Of a stretch of DNA of 64,000 bases, positions 1-64,000 are shown piece by piece. Both the position numbers and the translations under genes were made by a program. The stretch covers positions 3,844,001-3,908,000 of the forward strand of contig NZ_CP036401.1 in assembly GCF_004322755.1 (NCBI RefSeq), read 5' to 3'. This DNA comes from Pseudoduganella albidiflava. Lineage in GTDB: Bacteria; Pseudomonadota; Gammaproteobacteria; Burkholderiales; Burkholderiaceae_D. The notes beneath the pieces were generated by a model, which was not told where the DNA came from, did not search any database, and saw only the letters and a list, made by a program, of their open reading frames with translations. Positions within the stretch are counted from its first letter, which is position 1, and each line of letters begins with the position of its first letter.

Positions 1-88
1 CGACCACATCGCCAAGCCGGTGGAGCCGCCGGAGCTGGTAGCGGCGGTGGCGCTGGCGGCTGCCCGGCGCCGCGGCCTGTCCTCCTGA
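1..88 (+). CDS. C-terminal end of a response-regulator receiver domain (partial)
   Basis: Only the last 28 codons are in the window, read from position 2 and ending in TGA at 86-88. The peptide begins DHIAKPVEPPELVAAV. The Lys-Pro pair followed by an acidic, helix-forming stretch is the usual end of a CheY-like receiver domain, where the conserved lysine contacts the phosphorylated aspartate. The rest of the protein lies outside, so it could be a lone regulator or the last domain of a hybrid kinase. Signalling genes follow downstream. Confidence 0.7.
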   Translation, partial: DHIAKPVEPPELVAAVALAAARRRGLSS

Positions 89-90
89 TC

Positions 91-111
91 CATATGCATT
101 TTTCGCATATG
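91..111. repeat. Short inverted repeat CATATGC/GCATATG
   Basis: Seven-base arms CATATGC (91-97) and GCATATG (105-111) are separated by 7 bases just after the stop of the preceding gene. No T-run follows, so it is not a convincing intrinsic terminator. It could be an operator in the roughly 290-bp AT-richer gap before the diguanylate cyclase gene. I see no other clear element in that gap. Confidence 0.3.
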
Positions 112-379
112 TACAACTGAAGTGTGCGCATGCCACACGTTTGCTCAAGAAAATACTCGATATGTATTAAGTAATTTATAATCCAGAAAATGTGTCCTAC
201 CGCATGACGCGGCAAATTCCTACAAGAAACATGTCGGGGGTTTGCTACACTGCGAAGGGTGAAAATTCTTCCTCAGGATAAGAATTTTCCTTTACGTGCG
301 CCGCAGCAAATTCTTCGGCGCTACACTGAGTTTTCTGCCCGGCCGAAAAATTGCCGGAGCCCAGTATTGCGAGACAATT

Positions 380-1372
380 ATGCCCAGCCCGGATGAGATC
401 CTGAATGCCAAGATACTGGTCGTAGATGACTGCGCGGATAACGTCGATCTCATGCTCGAGATCCTCCGCGAAGCCGGCTACGCCAACGTCACGGCCACCA
501 TGTTGCCCGACCAGGTGTGCGCCCTGCACCGGCAACACAACTACGATCTGATCCTGCTGGACCTGCAGATGCCGGGGCTGAACGGCTTCCAGGTCATGAA
601 GGGCCTGAAGGAAATCGAACAGGAAGGCTACCTGCCCGTGCTGGCGCTGACGGCCCAGCCGAGCTTCAAGATCGCCGCGCTGGAAGCGGGTGCGCGCGAC
701 TTCATCAGCAAGCCGTTCGACCTGCTCGAAGTGCACAAGCGCATCCATAACATGCTGGAAGTGCGCCTGCTCTACAAGGAACTGGCGCAGTACAGCAAGC
801 GCCAGCAGGAACTGGCACTGCACGATCCGCTGACGGGCCTGCCGAACCGCCGCCTGCTGGAAGACCGCATCGAGACCACCGTCCAGCACGCCCTGCGCCA
901 CCAGCGCAAGGCGGCCGTGATGTATCTCGACCTCGACGGTTTCAAGCCCATCAACGATACCCACGGCCACGCGTACGGCGACGAGATCCTGAAACTGGTC
1001 GCCCAGCGGCTGGTCGGCTCCTCGCGCAAGGAAGACACCGTGGCGCGGGTGGGCGGCGACGAATTCGTCATCGTGCTGGGCGACGTGAGCGGCCTGAACG
1101 ACGCGCGCGAACCGGCATCGAAACTGATCGACGTCGTGTCCGAACCCTACCAGGTCAACGGCGTCACGCTGCGCCTGTCCACGTCGATCGGCATCGCGCT
1201 GTTCCCGGACGATGCGGAATCGGTGGGCGACCTGATCCATGCGGCCGACAACGCCCTGTACGATGCCAAGCGCTCCGGCAAGAACCGCGTATGCTCGGCG
1301 CCGGGCAGCACGGCGCTGGCCGCCGCCGCCGCGCCGCCGCACCAGCACAAGATCGTGGCGACGACGGTATAA
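380..1372 (+). CDS. Response regulator with GGDEF domain (diguanylate cyclase)
   Basis: Likely makes cyclic di-GMP in the cytoplasm under control of phosphorylation. In 330 residues there is an N-terminal receiver domain (about 10-125, acidic pair VVDDC, phospho-acceptor Asp61 in LLDLQMPG, Lys-Pro near the end) and then a GGDEF domain starting at HDPLTGLPNRR. The catalytic GGDEF signature is intact near residue 225. The RKED tetrapeptide ends exactly five residues before it, which fits an RxxD inhibitory I-site. I chose the ATG at 380 because the conserved receiver starts about ten residues later; a GTG at 296 would add an unsupported extension. No EAL domain is present. The activating kinase is not identified, though kinases lie close by. 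Confidence 0.9.
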   Translation: MPSPDEILNAKILVVDDCADNVDLMLEILREAGYANVTATMLPDQVCALHRQHNYDLILLDLQMPGLNGFQVMKGLKEIEQEGYLPVLALTAQPSFKIAALEAGARDFISKPFDLLEVHKRIHNMLEVRLLYKELAQYSKRQQELALHDPLTGLPNRRLLEDRIETTVQHALRHQRKAAVMYLDLDGFKPINDTHGHAYGDEILKLVAQRLVGSSRKEDTVARVGGDEFVIVLGDVSGLNDAREPASKLIDVVSEPYQVNGVTLRLSTSIGIALFPDDAESVGDLIHAADNALYDAKRSGKNRVCSAPGSTALAAAAAPPHQHKIVATTV

Positions 1373-1590
1373 GCCGCCCCGGACGGTGCGGCTGATCGAC
1401 GGCATACGCCTCTGGCATCTAGCCGTTTCGGCAGTCCTCGGCAGTATTCCGACCCGGCCGCAAGCCCTACAAACGAAAATAGCCAAGCGCAAATAGCCGC
1501 CTGCTTCCGAGAACGGAAACAGGCGGCTGTCGTCCAGGCATGGCGAAACCAGCCGGGGTAGCGGCCCGCCATTGGCGGGCGGGGCGGAAT

Positions 1591-2034
<444 letters not shown>

Positions 2035-2202
2035 TCATTCAGTGCTTTCACTATTGCATGCCATCCTGGCCATGTATGTGCGCAATCGAACAATTCGGCG
2101 TCCGTCCTGTTGCCCGCAGGACTTTTGACAGCGCGAGGGGCTGTTGTTATGATCGACCAGATGTTTGTCTAACAGAATCAATTTCATCAGTGCATCCAAC
2201 CA

Positions 2203-2230
2203 GTGCATTTCACCGAGTGCATTTCACCGA
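2203..2230 (+). repeat. Perfect 14-bp tandem duplication at a kinase gene start
   Basis: GTGCATTTCACCGA occurs twice head-to-tail (2203-2216 and 2217-2230), duplicating a GTG codon at the 5' end of the hybrid kinase gene. Because 14 is not a multiple of three, only the first GTG is in frame with the kinase. No good Shine-Dalgarno sequence precedes either copy. Confidence 0.75.
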
Positions 2231-3900
2231 ACCGTGCCGTGGCCAAAGTAGACAAACCAAAAATCCTCGTCGTGAATGACGACGCCAACAGCCTGTTCGC
2301 ACTGACAAGCTTGCTGGCACAATGGGCCGACCAGGAATCCTATGAAGTCATTGCCGCGCGCAGTGGCGAGGAAGCGTTGCGGCAAGTGCTGATGCATGAT
2401 TTCGCCGTCATCCTGCTCGACGTGAACATGCCCGGCATGGATGGTTTCGAGACGGCCGAGGCGATCCACCAGCGCGCCCGCTCGGCCAATATCCCGATCA
2501 TCTTCATCACCGCCTTCGTGGCCGATGAACTCGATCGCCTGAAGGCCTACCAGAAAGGCGCGGCCGACTTCCTGTTCACCCCCGTGATCCCGCAGATCCT
2601 GCACGCCAAGATTTCCGTCTTCGTGGCGCTGGCCATGAAGAACGAGGAATTGAAGCGGCAGGCGCGCCAGCTGAACCAGCGCACCACCGATCTCATCAGC
2701 AGCAACCGGCGGCTCTTGCAGGAAATCGAGGAACGCAAGGTGGCCGAGCGGCAGAACCACGCCAAGGACGAGTTCCTGGCCATGCTGGGCCACGAGCTGC
2801 GCAATCCCCTGTCGGCGATCAGCAGCGCCGCCTCGCTGCTCGGGCTGCCGGCGGTGACGGGCGACGCGGCGGTCCGCGCCAAGAAGATCATCCAGCGCCA
2901 GAGCCAGCACCTGGGCCGCATCGTCGATGACCTGCTCGACCTGTCGCGCGCGATGTCCGGCAAGATCCTGCTGAACCGGGCGCCGGTCGACGTGGCCGCG
3001 CTGGTCCGCAACTGCCTGGAAACCTACCGCACAACGGGCCGCACGGCCGACTACGAGGTGCACGTGGAACTGGAGAGCGGCTGGGTCGACGGCGACGTGA
3101 CGCGGCTGGAACAGATCTTCTCGAATTTGCTCGACAACGCATTGAAGTACACCCCGCCCGGCGGCGCCATCGACGTGCTGCTGGAAGTGGATGAGGAAGA
3201 CGTCGTGCTCACGGTGCACGACACCGGGGTGGGCATCAATGCCGAGCTGCTGCCGCACGTGTTCGACGTGTTCGTGCAGGGCACGAGCACGCTGGACCGG
3301 GCCCAGGGCGGGCTCGGCATCGGCCTGGCACTGGTGCGCCGCCTGGTCGAACTGCATGGCGGCGGCGTGGAAGCCGACAGCGCCGGCCCTGGAGAGGGCA
3401 GCACCTTCCTGATCCGCCTCCCGCGCACCGAACGAATCACTGAACCAACCTTGCAAATCATGGAAACAAACGAACAGGCCAAGCCCACCGTGCTGTTGAT
3501 CGAAGATAACGACGACGGCCGCGAGATGATGGCGATGATGCTTTCCTGCTATGGCTACGAGGTGCGCCATGCGGCCGATGGCTTGCAGGGTCTCGACGTG
3601 GCGCGCGACTACCGCCCCGGCGTGGCGCTGGTCGATATCGGCTTGCCGGGCATCGACGGCTACGAGGTGGCACGCCGCCTGCGCGCCGATCCGGACATGC
3701 GGCACATCCGGCTCATCGCGCTGACCGGCTACGGGCTGGCGGAAGACCAGCGCCGCGTGCTGGACGCCGGCTTCGACATGCACCTCGTGAAACCGGTCGA
3801 CATCGACAGCCTGATGAAGGCCATTGCCAGCCTGACCAGCGGCGAGGCCGCCGCGACCGCGCAGGCTGCGCCGGCCGCCCCGGCCGCGCTGCGGTCGTAG
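2203..3900 (+). CDS. Hybrid histidine kinase, REC-HisKA-HATPase-REC
   Basis: A soluble two-component hybrid kinase of up to 565 residues with no membrane segment. Order: receiver 1 (about 20-140, LLDVNMPGMDG), a coiled coil (about 145-185), HisKA with phospho-accepting His197 in HELRNPLSAIS, HATPase with NLLDNALKYT, DTGVGI and GGLGIGLAL, then receiver 2 (about 425-545, VDIGLPGIDG and LVKPVD). Receiver 1 has VNDD where most have DD, still giving an acidic pocket. Such REC-first kinases usually relay signals from another kinase. The start is uncertain: GTG at 2203 is the first in frame, GTG at 2239 (VAKVDKPKILVV) sits closer to the domain, and neither has a strong ribosome site. Confidence 0.9.
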   Translation: MHFTECISPNRAVAKVDKPKILVVNDDANSLFALTSLLAQWADQESYEVIAARSGEEALRQVLMHDFAVILLDVNMPGMDGFETAEAIHQRARSANIPIIFITAFVADELDRLKAYQKGAADFLFTPVIPQILHAKISVFVALAMKNEELKRQARQLNQRTTDLISSNRRLLQEIEERKVAERQNHAKDEFLAMLGHELRNPLSAISSAASLLGLPAVTGDAAVRAKKIIQRQSQHLGRIVDDLLDLSRAMSGKILLNRAPVDVAALVRNCLETYRTTGRTADYEVHVELESGWVDGDVTRLEQIFSNLLDNALKYTPPGGAIDVLLEVDEEDVVLTVHDTGVGINAELLPHVFDVFVQGTSTLDRAQGGLGIGLALVRRLVELHGGGVEADSAGPGEGSTFLIRLPRTERITEPTLQIMETNEQAKPTVLLIEDNDDGREMMAMMLSCYGYEVRHAADGLQGLDVARDYRPGVALVDIGLPGIDGYEVARRLRADPDMRHIRLIALTGYGLAEDQRRVLDAGFDMHLVKPVDIDSLMKAIASLTSGEAAATAQAAPAAPAALRS

Positions 3901-3918
3901 CGGTCGTCGCGGCCGGCG

Positions 3919-3937
3919 CCCCGGGCCGGGCCCGGGG
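3919..3937. terminator. GC-rich palindrome between convergent genes
   Basis: CCCCGGGCC (3919-3927) and its exact complement GGCCCGGGG (3929-3937) form a 19-bp palindrome between the stop codons of the convergent hybrid kinase and hemerythrin genes. There is no T-tract, so intrinsic termination is unproven. Its position fits a bidirectional stem or pause site. Confidence 0.3.
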
Positions 3938-3945
3938 CCGCGGGG

Positions 3946-4470
3946 TCAGGCCACCGGCTGGTTGGAATACACCACCTTGCCCGGCACGGGCATGGCGGGA
4001 ATTTCCTCGATCTCGTCCTTGCGCGCCTGGATCTGTTCGCCCAGCGCCACGAGGTCCAGCTGCTTGCCATTGGCCGCTTCCTTGGCGGCCTTGAACATTT
4101 CCTGCTCCTCTTCCTTGACGTGGTGCTCGATGTACTCGCCCAGCACCTTCACCTTGGCGTCGTACAGGTCGTCGTGCGGGTCCATCGCGTGGATCTGCGC
4201 GATCAGGTCCTTCGCCGAAGCGTGCTCCACGGTTGCCTCGTCGATCATGTCGTCGGCATCCTCGGCCCCGGCGCGCATGGCCGGGTAGAAGATCTCTTCC
4301 TCGGCGATCGCGTGCTTCGTCAGTTCGAGGCAGATTTTCTCGGCCAGCTTCTGCTTGCTGGCGAACGCGCGGTCGCCCAGCTCTTCATACTGCTTGAACA
4401 TCGCTTTCACTTCGTCATGATCCTGTTTCAACAGGGCGACGGCATCACGCGGCTTGGCTGTGGCACTCAT
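3946..4470 (-). CDS. Hemerythrin HHE domain protein
   Basis: A 174-residue cytoplasmic four-helix protein expected to bind a di-iron centre for oxygen, NO or iron handling. The pattern fits the HHE family: an N-terminal KQDHDEVKAMF, then LTKHAIAEEEIFYPAM, later VEHASAKDLIAQI and YIEHHVKEEEQEMF, giving the paired His/Glu ligands. The ATG at 4470 is chosen because AAGGAG lies just upstream; a longer frame to 4566 lacks this and adds a non-family extension. It is divergent from the soluble kinase gene. Family members often act in oxidative or nitrosative stress, but nothing here fixes the role. Confidence 0.85.
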   Translation of the reverse strand: MSATAKPRDAVALLKQDHDEVKAMFKQYEELGDRAFASKQKLAEKICLELTKHAIAEEEIFYPAMRAGAEDADDMIDEATVEHASAKDLIAQIHAMDPHDDLYDAKVKVLGEYIEHHVKEEEQEMFKAAKEAANGKQLDLVALGEQIQARKDEIEEIPAMPVPGKVVYSNQPVA

Positions 4471-4626
4471 GGCTGCTCCTTGTAATGGTTTGACAACGTG
4501 CAGGCAGTGTGCGCCCGCCCGCCGGCGCTGACTGTGCGACAACACACGATAATGCCGGTGCGACACATTAGAAAAACCTCAGGTATCATCCGCCCTGTCA
4601 TATCGGCCCCCATACCAAGATCAATC

Positions 4627-5328
4627 ATGCCTGATGAACTGAACGACGCCGGCGAGCGCGCCACCGAACTCTCCGACCTGCTGGGCCACGTGGTCAACAG
4701 CTGGGACAACGACCGCCGCGCGCTGGCGCGGCAGCTGCACGACAGCCTGGGGTCCTCGCTGACGGCGCTGACGATGCACCTGGGCCTGCTGACGGCCAAG
4801 CTGCCGCCGGACCAGCCGCTGCGCGACCGCGCGGCGCAGATGAAAAACCTGCTGCACACGATCATCGAGAACAACCGGCAGATGCAGCACAAGCTGTGGA
4901 ACGACAAGCTTGAATTCCTCGGCATGAAGGTCGCGTTCTCGGAACTGGTCAGCCAGTTCGCCCAGCAATACGCGCTGACGGCCCGCTGCAGCCTGCCCGA
5001 GGAAGAGCCGGTGTGCCCGCGCGAATACGGCGTGGTGCTGCTGCGCGTGCTGGAACAGGGCTTGTCGAACGTGACCGCGCATTCCGGCGCCACCGAGGTC
5101 GACGTGGTGGTCGACGACAACGAGGACGAGATCATGTTGACGGTACGGGACAATGGCAAGGGCGGCGGCCGCGGCCTGGCGCCCGACACGCCGGCCGGCA
5201 CCGGCCAGTACGGCCTGCGCCTGCTGCGCGAACGGGCCCGCCTGCTGGGCGGCGTGCTGACCCTGTCGACCCACCCCGACGGCGGCGCGGTGCTGTCCGT
5301 CGTGCTGCCGAAACCACCGGCGGCCTGA
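4627..5328 (+). CDS. Soluble NarL/DegS-type sensor histidine kinase
   Basis: A 233-residue kinase of the HisKA_3 type. The H-box is RQLHDSLGSSLTAL with His38, followed by a helical dimerisation region and an ATPase domain with a degenerate N-box (LEQGLSNVTAHSGA), the G1-like DNGKGGG, and GQYGLRLLRERARLLGG. It has no transmembrane segment, PAS or GAF domain, so the input must come from a partner protein or the dimer itself. Kinases of this class usually pair with a LuxR-type regulator, but none is adjacent. The ATG at 4627 is favoured over an upstream extension rich in basic residues. An orphan kinase is the safest description. Confidence 0.8.
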   Translation: MPDELNDAGERATELSDLLGHVVNSWDNDRRALARQLHDSLGSSLTALTMHLGLLTAKLPPDQPLRDRAAQMKNLLHTIIENNRQMQHKLWNDKLEFLGMKVAFSELVSQFAQQYALTARCSLPEEEPVCPREYGVVLLRVLEQGLSNVTAHSGATEVDVVVDDNEDEIMLTVRDNGKGGGRGLAPDTPAGTGQYGLRLLRERARLLGGVLTLSTHPDGGAVLSVVLPKPPAA

Positions 5329-5629
5329 CTTATCCGCGCCGCGTTCGCGGCGCGCCCTTCCCTGCACGACCTCCCCTGTACGACATCCCCTGACCTGGCT
5401 GCCGGCCCGGCGGCCGGCGCGCGCCCGTCGCTGGCCACGCGATCTCTCGCCGCGTCCCCCGATCTTTGATGCCGGTTCGTACGACTGTCTTTATTCTGAA
5501 CCACTACCGATATAAACTCATTCATTCGGCTCTACTTTACACCCATGATTCGTACATGTGTAATTACTGGGTCATAAACGCTGGCTAACATCGCGGCTCT
5601 CGACATCAGCCAATCCTGGAAAGGAAGTT
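5329..5629. other. Intergenic region, no gene seen
   Basis: About 300 bp between the soluble kinase and the surE-like gene. The first half is GC-rich with no credible frame; the second half (about 5460-5600) is AT-richer and probably holds the promoter for the surE-like gene. I see no convincing operator, repeat or terminator with a T-run. Confidence 0.4.
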
Positions 5630-6577
5630 ATGAACCGTGTGACAATCGGCGCCGCCCTGGCCCTGTGCGCCAGCCCCGCCCTGGCCATCAATATAGTGCT
5701 CGCCAACGACGATGGACTGACCAGCAACGTGAAGGCGCTGTATGAAGAGCTCCGCGCGGCCGGGCACTCCGTCATCGTCGCGGTGCCGTGCACCGGCCAG
5801 AGCGGCCGCAGTTCCGCCATCGTCATGTACAGCACGACCACCATCGTGGCCGACAACGACAGGACGCAGGTCGACGCGGAAGGCGGCTGCCACAACGGCG
5901 CCGCACCGCTGGGGGCGCCGGCGGTGGGCCCGTTCACCAAGGCCGGCTTTACGGGCGGCGACTACCACTACGTGCACGGCACGCCCGTCATGGCGCTGAT
6001 GTACGGCCTCGACGTGCTGGCGCCGGCACGCTGGGGCAAGGCGCCGGACCTGGTGCTGTCCGGCCCGAACGAGGGCCAGAACGTCGGCAAGCTGGTGATC
6101 AATTCCGGCACGATCGGCAATGCGCAGTTCGCCGCCGGCCGGGGCATCCCGGCGATCGCCCTCAGCGCGGGCGCCAATACCGCCGATAACGCCGGCCTGG
6201 CCAACCCGGTGTCGCGCACCGTCGCCCAGCTGACCGGCAAGCTGATCGCCGCGTTGCAGGCCAAGGCCGGCAGCGCACCGCTGCTACCCGCCGGCATCGC
6301 GCTGAATGTCAATTTCCCGGACGCGCCATCCGCCGGCACGGGCTGGGCATTTGCGCGGCTGGGCAGCTACGATACCTACCGCCTGAAATTCAATACGGGG
6401 GCACCGTGGGGCCTGTCCGGCGCCGCGCCCGGTGCGCCGACCGCCGACCAGGCCGAGGATGAAGCGCTGGTGTACAAGAGCAAGGTTGCCGTCACCGCGA
6501 TGCAGGTGGGCTACGAGCAGCGTCCCGCCGCCCAGCAGTGGCTGCGCCTGCGCCTTCGCGACCTGTTTGCCCAGTGA
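5630..6577 (+). CDS. Exported SurE-like 5'/3'-nucleotidase
   Basis: Predicted metal-dependent nucleotide phosphatase secreted to the periplasm. A signal peptide (ALALCASPALA) precedes the SurE start NIVLANDDGLTSN, where the paired Asp are metal ligands. The second family signature appears as LSGPNEGQNVG, and ALNVNFPD also fits. At 315 residues it is longer than cytoplasmic SurE (about 250) because of the signal peptide and extra loops. Unlike the classic surE-pcm-nlpD setting, the partner here is a lipoprotein gene 8 bp downstream, so an envelope or nucleotide-scavenging role is likelier than protein repair. GGAAAGG precedes the ATG. Confidence 0.85.
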   Translation: MNRVTIGAALALCASPALAINIVLANDDGLTSNVKALYEELRAAGHSVIVAVPCTGQSGRSSAIVMYSTTTIVADNDRTQVDAEGGCHNGAAPLGAPAVGPFTKAGFTGGDYHYVHGTPVMALMYGLDVLAPARWGKAPDLVLSGPNEGQNVGKLVINSGTIGNAQFAAGRGIPAIALSAGANTADNAGLANPVSRTVAQLTGKLIAALQAKAGSAPLLPAGIALNVNFPDAPSAGTGWAFARLGSYDTYRLKFNTGAPWGLSGAAPGAPTADQAEDEALVYKSKVAVTAMQVGYEQRPAAQQWLRLRLRDLFAQ

Positions 6578-6585
6578 GCCGCGCC

Positions 6586-7293
6586 ATGATCCATGCCATC
6601 ACCCACGCCTCCATCGACCGGACCGGCGCCTCCCGCCTGCTGCCCGCCGCGCGCTCGACACTGCTGCTGCCACTGCTGCCGCTACTGTTGCTCAGCGCAT
6701 GCGGCAGCAGCGATGACCAGCCCGAAGAACCCGCCCCGCCCGCGCTCACGGTGACCGAACTGGCGCCGGGCGCCTATGCGGTGGCCACCGGCGACGCGGC
6801 CAATCCCTCCAGCGGCACGTACTATGGCGGCGCGGACGGCAGCCGCCTGCTCGTGCTCGACGACAGCGCCGGCCAGGCCAGCGCCATGTACCGGCGCGAC
6901 GGCAACGGCGGCTGGCAGGGCGCGCCGGGCAGCGCCGCGGGCACCACGGTGGAGCTGCTGAACAGCAACGCCATCCCGGCGGCCGCGCTGGCCGTCGCGC
7001 CTTTTGCCGGCAGCTATGCCGTGCGCCTCGCCGACCGGACGGTGGCGCTGTTCAGCGTGACCGCTGGCGGCGATCTCGTGGCGGGCGGCACCGCCTGCAA
7101 GCTGACCGGCAAGGTCGCGCCTTCGGTGCTGCCGAACGCGTTGAAGCTGACGCTCGCCACGGCGGGTTGCGGCGACTTGCCGGCGCAGTCGGACGGTTAC
7201 CTGGTGGCCGACACGGACCATGCGCCGGCCGCCTTCCGCCTGGTGGCGCCCGGCAAGTCGGCGCCGGTCGATCTGTGGGCGTTCCGGGAATAG
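6586..7293 (+). CDS. Putative lipoprotein
   Basis: A 235-residue protein with a hydrophobic leucine-rich signal segment ending in the lipobox LLSACGS, so the mature protein should start at a lipidated cysteine. The rest is rich in Gly, Ala and short beta-forming stretches (for example ADRTVALFSVTAGGDLV) and matches no family I recognise. The ATG at 6586 lies 8 bp after the SurE-like stop, pointing to one transcript and perhaps co-export. Two further cysteines (ACKL, AGCGD) could form a disulfide. Function unknown. Confidence 0.7.
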   Translation: MIHAITHASIDRTGASRLLPAARSTLLLPLLPLLLLSACGSSDDQPEEPAPPALTVTELAPGAYAVATGDAANPSSGTYYGGADGSRLLVLDDSAGQASAMYRRDGNGGWQGAPGSAAGTTVELLNSNAIPAAALAVAPFAGSYAVRLADRTVALFSVTAGGDLVAGGTACKLTGKVAPSVLPNALKLTLATAGCGDLPAQSDGYLVADTDHAPAAFRLVAPGKSAPVDLWAFRE

Positions 7294-7339
7294 GTTTCCC
7301 GCCGCCAAGCCGGTGTGAGCGCCAAATGCCATTCAATTA

Positions 7340-7412
7340 GACCCACCCCAAGGGCAAATTCCGGGGTCAGACCCGCCGGGTCTGACCCCAGCTCTTCGCA
7401 GTCGGGGTGAAT
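7340..7412. repeat. Dispersed intergenic repeat, copy 1 (GGGGTCAGACCC palindrome)
   Basis: The core is a perfect inverted repeat: GGGGTCAGACCC (7363-7374), spacer GCC, then its complement to 7389. It is preceded by AAGGGCAAATTC and followed by a GTCGGGGTGAAT-like tail. The same arrangement recurs at 40820-40893, and a split version at 44857-44953. It sits between the lipoprotein gene and the convergent TetR-like gene. It behaves like a REP or MITE-type element; transcription termination is possible because the stem is strong. Confidence 0.75.
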
Positions 7413-7461
7413 ACGTGCGCTTTCAATGTGCCGGAGGACGCCTAACTTAGCGGCATTAGTG

Positions 7462-8772
7462 TCAGCCCCTGCCGCGCAGCCACTCGCCGGCGGCGCGGTA
7501 GGCCGCGGCAACGGCTTCGTCGGCCCCGGTGCCGGGCGGCAGGGTGTTCGTCAGCCCTGTCAGGCCCAGCGAAATCACCTGGGCGCATAGCGGATCGATG
7601 CCGCGCGCCTCCGGCAGGTACCTGGCGAACACGGTCGCCAGGTTGGCGCCGCGCCGGCCGCGCATGGTGCCGGTATGGCGCGCCAGCTCCGGCAGGCGGG
7701 CGGCGGCAAGGGCCACGGCGAAGCTGGCGCGCGCCAGGTCGAGCCGGGGACCGTCCGCCACGGTGCGCCGCCGCTGCAATTCCGCCAGGCTGTCGGCCTC
7801 CACCGCGGCGCGGATATGGCGGGCGATGTACGCCAGCCCCGCGATGACCAGGTCGCGCTGGGTGGGAAACCGGTAGCTGAGGGTGGTATGAGCGATGCCG
7901 ATCGCGGCGGCGACGGCCCGGTGCGTCAAGCCATCGACGCCCCGCTCCGCCAGCTGCATGCCGCAGGCGCGCGCGGCCTGGGCCGCCCAGGCGGGCCCGC
8001 CTGCCTCGCCCAGCTTGCCCGCATCGCCGCCGAGGTCATGGCCGATGTCGTCGCGGCACAGCCGTTCGCGCAGCATGCCGAACAGGATGCCATCGGCGGC
8101 ATCCGGCCCCGCCACCGCGCCGGCAAACAGGCGCTGCACGCCCAGCCGGCGCAACAACCGGTACGATGCGTCGCCATCGAGCGCCATGCCGTAGGCCAGC
8201 TCCGCGATCGCATAGCCATGCCACCAGCCGCATGCCAGCAGCGGCGCCGGCAACCCCGCCCGGCCGGCGAAATCATCCCAGAACGCGCGCCGCAGGCCGG
8301 CCCACCCGGCGAACCCCGGGCGCAGCGCAGCGTCCCAGGTGCACGCATGCAGGCATTCCAGGTACAGCACCGACAATCCGCGCCCGCTGGTCGACAGGTC
8401 GTCCAGGATCGCCTCGGCCAGGCTGGCGGCGACGCCCGGCGGCAAGGCGCCCAGCGCGGCCAGCATGGAGCGCCAGCCGTCGAGCAGCGCCGCATCGCGT
8501 TCGGCCGCCGCCCGGCAGATGGCCGCCAGGATGTCGGCGCGCCCGCCGTAGTGATTGGTCAGCACCGTGACCGACACCCCCAGCGTTTTCGCCAGGGGGC
8601 GCAGCGTCAGCCCGGCCAGTCCGCCGGCGTCGACGATGCGGCAGGCCGCGGCCAGCAGGTCTCCGGGCTGGGGCGTCTTGCGCCTGGACGGCGGTGCGGG
8701 GTGTGCGGCGGAGGTTGCGGCACTGTTTGCGGCGTCTGGTGCGGTGTCTGATGCGGCGACCGGCTCGATCAA
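7462..8772 (-). CDS. Double TetR-family regulator (two HTH domains in one chain)
   Basis: A 436-residue protein, about twice the usual TetR length. The first half has a TetR-type HTH at about 38-85 (GGLAGLTLRPLAKTLGVSVT, then NHYGGRADIL) and a helical domain. The second half repeats this with HTH 2 at about 262-315 (DGLTHRAVAAAIGIAHTT, then SYRFPTQRDLVIAGL) and its own helical domain. It reads as an internal duplication or fusion of two repressors, with HTH 2 closer to consensus. The only upstream in-frame start is a TTG at 8772 and no clear ribosome site is seen, so the N-terminus is uncertain. It is convergent with the lipoprotein gene and upstream of, on the same strand as, nothing obviously coupled. 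Target unknown. Confidence 0.75.
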   Translation of the reverse strand: MIEPVAASDTAPDAANSAATSAAHPAPPSRRKTPQPGDLLAAACRIVDAGGLAGLTLRPLAKTLGVSVTVLTNHYGGRADILAAICRAAAERDAALLDGWRSMLAALGALPPGVAASLAEAILDDLSTSGRGLSVLYLECLHACTWDAALRPGFAGWAGLRRAFWDDFAGRAGLPAPLLACGWWHGYAIAELAYGMALDGDASYRLLRRLGVQRLFAGAVAGPDAADGILFGMLRERLCRDDIGHDLGGDAGKLGEAGGPAWAAQAARACGMQLAERGVDGLTHRAVAAAIGIAHTTLSYRFPTQRDLVIAGLAYIARHIRAAVEADSLAELQRRRTVADGPRLDLARASFAVALAAARLPELARHTGTMRGRRGANLATVFARYLPEARGIDPLCAQVISLGLTGLTNTLPPGTGADEAVAAAYRAAGEWLRGRG

Positions 8773-8857
8773 GGGAAACTCGTGGCGTAATGGCTGACGG
8801 GCCGATTGTAGAGCATGGGCACGGGCACGGCGGGCAGCGCCGCGCCATGCCCCGGCC

Positions 8858-10189
8858 TCAATGCAGCTTGACCATCGGCGTGCTGCGCTTGATCAGGAAG
8901 CGCGCCAGCGCCAGCACGCCGGTGCGCAGCGTGCCCATGATCGCCTGGTGGTGCATCAGGTGCAGGCTGGCATACATCATCCGCGCGAAAAAGCCCTCGA
9001 CGAACCAGTTCCTGCCCTGCAGCGAACCCATCAGGCTGCCGACCGAGGTCTGCTGGCCGAACGACACCAGCGAGCCGTAATCGCGGTACGCGTAGGGCTT
9101 GCCCAGCGGCGGCTGGCCGCGCTCGCGCCGCAGCAGCGCATCGAGCAGGTAATCGGCCTGCTGGTGCGCGGCCTGGGCGCGCGGCGGCACGGGCTTGCCA
9201 TCGGCACCGATGCACAGCGCGCAATCGCCCAGAGCGTAGATGTCGGGAAAACCCTTCACCACCAGTTCGCCGGTCACATCGAGCTGGCCGCCCTTCACGG
9301 TCGGCAAGCCCAGGTTCTTCAGCAGGTCCGGCGCCTTGATGCCCGCCGCCCAGACCACGATGTCGGACGGGTAGACGTCGCCCTTCTGCACGGTGACCTG
9401 GTCCGCGTCGATCAGCGTCACGCGCGTATCGGTCAGCACGCGCACGCCCCGCTCGGCCAGCAAGCCCGCGGCGGCGGCGGACACGCGCTCCGGCAGCGGC
9501 GCGAGGATGCGCGGCGCGCCTTCGATGATGGTGATGCGCACGTCGCGCAGCGGCTTCAGGTCGCCGAAGCCGTACGCGGCATACACGCCGCTGGCCTCGC
9601 GCAGTTCGGCCGCCAGCTCCACGCCGGTGGCGCCGCCGCCGATGATGACGATGTCGACGCCCTGCCCGGCCTTTTCCGTGGCCGCCTTGGCCAGCAGTTT
9701 CAGCAGCGTGAGGCGGAAGCGTTCCGCATCCTCGGTGCCGTTCAATGAAATGGTATGTTCGGCGGCGCCCGGCACGCCGAAGTAGTTCGACGTGCTGCCC
9801 ACCGCGAGCACCAGCGAGGCATACCCGATGGTGCGTGCCGGCAGCACGGTTTCCCCGGCCGGCGTCTCGATCGGCGACACCGTGATGGTGCGCGCCTGGG
9901 CATCGAGTGCTTCCAGCGCGCCGTACACGTAGGTAAAGCCGTTGTCATGCGCCAGCATCTGGTACGACAGGCCTTCGGCGTGGATGTCCAGCGTGCCGGC
10001 CGCCACCTCGTGCAGCGACGGTTTCCAGATGTGGTACAGCCGGCTGTCCACCAGCGTCACCTTGCCCGGCCCCAGCTTGCGGCCCAGCTTGCAGGCCAGT
10101 TCCAGGCCGCCCGCTCCGCCTCCCACGATCACGTATTTGCTCTGCAAACGGCTCTCCTCGCAATGTAAATGGAAGACATCGCTTGCCAT
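8858..10189 (-). CDS. Type II NADH dehydrogenase (NDH-2 family)
   Basis: Predicted single-subunit, non-proton-pumping NADH:quinone oxidoreductase on the inner face of the membrane. Two Rossmann motifs are clear: FAD binding at VIVGGGAGGLELACKLG and NADH binding at VIIGGGATGVELAAEL. VVWAAGIKAPDL and IYALGDCAL fit the family, as does the C-terminal RDYGSLVSFGQQTSVGSLMG and an amphipathic tail for membrane attachment. The start is ambiguous. The ATG at 10189 has no ribosome site and adds residues before the FAD motif, while a TTG at 10147 has GAGGAG six bases upstream and would give 429 residues. I give the longer form but think the TTG likely. Confidence 0.88.
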   Translation of the reverse strand: MASDVFHLHCEESRLQSKYVIVGGGAGGLELACKLGRKLGPGKVTLVDSRLYHIWKPSLHEVAAGTLDIHAEGLSYQMLAHDNGFTYVYGALEALDAQARTITVSPIETPAGETVLPARTIGYASLVLAVGSTSNYFGVPGAAEHTISLNGTEDAERFRLTLLKLLAKAATEKAGQGVDIVIIGGGATGVELAAELREASGVYAAYGFGDLKPLRDVRITIIEGAPRILAPLPERVSAAAAGLLAERGVRVLTDTRVTLIDADQVTVQKGDVYPSDIVVWAAGIKAPDLLKNLGLPTVKGGQLDVTGELVVKGFPDIYALGDCALCIGADGKPVPPRAQAAHQQADYLLDALLRRERGQPPLGKPYAYRDYGSLVSFGQQTSVGSLMGSLQGRNWFVEGFFARMMYASLHLMHHQAIMGTLRTGVLALARFLIKRSTPMVKLH

Positions 10190-10278
10190 TGTATGCGGGA
10201 TGCCGAGCGCGCGTAGGTGCGCAGGCGAACTTAACCGTTGGAGAGCGCGGGCTGCCCGCCACAAGACGAGGGATGGCG

Positions 10279-11868
10279 TTATCCCAGCGGCGCTGCGGCC
10301 GCCAGCGCGGCCTGCAACTGCCCGATGGCGCCCTGCGCCTGCGCGATCACCTTGTCGGCGATGCGCTTGCGCACGCCGGCGATGCGGGCGGCCGCCTCGG
10401 CTTCCAGCATCAGCGGCGTCAGCAGGGCGCTGGCCGATTCGTAGAAGGCGCCGCCGATGCGGTCCAGCTGCGCCACGAAGCCCTGTTCTGCTTCCTTCAG
10501 GCGGCGCCGCAATTCTTCCTCGAACACGCGGCGCTTGTCGCGGATTTCCTCGCGCTTGCGCTTGTTCGTATCGGTGGCCCACTTGAACGCGGACGCCAGC
10601 AGCACGGCGCCGCCGACGAACGGCACCACCGGCGCCACCACCGGCACCACGACGGCCACGCCGAACAGATAGGCGGCGGTGCTGGTGCCGGCGGCCGCCA
10701 CCGCGCTGCCCATCAGCGTGAGGTTGGCCGCCGTATCGACACTGTTGACGAGGCGCGTGCCGATGCGCAGCCGCGGCATGAGCCGGGCCAGCGCGGCATG
10801 GTGCTGGCGCTTGAACGCATCGGCCTGGGTGATCCGCATGTCGGCCTGGAACAGTTTCAAATCGTGATGCAGCAGGTCCAGCGCTTCCTGCTTGCGGCGC
10901 GCCACGCGGTCGAGCCGGTGTTCCATCTCGCGGGCGAACTGGTCGCGCGCAATGCCGGACCACACCTGTTCATCCTTCCATGGCTCGCTGTCGAGCCGCT
11001 CGGCGATCGCCACTTCGATCGCGTTGCCGGCATCGTGCACGGCGTCGTCGATGTCCTGCCACAGCATGCGGCGTTCGTAGGCGATGCGCGCATCCACCAG
11101 CGCCAGCCGCTGCAGCACCTGCTGGCGCAGCTGGTCCGCGGTGGCCGACAGGGCGCTGGCTTCCGCATCGCCCTGCAGCGGCAGCGCCGCCTTTTCCTGG
11201 TAGGTGGCGATGCCCTGCGCGATCGTGTCGACGGCGCCCTGCACCACGTCGCGCAACTGTTCCTGGGTCATCATGCCGCCGTTGAAGCCGCGCGCATGGT
11301 CGAGCAGCTCGACCTGGCCCGTGCTGCGGCCGAAATCGGCCACCGCGTCGACCAGTCCCCTGCCCCTGACCAGCTTGCGCGCCTGCGTGCCCAGATTGTT
11401 CAGCAGCCGGCGCTCTTCTTCCGGCGGCAAGCCGTAGTAATGGTCCGGCACCAGGCGGATGCCGAGCGCGCGCGCCGCCTTCACGGCCAGCGGGCGGGCA
11501 CGCCTGCCCTGCAGCGCCAGCAGCGGTTTCATCATCGCGAACGCCGCTTCCCGCGCCGACGGTTCCACCGAACCACTGCTGCGCGACAGCGCATTGGCGG
11601 CCCAGTCGACCGTCACGCCCGACTCGATCGCGTTCAGCACCAGTGCGGTGAACACGGCCGATGCCTTGCCTTCGGCGGACAGGTCGGTCACCGCGGCGAA
11701 CTGCGCCAGCGTCATCGCGCCGTCCTCGCCCACCGCCAGCGCGCCGAGCAGGCGCGCCAGCGCCGAGGCAAAGCTCTGGTCGGTGCACAAGTGCTCGTCG
11801 AGGGTGCGCAATTTCAGCGTGTATTCCGGCGCGGCGGGCGTGACTTGCGACGTTGCGGTGTGGTTCAC
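10279..11868 (-). CDS. Large alpha-helical membrane protein of unknown function
   Basis: A 529-residue protein I do not recognise. The N-terminal third (TLAQFAAVTDLSAEGKASAV and following) looks like a helical bundle, perhaps TerB-like. Residues about 230-380 are predicted coiled coil, rich in Glu, Arg, Leu and Gln. A paired hydrophobic stretch at about 385-430 (LFGVAVVVPVVAPVVPFVGG) suggests a membrane hairpin, followed by a second charged coiled coil (KRKREEIRDKRRVFEEELRR). This layout recalls the non-GTPase part of bacterial dynamin-like or membrane-remodelling proteins, but no P-loop is present. The start is GTG with AGGGGA upstream. It is divergent from the exported 926-residue protein gene. 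Confidence 0.65.
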   Translation of the reverse strand: MNHTATSQVTPAAPEYTLKLRTLDEHLCTDQSFASALARLLGALAVGEDGAMTLAQFAAVTDLSAEGKASAVFTALVLNAIESGVTVDWAANALSRSSGSVEPSAREAAFAMMKPLLALQGRRARPLAVKAARALGIRLVPDHYYGLPPEEERRLLNNLGTQARKLVRGRGLVDAVADFGRSTGQVELLDHARGFNGGMMTQEQLRDVVQGAVDTIAQGIATYQEKAALPLQGDAEASALSATADQLRQQVLQRLALVDARIAYERRMLWQDIDDAVHDAGNAIEVAIAERLDSEPWKDEQVWSGIARDQFAREMEHRLDRVARRKQEALDLLHHDLKLFQADMRITQADAFKRQHHAALARLMPRLRIGTRLVNSVDTAANLTLMGSAVAAAGTSTAAYLFGVAVVVPVVAPVVPFVGGAVLLASAFKWATDTNKRKREEIRDKRRVFEEELRRRLKEAEQGFVAQLDRIGGAFYESASALLTPLMLEAEAAARIAGVRKRIADKVIAQAQGAIGQLQAALAAAAPLG

Positions 11869-12030
11869 GGCGGTCCCCTGGTGGTCTGCGATGCCTTTTG
11901 AACATTCTAGCGGAAGCCATCCACGCCCGGCACGCTTGCGCTGCGTCCGGCCCGCTGTTGAGTTTCCTTAAAGCACTGATGCTGTACGGCAATATGATGA
12001 ACCTCTCGCCAATCCCTTCCGGAGAACCAC

Positions 12031-14811
12031 ATGCTCGAACTATTCGCCGGCGCCCGCCGTTCGGCTGCCCGCCTGCTGGGCGCCTTCGCCCTGGCCGGCC
12101 TGCTGGGCGCGGCCCAGGCGCACGACCTGGCCCCGCATGTCGCCATCGACGCCAGCGTCCCGGTGCTGAACGCCACCGCCACCGTGTCGGACAGCCTTGT
12201 CACGATCACCAATGCCTCGCCCCATCCGATCGCCGCCCCGTTCACGCTCACGGTCGGCAAGCTGTCCGCCCCCGGTGTCGCCGTCACCCATCCGGCGAGG
12301 GTGCACCGCACGCTGGAAGTCGACATCGACGTGGCACTGCCGCAAGGCATCCTGGCGCCCGGTGCCGCCATTGCCGTGCCCGTCCGTTTCGTCAACCCGC
12401 GCCGCCTGCCCTTCACCTATCAGGTAACGGCCTCGGGCACGCTGCTGACGCCGGAAAACAGTGTGCCCCTGACGGTCACCGCCTGGCGCTTTTCCGGCGA
12501 CACGGCCAATCCGCGCGGCGTCGCTGCCGGTGCGGGCGTGGCCATCGTGGTCGATGGCGTGGTGCGCGCCGTGACGGACGCGGACAGCCAGGCAACCGTG
12601 CTGGTGCCGCTGGGCCAGCAGGCGGTCGCCGCGCGCCAGGCGCCGACCAGCACCGGCATCGCCCATCTCGGCCTGATCGCTGGTAGCGCCAACAGCGCCG
12701 ACGTGATCCTGGCCGAGGAAGGCGAAGTCTACGAAGAGGCAGCCTTCCGCTTCGACGAGACGGTGCAATCGATCATCCCGGCCGGCGCTGCAAAGCTCAC
12801 CGGCCGCTTCATTGCCCAGGACGGCAGCACGGTCCGCCTCACGCAACTGGCAAGCGTCGATGCCGTGCACGTGCCGGGCGGCGGCCGCGCCTTCCGGCTC
12901 ACCGAACACTTCGCGCTCAATCCGGATGGCACGATCCGCTGCACCAACCTGCGCACGCTTGGCTTCGCCATCGGGAGGTCGTCCACGAACCTGGTGGTGA
13001 CCGCCTTCGACGCGGCCGGCAACGCCTACCGGGCGCGGCTTGCCTTGCGCACCGCGCTGGCCGCCAGGACGGGCAAGCTGGTCCCGCCCCCGTCCGATCC
13101 GGGACTCGACCTGGGCGGCATCACCGTCGTCGGCCGCCTGTCCCTGCTCGGCACCTACAGCGCGATCCTCACCACGGTGACGAATGCCGACGGCAGCTTC
13201 ACCTTCCCGGCCGCTTCCTTCGGCCAGTTCGAAGTCTCGGCCGAAGCGCAGCGCAATGGCCGGCACTACCTGGCCGCCGCCGCCGCCCCCGAATCGGAGT
13301 CCCAGCCCGTGACCCTGAAGCTGACCAGCGCGTTCGACCTGGGCCAGGCGCCGGAACATGTGGCCGCGGACCCGGCCGCATCCGCGGTGGCACTCGACGT
13401 CGAAGCCGCCGACGGCGATGGCGCGTCGCAGACCGCGGCGCTGCTGGTCCGGCAGGGAACCGCCAGGGTAACGCTGGGCTACATGCCGATGGTCAGGGAG
13501 TTCGGCGGCCTGGCCGCCAACGGATGGGGCGTGCGCGTGCTGGCCGGCCCCGCGGGCACGCCGCTGTTCGACCTGCACCGCCAGGTCGGCGCGCAGTGGC
13601 ACGAATTCATCAGCACCAATTCCAGCACCACGACCGGCTGGATCGAGCGTCAGCTCGACGTGGCCGACCTGACGCGCGACGGCGACATCGAACTGACGCT
13701 GCAGGCCTATGGCGTGCAAGACAATGCCTGGTACCAGCCCATGCGCATCGCGGCATCGCTGCGCAGCGGCACGGCGCTGACGATCGAGGCGCTGACGCTG
13801 GCCGACGTCTCCGCCTCCGGCCCGGCCGCGAACCGGCAGGTCAGCCTGCCGGCCGCCGGCACGGCCAACCTGTTCCAGCGGCCCATGCGCATCGTCACCG
13901 GCAAGCCGGCCGGTGCGGTGCTCGGCAATGTGAAGGTCCAGCTCGACTGGGGTGACGGCTGGGATCCCGTCACGGTGCTGGACCAGGCGCCGGGCGCCGG
14001 CGTGCCCGTGGATGGTGCCCTGATGCATGGCACCCTGACCCATGGCGCCCTGATCGACAGCGTCCTGACCTACCGTGCCGAACCGGACCAGGACCTGCAC
14101 GCATTCCGTAACCCGCGGCCGACGCAGTACCGGGTCACCGTGGCCGCCACGGCCGAAGATGGCACCGCGCTGACCGCCGAGCGGATCGAAACGGCCAGGT
14201 GGCCCCTGTGGCGCGCCCCCGCGCACCTGCCACGCTACGGCATGCGCGAACCGGGCGGCGACGACTGGGCTGCCGACCGCACGCTGCGCTGGCTGGAGCA
14301 GAACGAGGGCCTGCTGACCCGGGTCGACGACTTCTCCGGCGAACACGGGCTGGACCTGGGCCACGCCGGCCACGCCGACGGCATGGAATTCCACATGTAC
14401 CATTTCCACCAGTTCGCCGGCGCGGATGCCGAAAGCGGCGCGTCGAACTACCGCCAGCTGGTCGCTCGCCTGCGCGAGCTGCGCCTGCAGCGCAGCGCGA
14501 ATGCCGCCGAAGTCGCCCTTGGCAAGGCCGCGGCGGCGGAAGTGAAGGCGTGGATCGTGGCCAGCCGCGCCGGCATCGACCGGCTGTCGCAGGCGGACGT
14601 CGCCGCGGTCGGCTATATCCTGGGTGGGCCGGACTCGGCGGGCATCGCCGGTGCCGACTGGGGCGCCCGGCTGCTGACCACGGGCCGCGTGACGGTCGAC
14701 GGGATGCCGTTCGACCTGGGCACCGGCACCTGGAGCAATCTCAGCTACTTCCCGCAGGTGAACCACCACCACCATGTGAAAGTCACACTGTGGCCGGACA
14801 CGCTTTACTGA
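12031..14811 (+). CDS. Exported multidomain protein with MepA-like metallopeptidase C-terminus
   Basis: A 926-residue secreted protein with a clear signal peptide ending GAAQA. Residues about 30-740 are beta-rich, with Ig-like or carboxypeptidase-regulatory-like segments. The C-terminus carries GHAGHADGMEFH (His778, His781, His788) and, near the end, NHHHHVKVTLW (912-915). This resembles the GHxSHxxGxDxD and HxHV zinc-ligand motifs of penicillin-insensitive murein endopeptidases (M74, LAS fold), but the usual Asp is His788. A peptidoglycan amidase or endopeptidase role in the periplasm is inferred. GGAG precedes the ATG. It stands alone between divergent and convergent neighbours. Confidence 0.6.
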   Translation: MLELFAGARRSAARLLGAFALAGLLGAAQAHDLAPHVAIDASVPVLNATATVSDSLVTITNASPHPIAAPFTLTVGKLSAPGVAVTHPARVHRTLEVDIDVALPQGILAPGAAIAVPVRFVNPRRLPFTYQVTASGTLLTPENSVPLTVTAWRFSGDTANPRGVAAGAGVAIVVDGVVRAVTDADSQATVLVPLGQQAVAARQAPTSTGIAHLGLIAGSANSADVILAEEGEVYEEAAFRFDETVQSIIPAGAAKLTGRFIAQDGSTVRLTQLASVDAVHVPGGGRAFRLTEHFALNPDGTIRCTNLRTLGFAIGRSSTNLVVTAFDAAGNAYRARLALRTALAARTGKLVPPPSDPGLDLGGITVVGRLSLLGTYSAILTTVTNADGSFTFPAASFGQFEVSAEAQRNGRHYLAAAAAPESESQPVTLKLTSAFDLGQAPEHVAADPAASAVALDVEAADGDGASQTAALLVRQGTARVTLGYMPMVREFGGLAANGWGVRVLAGPAGTPLFDLHRQVGAQWHEFISTNSSTTTGWIERQLDVADLTRDGDIELTLQAYGVQDNAWYQPMRIAASLRSGTALTIEALTLADVSASGPAANRQVSLPAAGTANLFQRPMRIVTGKPAGAVLGNVKVQLDWGDGWDPVTVLDQAPGAGVPVDGALMHGTLTHGALIDSVLTYRAEPDQDLHAFRNPRPTQYRVTVAATAEDGTALTAERIETARWPLWRAPAHLPRYGMREPGGDDWAADRTLRWLEQNEGLLTRVDDFSGEHGLDLGHAGHADGMEFHMYHFHQFAGADAESGASNYRQLVARLRELRLQRSANAAEVALGKAAAAEVKAWIVASRAGIDRLSQADVAAVGYILGGPDSAGIAGADWGARLLTTGRVTVDGMPFDLGTGTWSNLSYFPQVNHHHHVKVTLWPDTLY

Positions 14812-14824
14812 GCGCCGGGGACGC

Positions 14825-15316
14825 TCAGGAAGCTTCCGTGGCCAGCACCAGCGTTTCCTTGATCTCCTCCATCACCACATAGCTTTTCGACTGGGCGGCG
14901 CCCGGCAGGTTCAACAGCATGTCGCCCAGCAGCTTGCGGTACTCGGCCATTTCGTGGATGCGCGCCTTGATCAGGTAATCGAAATCGCCCGAGACCAGGT
15001 GGCATTCCTGCACCTCGGGGATGCGCAGCACCTCGCGGCGGAACTGCTCGAAGTGGCTGGCCGATTTCTGGTTCAGCGTGATTTCCACGAACACCAGCAG
15101 CGTGGCGCCGATGGCGGCCGGATTCAGGCGCGCATGGTAGCCGGTGATCACGCCATCGCGCTCCATGCGCTTGACACGTTCGATCGCCGGCGTGACCGAC
15201 AGGCCCACCTGTTCCGACAGGTCCTTCATCGAGATGCGGCCGTCGTCTTGCAGGATGCGCAGGATCTTGCGGTCGAGCTTGTCCAGGGTACGCACGGACT
15301 GTATTTGGGTACGCAT
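14825..15316 (-). CDS. dadR: Lrp/AsnC-family regulator, probable DadR
   Basis: A 163-residue transcription regulator: an N-terminal HTH (LDRKILRILQDDGRISMKDL, SVTPAIERVKRM) and a C-terminal RAM/AsnC ligand domain (AIGATLLVFVEI, VSGDFDYLIKARI). It is divergent from dadA with 113 bp between the starts, the arrangement seen in pseudomonads where DadR responds to alanine and activates dadA. The symbol rests on that context. The ATG at 15316 has an AGGA site; an upstream extension to 15367 adds only a non-conserved tail. The AT-rich intergenic region likely holds its binding sites. Confidence 0.85.
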   Translation of the reverse strand: MRTQIQSVRTLDKLDRKILRILQDDGRISMKDLSEQVGLSVTPAIERVKRMERDGVITGYHARLNPAAIGATLLVFVEITLNQKSASHFEQFRREVLRIPEVQECHLVSGDFDYLIKARIHEMAEYRKLLGDMLLNLPGAAQSKSYVVMEEIKETLVLATEAS

Positions 15317-15429
15317 GACTTTTTCCTGTTTTTGATGCGATATATAGTAACAACCACTACCGAACAAAACTTACCATAGGCGAAAGACCCACGCAATTTT
15401 CCATACCAATTCTTATATTCGAGGCATCC

Positions 15430-16713
15430 ATGCGCGTAGTCATCCTGGGCAGCGGCGTTATCGGCGTCACAACGGCGTATTACCTGGCCCGCGCCGGCCA
15501 TTCCGTGACCGTGCTGGACCGCCAGCCGGGGCCTGCCCTGGAAACCAGCTTCGCCAACGCGGGCCAGATCTCGCCCGGCTACGCGTCGCCGTGGGCCGCG
15601 CCGGGCATCCCGCTGAAAGCCGTGAAGTGGATGATGCAGCGCCACGCGCCGCTGTGGATCTCGCCCGACGGCACGCTGTTCCAGCTGCAATGGATGTGGC
15701 AGATGCTGCGCAACTGCAACGCCGACAGTTATGCCGTCAACAAGGAACGCATGGTGCGGCTGGCCGAGTACAGCCGCGACTGCTTCAAGGCGCTGCGCGC
15801 CGCCACCGGCATCGCCTACGAAGGCCGCCAGCAGGGCACCACCCAGCTGTTCCGCACGCAGAAGCAGATGGATGACGCGGCCAAGGATATCGCGGTGCTG
15901 GAAGAAACCGGGGTGCCCTACGAACTGCTGGGCGCGCGCGAGCTGCTGTCGGCCGAGCCGGGCATCGCCAGCGAGCGCCTGGTGGGCGGGCTGCGCCTGC
16001 CGAACGACGAGACGGGCGACTGCCAGCTGTTCACTACCCGCCTGACCGCCATGGCGCAGGAACTGGGCGTGCAATTCCGCTACAACGTCGATATCGAAGG
16101 CCTCGACGTGGCCGGCGGCGAAGTACGCGGCGTGCAATGCGCCGGCGAACTGGTCACCGCCGATTCGTTCGTGGTGGCCCTGGGCGCCTACTCGACGCCG
16201 CTGCTGCGCGGCATCGTCGACCTGCCCGTCTATCCGCTGAAGGGCTACTCGATCACGGTACCGATCGTGAACGCGCAGCGGGCACCGGCCTCGACGATCC
16301 TGGACGAGACCTACAAGATCGCCGTGACGCGCTTCGACGACCGGATCCGCGTCGGCGGCATGGCCGAGATCGCGGGCTACGACAAGCGCCTGAACCCGCG
16401 CCGCCGCGCCACGCTGGAGATGGTGGTCAACGACCTGTTCCCCGGCGCCGGCGACACCGCGAAGGCGTCGTTCTGGACCGGCCTGCGCCCGATGACGCCG
16501 GACGGCACGCCGGTGGTCGGCCGCACGCCCCTGGCCAACCTGTTCGTCAACACCGGCCATGGCACGCTGGGCTGGACCATGTCGTGCGGTTCGGCGCAAC
16601 TGCTGGCCGACATCATGTCCGCCCGGCGCCCGGCGATCCGCGCCGACGACCTGTCGGTGGAGCGCTACCAGCGCGCCGGCGGCATGCGCCAGCCGCAGCT
16701 GGCCGGCGCCTGA
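15430..16713 (+). CDS. dadA: D-amino acid dehydrogenase small subunit
   Basis: FAD-dependent membrane-associated dehydrogenase that deaminates D-amino acids, chiefly D-alanine, to keto acids and passes electrons to the respiratory chain. The N-terminal [21 protein letters not shown] is the FAD Rossmann motif. [22 protein letters not shown] and the C-terminal [16 protein letters not shown] and [16 protein letters not shown] are hallmark DadA sequences. Its 427 residues match the family (about 430). It pairs with the divergent Lrp-type gene. No alanine racemase gene (dadX) follows. Confidence 0.95.
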
Positions 16714-16792
16714 CACGCCAGCCGGGCGATCGCCGGCACGCCACGCCCCTCCCGCGCGGCGGGATGCCGGCGCGCGACACTCCCGGGCTCGA

Positions 16793-16821
16793 TTGTGCGG
16801 GATGTAGCGCGTGCGTATAAT
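16793..16821 (+). promoter_or_regulatory. Sigma-70-type promoter abutting an ATG (possible leaderless start)
   Basis: TTGTGC (16793-16798), a 17-bp spacer and a perfect TATAAT (16816-16821) precede the HDOD gene. The expected transcription start, 6-8 bases after the -10 box, falls on or next to the ATG at 16828, and no Shine-Dalgarno sequence fits between them. This predicts a leaderless mRNA. Confidence 0.6.
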
Positions 16822-16827
16822 TCCGCC

Positions 16828-17661
16828 ATGAATAAACTGGAAGCCTTCGGGCATATCGCCGCGCTGGCGATCAGGGGAGACCTGGTGTTCCCCACGAGCG
16901 TCAACGCAGCGTTGCGGGTGCAGCTGGCACTCGAAAACCCGGAAACCCCCATCGACGAGGCGATCCGCCTCGTGCTGGCCGAGCCGCAGCTGGCGGCTCG
17001 CACCGTCGCGCTCGCCAATTCGGCCATGTTCAACCGCTCGGGCAGCACCGTCGCCAATGTGCGCGCCGCGATCACGCGCGTGGGCTACCATAATCTGTAT
17101 GCGCTGGCCGCCGCCATGGTGGTGCGCCAGTTCGGCGCCAAGATCGTCGATCCCGCCGTGCGCGCCAAGGCTGAACAGCTGTGGCAGCACTGCGTCTATG
17201 TGGCGTGCCTGGCACGCATCATCGCGCGCGACGTGACCGAGGTGAACGGAGACACCGCGCTGTTCGCCGGCATCGTGCACGAGGTGGGCGGCTTCTACCT
17301 GTTGTCGCGCGCCGACGAATTCCCCGGCCTGCTCGATCCCGACCCGGACAACTGGCAACCCGCCAGCGAGGAGATCATCACGCGCGAGGTGATGAACAAG
17401 CTGGCCATCCCGGAAGAAGTGGCCGCCGCCATCGAAGGCCTGCGCGACGGCTTCCTCGGCGTGCCGCCGGAAAGCCTGCTCGACACGCTGCTGCTGGCGA
17501 ACCACTTCGCCCCGGTCGATTCGCCGCTGGCGCAGCCGCGCGAAGAACTGCCGCAATCCGAGTCCGTGGTCGACCTGTTCATCGACGAGGAAATGGCCGC
17601 CGGCATGCTCGACGAGGCCGAGCGCGACGCCACGGCCATGACGGCGGCGCTGCTCGTCTGA
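16828..17661 (+). CDS. HDOD domain protein
   Basis: A 277-residue protein that is almost entirely one HDOD domain, the non-hydrolytic relative of HD phosphohydrolases that relays signals in motility, biofilm and c-di-GMP circuits. Family features: LVFPTSVNAALRVQLALENP near the start, LAARTVALANSAMFNRSG, ITRVGYHNLYALAAAMVV, and the degenerate HD region (LFAGIVHEVGGFYLL). No receiver, GGDEF or EAL domain is attached. It overlaps a predicted leaderless promoter and is convergent with hmp. Its specific partner is unknown. Confidence 0.85.
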   Translation: MNKLEAFGHIAALAIRGDLVFPTSVNAALRVQLALENPETPIDEAIRLVLAEPQLAARTVALANSAMFNRSGSTVANVRAAITRVGYHNLYALAAAMVVRQFGAKIVDPAVRAKAEQLWQHCVYVACLARIIARDVTEVNGDTALFAGIVHEVGGFYLLSRADEFPGLLDPDPDNWQPASEEIITREVMNKLAIPEEVAAAIEGLRDGFLGVPPESLLDTLLLANHFAPVDSPLAQPREELPQSESVVDLFIDEEMAAGMLDEAERDATAMTAALLV

Positions 17662-17683
17662 CCGCGCCGGCGCCCGCGGGCGC

Positions 17684-18877
17684 TTACTCCAGCGCCGCGG
17701 CCGGGCCGAAGAACTCGTAGTACATCTGGCTTTCCGGCACGCCCAGTTCGCGCAGCGAACGCTTCACCACTTTCATGAACGGCTGCGGGCCGAGGAAATA
17801 CGCATCCACGTCGCGCGTTGCCGGCAGCCAGGCCGCCAGGCGCTCGCTGTCGAGCAGGCCCACGGCATCCGGCGCGGGATGGCCGGGCTGCTGGCCGGCG
17901 TGTTCCGCATACACGTAGCGCCGGCGCAGTTGCGGGTAGCGGCTGGCCAGTTCATCGACATGCGCGCGGAACGCATGCACGCCGCCGTGGCGCGCGGCAT
18001 GGATGAAGTGCACCTCGCGCCCGCTCGCCAGCGCCGCCGGCAGCATGGCCAGCGTGGGCGTGATGCCGACGCCGCCGCTGATGAAGACGATCGGCCGGCT
18101 GCCGGCCGGTGCCAGCGTGAACACGCCGGACGGCGGCAGCAGTTCCACCACGTCGCCCTCGCCCACCGCATCGTGCAGGTGGTTCGACATCGCCCCGCCC
18201 CGCTCGCGCTTCACGCTGATCTGGTAGGTCTTGCCGTTCGGCGCGGCCGACAGCGAGTAGTTGCGGCGCTGGTCGACCCCGTCCACCACGGCGCGCAGGC
18301 CGATGTACTGGCCCGGCTGGAAATCGAGCACCGCGCCGCCATCCTCGGGACGGAACACGAACGTCGTGATCTCGTCGCTCTCGCGGCGCTTGCCGGCCAC
18401 CACGAAGCGGCGCAGGCCGTTCCAGCCGCCCGGTGCCGCCTTCATCGCCGCATAGGTCTGCCCCTCGGCGCCGATCAGCAGGTCGGCCAGCTGGCCGTAG
18501 GCGGCGGCCCAGGCGTCGATCACGGCGTCGGTCGCCACTTCCGCGCCCAGCACTTCGCGGATCGCCTGCAGCAGGCTGGCGCCCACCATCGGATAGTGTT
18601 CCGGCAGGATGTTCAGCGCCACGTGCTTGGCGACGATCTGGCCCACCAGCGGCCCCAGCGCTTCGAGCCGGTCGATGTTTTTCGCATACATCAGCACGGC
18701 GTTGGCCAGTGCGCGCGGCTGCGCGCCGTCGGCCTGGTGCGCCTGGTTGAAGTACGGCTTCACCTGCGGGTAGTCGCGGAACAGGATCGGGTAGAAATGG
18801 CGGGTCAGCGCCTCGCCGCCCACTTCCAGGATGGGGACGGTGGCGGTAACGATGGCACGGTGTTCGGCGGACAGCAT
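17684..18877 (-). CDS. hmp: NO dioxygenase (flavohemoglobin)
   Basis: Converts nitric oxide to nitrate using O2 and NAD(P)H in the cytoplasm. The globin domain spans about 1-140 (FYPILFRDYPQVKPYFNQ, proximal-His region IVAKHVALNILPEHY), then a ferredoxin-reductase FAD domain (DFQPGQYIGL, RRNYSLSAAP) and an NAD domain (FISGGVGITPTLAML, YFLGPQPFM). The 397 residues match Hmp. The ATG at 18877 has AGGGAGAA upstream. A near-consensus NsrR operator lies 34 bp upstream and an nsrR gene is the next gene on the same strand, so repression lifted by NO is the strong expectation. Confidence 0.95.
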   Translation of the reverse strand: MLSAEHRAIVTATVPILEVGGEALTRHFYPILFRDYPQVKPYFNQAHQADGAQPRALANAVLMYAKNIDRLEALGPLVGQIVAKHVALNILPEHYPMVGASLLQAIREVLGAEVATDAVIDAWAAAYGQLADLLIGAEGQTYAAMKAAPGGWNGLRRFVVAGKRRESDEITTFVFRPEDGGAVLDFQPGQYIGLRAVVDGVDQRRNYSLSAAPNGKTYQISVKRERGGAMSNHLHDAVGEGDVVELLPPSGVFTLAPAGSRPIVFISGGVGITPTLAMLPAALASGREVHFIHAARHGGVHAFRAHVDELASRYPQLRRRYVYAEHAGQQPGHPAPDAVGLLDSERLAAWLPATRDVDAYFLGPQPFMKVVKRSLRELGVPESQMYYEFFGPAAALE

Positions 18878-18910
18878 GGAGTTCTCCCTTGGGTTTCGGT
18901 GTTCGTTTAA

Positions 18911-18933
18911 AAGATGCATTTATTTTGCATCTT
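18911..18933. promoter_or_regulatory. NsrR operator upstream of hmp
   Basis: A 23-bp near-palindrome: AAGATGCATTT, one central base, TTTTGCATCTT. It matches the established NsrR consensus of two 11-bp half-sites built on AAGATGCATTT. It sits between the hmp start and nsrR, so NsrR bound here would block the hmp promoter until its iron-sulfur cluster reacts with NO. Confidence 0.85.
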
Positions 18934-18986
18934 TAAGGCCGCCGGAAGAATTGGACAAAATGTCCCAGGTGTCAGGCAGGCAACGG

Positions 18987-19046
18987 GAGCCGGTGAAAGA
19001 GCCGGTGAAAGAGCCGGTGAAAGAGCCGGCCAGTGAGCCGGTCAGG
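18987..19046. repeat. 12-bp tandem repeat at the nsrR 3' end
   Basis: Five 12-bp units in a row: GAGCCGGTGAAA three times exactly (18987-19022), then GAGCCGGCCAGT and GAGCCGGTCAGG. The last unit runs into the nsrR stop codon (19042-19044). In-frame-sized slippage at this site would change the spacing between nsrR and the hmp operator rather than the protein. Confidence 0.8.
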
Positions 19047-19500
19047 GCGCGGGCCGGCGTTCCGGCAGGTGCATCAGGATCGCGTGTTCCTGGCGGCGCG
19101 CGCCGGGCAGCAGGTCGGCCAGCGTGACGCCGTCGAGCACCGCCAGGAAGGCCTCGGTGGCTTCGCGCAGCTTGCCCTGCAGGCCGCAGGCGCCGGCGAA
19201 GGCGCAGCCGCCGCCGGCCGGATCGAAGCATTCGGCCATGTGGAAGTCCGATTCGCTGGCGCGCACCACGGCGCCGATATTGACGTCGGCCGGTTCCCCC
19301 TTCAGTCGCAGGCCGCCGTTGCGGCCGCGCACCGTCTCGACCAGGCCGGACATGCCCAGCTGGTGGATCACCTTGGTCAGGTGGTTCTTCGAGATGCCGT
19401 GCAGGTCCGCGATGTCCTGGATGGTGGACAGGCGGTCGCGGTGCATGCCCAGGTACATCAGGGAACGCAGCGTGTAGTCGGTGAAAGTGGTCAGTCTCAT
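19042..19500 (-). CDS. nsrR: Nitric-oxide-sensing repressor NsrR (Rrf2 family)
   Basis: A 152-residue Rrf2 regulator. The HTH is at the N-terminus (MRLTTFTDYTLRSLMYLG, TIQDIADLHGISKNHLTKVI), with the basic wing VRGRNGGLRL. Three cysteines in ECFDPAGGGCAFAGACGL (C-x7-C-x5-C) would hold an Fe-S cluster that reacts with NO. The N-terminal sequence is characteristic of NsrR rather than IscR. It lies upstream of hmp on the same strand with an NsrR-type operator between them. Confidence 0.92.
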   Translation of the reverse strand: MRLTTFTDYTLRSLMYLGMHRDRLSTIQDIADLHGISKNHLTKVIHQLGMSGLVETVRGRNGGLRLKGEPADVNIGAVVRASESDFHMAECFDPAGGGCAFAGACGLQGKLREATEAFLAVLDGVTLADLLPGARRQEHAILMHLPERRPAP

Positions 19501-19569
19501 GGCATGGGGGCGAACGGCACCGCCATTATAGCGGTGGCGCGCCTGCCGTGCCGCGGCGGCCGGGGAAAG

Positions 19570-19806
19570 CTAGTGCCTGCCCTCGTGCTTGCGCTCGTAG
19601 TCGTCGCGCACGTAGCGCGAGATGAATGTCGACAGCCCCCTGCCCGCCTCGGCCAGCGCCTTCATGGTTTCCACGCGGGCGCGCCCGGTGGCGCGGTACG
19701 TGTAGTCGTACACGTCGCCGCCGCTGAATTTCACGGCGATCGCTTCCGGCAGGATATCGTAGGCAACCACGCCGGAATGGCCTTCGAGATTGCGATAGCG
19801 TTTCAT
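19570..19806 (-). CDS. Small KTSC-domain protein
   Basis: A 78-residue protein with the KTSC pattern: SGVVAYDILPEAIAVKFSGGDVYDY, where a short beta-sheet is followed by a helix (VETMKALAEAGRGLSTFI) and SRYVRDDY. The domain is also found at the C-terminus of some lysyl-tRNA synthetases; the free-standing form has no assigned function. Its reading frame is compact and well conserved in pattern, so I think it is real despite its size. No operon partner is evident. Confidence 0.75.
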   Translation of the reverse strand: MKRYRNLEGHSGVVAYDILPEAIAVKFSGGDVYDYTYRATGRARVETMKALAEAGRGLSTFISRYVRDDYERKHEGRH

Positions 19807-19900
19807 GGCGCCAGTCTAGCGCGCGGCGTCACGGCGGTGCGCACGGCTGCGCGCCGCCGCCAGGCGCTGTGCTGTCCTGCTCCTCCCTTTTCCGGGTCGC

Positions 19901-22107
<2,207 letters not shown>

Positions 22108-22120
<13 letters not shown>

Positions 22121-23298
22121 GGGTCGGCCTCCCGGCCCGCGGCGCCGGCGGCCGCCATCCGGTCGCCCAGCGCGATGATGGCCGCCACGCCGCGCCGCAG
22201 CGTGGCCTCGTCGTCGGCGATGTAGCCAAGCCGGATGAAGCCGGGACAGCCGAGCGCCTCGCCCGGCATGATCGCCACGCGGTATTCCTCGATGAGCCTT
22301 TCGGCGAAGGCCGTGGTGTCGAGCGTCAGCGCGGAAATGTCGCCCCACAGGTAGGGACCGGAGGCCGGCGATGCCACCGCGATCCACGGCACCGGCGCGA
22401 ACAGGTCCACCACCAGGTCGCGCCGCGCGCGGTAGTCGGCCAGCAGGTCGGGCACGGCACCGATCGCGAATGCCGCCGCGGCGGCGGCCTGCGTCAGCGC
22501 CGGCACGGCCGCCGTGATCGGCCCCTGCAGCGCTTCCATGGCCCTGATCCAGGCCGCGGGCGCGCACGCGAAGCCGGCGCGCCAGCCCATCATCGCGTAG
22601 CTCTGCGAGGCCGAGAAGATCGTGGCGATGCCCAGCGCCTGCCAGTCCGGGCAGGCCGCCAGGCTGTGGTGCGCGCCATCGAACACCAGCTTTTCATAGC
22701 TCTCGTCGACGATGCAGGCGGTGCCGCGCGCGCGCAGCCAGGCACGGATGGCATCGAGTTCCGCCGGCGTGTACACCCGTCCCGTGGGGTTGTGCGGATT
22801 GTTGACCACCAGGACTTTCGCCCGGGGCAGGCCGTCCAGGAACGCCGCATCGATCACGTCAGGCTGGTCCACCAGCTCGACACGCAGCCCCAGCAACTGC
22901 GCCGTGGCCACGTAGGCCGGCCAGTGCGGCCGCATCACGATCACCGCGTCGCCCGGATCCGTCATCACGTACAGTGTCTGGTATAGCGCCTGCTTGGCGC
23001 CGTTGGTGACGATCACGTGCTGGGCCTGCGCATCGATGCCGTTCTCGGCGCGCAGCTTGCGAGCCAGCCCGTCGCGCAGTGCCGGCAGGCCGCCGACGGC
23101 GGTATAGGGCAGCAGCGGCTCGTCGAGCGCGGCGCGCACGGCGGCGCGCACCGGAGCCGGCGCCGGGAAATGCGAGATCGCGATCGAAAAGTCGATCACC
23201 GCCTCGCCGCGCTGCTTTAGCAGGTCGACGCGCTCGTGCATCGCGGTGGTGGCCAGCGGCCGTGCCGCCGCGATCCGTTTCGACACACTGTGCGGCAT
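22108..23298 (-). CDS. Aminotransferase-fold (class I/II) protein lacking the PLP lysine
   Basis: A 396-residue fold-type I protein. NPHNPTGRVYTPAEL, the DESYEKLVF aspartate/tyrosine region and the C-terminal arginine (GFIRLGYIAD) are all present. The Schiff-base motif, normally S-x-S-K-x-Y-A-M-T-G-W-R, reads SASQSYAMMGWR: the lysine is Gln232 (CAG). The N-terminal substrate motif (GEPDF-type in relatives) is also altered to DFSIAISHFPAP. It therefore should not form the internal aldimine needed for ordinary transamination. The ATG at 23298 has GGAGG upstream. It is translationally linked to the downstream hybrid kinase, so a ligand-binding or regulatory role is possible; a single-base assembly error must also be excluded. 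Confidence 0.8.
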
Positions 23299-23483
23299 GG
23301 AAGGTGCCTCCGCGAAGTTTCGCTGAAAGTTCATCTTTCGCTATCTTTCTTATAGTAGTACGACCGCTCGGACGGTCCGGATATTTTAACAAGATGCAAT
23401 ATTTATCGTATCACCCATTCGTATCGTGCGCGTGCCGGCGGCTACAATGCAGCCGAGTGGCAGCACGCATGAAAGGGGCACGG

Positions 23484-23541
23484 ATGAACGAGGAGGACGC
23501 ATGAACGAGGAGGACGCATGAACCGGAGGGAGGCTCGATGA
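23484..23541 (+). other. Chain of three ATGA-linked mini-ORFs ahead of a membrane-protein gene
   Basis: A 17-bp unit (ATGAACGAGGAGGACGC) is present twice (23484-23500 and 23501-23517). Each encodes MNEEDA followed by TGA, with the stop overlapping the next ATG as ATGA. A third mini-ORF (23518-23541, MNRREAR) ends in TGA overlapping the ATG at 23538 of the next gene. Each unit carries its own GAGGAG. The first could start further up at 23469 as MKGARMNEEDA. This looks like a termination-reinitiation leader created by tandem duplication. Confidence 0.65.
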
Positions 23542-24023
23542 AACCGTATGTCGCGGGCGCCATGGCCGCCGCGGCCGTGGTGCTGGCGGCGCTGGCCGGA
23601 TGGGCGCTGTTCGGTCCGCCGTTCAGCGCCGATGCGCCGCGCCCGGCCGCCAGTGATGCCACGGTGGCACCAGCCGCCGAGCGCATCGCCGGGCATGGCC
23701 GCGCCCTGGCCGGCGACGCGCACGGCATGCGCTACGTGGGCACCGAGCCGTCGCTGGCGCGGCCGGGCCAGGGTTACCAGGTCACGTTCAGCACCACCGA
23801 TCAGCAGCCGGCCAGGGCCGCCGACGACGCGGCCAATGCCGCGCGCCAGGCGGCCTGGCAGCGGCGCTTCTGCGATGGCGAGCTGCAGGCGGAGATGGCG
23901 GCGCAGGGCGTGGCCGTGGTCACCGGCCGCGTCGTCGATGGCCAGGGCCGCACCCAGTACGTGGCCGACTGCGTGGCCGGCGGCGCGCCGCAGCAGGTCG
24001 GCCCCGGCGGCCCGCTGCTGTGA
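23538..24023 (+). CDS. Hypothetical protein with N-terminal membrane anchor
   Basis: A 161-residue protein with one N-terminal hydrophobic segment (about 5-27, VAGAMAAAAVVLAALAGWALF), then an Ala/Pro-rich linker and a small domain with two cysteines (RFCDGELQ and VADCVAGG) that could pair in the periplasm. I recognise no family. The ATG overlaps the stop of a mini-ORF as ATGA and GGAGGGAGG lies just upstream. The Nudix gene follows 93 bp later on the same strand and may be co-transcribed. A TACAAT near 23445 could be the -10 box. Confidence 0.6.
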   Translation: MKPYVAGAMAAAAVVLAALAGWALFGPPFSADAPRPAASDATVAPAAERIAGHGRALAGDAHGMRYVGTEPSLARPGQGYQVTFSTTDQQPARAADDAANAARQAAWQRRFCDGELQAEMAAQGVAVVTGRVVDGQGRTQYVADCVAGGAPQQVGPGGPLL

Positions 24024-24116
24024 AAGGCGCATGCCATCGCGATGGCGGGCCGCCGGGCAAGCTGGCCACGCCGTTGCATCGGACATGTCGATAGAGATGA
24101 AGGCGATAGGAACCGA

Positions 24117-24533
24117 ATGGATACATCTTGTGGCACCCTGATCGTCGACGCGGCAGGCCGCCTGCTGCTGTGCCACGTGACCGGAACGAAGCATTGGGAT
24201 ATCCCGAAGGGTGTGCAGGACGCTGGCGAGTCGCCGCTCGAGGCGGCGCGGCGCGAGCTGTTCGAGGAAGCCGGCCTGCGCATCGATGCCGGCCGGTTCA
24301 CCGACCTTGGCGTGTTCGACTATCGCCGCGACAAGCGGCTGCACCTGTTCCGCGTGGCGGCGGGCGACGAGCTGTGCACGCTCGACCACCTGGCCTGCAC
24401 GAGCTTTTTCCCGCACCACGTGACCGGCGCGCCCACCCCGGAGGCGGACGGGTTCCGCTGGGCCACGCGCGACGAGGTGCGCACGCTGTGCTGGCCCAGG
24501 ATGGCCCAGCGCCTGCTGGCGCTGGACTGGTAG
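24117..24533 (+). CDS. Nudix hydrolase
   Basis: A 138-residue Mg-dependent pyrophosphohydrolase of the MutT/Nudix family. The full Nudix box is present as GVQDAGESPLEAARRELFEE followed by AGL, matching Gx5Ex7REUxEExGU, and the surrounding WDIPKG is typical. The substrate, a nucleoside diphosphate linked to X, cannot be read from sequence. The short first strand (CGTLIVDAAGRLLLCHV) and the Tyr/Arg-rich loop suggest a diadenosine polyphosphate or NTP-type enzyme, which is only a guess. ATG at 24117 with a weak AGG site. Confidence 0.9.
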   Translation: MDTSCGTLIVDAAGRLLLCHVTGTKHWDIPKGVQDAGESPLEAARRELFEEAGLRIDAGRFTDLGVFDYRRDKRLHLFRVAAGDELCTLDHLACTSFFPHHVTGAPTPEADGFRWATRDEVRTLCWPRMAQRLLALDW

Positions 24534-24564
24534 GCGCGGGGCGCTGGTCGGCAACGTCGGCCTC

Positions 24565-26106
24565 CTAGCGGCTTCCCTTCCCGCCCGGATCGGCCGGCGG
24601 CAGCGGCGCGTTCGACGGCCCGTGCAGCACCTGGCCGGCGATGTCGAAACGCGAGCCGTGGCAGGGGCAGTCCCATGACTTCTCGGCCGAGTTCCAGTGC
24701 ACCGCGCAGCCCATGTGGGGGCATGCCGCGGACAGGAAGGTCAGCTTGCCGTCCCCGGCGCGGTGCACCGCCATCAGCTTCAGGCCCTCGCGGATCAGCG
24801 CTCCCTCGCCGGGCGGTATGCGGTCCGGCGAGGCCACCTCGCCGCCCTGCAGCCAGTCGGTGTACTGCGCCGCCACGTTGGCCTGTTCCCTGGCGAACTC
24901 GCCCAGGCCGTGCAGCGGCATCCGGCCCGGATCGTACAGCGCCTCCCATGGATTGGCGCGGCCGGCGATCAGGTCGGTGACGAGGATGGCGCCCGCCGTG
25001 CAGTGCGTCATGCCGTTGCCGGAATCGCCGGTGATGACGAACACATTGCCCCGGTCGGCCGGATTGCGCCCCAGGTAGGCCACGCCATCGGCCGGTTCCA
25101 TCACTTCGCCGGACCAGCGGTACATCGCTTCGCCGGCCTGCGGGAAGCGCGCGCGCGTCCAGGCCTCGATCTCGTCCCAGCGGTGCTGGGGCATGCCCTC
25201 CTGGCCCGTCTTGTGGTCCTGCCCGCCCACCACGAGGATGTCGTAGGGCCGCGCCACCCGGGCGTCGTCGAGGCGCACGTAGTAGTACGGGTCGCCGGTA
25301 TCCCACAGCAGGAACGGTTCGATGGCGCCGCGCGGCACTGTCAAGCCGACGACGTAGCTGTGGTACGGCGCCACCTTGGTGTGCAGCACGAAGCGGTTGT
25401 TGAACGGCGTGTTGGTGGCCACCACCACCGCGGCGGCATGTACCGTGCCTTTTTCGGTGACGACGCTGGTGCCGCCGACATCGCGCGCCCGCGTGTCGCC
25501 GTAAATGCGGCCGCCGAGCCGCTCGATGGCGCGCACCAGCCCGGCCAGGTACTTCACAGGATGGAACTGCGCCTGGTTGTGGAAGCACAGCGCCGGCCCG
25601 GTATCCCAGGCCAGGCCCGGCACGCGCGGCAGCCGGGTAGTCGCGATGCCGAGGCGCTGCGTGCATTCATGCTCGCGCTCGATGACTGCAACGCCCTCCG
25701 CGCCGCCACCCGTGGCGGCCGGCACCAGGTAACCGTCCAGCCGGCGGAAATCGCAGGCGATCCGCTCGTCGTGCACGATCGATTCGACCAGGCTGGTGGC
25801 CCGCTCGTAGCTGTCGTGCAGCAGGTGGGCGCGGGCGTCGCCGAAGCGTTTCGCGATCCCGGCATAGCGCTCGTCGGGCGGGAAGAAATGCGCCGTGGTG
25901 CGGCCGGTTTCGCCGGCGCCCGGCTGCAGCGCGTCGACCAGCACCACCGACCTGCCCTCCTTCAGCAGCAGGTAGGCCGAGGTAAGGCCGGCAATGCCGC
26001 CACCGACTACGCACACATCGGCCGTCGTGTCGCCGGCCAGCGGCGCGAACGACGGCACCTGGGCGGTGTCCGTCCACAGTGAAACGGTGGCGGCATTGGT
26101 CCGCAT
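24565..26106 (-). CDS. FAD-dependent oxidoreductase with C-terminal Rieske domain
   Basis: A 513-residue fusion. The N-terminal DAO-type oxidoreductase starts with the FAD motif VCVVGGGIAGLTSAYLLLKEG and contains GETGRTTAHFF. The last 90 residues are a Rieske [2Fe-2S] domain: CPHMGC and CPCHGSRF give the two Cys and two His ligands. Such fusions are widespread but their substrate is not established; the domain pair suggests electron transfer from an amine or hydroxy-type substrate. It is the last gene of an operon with the His-rich protein (12 bp upstream) and the Zn-dehydrogenase, so a shared stress or detoxification job is inferred. Confidence 0.85.
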   Translation of the reverse strand: MRTNAATVSLWTDTAQVPSFAPLAGDTTADVCVVGGGIAGLTSAYLLLKEGRSVVLVDALQPGAGETGRTTAHFFPPDERYAGIAKRFGDARAHLLHDSYERATSLVESIVHDERIACDFRRLDGYLVPAATGGGAEGVAVIEREHECTQRLGIATTRLPRVPGLAWDTGPALCFHNQAQFHPVKYLAGLVRAIERLGGRIYGDTRARDVGGTSVVTEKGTVHAAAVVVATNTPFNNRFVLHTKVAPYHSYVVGLTVPRGAIEPFLLWDTGDPYYYVRLDDARVARPYDILVVGGQDHKTGQEGMPQHRWDEIEAWTRARFPQAGEAMYRWSGEVMEPADGVAYLGRNPADRGNVFVITGDSGNGMTHCTAGAILVTDLIAGRANPWEALYDPGRMPLHGLGEFAREQANVAAQYTDWLQGGEVASPDRIPPGEGALIREGLKLMAVHRAGDGKLTFLSAACPHMGCAVHWNSAEKSWDCPCHGSRFDIAGQVLHGPSNAPLPPADPGGKGSR

Positions 26107-26118
26107 GGCAAGGTCCCG

Positions 26119-26688
26119 TCAGTACCGGTGGTCGCGGCGCTTCAGCAGGTAGCAGGCGATGCCGGCCACCGCCGCGCCGATCACCACCTTCTGCGCCAGC
26201 CCCTTCTTGTTATGCTGCCATTCGGCCTTGATGCCCATCTCGCCGAGGATGTTCGGCACGTGGCCGCGCGCCAGGTCCTCGACCAGGCCTTCGACCACGT
26301 CGATCCGGTCGGCCAGCATCAGCAGCAGCCAGTGCCGGATATCGTTTTCGGTTTCCTTGAAGGCGGCGCGCCGCACCATGCCCGACACGCCGCGCGGCGG
26401 ATTCGGGCTGCCGAACAGTGGTGTCATGTGCGGGCGCTCCAGCGAGACCAGCACTTCCACGTCCTGCCGCTGCTGCTCCGGCTGGGTCAGCGGGGCATCG
26501 ATGCGCGGCGGCGTGCGCTCCATCGGCACGCCGGGGCGGTTCTTGCGGTCGAGGTCCGCGCCCCAGCCCTGGATCGCCGAGCGGTCCACCGGGGGGCGGC
26601 CATGCTGGAACACCGCGAGGTCGCCGGTGTGGTTGCCGTGGGCGTCGTGCTGGTGCGTATGTCCGGTATGTTCGTTGTCGTGTGCCAT
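26119..26688 (-). CDS. Hypothetical protein with His-rich N-terminus and C-terminal hydrophobic tail
   Basis: A 189-residue protein of unknown function. The first 30 residues hold many histidines (HDNEHTGHTHQHDAHGNHTG), a possible metal-binding tail. A charged middle part follows (ENDIRHWLLLMLADRIDVVEGLVEDLARG), and it ends with a hydrophobic segment (VVIGAAVAGIACYLL) plus a basic KRRDHRY end, which could anchor it in the membrane. The ATG at 26688 has GAGGAGA and lies 10 bp after the dehydrogenase stop. It forms the middle of a three-gene operon. Zinc delivery to the dehydrogenase is a speculative possibility. Confidence 0.65.
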   Translation of the reverse strand: MAHDNEHTGHTHQHDAHGNHTGDLAVFQHGRPPVDRSAIQGWGADLDRKNRPGVPMERTPPRIDAPLTQPEQQRQDVEVLVSLERPHMTPLFGSPNPPRGVSGMVRRAAFKETENDIRHWLLLMLADRIDVVEGLVEDLARGHVPNILGEMGIKAEWQHNKKGLAQKVVIGAAVAGIACYLLKRRDHRY

Positions 26689-26698
26689 GCTGTTCTCC

Positions 26699-27883
26699 TC
26701 AATGGTTCGCGGTGGACGCAACGGCGCGTACCTGGTTCGCCGATGGGGGGATCAGCACCGTCTTGATGCAGTTGTCCAGCTTCGACGAGAACAGGTGGTA
26801 CGCATCCGACACTTCCTCGAGCGGCACGCGGTGCGTGATGATCTGCTTGGGATCGATGCGGCCGGCCTGGATATGCTCGATCAGCCGCGGCAGGTGGCGC
26901 TTCACGCTGGCCTGGTTCATGCGCATGGTCAGGCCCTTGTTCAGCGCATTGCCGATCGGGATCGCGTTGAAGGTGGGGCCGTACACGCCCACGATCGACA
27001 CATTGCCGCCCTTGCGCACGGAGTTGATGCACCAGTGCAGCGCGGTGGCCGAACCGGCCTGCATCATCGTGTAGACGCCGGTAATGGTCTGCGCCGCGCT
27101 GCCGGCCGCTTCGCAGCCCACCGCGTCGATGCACACGTCGGCGCCGAGCCAGTCGGTCATCTTCTTGATATGCAGCGCCATATCGTCCACTTCGCGAAAG
27201 TTGACCACCTCGCATTGGGCATAGCGGCGCACGAAGTCGAGCCGGTAGTCGACGTGGTCGACCACGATCACGCGGCCGGCACCGAACAGCCACGCGGACT
27301 TGGCGGCGAAGATGCCCACCGGGCCGGCGCCGAACACGACCACCGTGTCGCCTTCCGAGATATCGCCCATTTCGGCGGCCTGGTAGCCGGTGGGCAGCGC
27401 GTCGGTCAGCAGCACCGCGTCGTCCTGGTCCATGTCGGCCGGGATCACGGTCGGGCCCACGTCGGCCATCGGCACGCGCACGAACTCGGCCTGGCCGCCG
27501 TCGAAGCCGCCGGCCGTGTGCGAGTAGCCGTAGATACCGCCCACGGCGGATGCCTGCGGGTTCGTGTTGTGGCAATTGCCGTACAGTTCCTTCTGGCAAA
27601 AGAAGCAGGAGCCGCAAAACACGTTGAACGGCACCAGCACATGGTCGCCGACCTTCAGTTTGGTGACCTGCGAGCCCACTTCCTCGACGATGCCGACGAA
27701 TTCGTGGCCGAAGGTGGTGCCCACGCGCGTATCGGGTACCAGGCCGTGGTACAGGTGCAGGTCGGAACCGCAGATGCAGGAACGGGTGACGCGCACGATG
27801 GCGTCGCCAGGGTGCTCGATGACGGGATCGGGTTTGTGGTCGGCGCGGACGCGGAACGGTCCACGGTAGTTCATTGCCAGCAT
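26699..27883 (-). CDS. Zinc-dependent alcohol dehydrogenase, FdhA-like
   Basis: A 394-residue medium-chain dehydrogenase with catalytic zinc ligands in CICGSDLHLYHG and GHEFVGIVEEVG, structural-zinc cysteines in CGSCFFCQKELYGNC, and the NAD motif VVFGAGPVGIFAAKSA. The extra-long substrate and coenzyme regions (LTDALPTGYQAAEMGDI) resemble glutathione-independent formaldehyde dehydrogenases and related threonine dehydrogenase-like enzymes. It heads an operon with the His-rich and FAD/Rieske genes. Formaldehyde from vanillate demethylation some 16 kb away would be an attractive substrate, but that link is inference. AGGAG precedes the ATG at 27883. Confidence 0.85.
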   Translation of the reverse strand: MLAMNYRGPFRVRADHKPDPVIEHPGDAIVRVTRSCICGSDLHLYHGLVPDTRVGTTFGHEFVGIVEEVGSQVTKLKVGDHVLVPFNVFCGSCFFCQKELYGNCHNTNPQASAVGGIYGYSHTAGGFDGGQAEFVRVPMADVGPTVIPADMDQDDAVLLTDALPTGYQAAEMGDISEGDTVVVFGAGPVGIFAAKSAWLFGAGRVIVVDHVDYRLDFVRRYAQCEVVNFREVDDMALHIKKMTDWLGADVCIDAVGCEAAGSAAQTITGVYTMMQAGSATALHWCINSVRKGGNVSIVGVYGPTFNAIPIGNALNKGLTMRMNQASVKRHLPRLIEHIQAGRIDPKQIITHRVPLEEVSDAYHLFSSKLDNCIKTVLIPPSANQVRAVASTANH

Positions 27884-28046
27884 GGTGACTCCTGTTGTTG
27901 TTGGGCCGTGGCGCCCCGCGACAGGGCGCCGGCATGTTCCAGGTCGAAATCGCTTCGCCCCCCATCGGCCGCGGACGGGATACCCGGGCCGGGCCGGAGG
28001 GAACGAGCGTAAAAAAGCCGCCCGCGGGCGGCTGGCGTGATACGGA

Positions 28047-28667
28047 TCAGCGGGTCGGCAGCGGCGGCGTGGTCGTGCCGGTGGTGCCGGAACCGGTGGT
28101 GCCGGTGGTACCGGTGCCGGTCGCGCCAGCGCCGGAGCGCGTCATGCCCGTGCCCGAGGTATTGGACGAGGTACCGGACGAGGTACCGGACGAGGTGCCG
28201 GTGGCGCTGCTGCCTGACGTGCCCGACGTCGACGAACCGCTGCTGTCCATCGACGAGCCCGAGCTTGAGCCGCTGGTGCCCGAGGTGGACGAACCGCTGG
28301 TCGCGCCTGGCGTCGTGCTCGGCGTTGTGCTCGGCGTTGTGCTGTTCATGCCGGCGGTGCCGCTCGGGCCGCGCCACGTATCGGTGCCGGTGCTGGTGCT
28401 CGTGCCGCTGGTGCTGCCACTGGTGCCGCTCGTGCCGCTGCTGGAACGCATTTCGGTCGAGCTGGAGCCGGCCGTGCCGCTGGCGCCGGAGGTGGTGGTG
28501 TCCTGGCTGCCGGTGCTGTGCTGCTTGGACTTGGTGGACTTGTGTTTCTTGGTGTCGCTGGATTTCTGCTGGTCCGCGCCCGTGCTGGTCGATGAACTGG
28601 TGGACTGGGCCGCGACGCCCGCGCTGACGAACAATGCTGCAAGGATGACCGCGAGTTTGCTCTTCAT
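28047..28667 (-). CDS. Exported low-complexity Ser/Thr/Gly-rich protein
   Basis: A 206-residue protein with a clear signal peptide (KLAVILAALFVSAGVAAQ). The mature part is a short Lys/Gln stretch and then long Ser-Thr-Gly repeats (for example GTSSGTSSGTSSNTSG), so it should be intrinsically disordered and secreted or envelope-associated. Codon repeats within it make length variation likely. AAGGAG precedes the ATG at 28667. No function can be assigned; Ser/Thr-rich linkers of this kind occur in surface or matrix proteins. Confidence 0.75.
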   Translation of the reverse strand: MKSKLAVILAALFVSAGVAAQSTSSSTSTGADQQKSSDTKKHKSTKSKQHSTGSQDTTTSGASGTAGSSSTEMRSSSGTSGTSGSTSGTSTSTGTDTWRGPSGTAGMNSTTPSTTPSTTPGATSGSSTSGTSGSSSGSSMDSSGSSTSGTSGSSATGTSSGTSSGTSSNTSGTGMTRSGAGATGTGTTGTTGSGTTGTTTPPLPTR

Positions 28668-28825
28668 GTCATATCTCCTTTTGCTTGTGGGTGCATTCGG
28701 TGAATTGCCATTCTGGCACCGTCGACAGGCATGGCACGTAGGAGTACACGCCGTGCGGCAGTCGGAACTGCCCCAAGCAAATTGAAAATATTTCCAGCGT
28801 TCAGCGGCGAAGCCGCCCGTTCCCT

Positions 28826-29026
28826 TCAGCGCCGGAACCACCAGATCAGCAGCGATACCACGATGGACACGACAATGCAGGTCACGACCGGGAAATGGAA
28901 ACTGAACCCTTCGCGCACGACATGCACGTCGCCAGGCAGCCGGCCCAGCGGCAGTTTGCTCAGCCAGGGCCAGGCCAGGCCGGCCAGCAGCAGGAGGGCT
29001 CCTAGAATGATCAGCAGCTGTCGCAT
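28826..29026 (-). CDS. DUF2905 small membrane protein
   Basis: A 66-residue inner-membrane protein with two hydrophobic segments (LLIILGALLLLAGLAWPWL and VVTCIVVSIVVSLLIWWF) separated by the conserved loop LGRLPGDVHV. That loop and the length match the DUF2905 family, whose function is unknown. Gene is short but convincing on pattern. A 13-bp tandem array lies immediately upstream. Confidence 0.85.
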   Translation of the reverse strand: MRQLLIILGALLLLAGLAWPWLSKLPLGRLPGDVHVVREGFSFHFPVVTCIVVSIVVSLLIWWFRR

Positions 29027-29078
29027 CGTTCAATCCATGTCAGTATCGTCAAGAGGCCGGCGGCAGGGGATTCGCCGT

Positions 29079-29169
29079 GAATCGTCGCCGTGAATGGTCA
29101 CCATGAATCGTCGCCGTGAATCGTGATCATCCATCGTCACCATGAATCGTGACCATCGATCGTCGCCAT
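29079..29169. repeat. Seven-copy 13-bp tandem array
   Basis: Seven contiguous 13-bp units run from 29079 to 29169 with consensus GAATCGTCRCCRT: for example GAATCGTCGCCGT, GAATGGTCACCAT and GAATCGTGACCAT. A weaker unit precedes them at about 29067. The array lies between the IclR gene stop (29222) and the DUF2905 start, and 13 bp is not a coding period, so it is non-coding. It could be a protein-binding array or a slippage product. Confidence 0.85.
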
Positions 29170-29221
29170 GAAACCCCCGTTGCGGCCAGTCTAGCGCGGC
29201 GCCGGCCGGCGTGGCGCGCCG

Positions 29222-30001
29222 TCACACCCACAGCATCAGCGTGTTGGCGCAAGCCTGCAGGGCCGGCACGCAGCGCGCAGCGGCGTCGGGCGCCGGACTG
29301 CCCGACGTCCTCATCAGCACGGACAACGCCCCGGTCGCCATGCCGTGCCGGTTCTTCAGCGGAACGGAGATGCCGCGCAGGCCGATCTCGTACTGGTCTT
29401 CCGTCATGCCGAAACCCTGTTCGCGAATCGTCTCCAGCTCGCGCCGCAGGGCGCCCTTGTCCTGCACTGTCAGGTGCGTGTAGGGCACCAGTTCCACGCG
29501 CGCCAGGTAATCGTCCAGCGCCGCCTCGGGCAGGCAGGCCAGCAGCACCCTGCCCGCCGTCGACGCATAGGCGGGCTGGCGGGTGCCCGGCTCGCGCCCC
29601 GGTATCAGGTGGCGCGGCGCGTTGACCCGGCTGACATACACCACATCGTCGCCGTCGAGCACCGAGTAATTGGTGGATTCCTGCAGCTGTGCCGTCAGGT
29701 GCTGCAGGTACGGCACGATCGCGCGCGGCATGCGCGCCGAATCCAGGTACGCATGGCCCAGCGTCAGTACCTTCGGTGTCAGCCAGAACTGCCGCCCGTC
29801 CGTGGCCGCCATGCCGGTATGGACGAGCGTGAGCAGGTAGCGGCGTGCCGCGCTGCGGCTGATGCCGATGCGCTCGGAAAGCAGGCTGGGCGTCAGGCGC
29901 GCCGTGTCGTCGTCGAACGCGCCGATCACGGCGATGCCGGTGACGAGGCCCTCGATGATGTCGCGCTTGGCGACAGCAATGGTCTGCGGTAGGTCCTTCA
30001 T
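29222..30001 (-). CDS. IclR-family regulator (PcaU/PobR-like)
   Basis: A 259-residue regulator: N-terminal winged HTH (FDDDTARLTPSLLSERIGIS, RSAARRYLLTLVHTGM) and C-terminal effector domain (LDGDDVVYVSRV, ASTAGRVLLACLPEA, FGMTEDQYEIGLRGISVPL). The RSAARRYLLTL recognition region is typical of the PcaR/PcaU/PobR group that senses aromatic acids. It is divergent from a porin gene, with a three-half-site operator 20 bp from its own start. It probably controls itself and the porin, perhaps pobA too. The effector is not determinable; protocatechuate or 4-hydroxybenzoate are candidates. Confidence 0.85.
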   Translation of the reverse strand: MKDLPQTIAVAKRDIIEGLVTGIAVIGAFDDDTARLTPSLLSERIGISRSAARRYLLTLVHTGMAATDGRQFWLTPKVLTLGHAYLDSARMPRAIVPYLQHLTAQLQESTNYSVLDGDDVVYVSRVNAPRHLIPGREPGTRQPAYASTAGRVLLACLPEAALDDYLARVELVPYTHLTVQDKGALRRELETIREQGFGMTEDQYEIGLRGISVPLKNRHGMATGALSVLMRTSGSPAPDAAARCVPALQACANTLMLWV

Positions 30002-30020
30002 TGCAAAATATTTCCATTTT

Positions 30021-30055
30021 TGCGCGATAATCGCGCAGGATGCGCGATTGTCGCA
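30021..30055. promoter_or_regulatory. IclR-type operator: 17-bp palindrome plus third half-site
   Basis: TGCGCGATAATCGCGCA (30021-30037) is a perfect palindrome, and TGCGCGATTGTCGCA (30041-30055) repeats its left half exactly 20 bp further. PcaU and PobR of Acinetobacter are known to bind a palindrome with an extra direct half-site. It lies between the IclR gene and the porin gene that diverge from this point. Confidence 0.7.
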
Positions 30056-30198
30056 TTAACAGGCGCGCAATGGTGTTTTTTTGCTCACGCCGAATTCCTA
30101 TACTCGTTACCCGGCCACGACTGGCTGCAGCAGGCCAGCCCTGCCAGGTTGCGCGGCCAGCCGCCGCCAACGACGAATAACGATTCGATGGAGATACG

Positions 30199-31341
30199 AT
30201 GAAAGGGAAGCGGCTTTCTGCCTGGGCCATTGCGTGCCCCATCTTCGCGTGCCCCGCCCTCGCCTGGGCGCAAGGGGTGACGCTGTACGGCAATTTCGAC
30301 CAATACATCGGCCATATCCGCAGCAGCAATGGTGCCCACATCACGGGGCTGAACGACGGCGCGCTGCTGCGCAGCCGGCTCGGCGTGCGCGGCACCGAAG
30401 CGCTGGGCGACGGCATGGAACTGAAGTTCAACCTGGAAGCGGGGCTCAATGCCGACAGTGGCAGCGCCGCCGACGGCAAGCGGCTGTTCGACCGGCAGGC
30501 CTGGATCGGCATCGCCACGAAAGCCGGCGAATGGCGCGCGGGCCGCCAGAACACCGAGATCTTCTTGATCGGCAACGCCATCGACTACACGGACCGCACC
30601 ACCTTCGGCTCCGTGATCAACAATTTCGGCGTGCCATCGCGCTTCGACAACGACATCTCGTACCGCAGCCCGCGCATCGGTGGCGCGTCGGTGGTGCTGC
30701 ACTATGCGCTGCCGGAAAACGGTGCCGCGAACCAGACACCGCGCGGCAACCGCGCGCTCGTGCAATTCGCGGTGGACTACACGCGCGAACAATGGCGCTT
30801 CGGCTACGCTGGCCTGCAGGCCAGCCCCAACGACGTGACCGCCACCGTGCGCGAGAAGATCCGCTATCACAACGTGTACGCCAACTACCGGTACGGCAAG
30901 GGGACGCTCTACGCGGTGTTCGTGCGGACCAACAATGCGACGGCGAACGCCAACGGCAACACCGCCGGGTCCATCCTCAGCAACGTGGCCAGCCCCGACA
31001 ACCATTTCGCCGGCACGGACCGCAACGCCGGCCGCTACTACAACATGTGGCAGCTGTCGGCCGACTACCGCATTGCCGCCAACCTGCGCGTGGGAGCGCT
31101 GTATGGCGTGATCCGCGACACGTCGGGCGGCGATGCCGGGGCCCGCGGCGCCAGCATCGGCGGCTTCTACGACCTGTCGCGGCGTACCCTGCTGTACGGC
31201 ATCGCCGCCCGCATGAAGAACGCGCCGAACGCCGGCTTCCGCTTCGGCGGCTCGGGCGCACCGTCGGCCAACCTGGCGGGCGACGACGTCAACGGCCGCC
31301 GGCTTACCGGCCTGCAGGCGGGCGTGGTGCACAAGTTCTGA
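30199..31341 (+). CDS. Outer-membrane porin (gram-negative general porin family)
   Basis: A 380-residue trimeric beta-barrel porin. Signal peptide ends at ALAWAQ, and the mature N-terminus GVTLYGNFDQYIGH is the typical first strand of Burkholderiales porins; SRLGVRGTEALGDGMELKFNLE follows the family pattern and the last residue is Phe (VVHKF). It is divergent from an IclR regulator and just upstream of pobA on the opposite strand, so it probably admits aromatic acids. GGAG precedes the ATG. Confidence 0.9.
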   Translation: MKGKRLSAWAIACPIFACPALAWAQGVTLYGNFDQYIGHIRSSNGAHITGLNDGALLRSRLGVRGTEALGDGMELKFNLEAGLNADSGSAADGKRLFDRQAWIGIATKAGEWRAGRQNTEIFLIGNAIDYTDRTTFGSVINNFGVPSRFDNDISYRSPRIGGASVVLHYALPENGAANQTPRGNRALVQFAVDYTREQWRFGYAGLQASPNDVTATVREKIRYHNVYANYRYGKGTLYAVFVRTNNATANANGNTAGSILSNVASPDNHFAGTDRNAGRYYNMWQLSADYRIAANLRVGALYGVIRDTSGGDAGARGASIGGFYDLSRRTLLYGIAARMKNAPNAGFRFGGSGAPSANLAGDDVNGRRLTGLQAGVVHKF

Positions 31342-31403
31342 TCTGTCTGGCCGGTTGCCGGACGCTTCCCGTCACGCCTTCGGCGCGGCGACCGGGCCTT
31401 GCC

Positions 31404-32663
<1,260 letters not shown>

Positions 32664-32703
32664 CTATTTTGCAAATGCCTTGTCCTGAACAGGTCGATTC
32701 GCC

Positions 32704-33642
32704 ATGAACATCCTTCCCAACGAGATTCCCCAGTTCGCGCTGTACGGCGAGAATACGCCGATCGACAATGCCGAGTTCGTGCATATCGAACTGATCGAGA
32801 CGCGCAGCCGCCTGCACGACTGGCACATCGGCCCGCACACGCACCGCGGCCTGTTCCAGGTACTGTTCCTGATGGGCGGACACGTCAGCGCGCAGGTGGA
32901 AAACATGCTGTGGGAATGCGATGGCCCGACCGTCATCACGATCCACCCGAGCGTGGTGCACGCGTTCGACTTTTCCACGGAGGCGCAGGGCTATGTGCTG
33001 ACGATGGACCAGAACGTGGTGCTGTCGGTCGACCTGTTCGCGCCGCTGTTCCTGCGCCCGCAGGCCATGCGGCTGCACGAGAACGCCATGGTGCAGGACC
33101 GCCTGGCCGCGCTGCTGCACCAGCTGATGCAGGAAGCGGCCGGGCCCCGCTATGGCCAGGCGCTGATGGTCGAATGGCTGGCGCGCAGCGTGCTGCTGTT
33201 GCTGGTGCGGCTGGAAACGGAGCGGCGCATGGCCGACCAGTCGGGCCATGTGGAATTCGAACTGTTCAGCCGCTTCCGCGCGCTGGTCGAAGAGCACTTC
33301 CGCGAACAGTGGCTGGTGGGCCGCTATGCGGACGCGCTGCGCGTGACGGCGGCGCGGCTGAACCGGCTGTGCGTGAAGCTGGCCGGGAAATCGGCCTTTG
33401 AAATGGCGCAGGACCGCCTGATGCTGGAAGCTTGCCGCAAGCTCACCTACGTGCCTACCTCGGTCGCCACGATCGGCTACGAACTGGGCTTCCAGGACCC
33501 GGCTTACTTCAGCCGGCTGTTCCGCAAGCGCCTGGGGCTGACACCGAAGCAGTACCGCGAGCAGACCCGCAACAGCACCCGGCAGCATCCCGACCTGGCG
33601 ACGCTGCCGGCGGCGGGCGCCGCCGGCATGCCGGGCAGTTAA
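32704..33642 (+). CDS. pobR: AraC/XylS-type activator of pobA
   Basis: A 312-residue regulator with a cupin-like N-terminal effector domain (LHDWHIGPHTHRGLFQVLFL) and a C-terminal AraC double HTH (VTAARLNRLCVKLAGKSAFE; VATIGYELGFQDPAYFSRLF with KRLGLTPKQYR). Divergent placement next to pobA supports the PobR (PobC-type) role of activating pobA with 4-hydroxybenzoate. The symbol is from context; note that an unrelated IclR-type PobR exists in Acinetobacter. The ATG at 32704 follows a short leader. Confidence 0.8.
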   Translation: MNILPNEIPQFALYGENTPIDNAEFVHIELIETRSRLHDWHIGPHTHRGLFQVLFLMGGHVSAQVENMLWECDGPTVITIHPSVVHAFDFSTEAQGYVLTMDQNVVLSVDLFAPLFLRPQAMRLHENAMVQDRLAALLHQLMQEAAGPRYGQALMVEWLARSVLLLLVRLETERRMADQSGHVEFELFSRFRALVEEHFREQWLVGRYADALRVTAARLNRLCVKLAGKSAFEMAQDRLMLEACRKLTYVPTSVATIGYELGFQDPAYFSRLFRKRLGLTPKQYREQTRNSTRQHPDLATLPAAGAAGMPGS

Positions 33643-33652
33643 CCGCCAGGGG

Positions 33653-35434
33653 CTAGCGCGCGCTACCGTGTTCGGCCTTCATCCGGTAGTACTCCTTCTG
33701 GCCGCGGGCGCGCACCGTCCTGGCCAGCTCGGCCGCCTCGACCGCGGCGAGGCTGACGGAAGCATAGGCATCCGGATGGCTCCTGAGGCGGCCGAGCGCC
33801 TGCTCCGCCTCCGGCTGGCCCGCCAGCGACAGCCCGAACGTGGCCGACACGGCCAGTTCGGCGCCCAGCGCTTCGACGGTGGGCACGGCAGCGCCGGCAA
33901 TGGTGGCATCGACGGCCGCCATCGCCGCCTGTGGCGATGCCAGGGATTTCGCCTTTTCCATGTCGCTCGCCACGCCCATCAGGAAGTCGAGCGCCGCCCT
34001 GCTGCCGGAGGCGTTGACCAGGTCGCCGAGGTGGATCAGCGCGGCGTTCTTGGCGTTGAACACGGCCTGGCCGGCGCGCCGGCTCTCGACGAAGTCGATC
34101 AGCGGCCGCACGGCGATCTCGCTGCCGATGAAGCACAGCGTGGTGACGATCTCGGGCAGGAATTCCTCGTGCTGCTCGGGTTCGTCGACCAGCCATTCCA
34201 GCAGCTTGCGCGCATCGTCCGCCTGGTATTGCGACGCGGCGCCATACGGAATGCCTTCGATCCAGTGCTGCGAGACGAAGGCGCGCACGTCGGCCGGCGG
34301 CCTGGCCGCGGGCCCCTGGCAGGAACAGCCGCCGGCGGCCATGACCGCGCCGGTGCCGGCCAGGGGACCGGCCAGGTAGCGGCCGGACTCGGTGGCATCG
34401 ACGACATTGTGATCGGCACCGATGCTGGGGAACATGACAGCCCTCGTATCATCCGAGCGGTGGCCATTGCCCGCGTTGTGGCCGTATTCGTGCACCCACA
34501 GGATGCCTTCCTGGTTGGCGGTAAAGCGCACCACGGCCAGGTTCGTGACCGCGCTGCCGACCGGCGCGCAGCCGATGATCGAGCCGCCCGGCCCGCCGCA
34601 CCAGCGGATCGCCTGCACCACCTTGATGCCGGTGCCGGCCCCCATCAGCGTGTTCCATTCGGCCTGCGTCTGGATGGTGGCCGGCACGGTGGCCGGCAGC
34701 AGCCGCACCGGTCCGTTACGGACGAACTGCACCCGCGTCGCGATATCGGCCCCCGTGTCGGCGCCCTGCAGCACGGTGCCCATGTCGCGCAGGATACGGT
34801 CCGCCTCGGCATCGGTCAGCGCGACGGCGCTGTGGCGGTGCACCGTCACGCTCACCGTCCTGGTGCCCAGCGTGGGTGGATTGACCACCAGGTAGTCGAC
34901 ATACAGCGGAATGTCGGCCCCCCACTCGACGTTGACCCAGATGTCGACGCCGCCGGGACGGGGCGCCACGTTGTGCAGCGTGTAGCGCGCCGCGCCGAGG
35001 AACTTGCCGGCATCCGGCCCGCCGGCCGCGCCCTCCCCGATCGACACGAACACGTGGGACTGCGGGCCGACAGCCGGCCAGTTGAGCCGCAGCGTCCACT
35101 GGCCGCGGCGGGGCCCCCAGTCGTGGCGGTAGGTAAAGCCGGTGCCGCTCAGTTCGGGCTCCGGCGCCCCGGATGCCATCACCTGGCGCACCGCGTCCCT
35201 GTCGACATCCTGCTCGCTGATGGAAAACGCGGCGCCGCGGCCGCTGCCGGAACCGCCGTCCGCGCGCGGCCCGCCGCCTTCCACGGCAGCACCGAACAGC
35301 TGCCGGACCGAGCGCCCGTCCGCTTCCTGGATCGCCTCGGCATACGGGCCGGACCTGGCCGGGGAAGCGGGCATCGTGTCGCCCTCCTGGCCGGCCCCGG
35401 CCATGCCGGGGCGGTGAATGAGATTGGTGGTCAT
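33653..35434 (-). CDS. Putative metzincin-like metalloprotease with HEAT-like C-terminus
   Basis: A 593-residue protein. The zinc-binding signature HEYGHNAGNGH (His315, Glu316, His319, His325) fits the metzincin pattern HExxHxxGxxH, with a methionine nearby (AVMFPS) that could be the Met-turn. N-terminally there is a beta-sandwich-like region (GPRRGQWTLRLNWPAVGP). The C-terminal 220 residues are alpha-helical and HEAT-like, containing GSEIAVRPLIDFVESRRAG. No signal peptide is visible, which is unusual for this class; it may use another export route or act inside. AAGGAG precedes the ATG. Its place inside the aromatic cluster has no clear logic. Confidence 0.65.
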   Translation of the reverse strand: MTTNLIHRPGMAGAGQEGDTMPASPARSGPYAEAIQEADGRSVRQLFGAAVEGGGPRADGGSGSGRGAAFSISEQDVDRDAVRQVMASGAPEPELSGTGFTYRHDWGPRRGQWTLRLNWPAVGPQSHVFVSIGEGAAGGPDAGKFLGAARYTLHNVAPRPGGVDIWVNVEWGADIPLYVDYLVVNPPTLGTRTVSVTVHRHSAVALTDAEADRILRDMGTVLQGADTGADIATRVQFVRNGPVRLLPATVPATIQTQAEWNTLMGAGTGIKVVQAIRWCGGPGGSIIGCAPVGSAVTNLAVVRFTANQEGILWVHEYGHNAGNGHRSDDTRAVMFPSIGADHNVVDATESGRYLAGPLAGTGAVMAAGGCSCQGPAARPPADVRAFVSQHWIEGIPYGAASQYQADDARKLLEWLVDEPEQHEEFLPEIVTTLCFIGSEIAVRPLIDFVESRRAGQAVFNAKNAALIHLGDLVNASGSRAALDFLMGVASDMEKAKSLASPQAAMAAVDATIAGAAVPTVEALGAELAVSATFGLSLAGQPEAEQALGRLRSHPDAYASVSLAAVEAAELARTVRARGQKEYYRMKAEHGSAR

Positions 35435-35920
35435 CGATTAACTCCTTGGACATACCCTGATTACCCGGCCGATTATCCGGCCGGGACTGGCGACATGACT
35501 GCAGAAACCGGCTGAATATCGATCTGGCTATATCGATGGAGAACAAGGGCGGTCGGCGCTGTCATGGCAATTCAACATAGACAAGGCCTGCGCGAATACA
35601 AGCGGCTTTTGAATCGGCGGTATCGACCGGTCTGCCGGGCGGTTTTCCCGCGCAGCGCGGCCGGCCACGCCGGCGCGGCGGCAAGGGAGGAAAGATGTCG
35701 AAAGATGTCGCGACTTTGTCCTGGAATATGCGGCCAGCTGTCCATTGCCGGGTCAAGGTTCTACAATATTCGGACACTACGCGGGTAATAAGATGTCAGC
35801 GCGTGACGATTATCTGCCGCTATTCAAAAACAGGAAGCCTATCGGCGATGACGCCGCGATATAAATAATTATTCGCAATTTTTTTAATATGCCGCGCCCA
35901 TTGTCCAGGGCATGATCCGG
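35435..35920. other. Intergenic region, no convincing gene
   Basis: About 490 bp between the metalloprotease start and the IclR stop. Small frames on both strands at about 35562-35788 have no ribosome site, no family resemblance and irregular composition. AAAGATGTCG is directly repeated at 35692-35711. The last 90 bp is AT-rich (35850-35900). I see no clear promoter or terminator, but the metalloprotease promoter should lie here. Confidence 0.4.
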
Positions 35921-36700
35921 TCACAGCAACGCCGACAATTCCGCCTGGATCTTCACCATCGCCGGCAGGCAGCGCTCCACCATCGCCTCGAGCGGCATGC
36001 GTCCCTCGTGCACGCTGACGTTCAGCGCGGCCACGATCTCGCCCCGGAAATTACGCAGCGGCACGGCGATGGCGCGCAAGCCCAGCTCCAGCTCCTGGTC
36101 GACCAGCGCGTAGCCCTGCTCGCGCGTGCGGGCGATTTCCAGCGCCAGCCGTTCGCGATGCACGATCGTGTGCGCGGTGATGCGTTCCGGCTCAACGCTG
36201 GCCAGGTACTTTTCCACTTCGTCCGTGGGCAGGTGCGCCAGCAGCACGCGGCCGTTCGCGGTGCAGTAGGCTGGCACCCGCGTGCCCGGCTGCAGCGTGG
36301 TCGACACCAGCCGCCCGGCACTGACGGCGGCCACGCAGACCAGCTCCCGGTCGTCCAGCACGCCGCACGATGCCGCCTCGCCCAGCGAATAGGCCAGCCG
36401 GTACAGCAGCGGCTGGGCGATGCGCGGCAGGCGCGCCGAGTGCAGGTAGGACTGGCCCAGCCGCAGCACGGCGGGCGTCAGCGAGAACAGCTTGTTCTCA
36501 TGGCGCATGTAGCCCAGGTGCGTCAGCGTGATCAGGTAGCGCCGCGCCGCCGCGCGGGTCAGGCCGGTGCGCACGGCCACCTCCGCGATCGTCAGGCGCG
36601 AGCGCTCCTGGTCGAACGCCTCGATCACCTGCAAGCCTTTTTCCAGCCCGGCGACCAGGTCGCGCGGATGCGGCGCGTCCGGCGGTATTCCCTGTTCCAT
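35921..36700 (-). CDS. IclR-family regulator next to pcaHG
   Basis: A 259-residue regulator: winged HTH (FDQERSRLTIAEVAVRTGLT, RAAARRYLITLTHLGYM) and effector domain (LDDRELVCVAAVSAG, GRVLLAHLPTDEVEKYL, YALVDQELELGLRAIAVPL). It is divergent from pcaH and a three-half-site operator lies in the gap, so it likely controls pcaHGB(CD). It is similar to but distinct from the IclR genes at 29222 and 51251, giving three paralogous regulators in one cluster. The ATG at 36700 has AAGGAG upstream. Repressor or activator mode cannot be read. Confidence 0.85.
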   Translation of the reverse strand: MEQGIPPDAPHPRDLVAGLEKGLQVIEAFDQERSRLTIAEVAVRTGLTRAAARRYLITLTHLGYMRHENKLFSLTPAVLRLGQSYLHSARLPRIAQPLLYRLAYSLGEAASCGVLDDRELVCVAAVSAGRLVSTTLQPGTRVPAYCTANGRVLLAHLPTDEVEKYLASVEPERITAHTIVHRERLALEIARTREQGYALVDQELELGLRAIAVPLRNFRGEIVAALNVSVHEGRMPLEAMVERCLPAMVKIQAELSALL

Positions 36701-36714
36701 GCGAAATCTCCTTG

Positions 36715-36749
36715 TTTGTGCGAGTATCGCACAAAGCGTGCGCATTGCG
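36715..36749. promoter_or_regulatory. IclR-type operator between regulator and pcaH
   Basis: TTTGTGCGA (36715-36723), spacer GTA, TCGCACAAA (36727-36735) is a perfect palindrome, and GTGCGCATTGCG follows from 36738, 20 bp after the first GTGCG half-site. The layout matches the operators at 30021 and 51123. It lies about 15 bp upstream of the IclR start and 110 bp upstream of pcaH. Confidence 0.7.
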
Positions 36750-36845
36750 GATGCAGCTCGACATTGCCCCGTTGAGGGGAGCAGCCCGGGCGCCTAACAT
36801 GGCCAGCATCCGACAACATTGCGCCCGGCGCACCAGGAGACTCCA

Positions 36846-37544
36846 GTGAAATTCGATTCCGTCCCATCCGGCGTGTATCCGGAACTCGTCTATCCCGAAT
36901 ACAAATCCACCGTCAAGCGCGGCCCGCTGCAGCCGCTGCTGCGCCTCGACGCGGCGCTGCCCGTCAGCGACAACATCGCCACCCCGTCGGGCCTGGTATT
37001 GCCGGGCGAGATCGACCTGACCAGGCCGGACGGCTGCGCCGGCGAAGCCATCGGTGAACGCATCGTCGTCACCGGCCGCGTGACGGATGAGGACGGCAAG
37101 CCCGTGCGCAACTCGCTCATCGAGGTATGGCAGTGCAACGCGGCGGGCCGCTACCGCCACAAGAAGGACCAGCACAACGCCCCGCTCGATCCGAACTTCA
37201 ACGGCTGGGGCAAGATGCTGACGGACGGCGAAGGCCGCTACCGCTTCGTGACGGTCCGCCCGGGCCCTTATCCGTGGGGCAACCACCACAAGGCCTTCCG
37301 CCCCGCGCACATCCACTTCTCGCTGTTCGGCAACGTATATGCGCAGCGCCTCGTCACGCAGATGTATTTCCCGAACGACCCGCTGTTCGACTACGATCCG
37401 ATCTTCAACAGCGTGCCCGACGCGGCCGCGCGCCAGCGCCTGGTGTCCCGTTTCAGCATCGAGGAAACCATGCACGAACACCTGCTGGGCTATGAATTCG
37501 ACATCGTCCTGCGCGGACGCGACGCCACCCCGATGGGCCTGTAA
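36846..37544 (+). CDS. pcaH: Protocatechuate 3,4-dioxygenase beta subunit
   Basis: Intradiol ring-cleavage dioxygenase subunit carrying the catalytic Fe(III); with PcaG it opens protocatechuate to 3-carboxy-cis,cis-muconate. Family residues: GRVTDEDGKPVRNSLIEVWQCNAAGRY (first iron Tyr), YRFVTVRPGPYPWGNHHKAFRPAHIHFSLFG with the second Tyr and the two His ligands. The 232 residues match PcaH. The start is GTG at 36846, which has AGGAG seven bases upstream. It is the first gene of the run pcaHGB(CD), 10 bp from pcaG. Confidence 0.95.
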   Translation: MKFDSVPSGVYPELVYPEYKSTVKRGPLQPLLRLDAALPVSDNIATPSGLVLPGEIDLTRPDGCAGEAIGERIVVTGRVTDEDGKPVRNSLIEVWQCNAAGRYRHKKDQHNAPLDPNFNGWGKMLTDGEGRYRFVTVRPGPYPWGNHHKAFRPAHIHFSLFGNVYAQRLVTQMYFPNDPLFDYDPIFNSVPDAAARQRLVSRFSIEETMHEHLLGYEFDIVLRGRDATPMGL

Positions 37545-37554
37545 GGAGAGCACC

Positions 37555-38109
37555 ATGACGACCAATTCGAGCAACGAATCAAGCAACGAATCGAGCAACG
37601 AATCAAGCAAAATCACCACCTCGCAGACCATCGGCCCGTTTTCCCATGAAGCGTGGCAATGGAGCGTCGATGCCACCGCCGACGTCGAGACGACGGCGCC
37701 CACCGTGACCGTGCGCGGCGTGATCTATGACGGCGACGGCACACCGATCAACGACGCCCAGCTGGAAGCGTGGACCCCGCACGCGGCCCAGGCCGAGGCG
37801 CAGCAGGCCATTCCCGGCTTCCGCCGCATTCCCAGCGGCGAGGCGGGCGAATTCCAGTTCCGCCTGTCCCGCCCCGCCGATGCGCCGGCCGATGCGCCCG
37901 CCGCCTTCGTCACCATTTTTGCGCGCGGCCTGGTGAAGCACCAGTTCACCGCCGTGTTCCTGGACGATGCGCCACCGTCGCCGCTGCTGGCACAGGTGCC
38001 GGAAGAACGCCGCGGCACGCTGCTGGCACGCCGCCAGCCGGACGGCAGCTACCGCTGGGATATCCGCATGCAGGGCGATGGCGAGACCGTCTTCTTCGAC
38101 TACACGTGA
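37555..38109 (+). CDS. pcaG: Protocatechuate 3,4-dioxygenase alpha subunit
   Basis: The non-catalytic but active-site-shaping partner of PcaH. SQTIGPFSHEAWQWS at residue 23 is the conserved start of PcaG, and GVIYDGDGTPINDAQLEAW, IFARGLVKHQFTAVFLDD and the C-terminal DGETVFFDYT fit. The 184 residues fit the family (about 190-200) only because of an added 20-residue N-terminal Ser/Asn/Glu tract coded by tandem repeats. AAGGAG precedes the ATG. It lies 10 bp after pcaH. Confidence 0.93.
   Translation: MTTNSSNESSNESSNESSKITTSQTIGPFSHEAWQWSVDATADVETTAPTVTVRGVIYDGDGTPINDAQLEAWTPHAAQAEAQQAIPGFRRIPSGEAGEFQFRLSRPADAPADAPAAFVTIFARGLVKHQFTAVFLDDAPPSPLLAQVPEERRGTLLARRQPDGSYRWDIRMQGDGETVFFDYT
37567..37602. 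repeat. 12-bp tandem repeat inside the pcaG start
   Basis: TCRAGCAACGAA is repeated three times in frame (37567-37578, 37579-37590, 37591-37602) with a partial fourth copy, giving the peptide S-S-N-E repeated at residues 5-17 of PcaG. In-frame slippage would alter the length of a non-conserved N-terminal tail without breaking the protein. Confidence 0.8.
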
Positions 38110-38137
38110 TAAACGGGAAAAACGGGAGAAGAAACGG

Positions 38138-39529
38138 ATGAGCGTATCGATCTTCGACAGCTTCCTCACGACGACCGACATGATCGCGGTCTTCGACGAT
38201 GCCGCGATCGTCCAGGGCATGTTCCGCTTCGAGCAGGCGCTGGCTGCCGCGCAGGCGGAGGAAGGCCTGATCCCGGCGGCGGCGGCGCGCGCCATCGCCG
38301 GCGTCTGCAACGCGCAGCTGTATGACATCCCGGCGCTGATCGCGGCCAGCCGCCGCGCCGGCAGCCTGGCCATCCCCCTGGTCAAGGAACTCACCAGGAC
38401 CGTCGCGCTGTACGACAAGGACAGCGCCGCCTTCGTCCACTGGGGCAGTACCAGCCAGGATGTGGTCGACACGGCGCTGGTGCTGGCCACGCGCGAGGCC
38501 TTGCAACTGGTCGACGCCGGGCTGGCACGGCTGGCGGACACGCTGCTGGCGCTGGCCGAAACACACGTCGATACGCCCGTGCTGGCGCGCACGCTGATGC
38601 AGCCGGCCCAAGTGACCAGTTTCGGCTGGAAGGTACTGGGCTGGACCGCCCCGCTGCTGCGCGCCCGCGAGCGGCTGCGCGGGGCCGCCGGCCGCGCATT
38701 GCAGTTGCAGCTGGGCGGCGCGGTCGGCACGCTGGCCGTGATGGGCGACGAGGCCGACGCCGTGGCACACCGCCTGGCGAACGAGCTGGGCCTGAAGGTG
38801 GCGGATGCGCCGTGGCATACCCAGCGCGACGAGTGGGTGCGGCTGGGCCTCGAGGTCGCCGTGCTCACGGGCAGCCTGGGCAAGATCGCCACCGACCTGT
38901 CCCTGATGGCGCAGGGCGAGATCGGCGAGCTGGCCGAACCGTCCGGCAATGGCCGCGGCGGCTCGTCGGCCATGCCGCACAAGCGCAATCCCGTCTCGGC
39001 GATGATCGCGCTGGCCGCCGCCGCGCGCACGCCGCAGCATGCCGCGTCGCTGCTGAACACGATGGGCCAGCAGCACGAACGGGGCCTGGGCAACTGGCAG
39101 GCCGAACTGGCCGAGTGGCCGCAGCTGTTCATCAGCGCGCACGGCGCGCTGCAGGCGCTGAACGACGCGTTCGGCGGACTGGCTGTCGATAGCGGGCGCA
39201 TGGGCCGCAACATCGATGCGCTGCAAGGGCTGATCTTTGCCGAGGCGCTGTCGATCCGGCTGGCCGGATTCATCGGTCGCCCGGCCGCCCACGAATTCGT
39301 CGAAGGCCTGACGCGCCGCGCGGTGGCGGAAGGCCGGCACCTGGCCGACCTGCTGCCCGAGGCCGTGCGCGAACACGACACGCTGCGGGAACACTGCGAC
39401 GCCTCCGCCCTGGCATCCCTGCAGGCGCTGTTCGATCCCGTCGCCGCCGCCGGTGCCGCCCGCCGACTGGCCACGCGCCGGCTGCCCCAGCTCCGCGAGC
39501 AGGCCGCCTCATTCTCCAAGGACCACTGA
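38138..39529 (+). CDS. pcaB: 3-Carboxy-cis,cis-muconate cycloisomerase
   Basis: Fumarase/aspartase-superfamily enzyme that lactonises 3-carboxymuconate to 4-carboxymuconolactone. The superfamily signature appears as GSSAMPHKRNPVSA, with HWGSTSQDVVDTALVL upstream as the second conserved region. Its 463 residues match bacterial PcaB (about 450). It lies 28 bp after pcaG in the same run. The ATG at 38138 follows AAACGG and GGAGAAGAA; the latter is a plausible ribosome site. Confidence 0.94.
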   Translation: MSVSIFDSFLTTTDMIAVFDDAAIVQGMFRFEQALAAAQAEEGLIPAAAARAIAGVCNAQLYDIPALIAASRRAGSLAIPLVKELTRTVALYDKDSAAFVHWGSTSQDVVDTALVLATREALQLVDAGLARLADTLLALAETHVDTPVLARTLMQPAQVTSFGWKVLGWTAPLLRARERLRGAAGRALQLQLGGAVGTLAVMGDEADAVAHRLANELGLKVADAPWHTQRDEWVRLGLEVAVLTGSLGKIATDLSLMAQGEIGELAEPSGNGRGGSSAMPHKRNPVSAMIALAAAARTPQHAASLLNTMGQQHERGLGNWQAELAEWPQLFISAHGALQALNDAFGGLAVDSGRMGRNIDALQGLIFAEALSIRLAGFIGRPAAHEFVEGLTRRAVAEGRHLADLLPEAVREHDTLREHCDASALASLQALFDPVAAAGAARRLATRRLPQLREQAASFSKDH

Positions 39530-39531
39530 AC

Positions 39532-39549
39532 ATGGATACCAACGCATGA
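39532..39549 (+). other. Mini-ORF linking pcaB to pcaCD by an ATGA overlap
   Basis: An ATG at 39532 opens the five-codon frame MDTNA, ended by TGA at 39547-39549. That stop overlaps the ATG (39546) of the pcaC-pcaD fusion as ATGA. No good ribosome site fits the fusion's own ATG, so ribosomes may reach it by re-initiation. The arrangement copies the mini-ORF chain at 23484-23541. Confidence 0.45.
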
Positions 39550-40796
39550 CCTACGATCCTTTCGACCACGCTTTCGAACGCGGCCTGCAGAACCGCCGCA
39601 CCATCCTCGGCGACGAATGGGTGGACCGTTCGCTGAACAACGCCAACGCCTTCAATGCCGACTTCCAGAACCTGATCACCCGCTTCGCGTGGAACGAGAT
39701 CTGGGGCCGCCCCGGCCTCGAGTACAAGACGCGCCGCGCCATCGTGCTGTCGATCACGATCGCGCTGGGCCGCTGGGAAGAATTCGAGCTGCACGTGCGC
39801 GCCGCGCTGCGCCCCGGTGCCGACGGCGGCATGACGCCGGATGAACTGAAGGAAGTGCTGATGCAGTCGGCCATCTACGCCGGCGTGCCGGCCGCGAACA
39901 CGGCGTTCGCGCACACGCAGGCGATCCTGCGCGAGATGGACCATCCACTGCCGCTTGCCCAGCCGGGAGCCGTGCCGCATCCGGGCGTCGGCCATGAGCG
40001 CCGTACCGCCAGCCGCCCTGCCCTGCACTACACGGTCCGCGAGCCGCGCAACGGCCAGGCACCGCGCCGCACCGTGGTACTCAGCCATGCGCTGGGCATG
40101 GACCTGTCGATGTGGGATGGCCTGGCCACGCTGCTGGCCGAGGACAGCCGCGTGATCGCCTACGACCACCGCGGCCACGGCGGTTCCGAGGCGCCGGAAG
40201 GCGCATACGACATGGCAGCGCTGGCCGACGATGCGGCACGGCTGCTGCTGGAACTGGGCACCGGCCCGGTCACGTGGATCGGCCTGTCGATGGGCGGCAT
40301 GGTGGGCCAGGAACTGGCGCTTCGCCACCCGGCTCTGGTGCAGGCGCTGGTCATCGCCAACTCGTCGTCCGGCTACCCGGAAGCGGCGCGCGAGGCCTGG
40401 AAGCAGCGCATCGCCACCGTGCGCGAACAGGGCATCGAGGCGATCGCCGATACCGTGATGGGGCGCTACTTCCACGACGCGTTCCGCGCCACGCACGGCG
40501 GCACCGTGGCCCGCTGGCGGCGGCGGCTGACCAGCACCGATCCGGTGGGCTATGCCGGCTGCTGCCATGCGGTCGGCAACGTCGACACGACCGCGCGCCT
40601 GTCGTCGATCGCGGTACCCACGCTGGTCATCGCCGGTGAACTCGACCAGGGCGCCCCGGTGGCGATGTCGCAAACCATCGCCGGCGCCATCCCCGGCGCG
40701 GAACTGGTCGTGCTGGCGGACGCCTCGCACATCGCCGCCATCGAGCAGCCCGCCGCGTTTGCCCGGGCCGTGCAGGAGTTCCTCGAAAACCGGTGA
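39546..40796 (+). CDS. Fused 4-carboxymuconolactone decarboxylase / 3-oxoadipate enol-lactonase
   Basis: A 416-residue bifunctional enzyme. Residues 1-130 are PcaC (RFAWNEIWGRPGLEYKTRRA, WEEFELHVRAAL, AGVPAANTAF). Residues 155-416 are a PcaD alpha/beta hydrolase with nucleophile GLSMGGMVGQ, acid region GELDQGAP and catalytic His in DASHIAAIE. Together they carry 4-carboxymuconolactone to 3-oxoadipate. The actinobacterial PcaL fusion has the opposite order, PcaD then PcaC, to my knowledge. It ends the pcaHGB run and is followed by a dispersed repeat. The symbol is left open because of the unusual order. Confidence 0.9.
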   Translation: MTYDPFDHAFERGLQNRRTILGDEWVDRSLNNANAFNADFQNLITRFAWNEIWGRPGLEYKTRRAIVLSITIALGRWEEFELHVRAALRPGADGGMTPDELKEVLMQSAIYAGVPAANTAFAHTQAILREMDHPLPLAQPGAVPHPGVGHERRTASRPALHYTVREPRNGQAPRRTVVLSHALGMDLSMWDGLATLLAEDSRVIAYDHRGHGGSEAPEGAYDMAALADDAARLLLELGTGPVTWIGLSMGGMVGQELALRHPALVQALVIANSSSGYPEAAREAWKQRIATVREQGIEAIADTVMGRYFHDAFRATHGGTVARWRRRLTSTDPVGYAGCCHAVGNVDTTARLSSIAVPTLVIAGELDQGAPVAMSQTIAGAIPGAELVVLADASHIAAIEQPAAFARAVQEFLENR

Positions 40797-40819
40797 CAGG
40801 CTCCGGTGCTTTTAAGTTA

Positions 40820-40893
40820 AGGCCACCCAAGGGCAAATTCTGGGGTCAGACCCGCCGGGTCTGACCCCGGCATCTGCTGTTGGGGTAAATGGA
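40820..40893. repeat. Dispersed intergenic repeat, copy 2 (GGGGTCAGACCC palindrome)
   Basis: The same element as at 7340-7412: AAGGGCAAATTC (40829-40840), the perfect inverted repeat GGGGTCAGACCC with spacer GCC and its complement (40842-40868), and a GTTGGGGTAAAT tail. TTAAGTTAAGGC just before it (40812-40823) also occurs at about 54803. It separates the convergent pcaCD and binding-protein genes. Confidence 0.75.
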
Positions 40894-40909
40894 GCCGACG
40901 GCCCCTTGA

Positions 40910-42091
40910 TTACACCCCCGGGTCGGCGAAGTTGGCGACCTGGTCGAACTCCACGTTGAACATGCCGCCGTCGGCCTGCTGCGCCTTGCGGATGTACACG
41001 GTCTGCACGATGTCACGGGTGGCGGCATCGATCCTGACCGGCCCCCGCACGCTGTTCCATGCCAGTCCCTTCATCGCCGCCAGCAGCTTCGCGCCATCGG
41101 CGTCGCCACCGGTCTTCGCCAGCGCCTGGTACAGCAGGTGCATGCCGTCGTAGGCGCCCACGGAATGGAAGTTCGGCCGCATGCCCTTGTTGGCCGCCAT
41201 GAAGGCGCGCACGTAGGCCTGGTTGTCCGCCGAGGGATGCGCGGCCGAGTAATGGTGGCTGCTGACGACGCCATTGGCGGCACTGCCGATGCCGGTCATC
41301 AGGTCGTCGTCCAGCACGTCGCCGGTGCAGATCAGGCGGATGCCGGCGGCGGCCAGGCCCCGGTCGTTGAACTGCTTCAGCACGGCCGCGCCTTCGCCGG
41401 ACGGCACGAACACGAACAGCGCATCCGGCTTCGCATCCTTCACCCGTGCGAGGAAAGGCGCGTAGTCGGGATTACGCAGCGGCACGCGCAGCGAATCGAT
41501 CACCTTGCCGCCACCGGCGCCGAAGCGTTTCACGAATACCTTCTCGGCATCGAGCCCCGGCCCGTAGTCGGCCACGAAGGTCATCACGCGGCCGATCCTG
41601 TTTTTCGCCGCCCAGTCGGCCAGCGGCGCCGTCACCTGCGCCAGCGTGAAGCCCGTGCGCACGATGAACGGCGAACGCTGCGGGATGATCGACGTGGCGG
41701 CGGCCATCACGATCATCGGCACCCTGGCCTGCGTCGCGATCGGCGCCGCGGCCAGCGCCAGCGGCGTCAGCCCGAAACCGGCCAGCACGCGCACCTTGTC
41801 GCGCGCCACCAGCTCTTGCGCGATGCGCTTTGTCACGTCCGGCGACACGCCGCCGTCATCCTTCAGCACGATCTCGATCTTGCGGCCGGCCGCGCTGTCG
41901 CCATGCTTCTGCTGGTACAGCTTGACGGCCGCCTCGATCTGCCGGCCGGTCGAGGCGAACGGGCCGGACATCGGCACGATCAGCCCCACCTTCAGCGGCT
42001 CGGCGGCGAATGCGAACGATGGCAGCGAGGCCGTCGCTGCGGCGGCGGCCGCACCGGCCAGCAGGGTACGGCGTTTCGGTTGGTGTGTCAT
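40910..42091 (-). CDS. ABC transporter substrate-binding protein (LivJ-type)
   Basis: A 393-residue periplasmic binding protein of the branched-chain/aromatic family (type I fold). The N-terminus KRRTLLAGAAAAAATASLPSFAFA looks like a signal peptide with an RR pair. VGLIVPMSGPFASTGRQ, AGFGLTPLALAAAPIATQA and VADYGPGLDAEKVFVKR are family features. It closely parallels the binding protein at 53596, segment by segment. Location beside vanAB and the LivHMGF set suggests aromatic acid rather than amino acid uptake. AAGGAGGA precedes the ATG. Confidence 0.88.
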   Translation of the reverse strand: MTHQPKRRTLLAGAAAAAATASLPSFAFAAEPLKVGLIVPMSGPFASTGRQIEAAVKLYQQKHGDSAAGRKIEIVLKDDGGVSPDVTKRIAQELVARDKVRVLAGFGLTPLALAAAPIATQARVPMIVMAAATSIIPQRSPFIVRTGFTLAQVTAPLADWAAKNRIGRVMTFVADYGPGLDAEKVFVKRFGAGGGKVIDSLRVPLRNPDYAPFLARVKDAKPDALFVFVPSGEGAAVLKQFNDRGLAAAGIRLICTGDVLDDDLMTGIGSAANGVVSSHHYSAAHPSADNQAYVRAFMAANKGMRPNFHSVGAYDGMHLLYQALAKTGGDADGAKLLAAMKGLAWNSVRGPVRIDAATRDIVQTVYIRKAQQADGGMFNVEFDQVANFADPGV

Positions 42092-42165
42092 GTCTCCTCC
42101 TTGTTATCGTGAACTACGGAACTACGGGACTACAGGTAGGGTTACAGATCGGGTCATGGATCGGG

Positions 42166-43119
42166 TCATAGATCAAGCACCAGCAGCGCGCTTTTCGCGC
42201 GCGAGCAGCATGGGGTGAAGTGGTCGTTGGCAGCCTGCTCCTCCTCCGTCTGGTACAGGTCGCGGTGCTCGGGAATGCCTTCGAGCACACGCGTCAGGCA
42301 GGTGCCGCACACGCCCTGCTCGCACGACACCGGCACGTCGATACCGTGATCGGCCAGCACCTGCACCACCGTGCGCCCAGCCGGTATCGTGTACGTCGTG
42401 CCGCTGCTGGCGATGCGCACGTCGAACGCCCCGCCCTCTTCCGCCACGGCGGGTGCCGCACCGAAGTATTCGCGGTGCAGGCGGTCATCGCTCCAGCCCA
42501 GCGAGCGCGCCGTGGCCAGCACGTGATCGATGTAGCCGGCCGGCCCGCATACGTACACGTGCGTGCCCGCTGGACAGTCCGACAGCGCGGCCGCCACGTC
42601 GAGCCCCGTGCCTTCCTCGTCGATGTGCAGGCGCACGCGGGATGCGAACGGCGCCTGCTCCAGCCGGCCGCGGAAAGCGGCGCGTGCCGCGCTGCGCACG
42701 CTGTAGTGCAGCGTGAACGGCAGCCCTTTCGCGTGCAGGTGTTCGGCCATCGCCAGCAGCGGCGTGATGCCGATGCCGCCGGCGAACAGCACGCTGTGGT
42801 GCGGCCCGTCGGCCAGGCCGAAATGGTTGCGGGGCACGCTGACGTCCAGTTCCGCGCCCTCGGCGATCCGCTCGTGCATCGCGCTGGAGCCGCCGCGCGA
42901 CGCCGGTTCGCGCAGCACGCCGATCAGGTAGCGGTGCGTTTCATGCGGCGCGTTGCACAGCGAGTACTGGCGCACGATGCCTTCGCCCACATGCACATCC
43001 ACGTGCGCGCCCGCCGTGAAGGGCGGCAGCGCCGCGCCATCGGCGGACACCAGCTCGTAGCTGCAGATCCCGTCCGCCTCGGCCACGCGGCGCGCGACCT
43101 TCAAGCGCAGCGTGCTCAT
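42166..43119 (-). CDS. vanB: Vanillate O-demethylase oxidoreductase
   Basis: Reductase component passing electrons from NAD(P)H through FMN and a [2Fe-2S] centre to VanA. FMN/NAD reductase features (VRQYSLCNAPHETHRYLIGV, FAGGIGITPLLAMAEHL) are followed by a plant-type ferredoxin domain with CEQGVCGTCLTRVLEG and a fourth Cys in FTPCCSRA. The 317 residues match VanB. Its start overlaps the vanA stop by four bases (ATGA), so the two are coupled. A 12-bp duplication (GATCGGGTCAT-type) spans its stop codon. Confidence 0.94.
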   Translation of the reverse strand: MSTLRLKVARRVAEADGICSYELVSADGAALPPFTAGAHVDVHVGEGIVRQYSLCNAPHETHRYLIGVLREPASRGGSSAMHERIAEGAELDVSVPRNHFGLADGPHHSVLFAGGIGITPLLAMAEHLHAKGLPFTLHYSVRSAARAAFRGRLEQAPFASRVRLHIDEEGTGLDVAAALSDCPAGTHVYVCGPAGYIDHVLATARSLGWSDDRLHREYFGAAPAVAEEGGAFDVRIASSGTTYTIPAGRTVVQVLADHGIDVPVSCEQGVCGTCLTRVLEGIPEHRDLYQTEEEQAANDHFTPCCSRAKSALLVLDL

Positions 43120-44213
43120 GCCGCCACCTGCGCCGAGGCCGGTGCCGCCGGCTCTGCCGGGCCAGCCGGCGCTTCGCGGGCCAGCCAGCGGTCGATCACC
43201 TTGCGCGACTGCACGCCGCCGGCATCGATGTTGAGCATCAGCAGGCGCCGGTCCGGATGGCGCAGGATGTTGGCCTGCTGCTGCTCCAGCATCGCGCGGT
43301 CCTCGCTGAAGATCTTGCCCTGGCCGGTGCGGATCGTGTCGGTGAGGGCCTGGTCATCGGCCTTGAAGTTGCGCGCCATGCCCCAGAAGTACCAGTGCGT
43401 GGTATCGGTTTCCGGCGTGATGAAGTCGACCACGATCGACGACGCCTTGAACTCGGCCGGTGCATCGTAGCCGCCCTTGCCCGCCAGGGCCACGCCGACC
43501 TCGATCAGCACGTGGCTGGGCGGCGTGAAGTGGCAGATCTGCCAGCGGTCGACCGGCACATCGTCGGGCAGGCCGTTGCCGCGCAGGGCCGCCTGCCAGA
43601 ACGGCGGCGGCATCACGTTTTCCATGAAGCGGCTGGTGATCACTTCGTCGCCCACGGTCTTCGTGGTGACGGGCGCCTCGTCGATTTCCTTCTGGCCGAT
43701 CGACGACGCGTGCACGTAGGTCTCGTGGGTCAGGTCCATCAGGTTGTCGATCATCAGCCGGTATTCGCAGCCGATGTGATACAGGCCGCCGCCGTAGGCC
43801 CAGCCCTCGTCCACCGCCCAGTGCAGGTGCGGAATGGTGGCCGGGTCGGCCAGCGCCGGATCGCCGGGCCAGACCCAGATGAAGCCGTAGCGTTCGGCAA
43901 CCGGATAGCTGCGGATGCACGGGAAGCCGCGCACGCGCTGGCCCGGCATGGCGACCGGCTTGCCGTCGCAACCCATCTGCAGGCCGTGATAGCCGCACAC
44001 CAGCGTGCCGTCGCGCACGAAACCCAGCGACAGGGGCGCGCCGCGGTGCGGGCAGAAATCCTCGACGGCGGCGACGCCCTGCGCGGCGCGGTAGAACACG
44101 ATCTTCTCGCTGCAGATCTGGCGGCCCAAGGGCTTGTCGGCGATCTCTTCCGGCGTCGCGGCGACATACCAGGCGTTCTTCGGGTAGATGGTGGAAGGTA
44201 CGGGGGCGTTCAT
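43116..44213 (-). CDS. vanA: Vanillate O-demethylase oxygenase subunit
   Basis: Rieske non-heme iron oxygenase that demethylates vanillate to protocatechuate, releasing formaldehyde. The Rieske motif is CPHRGAPLSLGF and CGYHGLQ, and the mononuclear iron site is in NLMDLTHETYVHASS. N-terminal YPKNAWYVAATPEEI is characteristic of VanA, as is the 365-residue length. It is divergent from a MarR-type regulator with a perfect 20-bp palindrome between them and is followed by vanB with a four-base overlap. Confidence 0.95.
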   Translation of the reverse strand: MNAPVPSTIYPKNAWYVAATPEEIADKPLGRQICSEKIVFYRAAQGVAAVEDFCPHRGAPLSLGFVRDGTLVCGYHGLQMGCDGKPVAMPGQRVRGFPCIRSYPVAERYGFIWVWPGDPALADPATIPHLHWAVDEGWAYGGGLYHIGCEYRLMIDNLMDLTHETYVHASSIGQKEIDEAPVTTKTVGDEVITSRFMENVMPPPFWQAALRGNGLPDDVPVDRWQICHFTPPSHVLIEVGVALAGKGGYDAPAEFKASSIVVDFITPETDTTHWYFWGMARNFKADDQALTDTIRTGQGKIFSEDRAMLEQQQANILRHPDRRLLMLNIDAGGVQSRKVIDRWLAREAPAGPAEPAAPASAQVAA

Positions 44214-44243
44214 GCTGTCTCCTTTTTGTGGTGCTGAACTTCG

Positions 44244-44263
44244 ATATTCAGTACACTGAATAT
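44244..44263. promoter_or_regulatory. Perfect 20-bp palindromic operator between vanA and marR-type gene
   Basis: ATATTCAGT, spacer AC, ACTGAATAT (44244-44263). MarR-family dimers typically bind such inverted repeats, and it is placed 31 bp upstream of vanA and 55 bp upstream of the regulator, so it can control both divergent transcripts. Confidence 0.75.
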
Positions 44264-44317
44264 TCGCGCACGCGGCGTCCGAAGTAAACTAGGCACGACA
44301 AATATTTATCGATCTCC

Positions 44318-44797
44318 ATGGACAACGACAACCACGACCTGCTCGACCTGCATGAACATCCGGGCCACCTGCTGCGCCGCGCGCAGCAGATCTCGGTATC
44401 GATCTTCCACGATGAAATCCAGGGCGAGCTGACGCCCGTGCAGTATGCGCTGCTGCGCACCCTCGCGGCCAGCCCGGGTATCGACCAGGTGACGCTGGCC
44501 GGACTGGTGGCGATCGACACGTCGACCGGCGCCAGCGTGTGCGCGCGGCTGGAGGAAAAGGGACTCCTGCAGCGCAAGGTCCTGCCGCACAACCGCCGCC
44601 AGCGTGCGCTGACGATCACGGCCGGCGGCACCGCCCTGCTGAAACGGCTCGACCCGGCCGTGCACCGCTTGCGCGAACGCCTGCTCGCCCCGCTCACCGA
44701 GCGCGAGCAGACGCAGTTCATGCGCCTGCTGGACAAGCTCGTCATCGAGAACAACGCGCAAAGCCGCGCCCCGCTGGCCCGGCCCGACGCCGCCTGA
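44318..44797 (+). CDS. MarR-family regulator, probable repressor of vanAB
   Basis: A 159-residue winged-helix regulator: LTPVQYALLRTLAASPGID, then TLAGLVAIDTSTGASVCARLE and the wing KVLPHNRRQRALTITAGG. It diverges from vanA and a perfect palindrome lies between, so a vanillate-relieved repressor is the likely role. VanR repressors of some genera belong to GntR, PadR or MarR families, so I do not use the symbol. The ATG lies just after a weak AGGC-type site. Confidence 0.82.
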   Translation: MDNDNHDLLDLHEHPGHLLRRAQQISVSIFHDEIQGELTPVQYALLRTLAASPGIDQVTLAGLVAIDTSTGASVCARLEEKGLLQRKVLPHNRRQRALTITAGGTALLKRLDPAVHRLRERLLAPLTEREQTQFMRLLDKLVIENNAQSRAPLARPDAA

Positions 44798-44856
44798 GGC
44801 GGTTTGAATTTTAGGCTGGCGCGCTGTTCTGCAGGTCCAACCCCGACAGCAAAGCC

Positions 44857-44953
44857 GGGGTCAGAAAGGAGTGCTGGCCTGCATGCCAGTACCGTTCCGC
44901 AGGCGCGACGCATGCTTCGCGAAACCCCTGCTCCACCCCGCCGGGTCCGACCC
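44857..44953. repeat. Dispersed repeat, copy 3, split by a second repeat module
   Basis: GGGGTCAG (44857-44864) and CGCCGGGTCCGACCCC (44938-44953) are the two halves of the GGGGTCAGACCC element, but 68 bp are inserted between them (about 44866-44933). The insert begins AAGGAG and ends in a GCAGGCGCGA...CCCTGC block (44899-44931) that is also present at 52198-52231. This looks like one repeat nested inside another, between the MarR and livF stops. Confidence 0.6.
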
Positions 44954-45002
44954 CAGGTTTGCAGTGGGGTTGTTCTCGGCCGCCATGGCCCGCTAAAAAG
45001 TG

Positions 45003-45704
45003 CTAGGCCACCGCCACCAGCCGGTCCAGTTTCGCACCATCGTCCAGCAGTTCGCGGCTGTCCGAGTCGTGCACGATGCAGCCCCGGTCCAGCACGATGG
45101 CGCGCTGCGTCAGCGACAGGGCCAGCCGGGCGTGCTGTTCGACGACGATCACCGACAGGCCCTCGTCGCGCACCAGCTTGCGGATGACGGCCAGCAGTTC
45201 CTGCACGATGATCGGCGCCAGGCCCTCCATGGGCTCATCGAGCAGCAGCATGCGCGGGTTGGTCATCAGGGCGCGGGCGATCGCGACCATCTGCTGTTCG
45301 CCGCCGGACAGCTGGTTGCCCATATTGGTGCGCCGCTCCTGCAGGCGCGGGAAGACCTCGTAGATCTTCTTCACATCCCACCGCCCCGGCCGCGCCACCA
45401 CCGTCAGGTGTTCCTCGACCGTCAGCGACGGGTACATATGCCGTTCCTGCGGCACCCACCCGAGACCGGCGCGCGCCCGCTTGTAGGGCGCCACGCGGGC
45501 GATGTCCTTGCCGGCCCACCGGATCGCGCCCTTGTGCAGGCGCGTCAGGCCCATCAGCGTGGTGAGCAGGCTGGTCTTGCCGACGCCGTTGCGGCCCAGC
45601 AGGGCCAGGCTGTCGCCCTCGTTCAGCGCGAACGACACGTCTTCCAGCACGATGGATTCGCCGTAGCCGGCGGTCACGCGGTCCACCGCCAGCAGTTCAG
45701 TCAT
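45003..45704 (-). CDS. livF: ABC transporter ATP-binding protein, LivF type
   Basis: A 233-residue ATPase of the branched-chain/aromatic uptake family. Walker A is LLGRNGVGKTSLL, the signature LSGGEQQMVAIARAL, Walker B MLLLDEPMEG, and the switch His lies in VVEQHARLAL. The ATG at 45704, inside a valid GTG-initiated extension (45710), is preferred because GGGAGG stands six bases upstream; it overlaps the livG stop by eight bases. The symbol marks family only; the context suggests aromatic acid import. Confidence 0.9.
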   Translation of the reverse strand: MTELLAVDRVTAGYGESIVLEDVSFALNEGDSLALLGRNGVGKTSLLTTLMGLTRLHKGAIRWAGKDIARVAPYKRARAGLGWVPQERHMYPSLTVEEHLTVVARPGRWDVKKIYEVFPRLQERRTNMGNQLSGGEQQMVAIARALMTNPRMLLLDEPMEGLAPIIVQELLAVIRKLVRDEGLSVIVVEQHARLALSLTQRAIVLDRGCIVHDSDSRELLDDGAKLDRLVAVA

Positions 45705-46482
45705 GGCCACCCTCCCCCAGGTACACTTCCTTCACGCGCGGGTCGGCGGCGATTTCGGCCGGCGTCCCTTCCGTCAACACCTTGCCGCCCACCAGCACCG
45801 TGATGCGCTCGGCGAACTTGAAGACCAGCCCCATGTCGTGCTCGATGAACAGGATCGTCACGTCGCGCGGCAGGCCGGCGATCACTTCGAACAGCTCGCG
45901 GCTTTCCGCCTGCGGGATGCCGGCCGCCGGTTCGTCGAGCAGCAGGATCTTCGGCTGCGTGGCCAGCGCCAGCGCGATTTCCACCAGCCGCTGCTTGCCG
46001 TAGGCCATGCTGCGCGTGATGCTGTTGGCCTGGTCGGCCAGGCGCAGCGAGTGCAGCAGCGCCATCGCTTCGTCGACCATGTCGTGGTGCCGCGCCACGG
46101 TTTTCCACCATACGTTCTGCAAGCCGCGCCGCTCGCCGATGGCTAGCACCACCGATTCCAGCACGGTCAATCCGGCGAACAGCGTGTTGATCTGGAAGGT
46201 GCGGGTCATGCCGCGTTTCACGCGCTGGTGCTGGGCCAGCCCGGTGATGTCCTCGCCGCCCAGGAACACGCGGCCGCTAGTCGGCGCGAAGCCGCCCGTC
46301 AGCAGGTTGATGAAAGTGGTCTTGCCGGCGCCGTTCGGGCCGATCAAAGCATGGCGGGCGCCGGGCGTGAAGGTCAGCGACACGTCGCTGTTGGCCTTGA
46401 AGGCACCCCAGCTCTTCGACAGGCCTTCGGTGCGCAATGTAGTATCAACTGCGGTGGTATCGAATGCGGTGGTATCGCTCAT
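45697..46482 (-). CDS. livG: ABC transporter ATP-binding protein, LivG type
   Basis: A 261-residue ATPase: Walker A ALIGPNGAGKTTFINL, signature MAYGKQRLVEIALALA (a Liv-typical variant), Walker B KILLLDEPAAG. The N-terminal tail DTTAFDTTAVDTT is encoded by a 15-bp tandem duplication (46451-46480). The start overlaps the livM stop by four bases (ATGA). With LivF, it powers import through LivHM. Confidence 0.9.
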   Translation of the reverse strand: MSDTTAFDTTAVDTTLRTEGLSKSWGAFKANSDVSLTFTPGARHALIGPNGAGKTTFINLLTGGFAPTSGRVFLGGEDITGLAQHQRVKRGMTRTFQINTLFAGLTVLESVVLAIGERRGLQNVWWKTVARHHDMVDEAMALLHSLRLADQANSITRSMAYGKQRLVEIALALATQPKILLLDEPAAGIPQAESRELFEVIAGLPRDVTILFIEHDMGLVFKFAERITVLVGGKVLTEGTPAEIAADPRVKEVYLGEGGHD

Positions 46483-47528
46483 TTGTTCTCCTTCCGTTCG
46501 CGCATGCGTTCCAGCATATTGGCGAAGCCGCCGACGATGCCGCCCTTGGCGAACATCACGATGCACACCAGCAGCAGGCCGATCCAGAATTGCCAGTAGG
46601 TGGGATTGATGCCGGCGATCTTGTCCTGCGCGATCATGAACACGGCCGCGCCGATCAGCGCGCCGTACAGGCGCCCCGTGCCGCCCAGTACCAGCATGAT
46701 CAGCAGCTCCGCCGAGCGGGGGAAGCCCAGCATGTCGAGGCCGACGAATTGCGTGGTCTGCGCCAGCAGCGCACCGGCGATGCCGGCCACCACGGCGCCC
46801 ACCGTGAAGATCGCACGCAGCCGCGAGTTGACGTCCGCGCCGATGGCCGGCATGCGGCGCCCGCCTTCGCGGATGCCCCGCAGGCCCAGGCCGAACGGCG
46901 AGTTCACCAGCCGGCGCAGTACCAGGAACACGAGGAACAGCACCACGTAGCTGTACACGAAGCCGGTCTTCCCTTCCAGGTCGAATTCGAACGTGCCCAG
47001 CAGGTTACTTACCATCATGCCGGACAGTCCATCGACGCCGCCGGTCAGCCACGACGCCTTGTTGGCGGCTTCGAACAGCATCAGGCCGATGCCCAGCGTG
47101 ACCATCAGCCGCGTCAGGTCCTGGCCGCGTACCACGAGGAAGCTGACGATCCAGCCGAACAGCCCGGCGACAACGGCGCCGGCCAGCAGGCCGGTGACCG
47201 GCTCGCCCCAGCCATGCACCGCCAGCAGCCCGGCCGTGTAGGCGCCCAGGCCGAAGAACGCCGCGTGACCCAGCGACACGATGCCCGCGTAGCCGAGGAT
47301 CAGGTCCAAGGACAGCGCGAACAGGCCGACGATCATGATCTGGCTGGTCAGCACCAGGTATTGCGGGAACAGGAACCAGCTGGCCACGGGCAGCAGCCAG
47401 AAGACGATTTCCAGCGGATGCCAGCGGCCATCGGGCAGGCGCGGGGGACGAACAACCGCCGCGGCGCGTGGCGCCGCATCCCCGGCGACTTCCACCTTCG
47501 AGAGAGCCGCTTTTGAAAGAACACTCAT
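46479..47528 (-). CDS. livM: ABC transporter permease, LivM type
   Basis: A 349-residue inner-membrane permease with about nine hydrophobic helices (for example WHPLEIVFWLLPVASWFLF, LILGYAGIVSLGHAAFFGLG). The segment LSLDLILGYAGIVSLGHAAF is the family hallmark. A hydrophilic cytoplasmic N-terminus of 40 residues precedes the helices. The ATG at 47528 overlaps the livH stop (47525) by four bases, which supports this start over any longer in-frame extension. Confidence 0.9.
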   Translation of the reverse strand: MSVLSKAALSKVEVAGDAAPRAAAVVRPPRLPDGRWHPLEIVFWLLPVASWFLFPQYLVLTSQIMIVGLFALSLDLILGYAGIVSLGHAAFFGLGAYTAGLLAVHGWGEPVTGLLAGAVVAGLFGWIVSFLVVRGQDLTRLMVTLGIGLMLFEAANKASWLTGGVDGLSGMMVSNLLGTFEFDLEGKTGFVYSYVVLFLVFLVLRRLVNSPFGLGLRGIREGGRRMPAIGADVNSRLRAIFTVGAVVAGIAGALLAQTTQFVGLDMLGFPRSAELLIMLVLGGTGRLYGALIGAAVFMIAQDKIAGINPTYWQFWIGLLLVCIVMFAKGGIVGGFANMLERMRERKENK

Positions 47529-48379
47529 GCTTTCCTCCTGATCAGGCCAGCCGGGAAGGCCAGCAGCAGCACCACCATCAGCGCATAGATGACGAACGCG
47601 CCGATTTCCGGCACGTAGTACTTGCCGGCCACGTCGAACACGCCCAGCACGATGGCGGCCAGCAGCGGGCCGGTGATGGTACCCGCGCCGCCCACGGCGA
47701 CGACTAGCAGGAAGTACACCATGTACTTGACGGGGAAGCTGGGGTCCAGCCCCAGCACGTCGATGCCCAGGCCGCCGCCCAGGCCGGCCAGGCCGGAACC
47801 CAGCGCGAACGTCAGGCTGAACACGCGGCTGACATTGATGCCCAGGCCCTCGGAAGCGGTGTGGTTGTCGACCGATGCGCGGATCTGCGCGCCGAAGCGG
47901 GTGCGCTCGATCAGGAGCCCGAGCAGGGCGGTGACGACGATGACGACGCCGATCAGGAACAGCCGGTAGCTGCCCACGTCCAGGCCGAACAGCGAGACCT
48001 GCCCGCGCAGCCACTCCGGCAGCGTGACGGGTTGCTGCGTGGGGCCGAAGAAGTACGTGGCCCCGGCCACCGCCATGAAGGTCAGGCCGATCGAGAACAG
48101 CACCTGGTCCAGGTGGCTGGCCTTGTACAGCCGGCGGTACAGCGTGCGCTCGAGAAGGAAGCCGACGAATGCCGCGGACAGGAACGCCAGCGGCAAGGTG
48201 GCCAGGAATGGCACGCCGGCGCGATCGAGCAGCATCACGCAGACATAGCCGCCCAGCATCGCGAACGCGCCGTGGGCCAGGTTAATGAAATTCATCATGC
48301 CCATCGTGACCGACAGGCCGACACTGATCATGAACAGCAGGCTGCCGTACGCCACGCCGTCGAACAGGACGCCGATCAT
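47525..48379 (-). CDS. livH: ABC transporter permease, LivH type
   Basis: A 284-residue permease with about eight helices. GVAYGSLLFMISVGLSVTMG, MNFINLAHGAFAMLGGYV and GTITGPLLAAIVLGVFD are LivH-type signatures. GGAGG precedes the ATG at 48379. It heads a four-gene run livHMGF, 157 bp downstream of pcaF on the same strand, and could be co-transcribed with pcaIJF. No binding-protein gene is attached, but two related ones are nearby (40910 and 53596). Confidence 0.9.
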   Translation of the reverse strand: MIGVLFDGVAYGSLLFMISVGLSVTMGMMNFINLAHGAFAMLGGYVCVMLLDRAGVPFLATLPLAFLSAAFVGFLLERTLYRRLYKASHLDQVLFSIGLTFMAVAGATYFFGPTQQPVTLPEWLRGQVSLFGLDVGSYRLFLIGVVIVVTALLGLLIERTRFGAQIRASVDNHTASEGLGINVSRVFSLTFALGSGLAGLGGGLGIDVLGLDPSFPVKYMVYFLLVVAVGGAGTITGPLLAAIVLGVFDVAGKYYVPEIGAFVIYALMVVLLLAFPAGLIRRKA

Positions 48380-48536
48380 CGCCGGCCTCCGTAAAGGATA
48401 TGCATAGTTGTCTCCTCGATTCTCCAAGATCGCTCGCATGGCCGCCGCTCTCTGTCGGCTGGCCACGCTACTGATACCGCTGCTTGCTTACATGCGCTTT
48501 ACACCTTCGTCAAAGCACGCATTCAAATGCATGCCG

Positions 48537-49739
48537 TCAAACCCGCTCGATGACGATGGCGATGCCCTGCCCCACGCCGATACACATGGTACACAATGCA
48601 AAGCGCCCGCCGCCACGGTGCAGCTGGTTCATCGCCGTTGTCACCAGGCGCGCACCGCTCATGCCCAGCGGGTGGCCCAGCGCGATCGCGCCGCCCCACG
48701 GGTTGACGCGCGGGTCGTCCTGCGACAGGCCCAGTTCGCGCAGCACGGCAATGCCCTGCGACGCGAACGCTTCGTTCAGTTCGATGATGTCGAACTGGTC
48801 CAGCGTCATGCCCAGGTTGGCCAGCAGCTTCTTCGTGGCCGGCGCGGGGCCGATGCCCATCACGCGGGGCGCCACGCCGGCCGTGGCCATGCCGACGATG
48901 CGCGCCTTCGGCACCAGGCCATGCGCGGCGGCGGATTTCTCGTTGGCCAGCAGCAGCGCGCAGGCGCCGTCGTTGACGCCGGACGCGTTGCCCGCGGTGA
49001 CGGTACCGTCCGGGCGCACCACCCCTTTCAGTTTCGCCAGCGCTTCCAGCGTGGTGGCACGCGGATGCTCGTCGCGGGAGAACACGACCGGCTCGCCCTT
49101 CTTGGCGGGGATGGTCACCGCCATGATCTCGGCATCGAAACAGCCCGCTTCCTGCGCCGCCACCACGCGCTGCTGGCTTGCGAGCGCGAAGCGGTCCTGG
49201 TCCTCGCGGCTGATGCCGAAGTCCGTGGCGACGTTTTCCGCCGTCTCCGGCATCGAGTCGGTGCCATACAGCTTCTTCATCAGCGGGTTCGGGAAGCGCC
49301 AGCCGATCGTGGTGTCGTAGATGGCCGCGTTGCGCGAGAAGGCGCTGTCGGCCTTGCCCATCACGAACGGCGCGCGCGTCATCGATTCCACGCCGCCGGC
49401 CAGCATCAGCGCCGTGTCGCCGGAACGGATCGAGCGCGCGGCGAGGCCCACGGCATCCATGCCGGAGCCGCACAGGCGGTTGACGGTGGTGCCGGGCACG
49501 CCCTGCGGCAGGCCCGCCAGCAGTGCCGACATGCGCGCCACGTTGCGGTTGTCTTCGCCGGCCTGGTTGGCGCAGCCGTAGATCACGTCGTCGATGGCTT
49601 CCCAGTCGACGGTGGGATTGCGGCGCACCAGCTCGGCCAGCGGCAGCGCGCCCAGGTCGTCGGCGCGCAGGTCCTTCAGGGCACCGCCGTAGCGGCCGAT
49701 CGGGGTGCGGATCGCGTCGCAGATGAAGGCTTCGGTCAT
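48537..49739 (-). CDS. pcaF: 3-Oxoadipyl-CoA thiolase
   Basis: Thiolase cleaving 3-oxoadipyl-CoA to succinyl-CoA and acetyl-CoA, the final pathway step. The acyl-accepting Cys is in [12 protein letters not shown], the catalytic His in [12 protein letters not shown], and the second Cys in [15 protein letters not shown]. The start overlaps pcaJ by four bases (ATGA at 49736-49739). Context with pcaIJ gives PcaF rather than a generic acetyl-CoA acetyltransferase. Confidence 0.94.
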
Positions 49740-50410
49740 TTCGTGTTCTCCGTTGCTGTGCCGGCGAGGCCGGCGATGAGCGGCGCGGCGGTGCGCTGTT
49801 GCAGTTCCTCGAAGGTCAGGCCGTCGACCATTTCACGCACGACGAGGCCGTCGGACGTCACGTCGATCACGGCCAGGTCCGTGTAGATCCGGTTGACGCA
49901 GCCGATGCCGGTCAGCGGATAGGTGCACTGCTCGACGATCTTGCTTTCGCCGGACTTGGTCTGGTGGTCCGTCATCACGAACACCTGGCGCGCGCCGATG
50001 GCGAGATCCATCGCTCCGCCCACGGCGGGGATCGCATCCGGCGCACCGGTATGCCAGTTGGCCAGGTCGCCGGTGGCGGACACCTGGAACGCGCCCAGCA
50101 CGCAGATATCGAGGTGGCCGCCGCGCATCATCGCGAACGAATCGCCATGGTGGAAGTAGGCGCCGCCCGTCAGCAGCGTGACCGGCTGCTTGCCGGCGTT
50201 GATCAGGTCTTCGTCTTCTTCGCCGGGCGCGGGCGCCGGGCCCATGCCCAGCAGGCCGTTTTCGCTGTGCAGGAAGATCTCGCGGTCGGCCGGCAGGTAG
50301 TTCGCCACCATCGTCGGCAGGCCGATGCCCAGGTTGACGTAGGCGCCTTCATGGATGTCCTGCGCGACACGTTTCGCCATAGCGTCCCGGCTCATTTTCT
50401 GGATGGTCAT
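49736..50410 (-). CDS. pcaJ: 3-Oxoadipate CoA-transferase subunit B
   Basis: With PcaI transfers CoA from succinyl-CoA to 3-oxoadipate. The catalytic Glu is in [12 protein letters not shown], and [15 protein letters not shown] near the N-terminus is the SENG-subunit signature. 224 residues, as expected. It overlaps both neighbours by four bases: pcaI upstream (50407-50410) and pcaF downstream. Confidence 0.95.
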
Positions 50411-51087
50411 TGCTTGCCTCCCTGTGCTTCTTCCTGCACCACGCGTTGCACGAAGATGCCCGGGGTGACGATGTGTTCGGGGTCCAGCTCGCCCAGTTCG
50501 ACGATGCGCGTGACCTGTGCGATGGTGACCTTGGCGGCGGTGGCCATGATCGGGCCGAAGTTGCGCGCCGTCTTCCGGTACACCAGGTTGCCCCAGCGGT
50601 CGCCGTGCAGCGCCTTGATCAGCGCGAAGTCGGCGTGGATCGGCGATTCCAGTACGTAGTGCTTGCCGTTGATGGTGCGCGTTTCCTTGCCTTCGGCCAG
50701 CAGCGTGCCGTAGCCGGTGGGCGAGAAGAAGCCGCCGATGCCGGCGCCGGCGGCGCGGATACGCTCGGCCAGGTTGCCCTGCGGGGTCAGTTCCAGCTCG
50801 ATCTCGCCGGCGCGGTACAGCGCGTCGAACACCTGCGAGTCCGCCTGGCGCGGGAACGAGCAGATGATCTTCCTGACCCGCTTCGCCTTCAGCAGCGCGG
50901 CCAGGCCGGTCTCGCCGTTGCCGGCATTGTTGTTGACGATGGTGAGATCGCGCGCGCCTTGCTCGATCAGCGCGTCGATCAGCGCGGCGGGCATGCCGGC
51001 ATTGCCGAAGCCGCCGATCATGACGGTCGCGCCGTCATGGATGCTGGCGACGGCCTGCGCCATCGTCTCGATAGTCTTGTCGATCAC
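50407..51087 (-). CDS. pcaI: 3-Oxoadipate CoA-transferase subunit A
   Basis: Partner of PcaJ. The glycine-rich MIGGFGNAGMPAALIDAL is the subunit A CoA-binding signature, followed by LTIVNNNAGNGETGLAALL and FPRQADSQVFDALY. 226 residues match the family. First gene of pcaIJF, starting 36 bp from a PcaR-type box shared with divergent pcaR. Confidence 0.95.
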   Translation of the reverse strand: MIDKTIETMAQAVASIHDGATVMIGGFGNAGMPAALIDALIEQGARDLTIVNNNAGNGETGLAALLKAKRVRKIICSFPRQADSQVFDALYRAGEIELELTPQGNLAERIRAAGAGIGGFFSPTGYGTLLAEGKETRTINGKHYVLESPIHADFALIKALHGDRWGNLVYRKTARNFGPIMATAAKVTIAQVTRIVELGELDPEHIVTPGIFVQRVVQEEAQGGKQ

Positions 51088-51114
51088 GGGTGTTTCCTCC
51101 TGCCTTCAATTAGA

Positions 51115-51156
51115 TTCCGAATGTTCGATAATCGAACTATAATCTGTTAATCGAAC
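51115..51156. promoter_or_regulatory. PcaR box with third half-site, inside the pcaR promoter
   Basis: GTTCGATAATCGAAC (51123-51137) is a perfect palindrome differing at one base from the PcaR site I recall from Pseudomonas putida, GTTCGATAATCGCAC. AATCGAAC recurs 19 bp further (51149-51156). A promoter TTCCGA (51115-51120), 17 bp, TATAAT (51138-51143) for pcaR encloses the box, so PcaR should repress itself and control pcaIJF on the other side. Confidence 0.8.
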
Positions 51157-51250
51157 AGCCTCAGTGTCGCACCGGCGCCGGCGAAGGTCAAGAAAAACCG
51201 TCGGCGGCGCGGGCTGTTCCAGTAAAATCCGTCCACTTCGAAAGAGACCG

Positions 51251-52075
51251 ATGACGACAACCACCACCAACAACGCCCCGGCCGAGCGCGAACCGACGAT
51301 CGCCGAACAGATCGATGCGCTGGCCGATCCCAGCTTCATGACGTCGCTGGCGCGCGGGCTCGCCGTGCTGCAGGCGTTTTCCGATTCGCGCCGCAGCCTG
51401 ACGATCGCGCAGATCAGCCAGAAGACCGGCATCCCCCGCGCCGCCGTCAGCCGCTGCCTGTACACGCTGAAGCAGCTCGGCTATGCCGATTCGGACGTCA
51501 ACAATTACTCGCTGCGGCCGAAGGTGCTGACGCTCGGCTATTCCTATCTGTCGTCGACGCCGCTGACCGTGTCCGCCCAGCCCTACCTCAACCAGATCAG
51601 CCGCACGCTGAACGAATCGTGCTCGCTGGCGGTGCTGGACGATAACGAGGTGCTGTACGTGGCCCGTTCGGCGACGTCCCGCGTGATGTCCGTGGCGCTC
51701 AACACCGGCAGCCGCCTGCCCGCGTACTGCACGTCGCTGGGCCGCGTGATGCTGGCCCAGTTGCCGGAAGCCGAGCTGCAGGCCTACCTCGACAAGGTGC
51801 GCCTGAAGCCCCTCACCGAACACACGGTCACCACCCAGAAACAGTTGCGCGCGGTGCTGGCCCAGGTGCGCGAGCAGGGCTTCGCCATCAACAACGAGGA
51901 ACTCGAAGTGGGCCTGCGCTCCATCGCGGTCCCCGTGCGCGGCGCCTCAGGCATCGTGCATGCCGCCCTGAACGTCGGCGCCCAGGCCGGCCGCGTCAGC
52001 GCACGGCAGATGGAAGAGCAGTTCCTGCCCGTGCTGCAGCAGGGCGCGCGGGACCTGGCGGTGCTGCTGCCCTGA
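51251..52075 (+). CDS. pcaR: IclR-family regulator of the pca genes
   Basis: A 274-residue regulator: MTSLARGLAVLQAFSDSRRS, the HTH TIAQISQKTGIPRAAVSRCLYTL, and effector regions (LDDNEVLYVARS, CTSLGRVMLAQLPEA, FAINNEELEVGLRSIAVPV). The start MTTTTTNNAPAEREP matches the variable PcaR N-terminus. It diverges from pcaIJF and a GTTCGATAATCGAAC-type box stands between. Its usual effector is 3-oxoadipate. ATG at 51251 with a GAGA site. Confidence 0.88.
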   Translation: MTTTTTNNAPAEREPTIAEQIDALADPSFMTSLARGLAVLQAFSDSRRSLTIAQISQKTGIPRAAVSRCLYTLKQLGYADSDVNNYSLRPKVLTLGYSYLSSTPLTVSAQPYLNQISRTLNESCSLAVLDDNEVLYVARSATSRVMSVALNTGSRLPAYCTSLGRVMLAQLPEAELQAYLDKVRLKPLTEHTVTTQKQLRAVLAQVREQGFAINNEELEVGLRSIAVPVRGASGIVHAALNVGAQAGRVSARQMEEQFLPVLQQGARDLAVLLP

Positions 52076-52114
52076 CGCCATCCAGCTGAGTTCGTGTCAC
52101 GGTGCCTGGAGGGA

Positions 52115-52231
52115 GTGATGCCTTGCAAGGCATCACCGCATTGCAGGCAAGGAGCGGGGCTCCTTGAAGGCGCCGCCCTGCATGGCGGCGCCGCTCGGCA
52201 GGCGCGAAGCTGTGCTTCACGAATTCCCTGC
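52115..52231. repeat. Cluster of four hairpins between convergent genes
   Basis: Between pcaR and the porin are, in order: GTGATGCCTTG and complement, a 22-bp palindrome (52115-52136); AAGGAG/CTCCTT (52149-52165); nine-base arms GGCGCCGCC/GGCGGCGCC (52169-52192); and the block 52198-52231, which contains GAAGC/GCTTC and matches 44899-44931. No T-run follows. A mosaic repeat element, possibly acting as a bidirectional terminator. Confidence 0.65.
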
Positions 52232-52282
52232 GTCGCCCCCTGCAATGCCACCCTGACACGTGCTCGGCCATTGCTGGCTAGT

Positions 52283-53428
52283 TCAGAAGTGGTGCCGCAA
52301 GCCGGCCATGAGCCCACGCTGAGGCTTGCCGACGCCGACGCTGCCGCCCGCATCGAGCGCGATGGCGGCGGCGCCGTCGTTGTTCATCAGCCCCAGCGCC
52401 CCATACACAGCGGTGCGCGTGGACAGGAAATACGTCAGCCGCGCCACTGCCATGTCGGTATCGTCGCCGCTGTGCTTGACGTTCTTGCGCGCCACCTGCG
52501 CATCGACCGTCAGCAGTGGCGTGATGGGGTGGCTCACGCCCAGGTAGGCCAGCGTGGATTCGGTGACGCCGGTGACGGCGTTGGTCTTGCGGTCGATGAG
52601 GCCGGCGCCCAGCTTGGTGCCGCCGAACATCCAGTAGCCGTTGACGGTGACGCGCCGGTCGAAGTTGCTGCTGCTGGTCAGCCCGCCGGCCGCGCCGGTG
52701 TTCCCGTACAGCTTGTCGAACGAGGCATTGATGCCATACGCCTTGACTTCGTAGCCCAGCAGCGCGGTGACCTGGCGGCAGGCTTTCGAGTCGGCCGGCG
52801 ATTCGCCCGCGCAGCCGGTGGCGGCGGGGCCGCCGGACGACGACGTGTCGCGCCCGAAGCTGTACGTGGCGCCGGCCACGATGCCGTCGAAGTTGCCCAG
52901 GTAGCCGATGGCGTTGTCGCTGCGCGCGTTCGGCAGGTAGGGGTCGATGCTGCCGATGGCGAACAGGTTCGGGCCCAGCACGTCCGCCTTCAGGCCGGCG
53001 ATATAGGTCATGTTGACCTGGCGGCCCAGGGTCAGCGTGCCCCACTTGCCCTTCAGGCCCACGTTGGCGGCGCGGCCGAACAGGCGGTTGCCCTGCCCCA
53101 TCGTGCCGGTATCGGGACCGAAGCCGCTTTCCAGCGTGAAGATGGCGGACAGGCCGCCGCCCAGGTCTTCGGTGCCGCGGAAGCCGATGCGCGACGGGAA
53201 GGAGCCCGTCAGCGATGCCACCTTCGTCACCGAATCGCCGGCGGCGTTCGTGTTGTCGACATGCGCCACCGCCGTATCGATGATGCCGTAGATCGTGACG
53301 TTGCTTTGCGCGTGCGCCGCGCCCGCGGCCAGCAGCGCCAGCGCGCCCGCCATCGCCGTTGCCATTGCGCCGCGCCCGCCCTTGCCCATGCCGGGGGCGC
53401 GCGACCGTTCGCCAGTGTTTCGGTTCAT
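52283..53428 (-). CDS. Outer-membrane porin, pca-linked
   Basis: A 381-residue general porin: signal peptide (ALALLAAGAAHA), mature start QSNVTIYGIIDTAVAHV, SRIGFRGTEDLGGGLSAIF, loop-3 motif and the terminal Phe (RHHF). Divergent from the binding-protein gene with a PcaR-type box between them, so it is probably induced with the pca genes to admit aromatic acids. It is only distantly similar to the porin at 30199. Confidence 0.92.
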   Translation of the reverse strand: MNRNTGERSRAPGMGKGGRGAMATAMAGALALLAAGAAHAQSNVTIYGIIDTAVAHVDNTNAAGDSVTKVASLTGSFPSRIGFRGTEDLGGGLSAIFTLESGFGPDTGTMGQGNRLFGRAANVGLKGKWGTLTLGRQVNMTYIAGLKADVLGPNLFAIGSIDPYLPNARSDNAIGYLGNFDGIVAGATYSFGRDTSSSGGPAATGCAGESPADSKACRQVTALLGYEVKAYGINASFDKLYGNTGAAGGLTSSSNFDRRVTVNGYWMFGGTKLGAGLIDRKTNAVTGVTESTLAYLGVSHPITPLLTVDAQVARKNVKHSGDDTDMAVARLTYFLSTRTAVYGALGLMNNDGAAAIALDAGGSVGVGKPQRGLMAGLRHHF

Positions 53429-53467
53429 GCTGTCTCCTGTGTAGTGTTATGTTTGTTCGTACTGCTC

Positions 53468-53517
53468 GTTCGATCAGCGAACAATCGATTGCCTATCGAA
53501 CGCTGAACCGATACTAT
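53468..53517. promoter_or_regulatory. PcaR-type box and promoter of the binding-protein gene
   Basis: GTTCGATCAGCGAAC (53468-53482) is a one-arm variant of the PcaR box, and TATCGAAC (53494-53501) follows 19 bp after its right half (53475-53482), the same spacing as at 51123-51156. TTGCCT (53489-53494), 17 bp, TACTAT (53512-53517) reads as the promoter toward 53596. This extends the PcaR circuit to transport genes. Confidence 0.65.
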
Positions 53518-53595
53518 GACCGTTACCGGCCCTTGTCAAGAATCTCAAGGAACCTGATGATTGGCGCGGTACCCACGACAAAAAAGGAGACAAGC

Positions 53596-54765
53596 ATGAA
53601 ATTCACGATCGCCGCCGTGCTGGCCGGCGCACACCTGTTCGCCCTGCCAGCGGCCCACGCGCAGGACACCATCAAGGTCGGCGTGATCGCCGCGTTTTCC
53701 GGCCCGTTCGCCGACTACGGCAAGCAGATGGAAGGCGGCATCAAGGCCTACATGGCGCAGCACGGCGACACGGTGGCCGGCAAGAAGATCCAGCTGATCC
53801 TCAAGGACACCACCGGCCCGTCGCCGGAGATCGCCAAGCGCCTGGCCCAGGAACTGGTGGTGCGCGACAAGGTGGACTTCCTGGCGGGCTTCGGCCTGAC
53901 ACCGGAAGCGCTGGCCGTGGCTCCCATCGCGCAGCAGGCGAAAAAGCCGATGATCATCATGAACGCGGCCACCTCGGCCATCACGACCAAGTCGAACTAC
54001 ATCGCGCGCTTCTCGATGACCCTGCCGCAGATCTCGGCGCCGATGGGCACCTGGGCGGCGAAGAACAAGTTGAACAAGGTGGTGACGCTGGTGGCGGACT
54101 ACGGCCCCGGCCTCGATGCCGAGGCGGCGTTCAAGAAGACGCTGGAAGGCGCCGGCGGCAAGGTGACCGAATCGATCCGGGTGCCGCTGCGCAATCCGGA
54201 GTTCGCGCCGTTCATCCAGCGCATCAAGGATGCCAGGCCGGATGCGATCTTCGTGTTCGTGCCGGCCGGAGAGCAAAGCATCGCTTTCATGAAGGGCTAC
54301 CGCGAACGGGGGCTGGCCGCCGCCGGCATCAAGGTGATCGCCACCGGCGACCTGACCGACGACCACGTGCTGCCGGCGATGGGCGATGCCACGCTGGGCG
54401 TCATCACCACTTTCCACTACTCGGCCGCGCACGACTCCCCCGAGAACAAGGCGTTCCTGAAGAGCTTCGCCGCCACCAACCCGCAGGGCGGCCGGCCGAA
54501 CTTCATGGCCGTCGCCGCGTACGACGGCATGGCGGCGATCTATGAAGTGTCGCGCAAGCTGAATGGCACGATCGACGGCGACAAGGCGATGGCCGTGCTG
54601 AAGACCATCAAGTTGAACAGCCCGCGCGGCCCGATCGCCATCGATCCCGCCACGCGCGACATCGTGCAGACCGTGTACGTGCGCGAAGTGAAGAAGGTGG
54701 GGAACGAGGTTTACAACATCGAGTTCGACAAGTTCCCGAATATGAAGGATCCGGGCAAGCAGTAA
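53596..54765 (+). CDS. ABC transporter substrate-binding protein, pca-linked
   Basis: A 389-residue periplasmic binding protein with signal peptide KFTIAAVLAGAHLFALPAAHA and type I fold features: VGVIAAFSGPFADYGKQ, AGFGLTPEALAVAPIAQQA, VADYGPGLDAEAAFKKTLE. It resembles the protein at 40910 throughout, implying an old duplication. A PcaR-type box and divergent porin gene point to aromatic acid uptake through the LivHMGF permease. AAAGGAGA precedes the ATG. Confidence 0.9.
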   Translation: MKFTIAAVLAGAHLFALPAAHAQDTIKVGVIAAFSGPFADYGKQMEGGIKAYMAQHGDTVAGKKIQLILKDTTGPSPEIAKRLAQELVVRDKVDFLAGFGLTPEALAVAPIAQQAKKPMIIMNAATSAITTKSNYIARFSMTLPQISAPMGTWAAKNKLNKVVTLVADYGPGLDAEAAFKKTLEGAGGKVTESIRVPLRNPEFAPFIQRIKDARPDAIFVFVPAGEQSIAFMKGYRERGLAAAGIKVIATGDLTDDHVLPAMGDATLGVITTFHYSAAHDSPENKAFLKSFAATNPQGGRPNFMAVAAYDGMAAIYEVSRKLNGTIDGDKAMAVLKTIKLNSPRGPIAIDPATRDIVQTVYVREVKKVGNEVYNIEFDKFPNMKDPGKQ

Positions 54766-54799
54766 GTCCGCCCGTAAAAATTGGGGAAATACCCTGATG

Positions 54800-54900
54800 C
54801 CCTTAAGTTAAGGCGACGTGACTATTTGAGTTGGCGTCAGGGTGCCTGGTGTCGGACATTTTTTCCGGGCGCTTCATCCGGAAAATGTGTCGGACCGCTG
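54800..54900. repeat. Intergenic hairpin element with flanking GTCGGAC repeats
   Basis: CTTAAGTTAAGGC at about 54802 is shared with the sequence before repeat copy 2 (40812-40823). ACATTTTTTCCGG and CCGGAAAATGT form a stem with a 2-base bulge (54856-54888), flanked by direct GTCGGAC copies at 54851 and 54889. No T-run follows. Another dispersed repeat family is likely, placed between the binding-protein and dehydrogenase genes. Confidence 0.45.
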
Positions 54901-54985
54901 CGGCGGACCGACCGGCTTTTTGCTCAGGAAATCGGCAACATCATGCGAAAACCAGTATTACGGCATACCCCAGCTTTGCAGTAGC

Positions 54986-55936
54986 TCAGGCAACAGGCGT
55001 CAGCAGCGGCATCCCGCCGAAATGCGCGAGCAGGTTGTCGACGACGAGCTGTCCCATCGCATGCCGCGTTTCCACGGTAAGACTGCCCACGTGCGGCGTC
55101 AGCACCACGTTCGGCAGCGCGGTCAGCGCGGCGGGGACCGACGGCTCGTCGGCAAACACGTCCAGCGCGGCGGCGCCCAGCCGGCCGTCGGCCAGCGCGT
55201 CGGCCAGCGCCGGTTCGTCGACCAGCGAGCCGCGCGCGATGTTGACCAGGGTGCCCTCCGGCCCCAGCGCGTCCAGCACCGCCGCATCCACGGTGGCCCG
55301 CGTGGCCGCGCCGCCCGGGGCACAGACCACCAGGTAATCGCTGTCGCGCGCCAGGTCGAGCAGCGACGCGGCGCGCGGCACCGTCACGCCCTCCTTCACG
55401 TTCGGCTGCCAGTAGCGCAGCTGCAGGCCGAATGCCGCCAGCCGCGCGGCGACCGCCTGGCCGATGCGCCCGAAACCATAGATGCCGGCGACCTTGCCGC
55501 GCAGCGCGCGCGCCGGCTTGACCGGCATGCCGGCCTGCCACTGGCCGGCGCGAACGTAGCGGTCCAGCGAAGGGATGCGGCGCGCCGCTGCCAGCAACAG
55601 CGCCACCGCCAGGTCCGCCACGTCGTCCGTCAGCACGCCGGGCGTGTTCGTCACGCGGATACCACGCGGGCGCAGCGCGGCGAAATCCACCGCATCGACA
55701 CCGATGCCGTTGACGGCCACGATCTCGAGGCGCGGCAGCTGCGCCGCCAGCGCCGCGCCGATGCCGGCCATGCCGGTGGTGGCCACGCCCCGCACGTTTG
55801 GCGCCACGCCGGCGATGAAGGCGGCGCGCCCGTCCGGTGCCACCTGCCACACGTGGTGGCAAACGAAATGCTGTTCCAGCTGCGCCATGACGGACATCGA
55901 CGGACTGGCCGCCATCACGAGGATTTCCGGTTTCAT
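54986..55936 (-). CDS. D-isomer-specific 2-hydroxyacid dehydrogenase
   Basis: A 316-residue NAD(P)-dependent dehydrogenase reducing a 2-keto acid such as glyoxylate or hydroxypyruvate. GIYGFGRIGQAVAARLAAFG is the NAD motif, and the catalytic Arg (NIARGSLVDEPAL), Glu (FADEPSVP) and His (LTPHVGSLT) are intact. The cofactor region (YWQPNVKE) lacks an obvious acidic residue for NAD preference and may favour NADP. Divergent from the NRPS gene with 211 bp between starts; no functional link is evident. Confidence 0.88.
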   Translation of the reverse strand: MKPEILVMAASPSMSVMAQLEQHFVCHHVWQVAPDGRAAFIAGVAPNVRGVATTGMAGIGAALAAQLPRLEIVAVNGIGVDAVDFAALRPRGIRVTNTPGVLTDDVADLAVALLLAAARRIPSLDRYVRAGQWQAGMPVKPARALRGKVAGIYGFGRIGQAVAARLAAFGLQLRYWQPNVKEGVTVPRAASLLDLARDSDYLVVCAPGGAATRATVDAAVLDALGPEGTLVNIARGSLVDEPALADALADGRLGAAALDVFADEPSVPAALTALPNVVLTPHVGSLTVETRHAMGQLVVDNLLAHFGGMPLLTPVA

Positions 55937-56147
55937 CTGATTTGCTTCATGAGTGAACGATTAGCCATTCTAGTGGATCGCCAGCAAGGCGTGGCGACCG
56001 CTCGGCACGGAAGAGCCCGCCCCTACCTCCGGTCAGTTGCCATTGTTCAATTTCCGGATGACACTTTCTTACAATTTCTTCACATCTTCGACTTAAATGG
56101 AAGGCAATATACGCCCCTTGCATATAAGTACTCGACAAGCCAGGACG

Positions 56148-59100
56148 ATGACCTCATCCCTTTCGCCGTGCATCCATCGCCGTTTCGAGCGCCAGGCCGC
56201 GCTGGCGCCGCATGCCATCGCACTGCAGGGACCCGACGGCAGCGTCACGTACGCGGACCTGAACGCGGCCGCGAACCGGCTGGCGCGGCACCTGCAGCGG
56301 CGCGGCGCGCGTCCCGGCGCGCTGGTGGCACTGTGCCTGGAGCGCGGCGCGGCCCTGGTGACGGCGATGCTGGCGGTGCTGAAGACCGGCGCCGCCTACC
56401 TGCCCGTCGACCCGGCTTACCCGGCAGCGCGTATCGCCTTCATGCTGGCCGACGCCGATCCGGCGGTCACCGTGACACGCCAGGATTGCGCCGGCATGCT
56501 GTGCCCGCGGGTTGCCGCGCTGTGGCTCGACAGCGCGCCCTGGGCAGCGGAAGACGACGCGAACCTGCCGCGCGACGTCGACGCAGGCAGCCTGGCCTAC
56601 GTGATTTATACGTCCGGCTCCACCGGGCAGCCGAAGGGGGTGCTGGTCGAACATCGCCAGCTGGCCAGCCATGTCGACGCGTTCGCCGCGCTGGCCGGCC
56701 TGTCGCCGCGCGACCGGGTGCTGCAGTTCGCCGCGCCTGCGTTCGACGTGCTGGCCGAGGAAGTCTGGCCCACGCTTCTCCATGGCGCCACGCTGGTGCT
56801 GCGCGACCCCGGCCCGGCCGACGCGCTGGCCGCCTTCACGCGGCAGGTCGAGGCGCGCCGCATCACGGTGCTGAACCTGCCGGCCTCGTTCTGGCACCCG
56901 TGGTGCGACCACGTGCTGGCCGCCGGCGGCGACGTGCGGCTGCCGGCGCTGCGCCAGCTGGTGGTCGGCAGCGAAGTCGTGCAGCCAGGCAGCGTGCGGG
57001 CATGGCAGGCCCGCTTCGGCATGCGGGTGGCCATCGCGAACGCCTACGGGCCCGTCGAAGCGACCGTCACGGCCACGGCGGAACAGTTGCCGATGCTGCC
57101 GCCCGGCGCCGCGCGCGTGCCGATCGGGCGGCCCCTGGCCGGTACCACCGTGCGCCTGCTCGATGCCGCCGGCAAGCCGGTGGCGCCGGGCGAACCGGGC
57201 GAACTGCATATCGGCGGCGCGCGCCTGGCGCGCGGCTACCTGAACCGGCCTGACCTGACCGCCGAACGCTTCGTGCATGTGGATGGCGAGCGCCTGTACC
57301 GCACCGGGGACCTGGCCGCGCAACTGCCGGATGGCAGCCTGGATTTCCTCGGCCGCATCGACGGCCAGCTGAAGGTGCACGGCCAGCGGGTCGAACCGGG
57401 CGACGTGGAAGCCTGCCTGGTGCGCCACCCCGGCGTGGGCGCCGCGCTGGTGGTGGCGGATGAAGCGCTGGGCCAGCTGCTGGCCTACGTCACGCCGGCC
57501 GATGGCGCGACCGCGCCGGATCCCGCCGAGCTGCAGTCGCTGGCGCGCGCCGCGCTGCCGCCGTACATGGTGCCGGCGGCCTACGTGCGGCTGGCAACCC
57601 TGCCACTCACGGCGAACGGCAAGCTCGACCGGAATGCGCTGCCGGCGCCCGATGCCGCGGCCTTCCCGGCACAGGACTACGACGCGCCGCAGGGCGAGGC
57701 CGAGCGGGAACTGGCGGCGCTGTGGTGCGCGCTGCTGAAATTGCCCCGCGTGGGCCGGCACGAGGATTTCTTCGCACTGGGGGGCGACGCGCCTACCGCG
57801 CTCGGGCTGGTGGAACTGCTGCGCGACCGGGGCCATGCCATCGACATGCGCACCTTCTGCCACCGGCCGACGCTGGCTACCCTGGCCGCGTTGCCTGCCG
57901 CTTCCTCGCCATCCCCCGGCCCGCATGCCGCCGCCACCGGCCACGACTTCTTCCGCACCATGCTCGACGGCTGGACCGTGCCGCCCGCCCCGTTCGGCCT
58001 CGATGGCGCCGCCGTGCCGGAACTGTCGCGGCGCCACGTCGATCCGGCGCTGGCGCTGCGCCTGCGCGCCGCGGCGCGGCAGCGCGGGCTGATGCCGGCC
58101 AGCCTGTTCCACCTGGCGTGGGCATGCGTGCTGGCGCGCGGCACCGGCCAGCGCGATGTCGTGTTCACGACCGCGCTGCCGGCCTGCCACACCGCCACCG
58201 GCATCGGCGAGTGCATGCTGCCGCTGCGGGTCATGCTGGATGACACCGGCGCGGCCGATGCGCTGCACCGCATGCACCAGCTTGTCGCCACGCTGGTCGA
58301 CCACCGCCATGCGCCCCACGCCGCTGCGACCGGCGCGGCGGCCCTGCTCCATTACCGGCATGCCGGTGCCGAGGCGCCGCCGCAACCCGGCTACCCGCTG
58401 GCGCTGGCGGTGGACGACCTGGGCGACGGCTTCCGGCTGACCGCGCGATGCGCCGCAAGCGCCGGCCCGGCGCGCATCTGCGACTTCATGCTGTGCGCGC
58501 TGGCGGCCCTGGCCGACGCGCTGGAGCACGCACCCGCCACCCCGGTGACGGCACTCGACGTGCTGCCGCCGGCGGAACGCGCGCAACTGCTGCGCTGGGC
58601 CGGGACGGTCGACTTCCCGGACCGCGGCTGCCTGCATCGCCAGGTCGAGGCGGCAGCCGCGCGGGCGCCGGGCGCCGTCGCGCTGTCCGGCGACGGTGCC
58701 GCCGTCACGTATGCCGCGCTGAACGACGAAGCCAACCGGCTGGCCCACCACCTGCAGGCGCTGGGCGTGGGGCCGGACGTGCCCGTGGCGCTGTGCATGC
58801 CGGCGGGCACCGCCCTGGTGGTGGCTGCGCTGGGCGTGCTGAAAGCCGGCGGCGCCTGCGTGCCGATCGATGCCGCGGCCGGTGCCGCGCACACCGGCGC
58901 GGTGCTGGCCGATACCCGCGCCACCATCCTGCTGACGGTGCGGGAGGTGCCCGCCCCGGCCAGCATCGCCACCGTGCTGCGGCTGGACGGGCCGGGTCCG
59001 TGGCAATCGATGCCGCGCGCCAACCCGGCGTCGGCGGTGGGGCCGGCGCACCTGGCCTGGATCGTCCGTGGCGACGGCGGCGCCAGCGTGGCATTGGAGC

Positions 59101-60071
59101 ACCGTAACCTCACCCGGCTGTTCGATGCCGCGGCGCGCTGGATCGATGCCAGCCCGGCCGATGCCTGGGCAGTGTGCGCGTCGCCGGCCGCCGACCTGTT
59201 CCTGTGGGAGCTGTGGGGTGCGCTGGTGTCGGGGGCCCGCGCCGTCATCGTGGCCGCGCGGGAACGCACGCCGGCCGCAATCGCCCGCCTGGTGCGCGAC
59301 GAACGGGTGACCATCCTGACCCGGGAAGGCCATGCGTTCGACGGCATCGATTCGCCATGGCTGCGCTACGTGATCGTGCGTGGCGAAGCGGCGGCCGGGC
59401 CTTCCAGCGCCCCGCACGCGGCGCCGGGCGGCGGGCCGCGGCTGCTGGCGATGCGCGGCAGCGCCGAAACCGGCGTGTACCTGACATGCCGCGCATCCGG
59501 TCCGGCTGGCGCGGCGCAGGCGGCGGGCACGATCGGGCAGCCGCTGCCGGACATGGCCGCCTACGTGCTCGATGCTCACGGCGAGCCCGCACCGCTCGGC
59601 GTCATGGGGGAATTGCACGCGGGCGGCGCCGGGCTGGCACGAGGCTACCTGCACCGCCCCGACCTGACGGCCGCACGCTTCGCCACGCACCCGCTGGTAC
59701 CGGGCGGGCGCCTGTTCCGAACCGGCCAGGCGGCTCGCTGGACAGCCAGCGGCATGCTCGACGACGACGGCCCGGCAGCCGGGCGGCTTGCGATGGATGA
59801 ACCAGCCGGGGCGGCGGAATATACGGCAGCGCATGAAACGGCGGCAGCCTCGAGGGCCGGAACAGCGCTTGTCACGGCACCGGCACGATCGGCATCATCG
59901 GCACCATCGGCACCATCGACGGCCCCGCCGAAGGCCCCGGATTTGCCACCGTCGCCGGCAAGCGCCGCCATTCCAGCTCCGCGGCAGCGCGCGGCCCACG
60001 ACCTGTCGCTCAATGCGGGGCGCCACGCCGGCCCCCGTGCGCAGGCTTGCTGGCCGGCGCTGCCCAACTAG
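56148..60071 (+). CDS. Orphan NRPS-like protein with inactive carrier and decayed second module
   Basis: A 1307-residue NRPS remnant. Adenylation domain 1 (about 10-500) looks intact: IYTSGSTGQPKG (155-164), NAYGPVEATV, YRTGDLA, and Lys492 in NGKLDRNAL. The carrier domain follows, but its signature reads FFALGGDAPTA with Ala548 where the phosphopantetheine serine should be. Next is only the C-terminal half of a condensation domain with no HHxxxDG. Adenylation domain 2 (about 840-1215) has AWIVRGDGGASVALEHRNL in place of the TSGSTG loop and stops before the catalytic lysine subdomain. A Pro/Ala-rich tail ends it. Probably non-functional for peptide synthesis, though A1 could still adenylate. 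Confidence 0.85.
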   Translation: MTSSLSPCIHRRFERQAALAPHAIALQGPDGSVTYADLNAAANRLARHLQRRGARPGALVALCLERGAALVTAMLAVLKTGAAYLPVDPAYPAARIAFMLADADPAVTVTRQDCAGMLCPRVAALWLDSAPWAAEDDANLPRDVDAGSLAYVIYTSGSTGQPKGVLVEHRQLASHVDAFAALAGLSPRDRVLQFAAPAFDVLAEEVWPTLLHGATLVLRDPGPADALAAFTRQVEARRITVLNLPASFWHPWCDHVLAAGGDVRLPALRQLVVGSEVVQPGSVRAWQARFGMRVAIANAYGPVEATVTATAEQLPMLPPGAARVPIGRPLAGTTVRLLDAAGKPVAPGEPGELHIGGARLARGYLNRPDLTAERFVHVDGERLYRTGDLAAQLPDGSLDFLGRIDGQLKVHGQRVEPGDVEACLVRHPGVGAALVVADEALGQLLAYVTPADGATAPDPAELQSLARAALPPYMVPAAYVRLATLPLTANGKLDRNALPAPDAAAFPAQDYDAPQGEAERELAALWCALLKLPRVGRHEDFFALGGDAPTALGLVELLRDRGHAIDMRTFCHRPTLATLAALPAASSPSPGPHAAATGHDFFRTMLDGWTVPPAPFGLDGAAVPELSRRHVDPALALRLRAAARQRGLMPASLFHLAWACVLARGTGQRDVVFTTALPACHTATGIGECMLPLRVMLDDTGAADALHRMHQLVATLVDHRHAPHAAATGAAALLHYRHAGAEAPPQPGYPLALAVDDLGDGFRLTARCAASAGPARICDFMLCALAALADALEHAPATPVTALDVLPPAERAQLLRWAGTVDFPDRGCLHRQVEAAAARAPGAVALSGDGAAVTYAALNDEANRLAHHLQALGVGPDVPVALCMPAGTALVVAALGVLKAGGACVPIDAAAGAAHTGAVLADTRATILLTVREVPAPASIATVLRLDGPGPWQSMPRANPASAVGPAHLAWIVRGDGGASVALEHRNLTRLFDAAARWIDASPADAWAVCASPAADLFLWELWGALVSGARAVIVAARERTPAAIARLVRDERVTILTREGHAFDGIDSPWLRYVIVRGEAAAGPSSAPHAAPGGGPRLLAMRGSAETGVYLTCRASGPAGAAQAAGTIGQPLPDMAAYVLDAHGEPAPLGVMGELHAGGAGLARGYLHRPDLTAARFATHPLVPGGRLFRTGQAARWTASGMLDDDGPAAGRLAMDEPAGAAEYTAAHETAAASRAGTALVTAPARSASSAPSAPSTAPPKAPDLPPSPASAAIPAPRQRAAHDLSLNAGRHAGPRAQACWPALPN

Positions 60072-60173
60072 CGGGAAGCCGGCAAGGCTGTACACGGACG
60101 AGCCTCTACGCCGGCAAGCCCGAACGCTGGCAAGCCAGTGGACCGGCAAGCCTTTGCTACCCTGCACCGCTGG

Positions 60174-60179
60174 TATCAT
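60174..60179 (+). promoter_or_regulatory. Possible -10 box directly ahead of an ATG
   Basis: TATCAT at 60174-60179 lies six bases upstream of the ATG at 60186, so transcription would begin at about the start codon and give a leaderless mRNA. The -35 region (TTTGCT at 60153, 15-bp spacer) is weak. Same layout as at 16793-16828. Confidence 0.35.
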
Positions 60180-60185
60180 CGCGGC

Positions 60186-60602
60186 ATGAGACACGACAGC
60201 CGCCTTTCCCGCATGCTCCATGTGCTGATCCATATGGATAGCCTGGACGCCCCCGCCACCTCCGACACGATCGCCGCCATGCTGAACACCAATCCCGTCG
60301 TGGTGCGCCGCACGATGGCCGGCTTGCGAGAGCAAGGCTATGTGCAGTCGGGCAAGGGCCATGGCGGCGGATGGGTGCTGGCCCGGCCGCTGCACGCCAT
60401 CACGTTGCGCGACATCCACCATGCATTGGGCGACCCGCCGGTGTTCGCCCTGGGCACCACGGACGAACATGCCGATTGCCTCATCGAGCGTGCCGTCAAC
60501 GCCACCCTGGGCGACGCGATGCGCGCCGCCGAAGCGCTGCTGCTGGAACGTTTCGGCCAGGTGACGCTGGCGGACCTGGCCGCCAACGCCTGCGGGCGCT
60601 GA
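60186..60602 (+). CDS. Rrf2-family transcription regulator
   Basis: A 138-residue regulator with an N-terminal HTH (MLHVLIHMDSLDAPATSDTI, NTNPVVVRRTMAGLREQGYV) and the Rrf2 wing (SGKGHGGGWVLARPL). Unlike NsrR it has only two cysteines (ADCLIE, NACGR), so it may lack an Fe-S cluster and resemble YwnA-type redox regulators. It follows the NRPS remnant and precedes a PEP-CTERM gene; its target is not known. Confidence 0.8.
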   Translation: MRHDSRLSRMLHVLIHMDSLDAPATSDTIAAMLNTNPVVVRRTMAGLREQGYVQSGKGHGGGWVLARPLHAITLRDIHHALGDPPVFALGTTDEHADCLIERAVNATLGDAMRAAEALLLERFGQVTLADLAANACGR

Positions 60603-60606
60603 CCTG

Positions 60607-60623
60607 TGTCGAAAAATTTTACA
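60607..60623 (+). promoter_or_regulatory. 17-bp motif, copy 1 (TGTCGA...TTTTACA)
   Basis: TGTCGAAAAATTTTACA, directly after the Rrf2 stop. Two further copies are at 60707 and 61662, all on the same strand, with consensus TGTCGRNAAWYTTTACA. They frame the PEP-CTERM gene, so they may be a regulatory element for it. Confidence 0.55.
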
Positions 60624-60706
60624 GCGATTTCAGCCCATCCATTTTATTGATGAGCAGGGATCGCGCTACCGGCCGTCGGACCGGTCGCAGGGCTGGGCTG
60701 AACAGC

Positions 60707-60723
60707 TGTCGACAAACTTTACA
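60707..60723 (+). promoter_or_regulatory. 17-bp motif, copy 2
   Basis: TGTCGACAAACTTTACA, exactly 100 bp after copy 1 and 164 bp before the PEP-CTERM start, in a region that becomes AT-rich toward the gene. The equal spacing (about 9.5 helical turns) would place bound proteins roughly on the same face. Confidence 0.55.
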
Positions 60724-60886
60724 GTGCAGCCAATCCTTCAATTTCCTTAATGAATTTATAAGAAATCGTCTTACGTAAAATCAAAGGTTTAGTTTGCTGC
60801 GGCTGAGCGAAGGCATGAACTTTGCATAAGCTTATACAAAAAATAAAAAAATGTTCGTAGTTAAACTAATCAACTTGGAGCCATAC

Positions 60887-61618
60887 GTGAGCAAAATGAA
60901 AACTACACTGCTGGGATTGGCAGTAGCAATTTCGTCGATCGGTGCCGCATCCGCCGCACCGCAAACCGTCGGTGGCGTAACCTGGGATCCCGACTACGGC
61001 ATCGACTTCTCGTCGTCGTCGGTGCAGATGCACCAGATCTTCGAGGAAGATGGCACGGCCCGCGGCTATGGCATCATCTCGACGATGAACGGCACCGGCC
61101 AGGCCCAGTTCTGCCCCAACTGCGAACTGACGATCGTCTTCGGCGGCTATACGCCCGTGTCGATGGATGGCGCGATCACCAAGTACACCGGTGGCTTCGT
61201 CAACATCTTCATGAACGACGGCCCGTCGACGATCAACCCGTACGATCCGCTGACCATGAACGACGGCAACGTCGGCCTGGGCACCCTGTGGCTGTCCCTG
61301 GAAGGCCACGAGTACAACGGCGCCACGCTGCAAGGCACGCTGAATTCGCAAATGCCGCCGAACCTGAGCGGCCTGGGCCAGCTGGACGTGGTGGGCGGCG
61401 TCGCTGCGCAATACTTCGACACCAACGCGCAGATCGACGGCGCCGACATGTCGTTCTCGACCAGCTTCACGCAGCCGTATCCTGGCGACATGAACCACGT
61501 CGTCGGCACTGGCAACTTCTACGGCCTGACCTCGCCGGTTCCGGAACCAAGCACGTACCTGATGATGGGCGCCGGCATGCTGACGCTGGCGGCACTGCGC
61601 CGCCGCAAGCAGCGTTGA
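60887..61618 (+). CDS. PEP-CTERM sorting-domain protein
   Basis: A 243-residue exported protein. A signal peptide (TTLLGLAVAISSIGAASA) precedes a beta-rich mature part with ITKYTGGFVNIFMND and CPNCEL (two cysteines). The C-terminus PVPEPSTYLMMGAGMLTLAA followed by LRRRKQR is a textbook PEP-CTERM signal: PEP motif, hydrophobic helix, basic end. It is processed by exosortase and is tied to exopolysaccharide in family work; no exosortase gene is in this window. The GTG at 60887 is preferred since GGAG lies six bases upstream, against an ATG at 60896. Confidence 0.9.
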   Translation: MSKMKTTLLGLAVAISSIGAASAAPQTVGGVTWDPDYGIDFSSSSVQMHQIFEEDGTARGYGIISTMNGTGQAQFCPNCELTIVFGGYTPVSMDGAITKYTGGFVNIFMNDGPSTINPYDPLTMNDGNVGLGTLWLSLEGHEYNGATLQGTLNSQMPPNLSGLGQLDVVGGVAAQYFDTNAQIDGADMSFSTSFTQPYPGDMNHVVGTGNFYGLTSPVPEPSTYLMMGAGMLTLAALRRRKQR

Positions 61619-61661
61619 TGGACCGGCCGCCGGCGCCTGCCGGCGGCTGTTCCGGCCGCGC

Positions 61662-61678
61662 TGTCGGAAATCTTTACA
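61662..61678 (+). promoter_or_regulatory. 17-bp motif, copy 3
   Basis: TGTCGGAAATCTTTACA, located after the PEP-CTERM stop and three bases before the terminator stem. Being downstream, it could have driven a gene now displaced by the insertion sequence. Confidence 0.5.
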
Positions 61679-61681
61679 CTG

Positions 61682-61706
61682 AGCCGGGCTTTGCCCGGCT
61701 TTTTTT
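61682..61706 (+). terminator. Rho-independent terminator of the PEP-CTERM gene
   Basis: AGCCGGGC (61682-61689), loop TTT, GCCCGGCT (61693-61700), then six T. A perfect eight-base GC-rich stem followed by a T-run 63 bp after the stop. The insertion sequence has landed in the end of its T-tract. Confidence 0.9.
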
Positions 61707-62840
61707 ATGAAGGCGCTGTGCGCGCTAATTGGGGCAACTTCCCGCCGGAATCACTGTCTGACCTTCTGTTGAGTTACTTCATGTATATCAGGAGGCGACA
61801 TGGGCACGGCGGAGGTTGGAGTACTGATCGAAGCGTTGATGCAGCAACAGCTTTCAGAAGATCAGGTCACGTTGCTGCAGGGTTTTCTGGCCAGCGTCGA
61901 GCAGCCAGGCCAGTGCCATCGACTGATCGAGGAAGCCGCCGGGAGGCCGCCATGTCCCTATTGCGGATGCCAGCGTTCCCACCGTTGCGGACAGGCCAGT
62001 GGCTTGCAGCGATATCGCTGCGTGCTGTGCCGGCGCAGCTTCAACGCCTTGACCGGCACACCCCTTGCCCGTCTGCGCCTGCGCGACAAATGGCTGCATT
62101 ATCTTCAGTGCCTGATCGAGTCGATCCCCGTACGCTCGGCGGCTAGCCGCGTCGCGGTGGCCAAGTCGACCAGCTTTCGATGGCGCCACCGTTTCATCGC
62201 CGCCTTGCTCCGGGCGCCCCGTCCGCAGCTATCAGGCATCGTCGAGGCCGATGAAACTTATTTGTTGGAATCACAAAAGGGCTCGCGCCACCTGGACCGT
62301 CCGCCCCGCAAACGCGGCGGCAAGGCCAGCCGGCGCGGCATCAGCAGCGAGCTGGACTGCATCCTCGTGGCGCGTGACCGCAACCGGCAAACGTGTGACT
62401 TCGTCACGGGCCGCGGCCCGGTCAGCGCCGGCCAGTTGATGAAGCACTTGAAGCCTGTGCTGGCGCCAGATGTGCTGCTCGTGACCGATGCCGCCAAGGC
62501 CTACTGTGCTTTCGCGAAGCAGGCCGGCATCACGCACGAAGCGATCAATGTGCGTGCCGGCATTCGTGCGCGCGGCGCACTGCATATCCAGGGTGTCAAC
62601 GGATGGCATAGCCGCTTCAAGACCTGGCTGCGGCGGTTCAACGGCGTGGCGAGCCGCTACCTGGCCAATTACACCGGCTGGCTGCGTGTGCTCGATGCCG
62701 CCGAGCTGACGACACCGCGGCAATGGTTGCGCATTGCCGTGGCACCAGCTTAGGGTCGTCGGCTCATTGTCGCGCTCGGCATGCAAAAAAGTTCCGTGAC
62801 CACCGGCAAGGCTATTCAACGCGAACAGCGCCTTTATGAA
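61704..62840. mobile_element. IS1595-family insertion sequence with 8-bp target duplication
   Basis: The element is 61712-62832 (1121 bp), bordered by TTTATGAA at 61704-61711 and 62833-62840, an 8-bp target duplication as expected for IS1595. Terminal inverted repeats begin GGCGCTGTGCGCGCTAAT (left) and, read from the right end, GGCGCTGTTCGCGTTGAA (14 of 18 identical). It holds one intact transposase, so it may still move, and it inserted at the PEP-CTERM terminator. Confidence 0.93.
61800..62753 (+). CDS. IS1595-family transposase
   Basis: A 317-residue DDE-type transposase of the ISXO2 group. An N-terminal zinc ribbon (CPYCGCQRSHRCGQ, CVLCRRSFNAL) is followed by the DDE core: the catalytic Asp in VEADETYLLE, another in LLVTDAAKAY, and the family NGWHSRFKTWLRRFNGV near the end. 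Frame intact and preceded by AGGAGG. No frameshift or stop is seen. Confidence 0.92.
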   Translation: MGTAEVGVLIEALMQQQLSEDQVTLLQGFLASVEQPGQCHRLIEEAAGRPPCPYCGCQRSHRCGQASGLQRYRCVLCRRSFNALTGTPLARLRLRDKWLHYLQCLIESIPVRSAASRVAVAKSTSFRWRHRFIAALLRAPRPQLSGIVEADETYLLESQKGSRHLDRPPRKRGGKASRRGISSELDCILVARDRNRQTCDFVTGRGPVSAGQLMKHLKPVLAPDVLLVTDAAKAYCAFAKQAGITHEAINVRAGIRARGALHIQGVNGWHSRFKTWLRRFNGVASRYLANYTGWLRVLDAAELTTPRQWLRIAVAPA

Positions 62841-62871
62841 GGCGCCTGGCGCTTCCGACCGGCTTGCTTTC

Positions 62872-63819
62872 CTATCGCGCCGCGGCAGCCCGGATGAACT
62901 GCACCGTCAAGTCCGGCTGGGCAATGGGCAGCATGTGTCCGCCCTCGACCACTTCCAGCACCGCATGCGGCACCTTGCAGGCCAGCGCCTCGCCATGTTC
63001 ACGCCACGGCAGGATGCGGTCATCGCGCCCGAACAGCACCGCCACCGGCATGCGCAATTCGCCGTAGCGGCTGCTGTAGGCGGGCAATTGCCCGGCCAGC
63101 GCCTGCATGTCCTCCGCCGCCGCCAGGAACTGGCCCGGCCGCAGGCCCAGCAGGCCGCCGCCCCGTGTCGAGAAATCATGCGGCACCGGATCCGGACCGA
63201 ACAACTGTTCCAGCACCGCGCCGCCCCGCGCGATGGCGCCCGGCGTGGCCACCGTCCACGCGGCCAGCCGGCGCAGCAGCGGCGAACGCATGGCCAGCAC
63301 GCGAAACGCCGGCGGCGTGTCGTCGGGCAGGTGCGTGAGCGGCGCCAGCAGCGACAGGCCGGCCACCCGTTCCGGGTAATCCAGCGCCAGCGCCAGCGCC
63401 ACGGCACCGCCAAACGAGTGCCCGACGACGAGCGGATACTCCAGTTCCATCCGGTCGATCAGCTCGGCGAGCGCGGCGGCCTGTTCGCGCAGGCCGGCCG
63501 CGGTGCCGGGCCTTCTCCTCGAATAGCCGGAACCGGGCCGGTCGACCGTGATCACGCGGTGATGGTGCGACAGCTGCCGGGCCACTTCGTAGGTGAAGTG
63601 CGCCATGTGCCCGCCCAGCCCGTGGATCATCAGCAGTGCCGGCCCCTCGCCCTGTTCGCGCACGTGCAGCCGGGCGCCGGCCACGTCGATGAAGATGCCC
63701 TCCGGCGGGAGCGCCGCCTCGACCTTGCGCTCGACCTGCCGCGTGAACAGCGCCAGCCCGCCGGCCAGCGCGGGCACGGCAAGGCCGGCGGTGGCCACGA
63801 TCATCGCGAGCGAGGGCAT
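62872..63819 (-). CDS. Membrane-anchored alpha/beta hydrolase
   Basis: A 315-residue hydrolase. An N-terminal hydrophobic stretch (LAMIVATAGLAVPALAGGLAL) suggests a membrane anchor, then the fold begins with LLMIHGLGGHMAHF (oxyanion region). The nucleophile elbow is GHSFGG, the acid in FGRDDRILPW, and the His in EGGHMLPIAQP. Substrate unknown; sequences like this include esterases and carotenoid or epoxide-like hydrolases. Its 3' end faces the insertion sequence 40 bp away. Confidence 0.85.
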   Translation of the reverse strand: MPSLAMIVATAGLAVPALAGGLALFTRQVERKVEAALPPEGIFIDVAGARLHVREQGEGPALLMIHGLGGHMAHFTYEVARQLSHHHRVITVDRPGSGYSRRRPGTAAGLREQAAALAELIDRMELEYPLVVGHSFGGAVALALALDYPERVAGLSLLAPLTHLPDDTPPAFRVLAMRSPLLRRLAAWTVATPGAIARGGAVLEQLFGPDPVPHDFSTRGGGLLGLRPGQFLAAAEDMQALAGQLPAYSSRYGELRMPVAVLFGRDDRILPWREHGEALACKVPHAVLEVVEGGHMLPIAQPDLTVQFIRAAAAR

Positions 63820-64000
63820 CAGCGCGGCACCTTGCCCGAGGCCAGGCCAGGTGCGCCGGCGGCGCCGGTCACCGCGGCGTCTTGTCCCGATACTTTCATG
63901 TGTAGTTTTCCAGTACGCCGCAGCGCAGTGCCGCCGCGGTGACGCTGGCAGGCTTTGATTTATTATCGATGGGTCAACTCCGATACTTTAGCTAATCGGA
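63820..64000. other. Upstream region of the hydrolase gene at the window edge
   Basis: About 180 bp upstream of the hydrolase start; the last 60 bp are AT-rich and probably hold its promoter. No gene start or other element could be supported before the window ends. Confidence 0.3.

Follow-up and report, generated by a model that had tools for sequence, protein, structure and literature searches.

What can a protein with an aminotransferase fold do when glutamine stands at the site of its Schiff-base lysine, and how is it connected with the sensor kinase encoded beside it? These questions are raised by a minus-strand gene in the window analyzed here, a 64,000-nucleotide stretch of Pseudoduganella albidiflava contig NZ_CP036401.1. 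Homologues of its product, the Gln232 protein, are named aspartate aminotransferase or PLP-dependent aminotransferase by their sources (among the matches listed), although they are without the residue that such a name requires.

The frame runs from an ATG at 23296-23298 to a TGA at 22108-22110 and encodes 396 residues with no internal stop; the list of open reading frames gives an additional upstream start at 23334. Translation confirmed the two basic claims of the preliminary description, that the frame is intact and that codon 232 is CAG (Gln) at 22603-22605, which on the plus strand lies within SASQSYAMMGWR. In an alignment, Gln232 is opposite Lys306 of Arabidopsis prephenate aminotransferase (5wmh) and opposite the Ala of the K306A mutant (5wml). 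A single Pfam family, PF00155 (Aminotran_1_2), was matched at an E-value limit of 0.001 (residues 45-374; 171.3 bits, cut-off 19.7), and the protein is a member of the Aminotran_1_2 fold-type I superfamily. The two best NCBIfam matches were below their curated cut-offs (asp_aminotase_Arch, NF041091, 228.6 of 550 bits; GntC, NF041364, 215.7 of 415 bits). The AlphaFold2 model (pLDDT, 93.0; pTM, 0.91) matched aspartate and prephenate aminotransferases in Foldseek with TM-scores of up to 0.90, and these are the nearest solved structures by both sequence and fold; we take them to be of class I beta. Four of them (6f5v, 5wmh, 1j32, and 1bjw) share the fold with TM-scores by query length of 0.85 to 0.89 at 28 to 31% identity. 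Of 12 other matches in the same genome, 4 were inspected, and these paralogues keep the lysine (4/4).

Table 1. Features of the Gln232 gene and the adjoining kinase gene, in window coordinates. Contact roles of single residues are assignments that we make from known structures.
Feature	Position	Strand	Basis or occurrence
Gln232 pseudo-aminotransferase gene	22108..23298	-	396 aa, stop included; ORF list, PF00155, AlphaFold2 model
Thr17, aligned to Thr84 of prephenate aminotransferase	23248..23250	-	Thr in 119/119 proteins and 122/122 family loci reaching the site
A40-I-S-H43 for G-E-P-D	23170..23181	-	72/72 Gln rows; Lys rows G 50, E 48, P 51, D 49 of 51
Lys102, aligned to Lys169 of prephenate aminotransferase	22993..22995	-	sole lysine among invariant positions
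Asn170, cofactor contact	22789..22791	-	72/72 Gln rows, 51/51 Lys rows
Asp198, pairs with pyridine nitrogen in known enzymes	22705..22707	-	72/72 and 51/51
Tyr201, cofactor O3' contact	22696..22698	-	72/72 and 51/51
Gln232 codon CAG, at Schiff-base lysine site	22603..22605	-	translation; aligned to Lys306 of prephenate aminotransferase
Met237 for invariant Thr of K-x-Y-A-M-T-G-W-R	22588..22590	-	72/72 vs Thr 51/51
Arg240, phosphate contact	22579..22581	-	72/72 and 51/51
S313-G-P315 for G-A-F	22354..22362	-	S 71, G 72, P 72 of 72; Lys rows G 51, A 50, F 51 of 51
Arg356, alpha-carboxylate arginine	22231..22233	-	72/72 Gln rows; 49/51 Lys rows, 2 gaps
Hybrid sensor histidine kinase gene	19901..22120	-	probable GTG start 22118-22120; 13-base overlap with aminotransferase-like gene
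dCache_1 sensor domain, periplasmic by type	21365..22009	-	Pfam; sensor-part model pLDDT 77.0
HAMP domain of kinase	21071..21214	-	Pfam
HisKA domain of kinase, phospho-acceptor motif LAHELRNP	20819..21013	-	Pfam and motif
HATPase_c domain of kinase	20342..20677	-	Pfam
C-terminal receiver (REC) domain of kinase	19931..20263	-	Pfam

The preliminary description had proposed aligning homologues to see whether the glutamine is conserved, and had named close relatives with lysine as the result that would speak for an error or a recent mutation. Glutamine was found in 121/121 proteins (the query and the best 120 of 1,011 matches; 61 to 100% identical) and in 124/124 family loci (57 to 100% identical), two counts that are not independent because some genomes are present in both sets. 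The loci were drawn from a total of 210, of which 192 gave a tblastn match (124 family members and 68 others); 15 of these 192 rows cross a stop sign, and the signs were left in place. No close relative with lysine at codon 232 was found among the 121 proteins or the 124 family loci, and lysine was present in 68/68 of the more distant loci. A sequencing error or recent mutation at Gln232 is ruled out by these counts. The glutamine is encoded by both codons (CAA, 67; CAG, 50 in the loci counted for codon use). Pairwise dN/dS values were ∼0.04 to 0.23 (NG86, 14 gene pairs); the gene is therefore under purifying selection, and the same values rule out a pseudogene.

In a genome-collection scan, 59 of 64 loci were Gln family members, and the genera in their titles are, we presume, Oxalobacteraceae, where the title does not itself name an Oxalobacteraceae bacterium. 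Whole-genome searches found the family in 34/74 genomes of the same genus, 30/294 of the same bacterial family, 4/399 of the same order, and 2/398 of the same phylum, in samples that overlap and, above the genus, are draws from larger groups; every carrier belongs to one bacterial family. In the searches made here, the Gln family was thus found only in Oxalobacteraceae. The next matches beyond it are 31 to 38% identical and have lysine in all cases inspected, including four matches of 35 to 38% identity within the same bacterial family. In a tree built from non-identical rows with query coverage over 80% (Gln, 72; Lys, 58), the Gln proteins form one clade with a branch support of 100 and a stem of 2.73 changes per site; this tree was made by a quick method and has long outgroup branches, and it does not settle the sister group of the clade.

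Residues kept and motifs changed in the cofactor pocket

Alignment columns were compared between the 72 Gln rows and 51 Lys rows, 7 remote or long-branch Lys rows having been dropped. Residues Y65, G100, K102, W126, N170, D198, Y201, S231, R240, and R356 were each present in 72/72 Gln rows. Over its full length the protein has 99 invariant positions out of 396 (alignment of the 120 of 121 proteins over 370 residues long), W187, W219, W305, and His43 among the invariant residues, and a fully invariant pocket is therefore above the background rate. The residues at these positions presumably serve in known enzymes as contacts of the ring, phosphate, and carboxylate groups, and on this pattern of conservation the cofactor pocket seems to be in use rather than abandoned. 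The set of PLP and carboxylate contacts (Y65, N170, D198, Y201, S231, R240, R356, T17, and K102) is complete, and these residues are common to the Gln232 protein and the class I beta aminotransferases. They include the Thr84/Lys169 pair of prephenate aminotransferase, represented by T17 and K102, which we take to contact the side-chain carboxylate (a role that also rests on PDB titles).

Catalytic class I beta aminotransferases differ from the Gln232 family in the Schiff-base lysine itself, in three further motifs (GEPD, T237, and GAF, all replaced here), and in the companion of the family, a hybrid kinase. The preliminary description had noted that the NPHNPTG motif, the Asp/Tyr region, and the C-terminal Arg are kept and that a GEPDF-type motif is altered. 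Both parts hold: NPHNPTG is at residues 167 to 173, D198, Y201, and Arg356 are present, and the altered motif reads AISHF at residues 40 to 44. T237M and the replacement of GAF by SGP are changes beyond those described then, and further differences are fixed in the Gln clade, among them S229, A263, and W318. In the alignment, the substrate-side motifs (GEPD to AISH, T237M, and GAF to SGP) have changed together.

The companion hybrid kinase

The gene that adjoins the Gln232 gene encodes a hybrid histidine kinase, with HisKA, HATPase_c, and REC domains and both the phospho-acceptor His and the phospho-acceptor Asp motif. The best Foldseek matches of the sensor-part model were Cache-type sensor domains, with titles that include pyruvate, C4-dicarboxylates, and amino acids. 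A kinase orthologue is present in 53/53 whole genomes that carry the Gln protein and lies directly behind its gene in 52 of them (same genus, 34/34 carriers with the kinase, adjacent in 34; other Oxalobacteraceae, 19/19 with the kinase, adjacent in 18), which bears out the earlier statement that the gene is coupled to a kinase. In the collection scan, a kinase match lies behind the family gene on the same strand in 58/59 loci. At the one exception (locus L089, genome G857), the kinase is on a different contig from the Gln gene and has other neighbours, an arrangement that counts against the ligand-binding reading put first below. The kinase start is −30 to +60 bases from the Gln-gene stop in 53/58 loci (−4 in 14), with the start taken as the in-frame start nearest the stop, a choice that favours small distances.

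Among 74 genomes of the same genus, 34 have both genes, 14 have the kinase only, 26 have neither, and none has the Gln gene alone; the kinase-only group includes G045, where the kinase match is in two pieces, and G059, with a partial match (4-608). In the genomes checked, the dependence is one-way: the Gln protein occurs only with the kinase, and the kinase also occurs without the Gln protein. This fits an accessory subunit, a ligand receptor, or a client of the kinase, and since the kinase is kept without it in 14 genomes, the Gln protein is accessory at most. The far-side neighbour in these 14 genomes is one that is also present beside carriers: 9 have a divergent Peripla_BP_6 binding-protein gene (found also in 18/59 carrier loci), and 5 have a GGDEF-EAL gene (found also upstream in four carrier loci, at 67 to 78% identity). 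The neighbours are thus otherwise retained, and the family gene between them is missing. On the kinase tree (non-identical rows, coverage of at least 85%, identity of at least 50%; 12 of the 14 kinase-only genomes, with G045 and G059 excluded), the label "no Gln gene" requires 5 changes, 2 of which are forced by well supported branches.

Possible functions of the Gln232 protein

Most likely, the protein is a PLP- or PMP-dependent pseudo-aminotransferase that binds a ligand, perhaps a dicarboxylic amino or keto acid, and acts on the kinase. In the form that we put first, at about an even chance, it is a catalytically retired class I beta aspartate/prephenate-type aminotransferase that serves as the ligand-binding partner of the adjoining hybrid kinase. 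PLP or PMP would be bound without a covalent link. The Schiff-base lysine also performs proton transfer, and a lysine-less protein would thus be halted at the external aldimine by construction: an amino acid condensed with PLP would go no further than a dead-end external aldimine, and with PMP a keto acid would be held instead. The retention of Thr17 and Lys102, together with Arg356, indicates that this ligand is probably dicarboxylic; with AISH and SGP in place of the usual motifs, on the other hand, the ligand may have ceased to be a dicarboxylate. An amino acid is also weakly indicated by the amino-acid-type binding protein encoded beside many of the loci. In one of its two states, liganded or empty, the protein would then dock on the cytoplasmic portion of the kinase, which would receive, besides what its dCache domain reads, a signal on internal nitrogen or carbon; counting against this, the dCache model singles out no ligand. 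The Gln232 family may therefore sense a metabolite instead of making one.

A more specific form of this proposal is possible, and we hold it only tentatively, leaning against it. Here a two-component system would have the lysine-free aminotransferase as a dedicated receptor subunit for amino acids in the cytoplasm. PLP and a dicarboxylic amino acid, trapped as a dead-end external aldimine, would themselves be the signal that controls how active the membrane hybrid kinase is, and this kinase would read the periplasm as well.

A precedent for ligand sensing is GabR, in which the aminotransferase fold serves for sensing and goes no further than the external aldimine (PMC6917764). The likeness to MocR/GabR is in the proposed mode, the signal being an external aldimine that is bound and not turned over. 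MocR proteins have an N-terminal wHTH domain fused to the aminotransferase fold, whereas no DNA-binding domain was matched in the Gln232 protein (Pfam, E-value limit of 0.001). In MocR, Lys312 is conserved across all clusters (PMC6677901); the Gln232 protein is without this lysine, and its proposed partner would be a histidine kinase in trans. That MocR sensors keep the lysine counts against the binding proposal, in that its loss is not needed for sensing. The Gln232 protein perhaps works like GabR, though it is no MocR protein. Were the sensor reading true, the aminotransferase fold would act in trans as a two-component receptor, in addition to its known use in MocR, where it is fused with a DNA-binding domain.

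The main rival to a binding protein, which we judge unlikely without discounting it, is a lysine-independent enzyme in which PMP or PLP is bound non-covalently, another residue acts as the acid-base, and a metabolite detected by the kinase is made or removed. The invariant cofactor pocket speaks for it, and the conserved residues would suit an enzyme as well as a sensor, a point against the binding proposal. Candidates for the acid-base, a role that His fills in ColD and E1, are His169 and the new invariant His43 of AISH, where Lys-bearing relatives have Asp (49/51 rows); His43 is a candidate picked from the alignment. Lysine-less relatives of aminotransferases that are enzymes do exist, namely the 3-dehydratases ColD, E1, and SpnQ, which have His at the lysine site and use nucleotide sugars as substrates (PMC8987622). 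In the Gln232 family the site holds Gln, which rules out the known lysine-less 3-dehydratases; that Gln is no base weighs against the enzyme reading. The best profiles and structures are moreover aspartate aminotransferases, not sugar aminotransferases or CqsA, and the kinase is kept without the Gln gene in 14 genomes of the same genus. Also weighing against an enzyme, the FAD oxidoreductase/Rieske-like gene nearby (24568-26106) is matched in only 1 of 59 loci. If the enzyme reading is true, the family would represent PLP or PMP chemistry done without the lysine and with Gln in its place.

Gene order offers a further parallel for an enzyme. CqsA-type synthases are active PLP enzymes of another branch, with an active-site lysine, and the synthases of the CqsA and JqsA pairs presumably have the aminotransferase fold. 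Janthinobacterium, we assume, belongs to the Oxalobacteraceae. That active-site lysine is absent from the Gln232 family, the sensor here has a dCache domain, and CqsA was not among the listed profile and structure matches of the Gln232 protein. The likeness is that a synthase gene lies beside a sensor kinase gene in CqsA/CqsS and JqsA/JqsS, the autoinducer synthase gene jqsA adjoining the kinase gene in Janthinobacterium (PMC3566124). Between a binding protein and a lysine-independent enzyme, the sequence does not choose.

Less probable still, and in our view distinctly so, is that neither PLP nor amino acids are bound in the classical manner, the pocket holding another small molecule or the protein being a scaffold for kinase docking. 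The loss of the lysine, GEPD, T237, and GAF removes or remodels substrate-side elements, as this would have it; D198, Y201, N170, S231, R240, and Y65, the known PLP holders, are nevertheless all invariant, which would be needless for a pure scaffold. A migrated catalytic lysine, with invariant Lys102 forming the Schiff base in a working aminotransferase, is very unlikely. No lysine other than Lys102 is invariant in the family, and kinases offer a precedent for a migrated lysine in WNK1 (PMC10211241). But Lys102 is shared by 45/51 Lys-bearing relatives, and its counterpart in prephenate aminotransferase is Lys169; it is therefore an old residue and no replacement. Scarcely credible is a decaying gene, a sequencing error, or a chance kinase neighbour: the gene has apparently been lost more than once, as the 5 label changes (2 forced) on the kinase tree indicate, but all members examined have Gln with both codons in use, dN/dS is low (∼0.04 to 0.23), and the kinase orthologue accompanies every one of the 53 carriers.

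The conservation of Gln232, the invariant pocket, purifying selection, and the kept kinase thus speak against decay and uphold the view of the preliminary description that this is a repurposed ligand-binding protein or a non-canonical enzyme. A search of the open-licence PubMed Central literature found no report of a lysine-less or kinase-linked aminotransferase family like it. One other lysine-less case, named in a survey of the PLP proteins of Mycobacterium tuberculosis, is Rv3778c, likewise a PLP-enzyme relative without the conserved lysine and judged likely noncatalytic; it is distantly related to cysteine desulfurases, and the part of the source available describes no kinase partner (PMC12910592). 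As an experiment set up by nature, the Gln232 family is a clean one: a single lysine-to-glutamine replacement is fixed across a bacterial family in an otherwise retained cofactor pocket, and it goes with one and the same kinase.

Other genes around the pair

In many loci of the Duganella/Rugamonas type (L151, L153-L160, and 18 of L031-L089), the Peripla_BP_6 gene, which we take to be of the branched-chain amino acid type, is the divergent neighbour of the kinase or of the gene pair, whether or not the Gln protein gene lies in between. At L031, L033-L035, L148-L150, L152, and L161, a GGDEF-EAL gene lies upstream, either of both genes or of a kinase that stands alone, hinting at a cyclic-di-GMP link; the L150 copy has PAS and a weak dCache match. 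At L161 (G045), where no Gln gene adjoins, the kinase match falls into two overlapping segments in separate reading frames, as a frameshift would produce. Near the pair in the window, at 24568-26106, is an FAD oxidoreductase-like gene with what appears to be a C-terminal Rieske-like motif; its single match among the 59 family loci (L032) makes it no fixed partner of the Gln gene. Downstream of the kinase, at 17684-19500, a presumed flavohaemoglobin-like gene lies beside an Rrf2-type regulator gene (the L031 copy of the latter, 90% identical, matches Rrf2), perhaps a nitric-oxide response pair.
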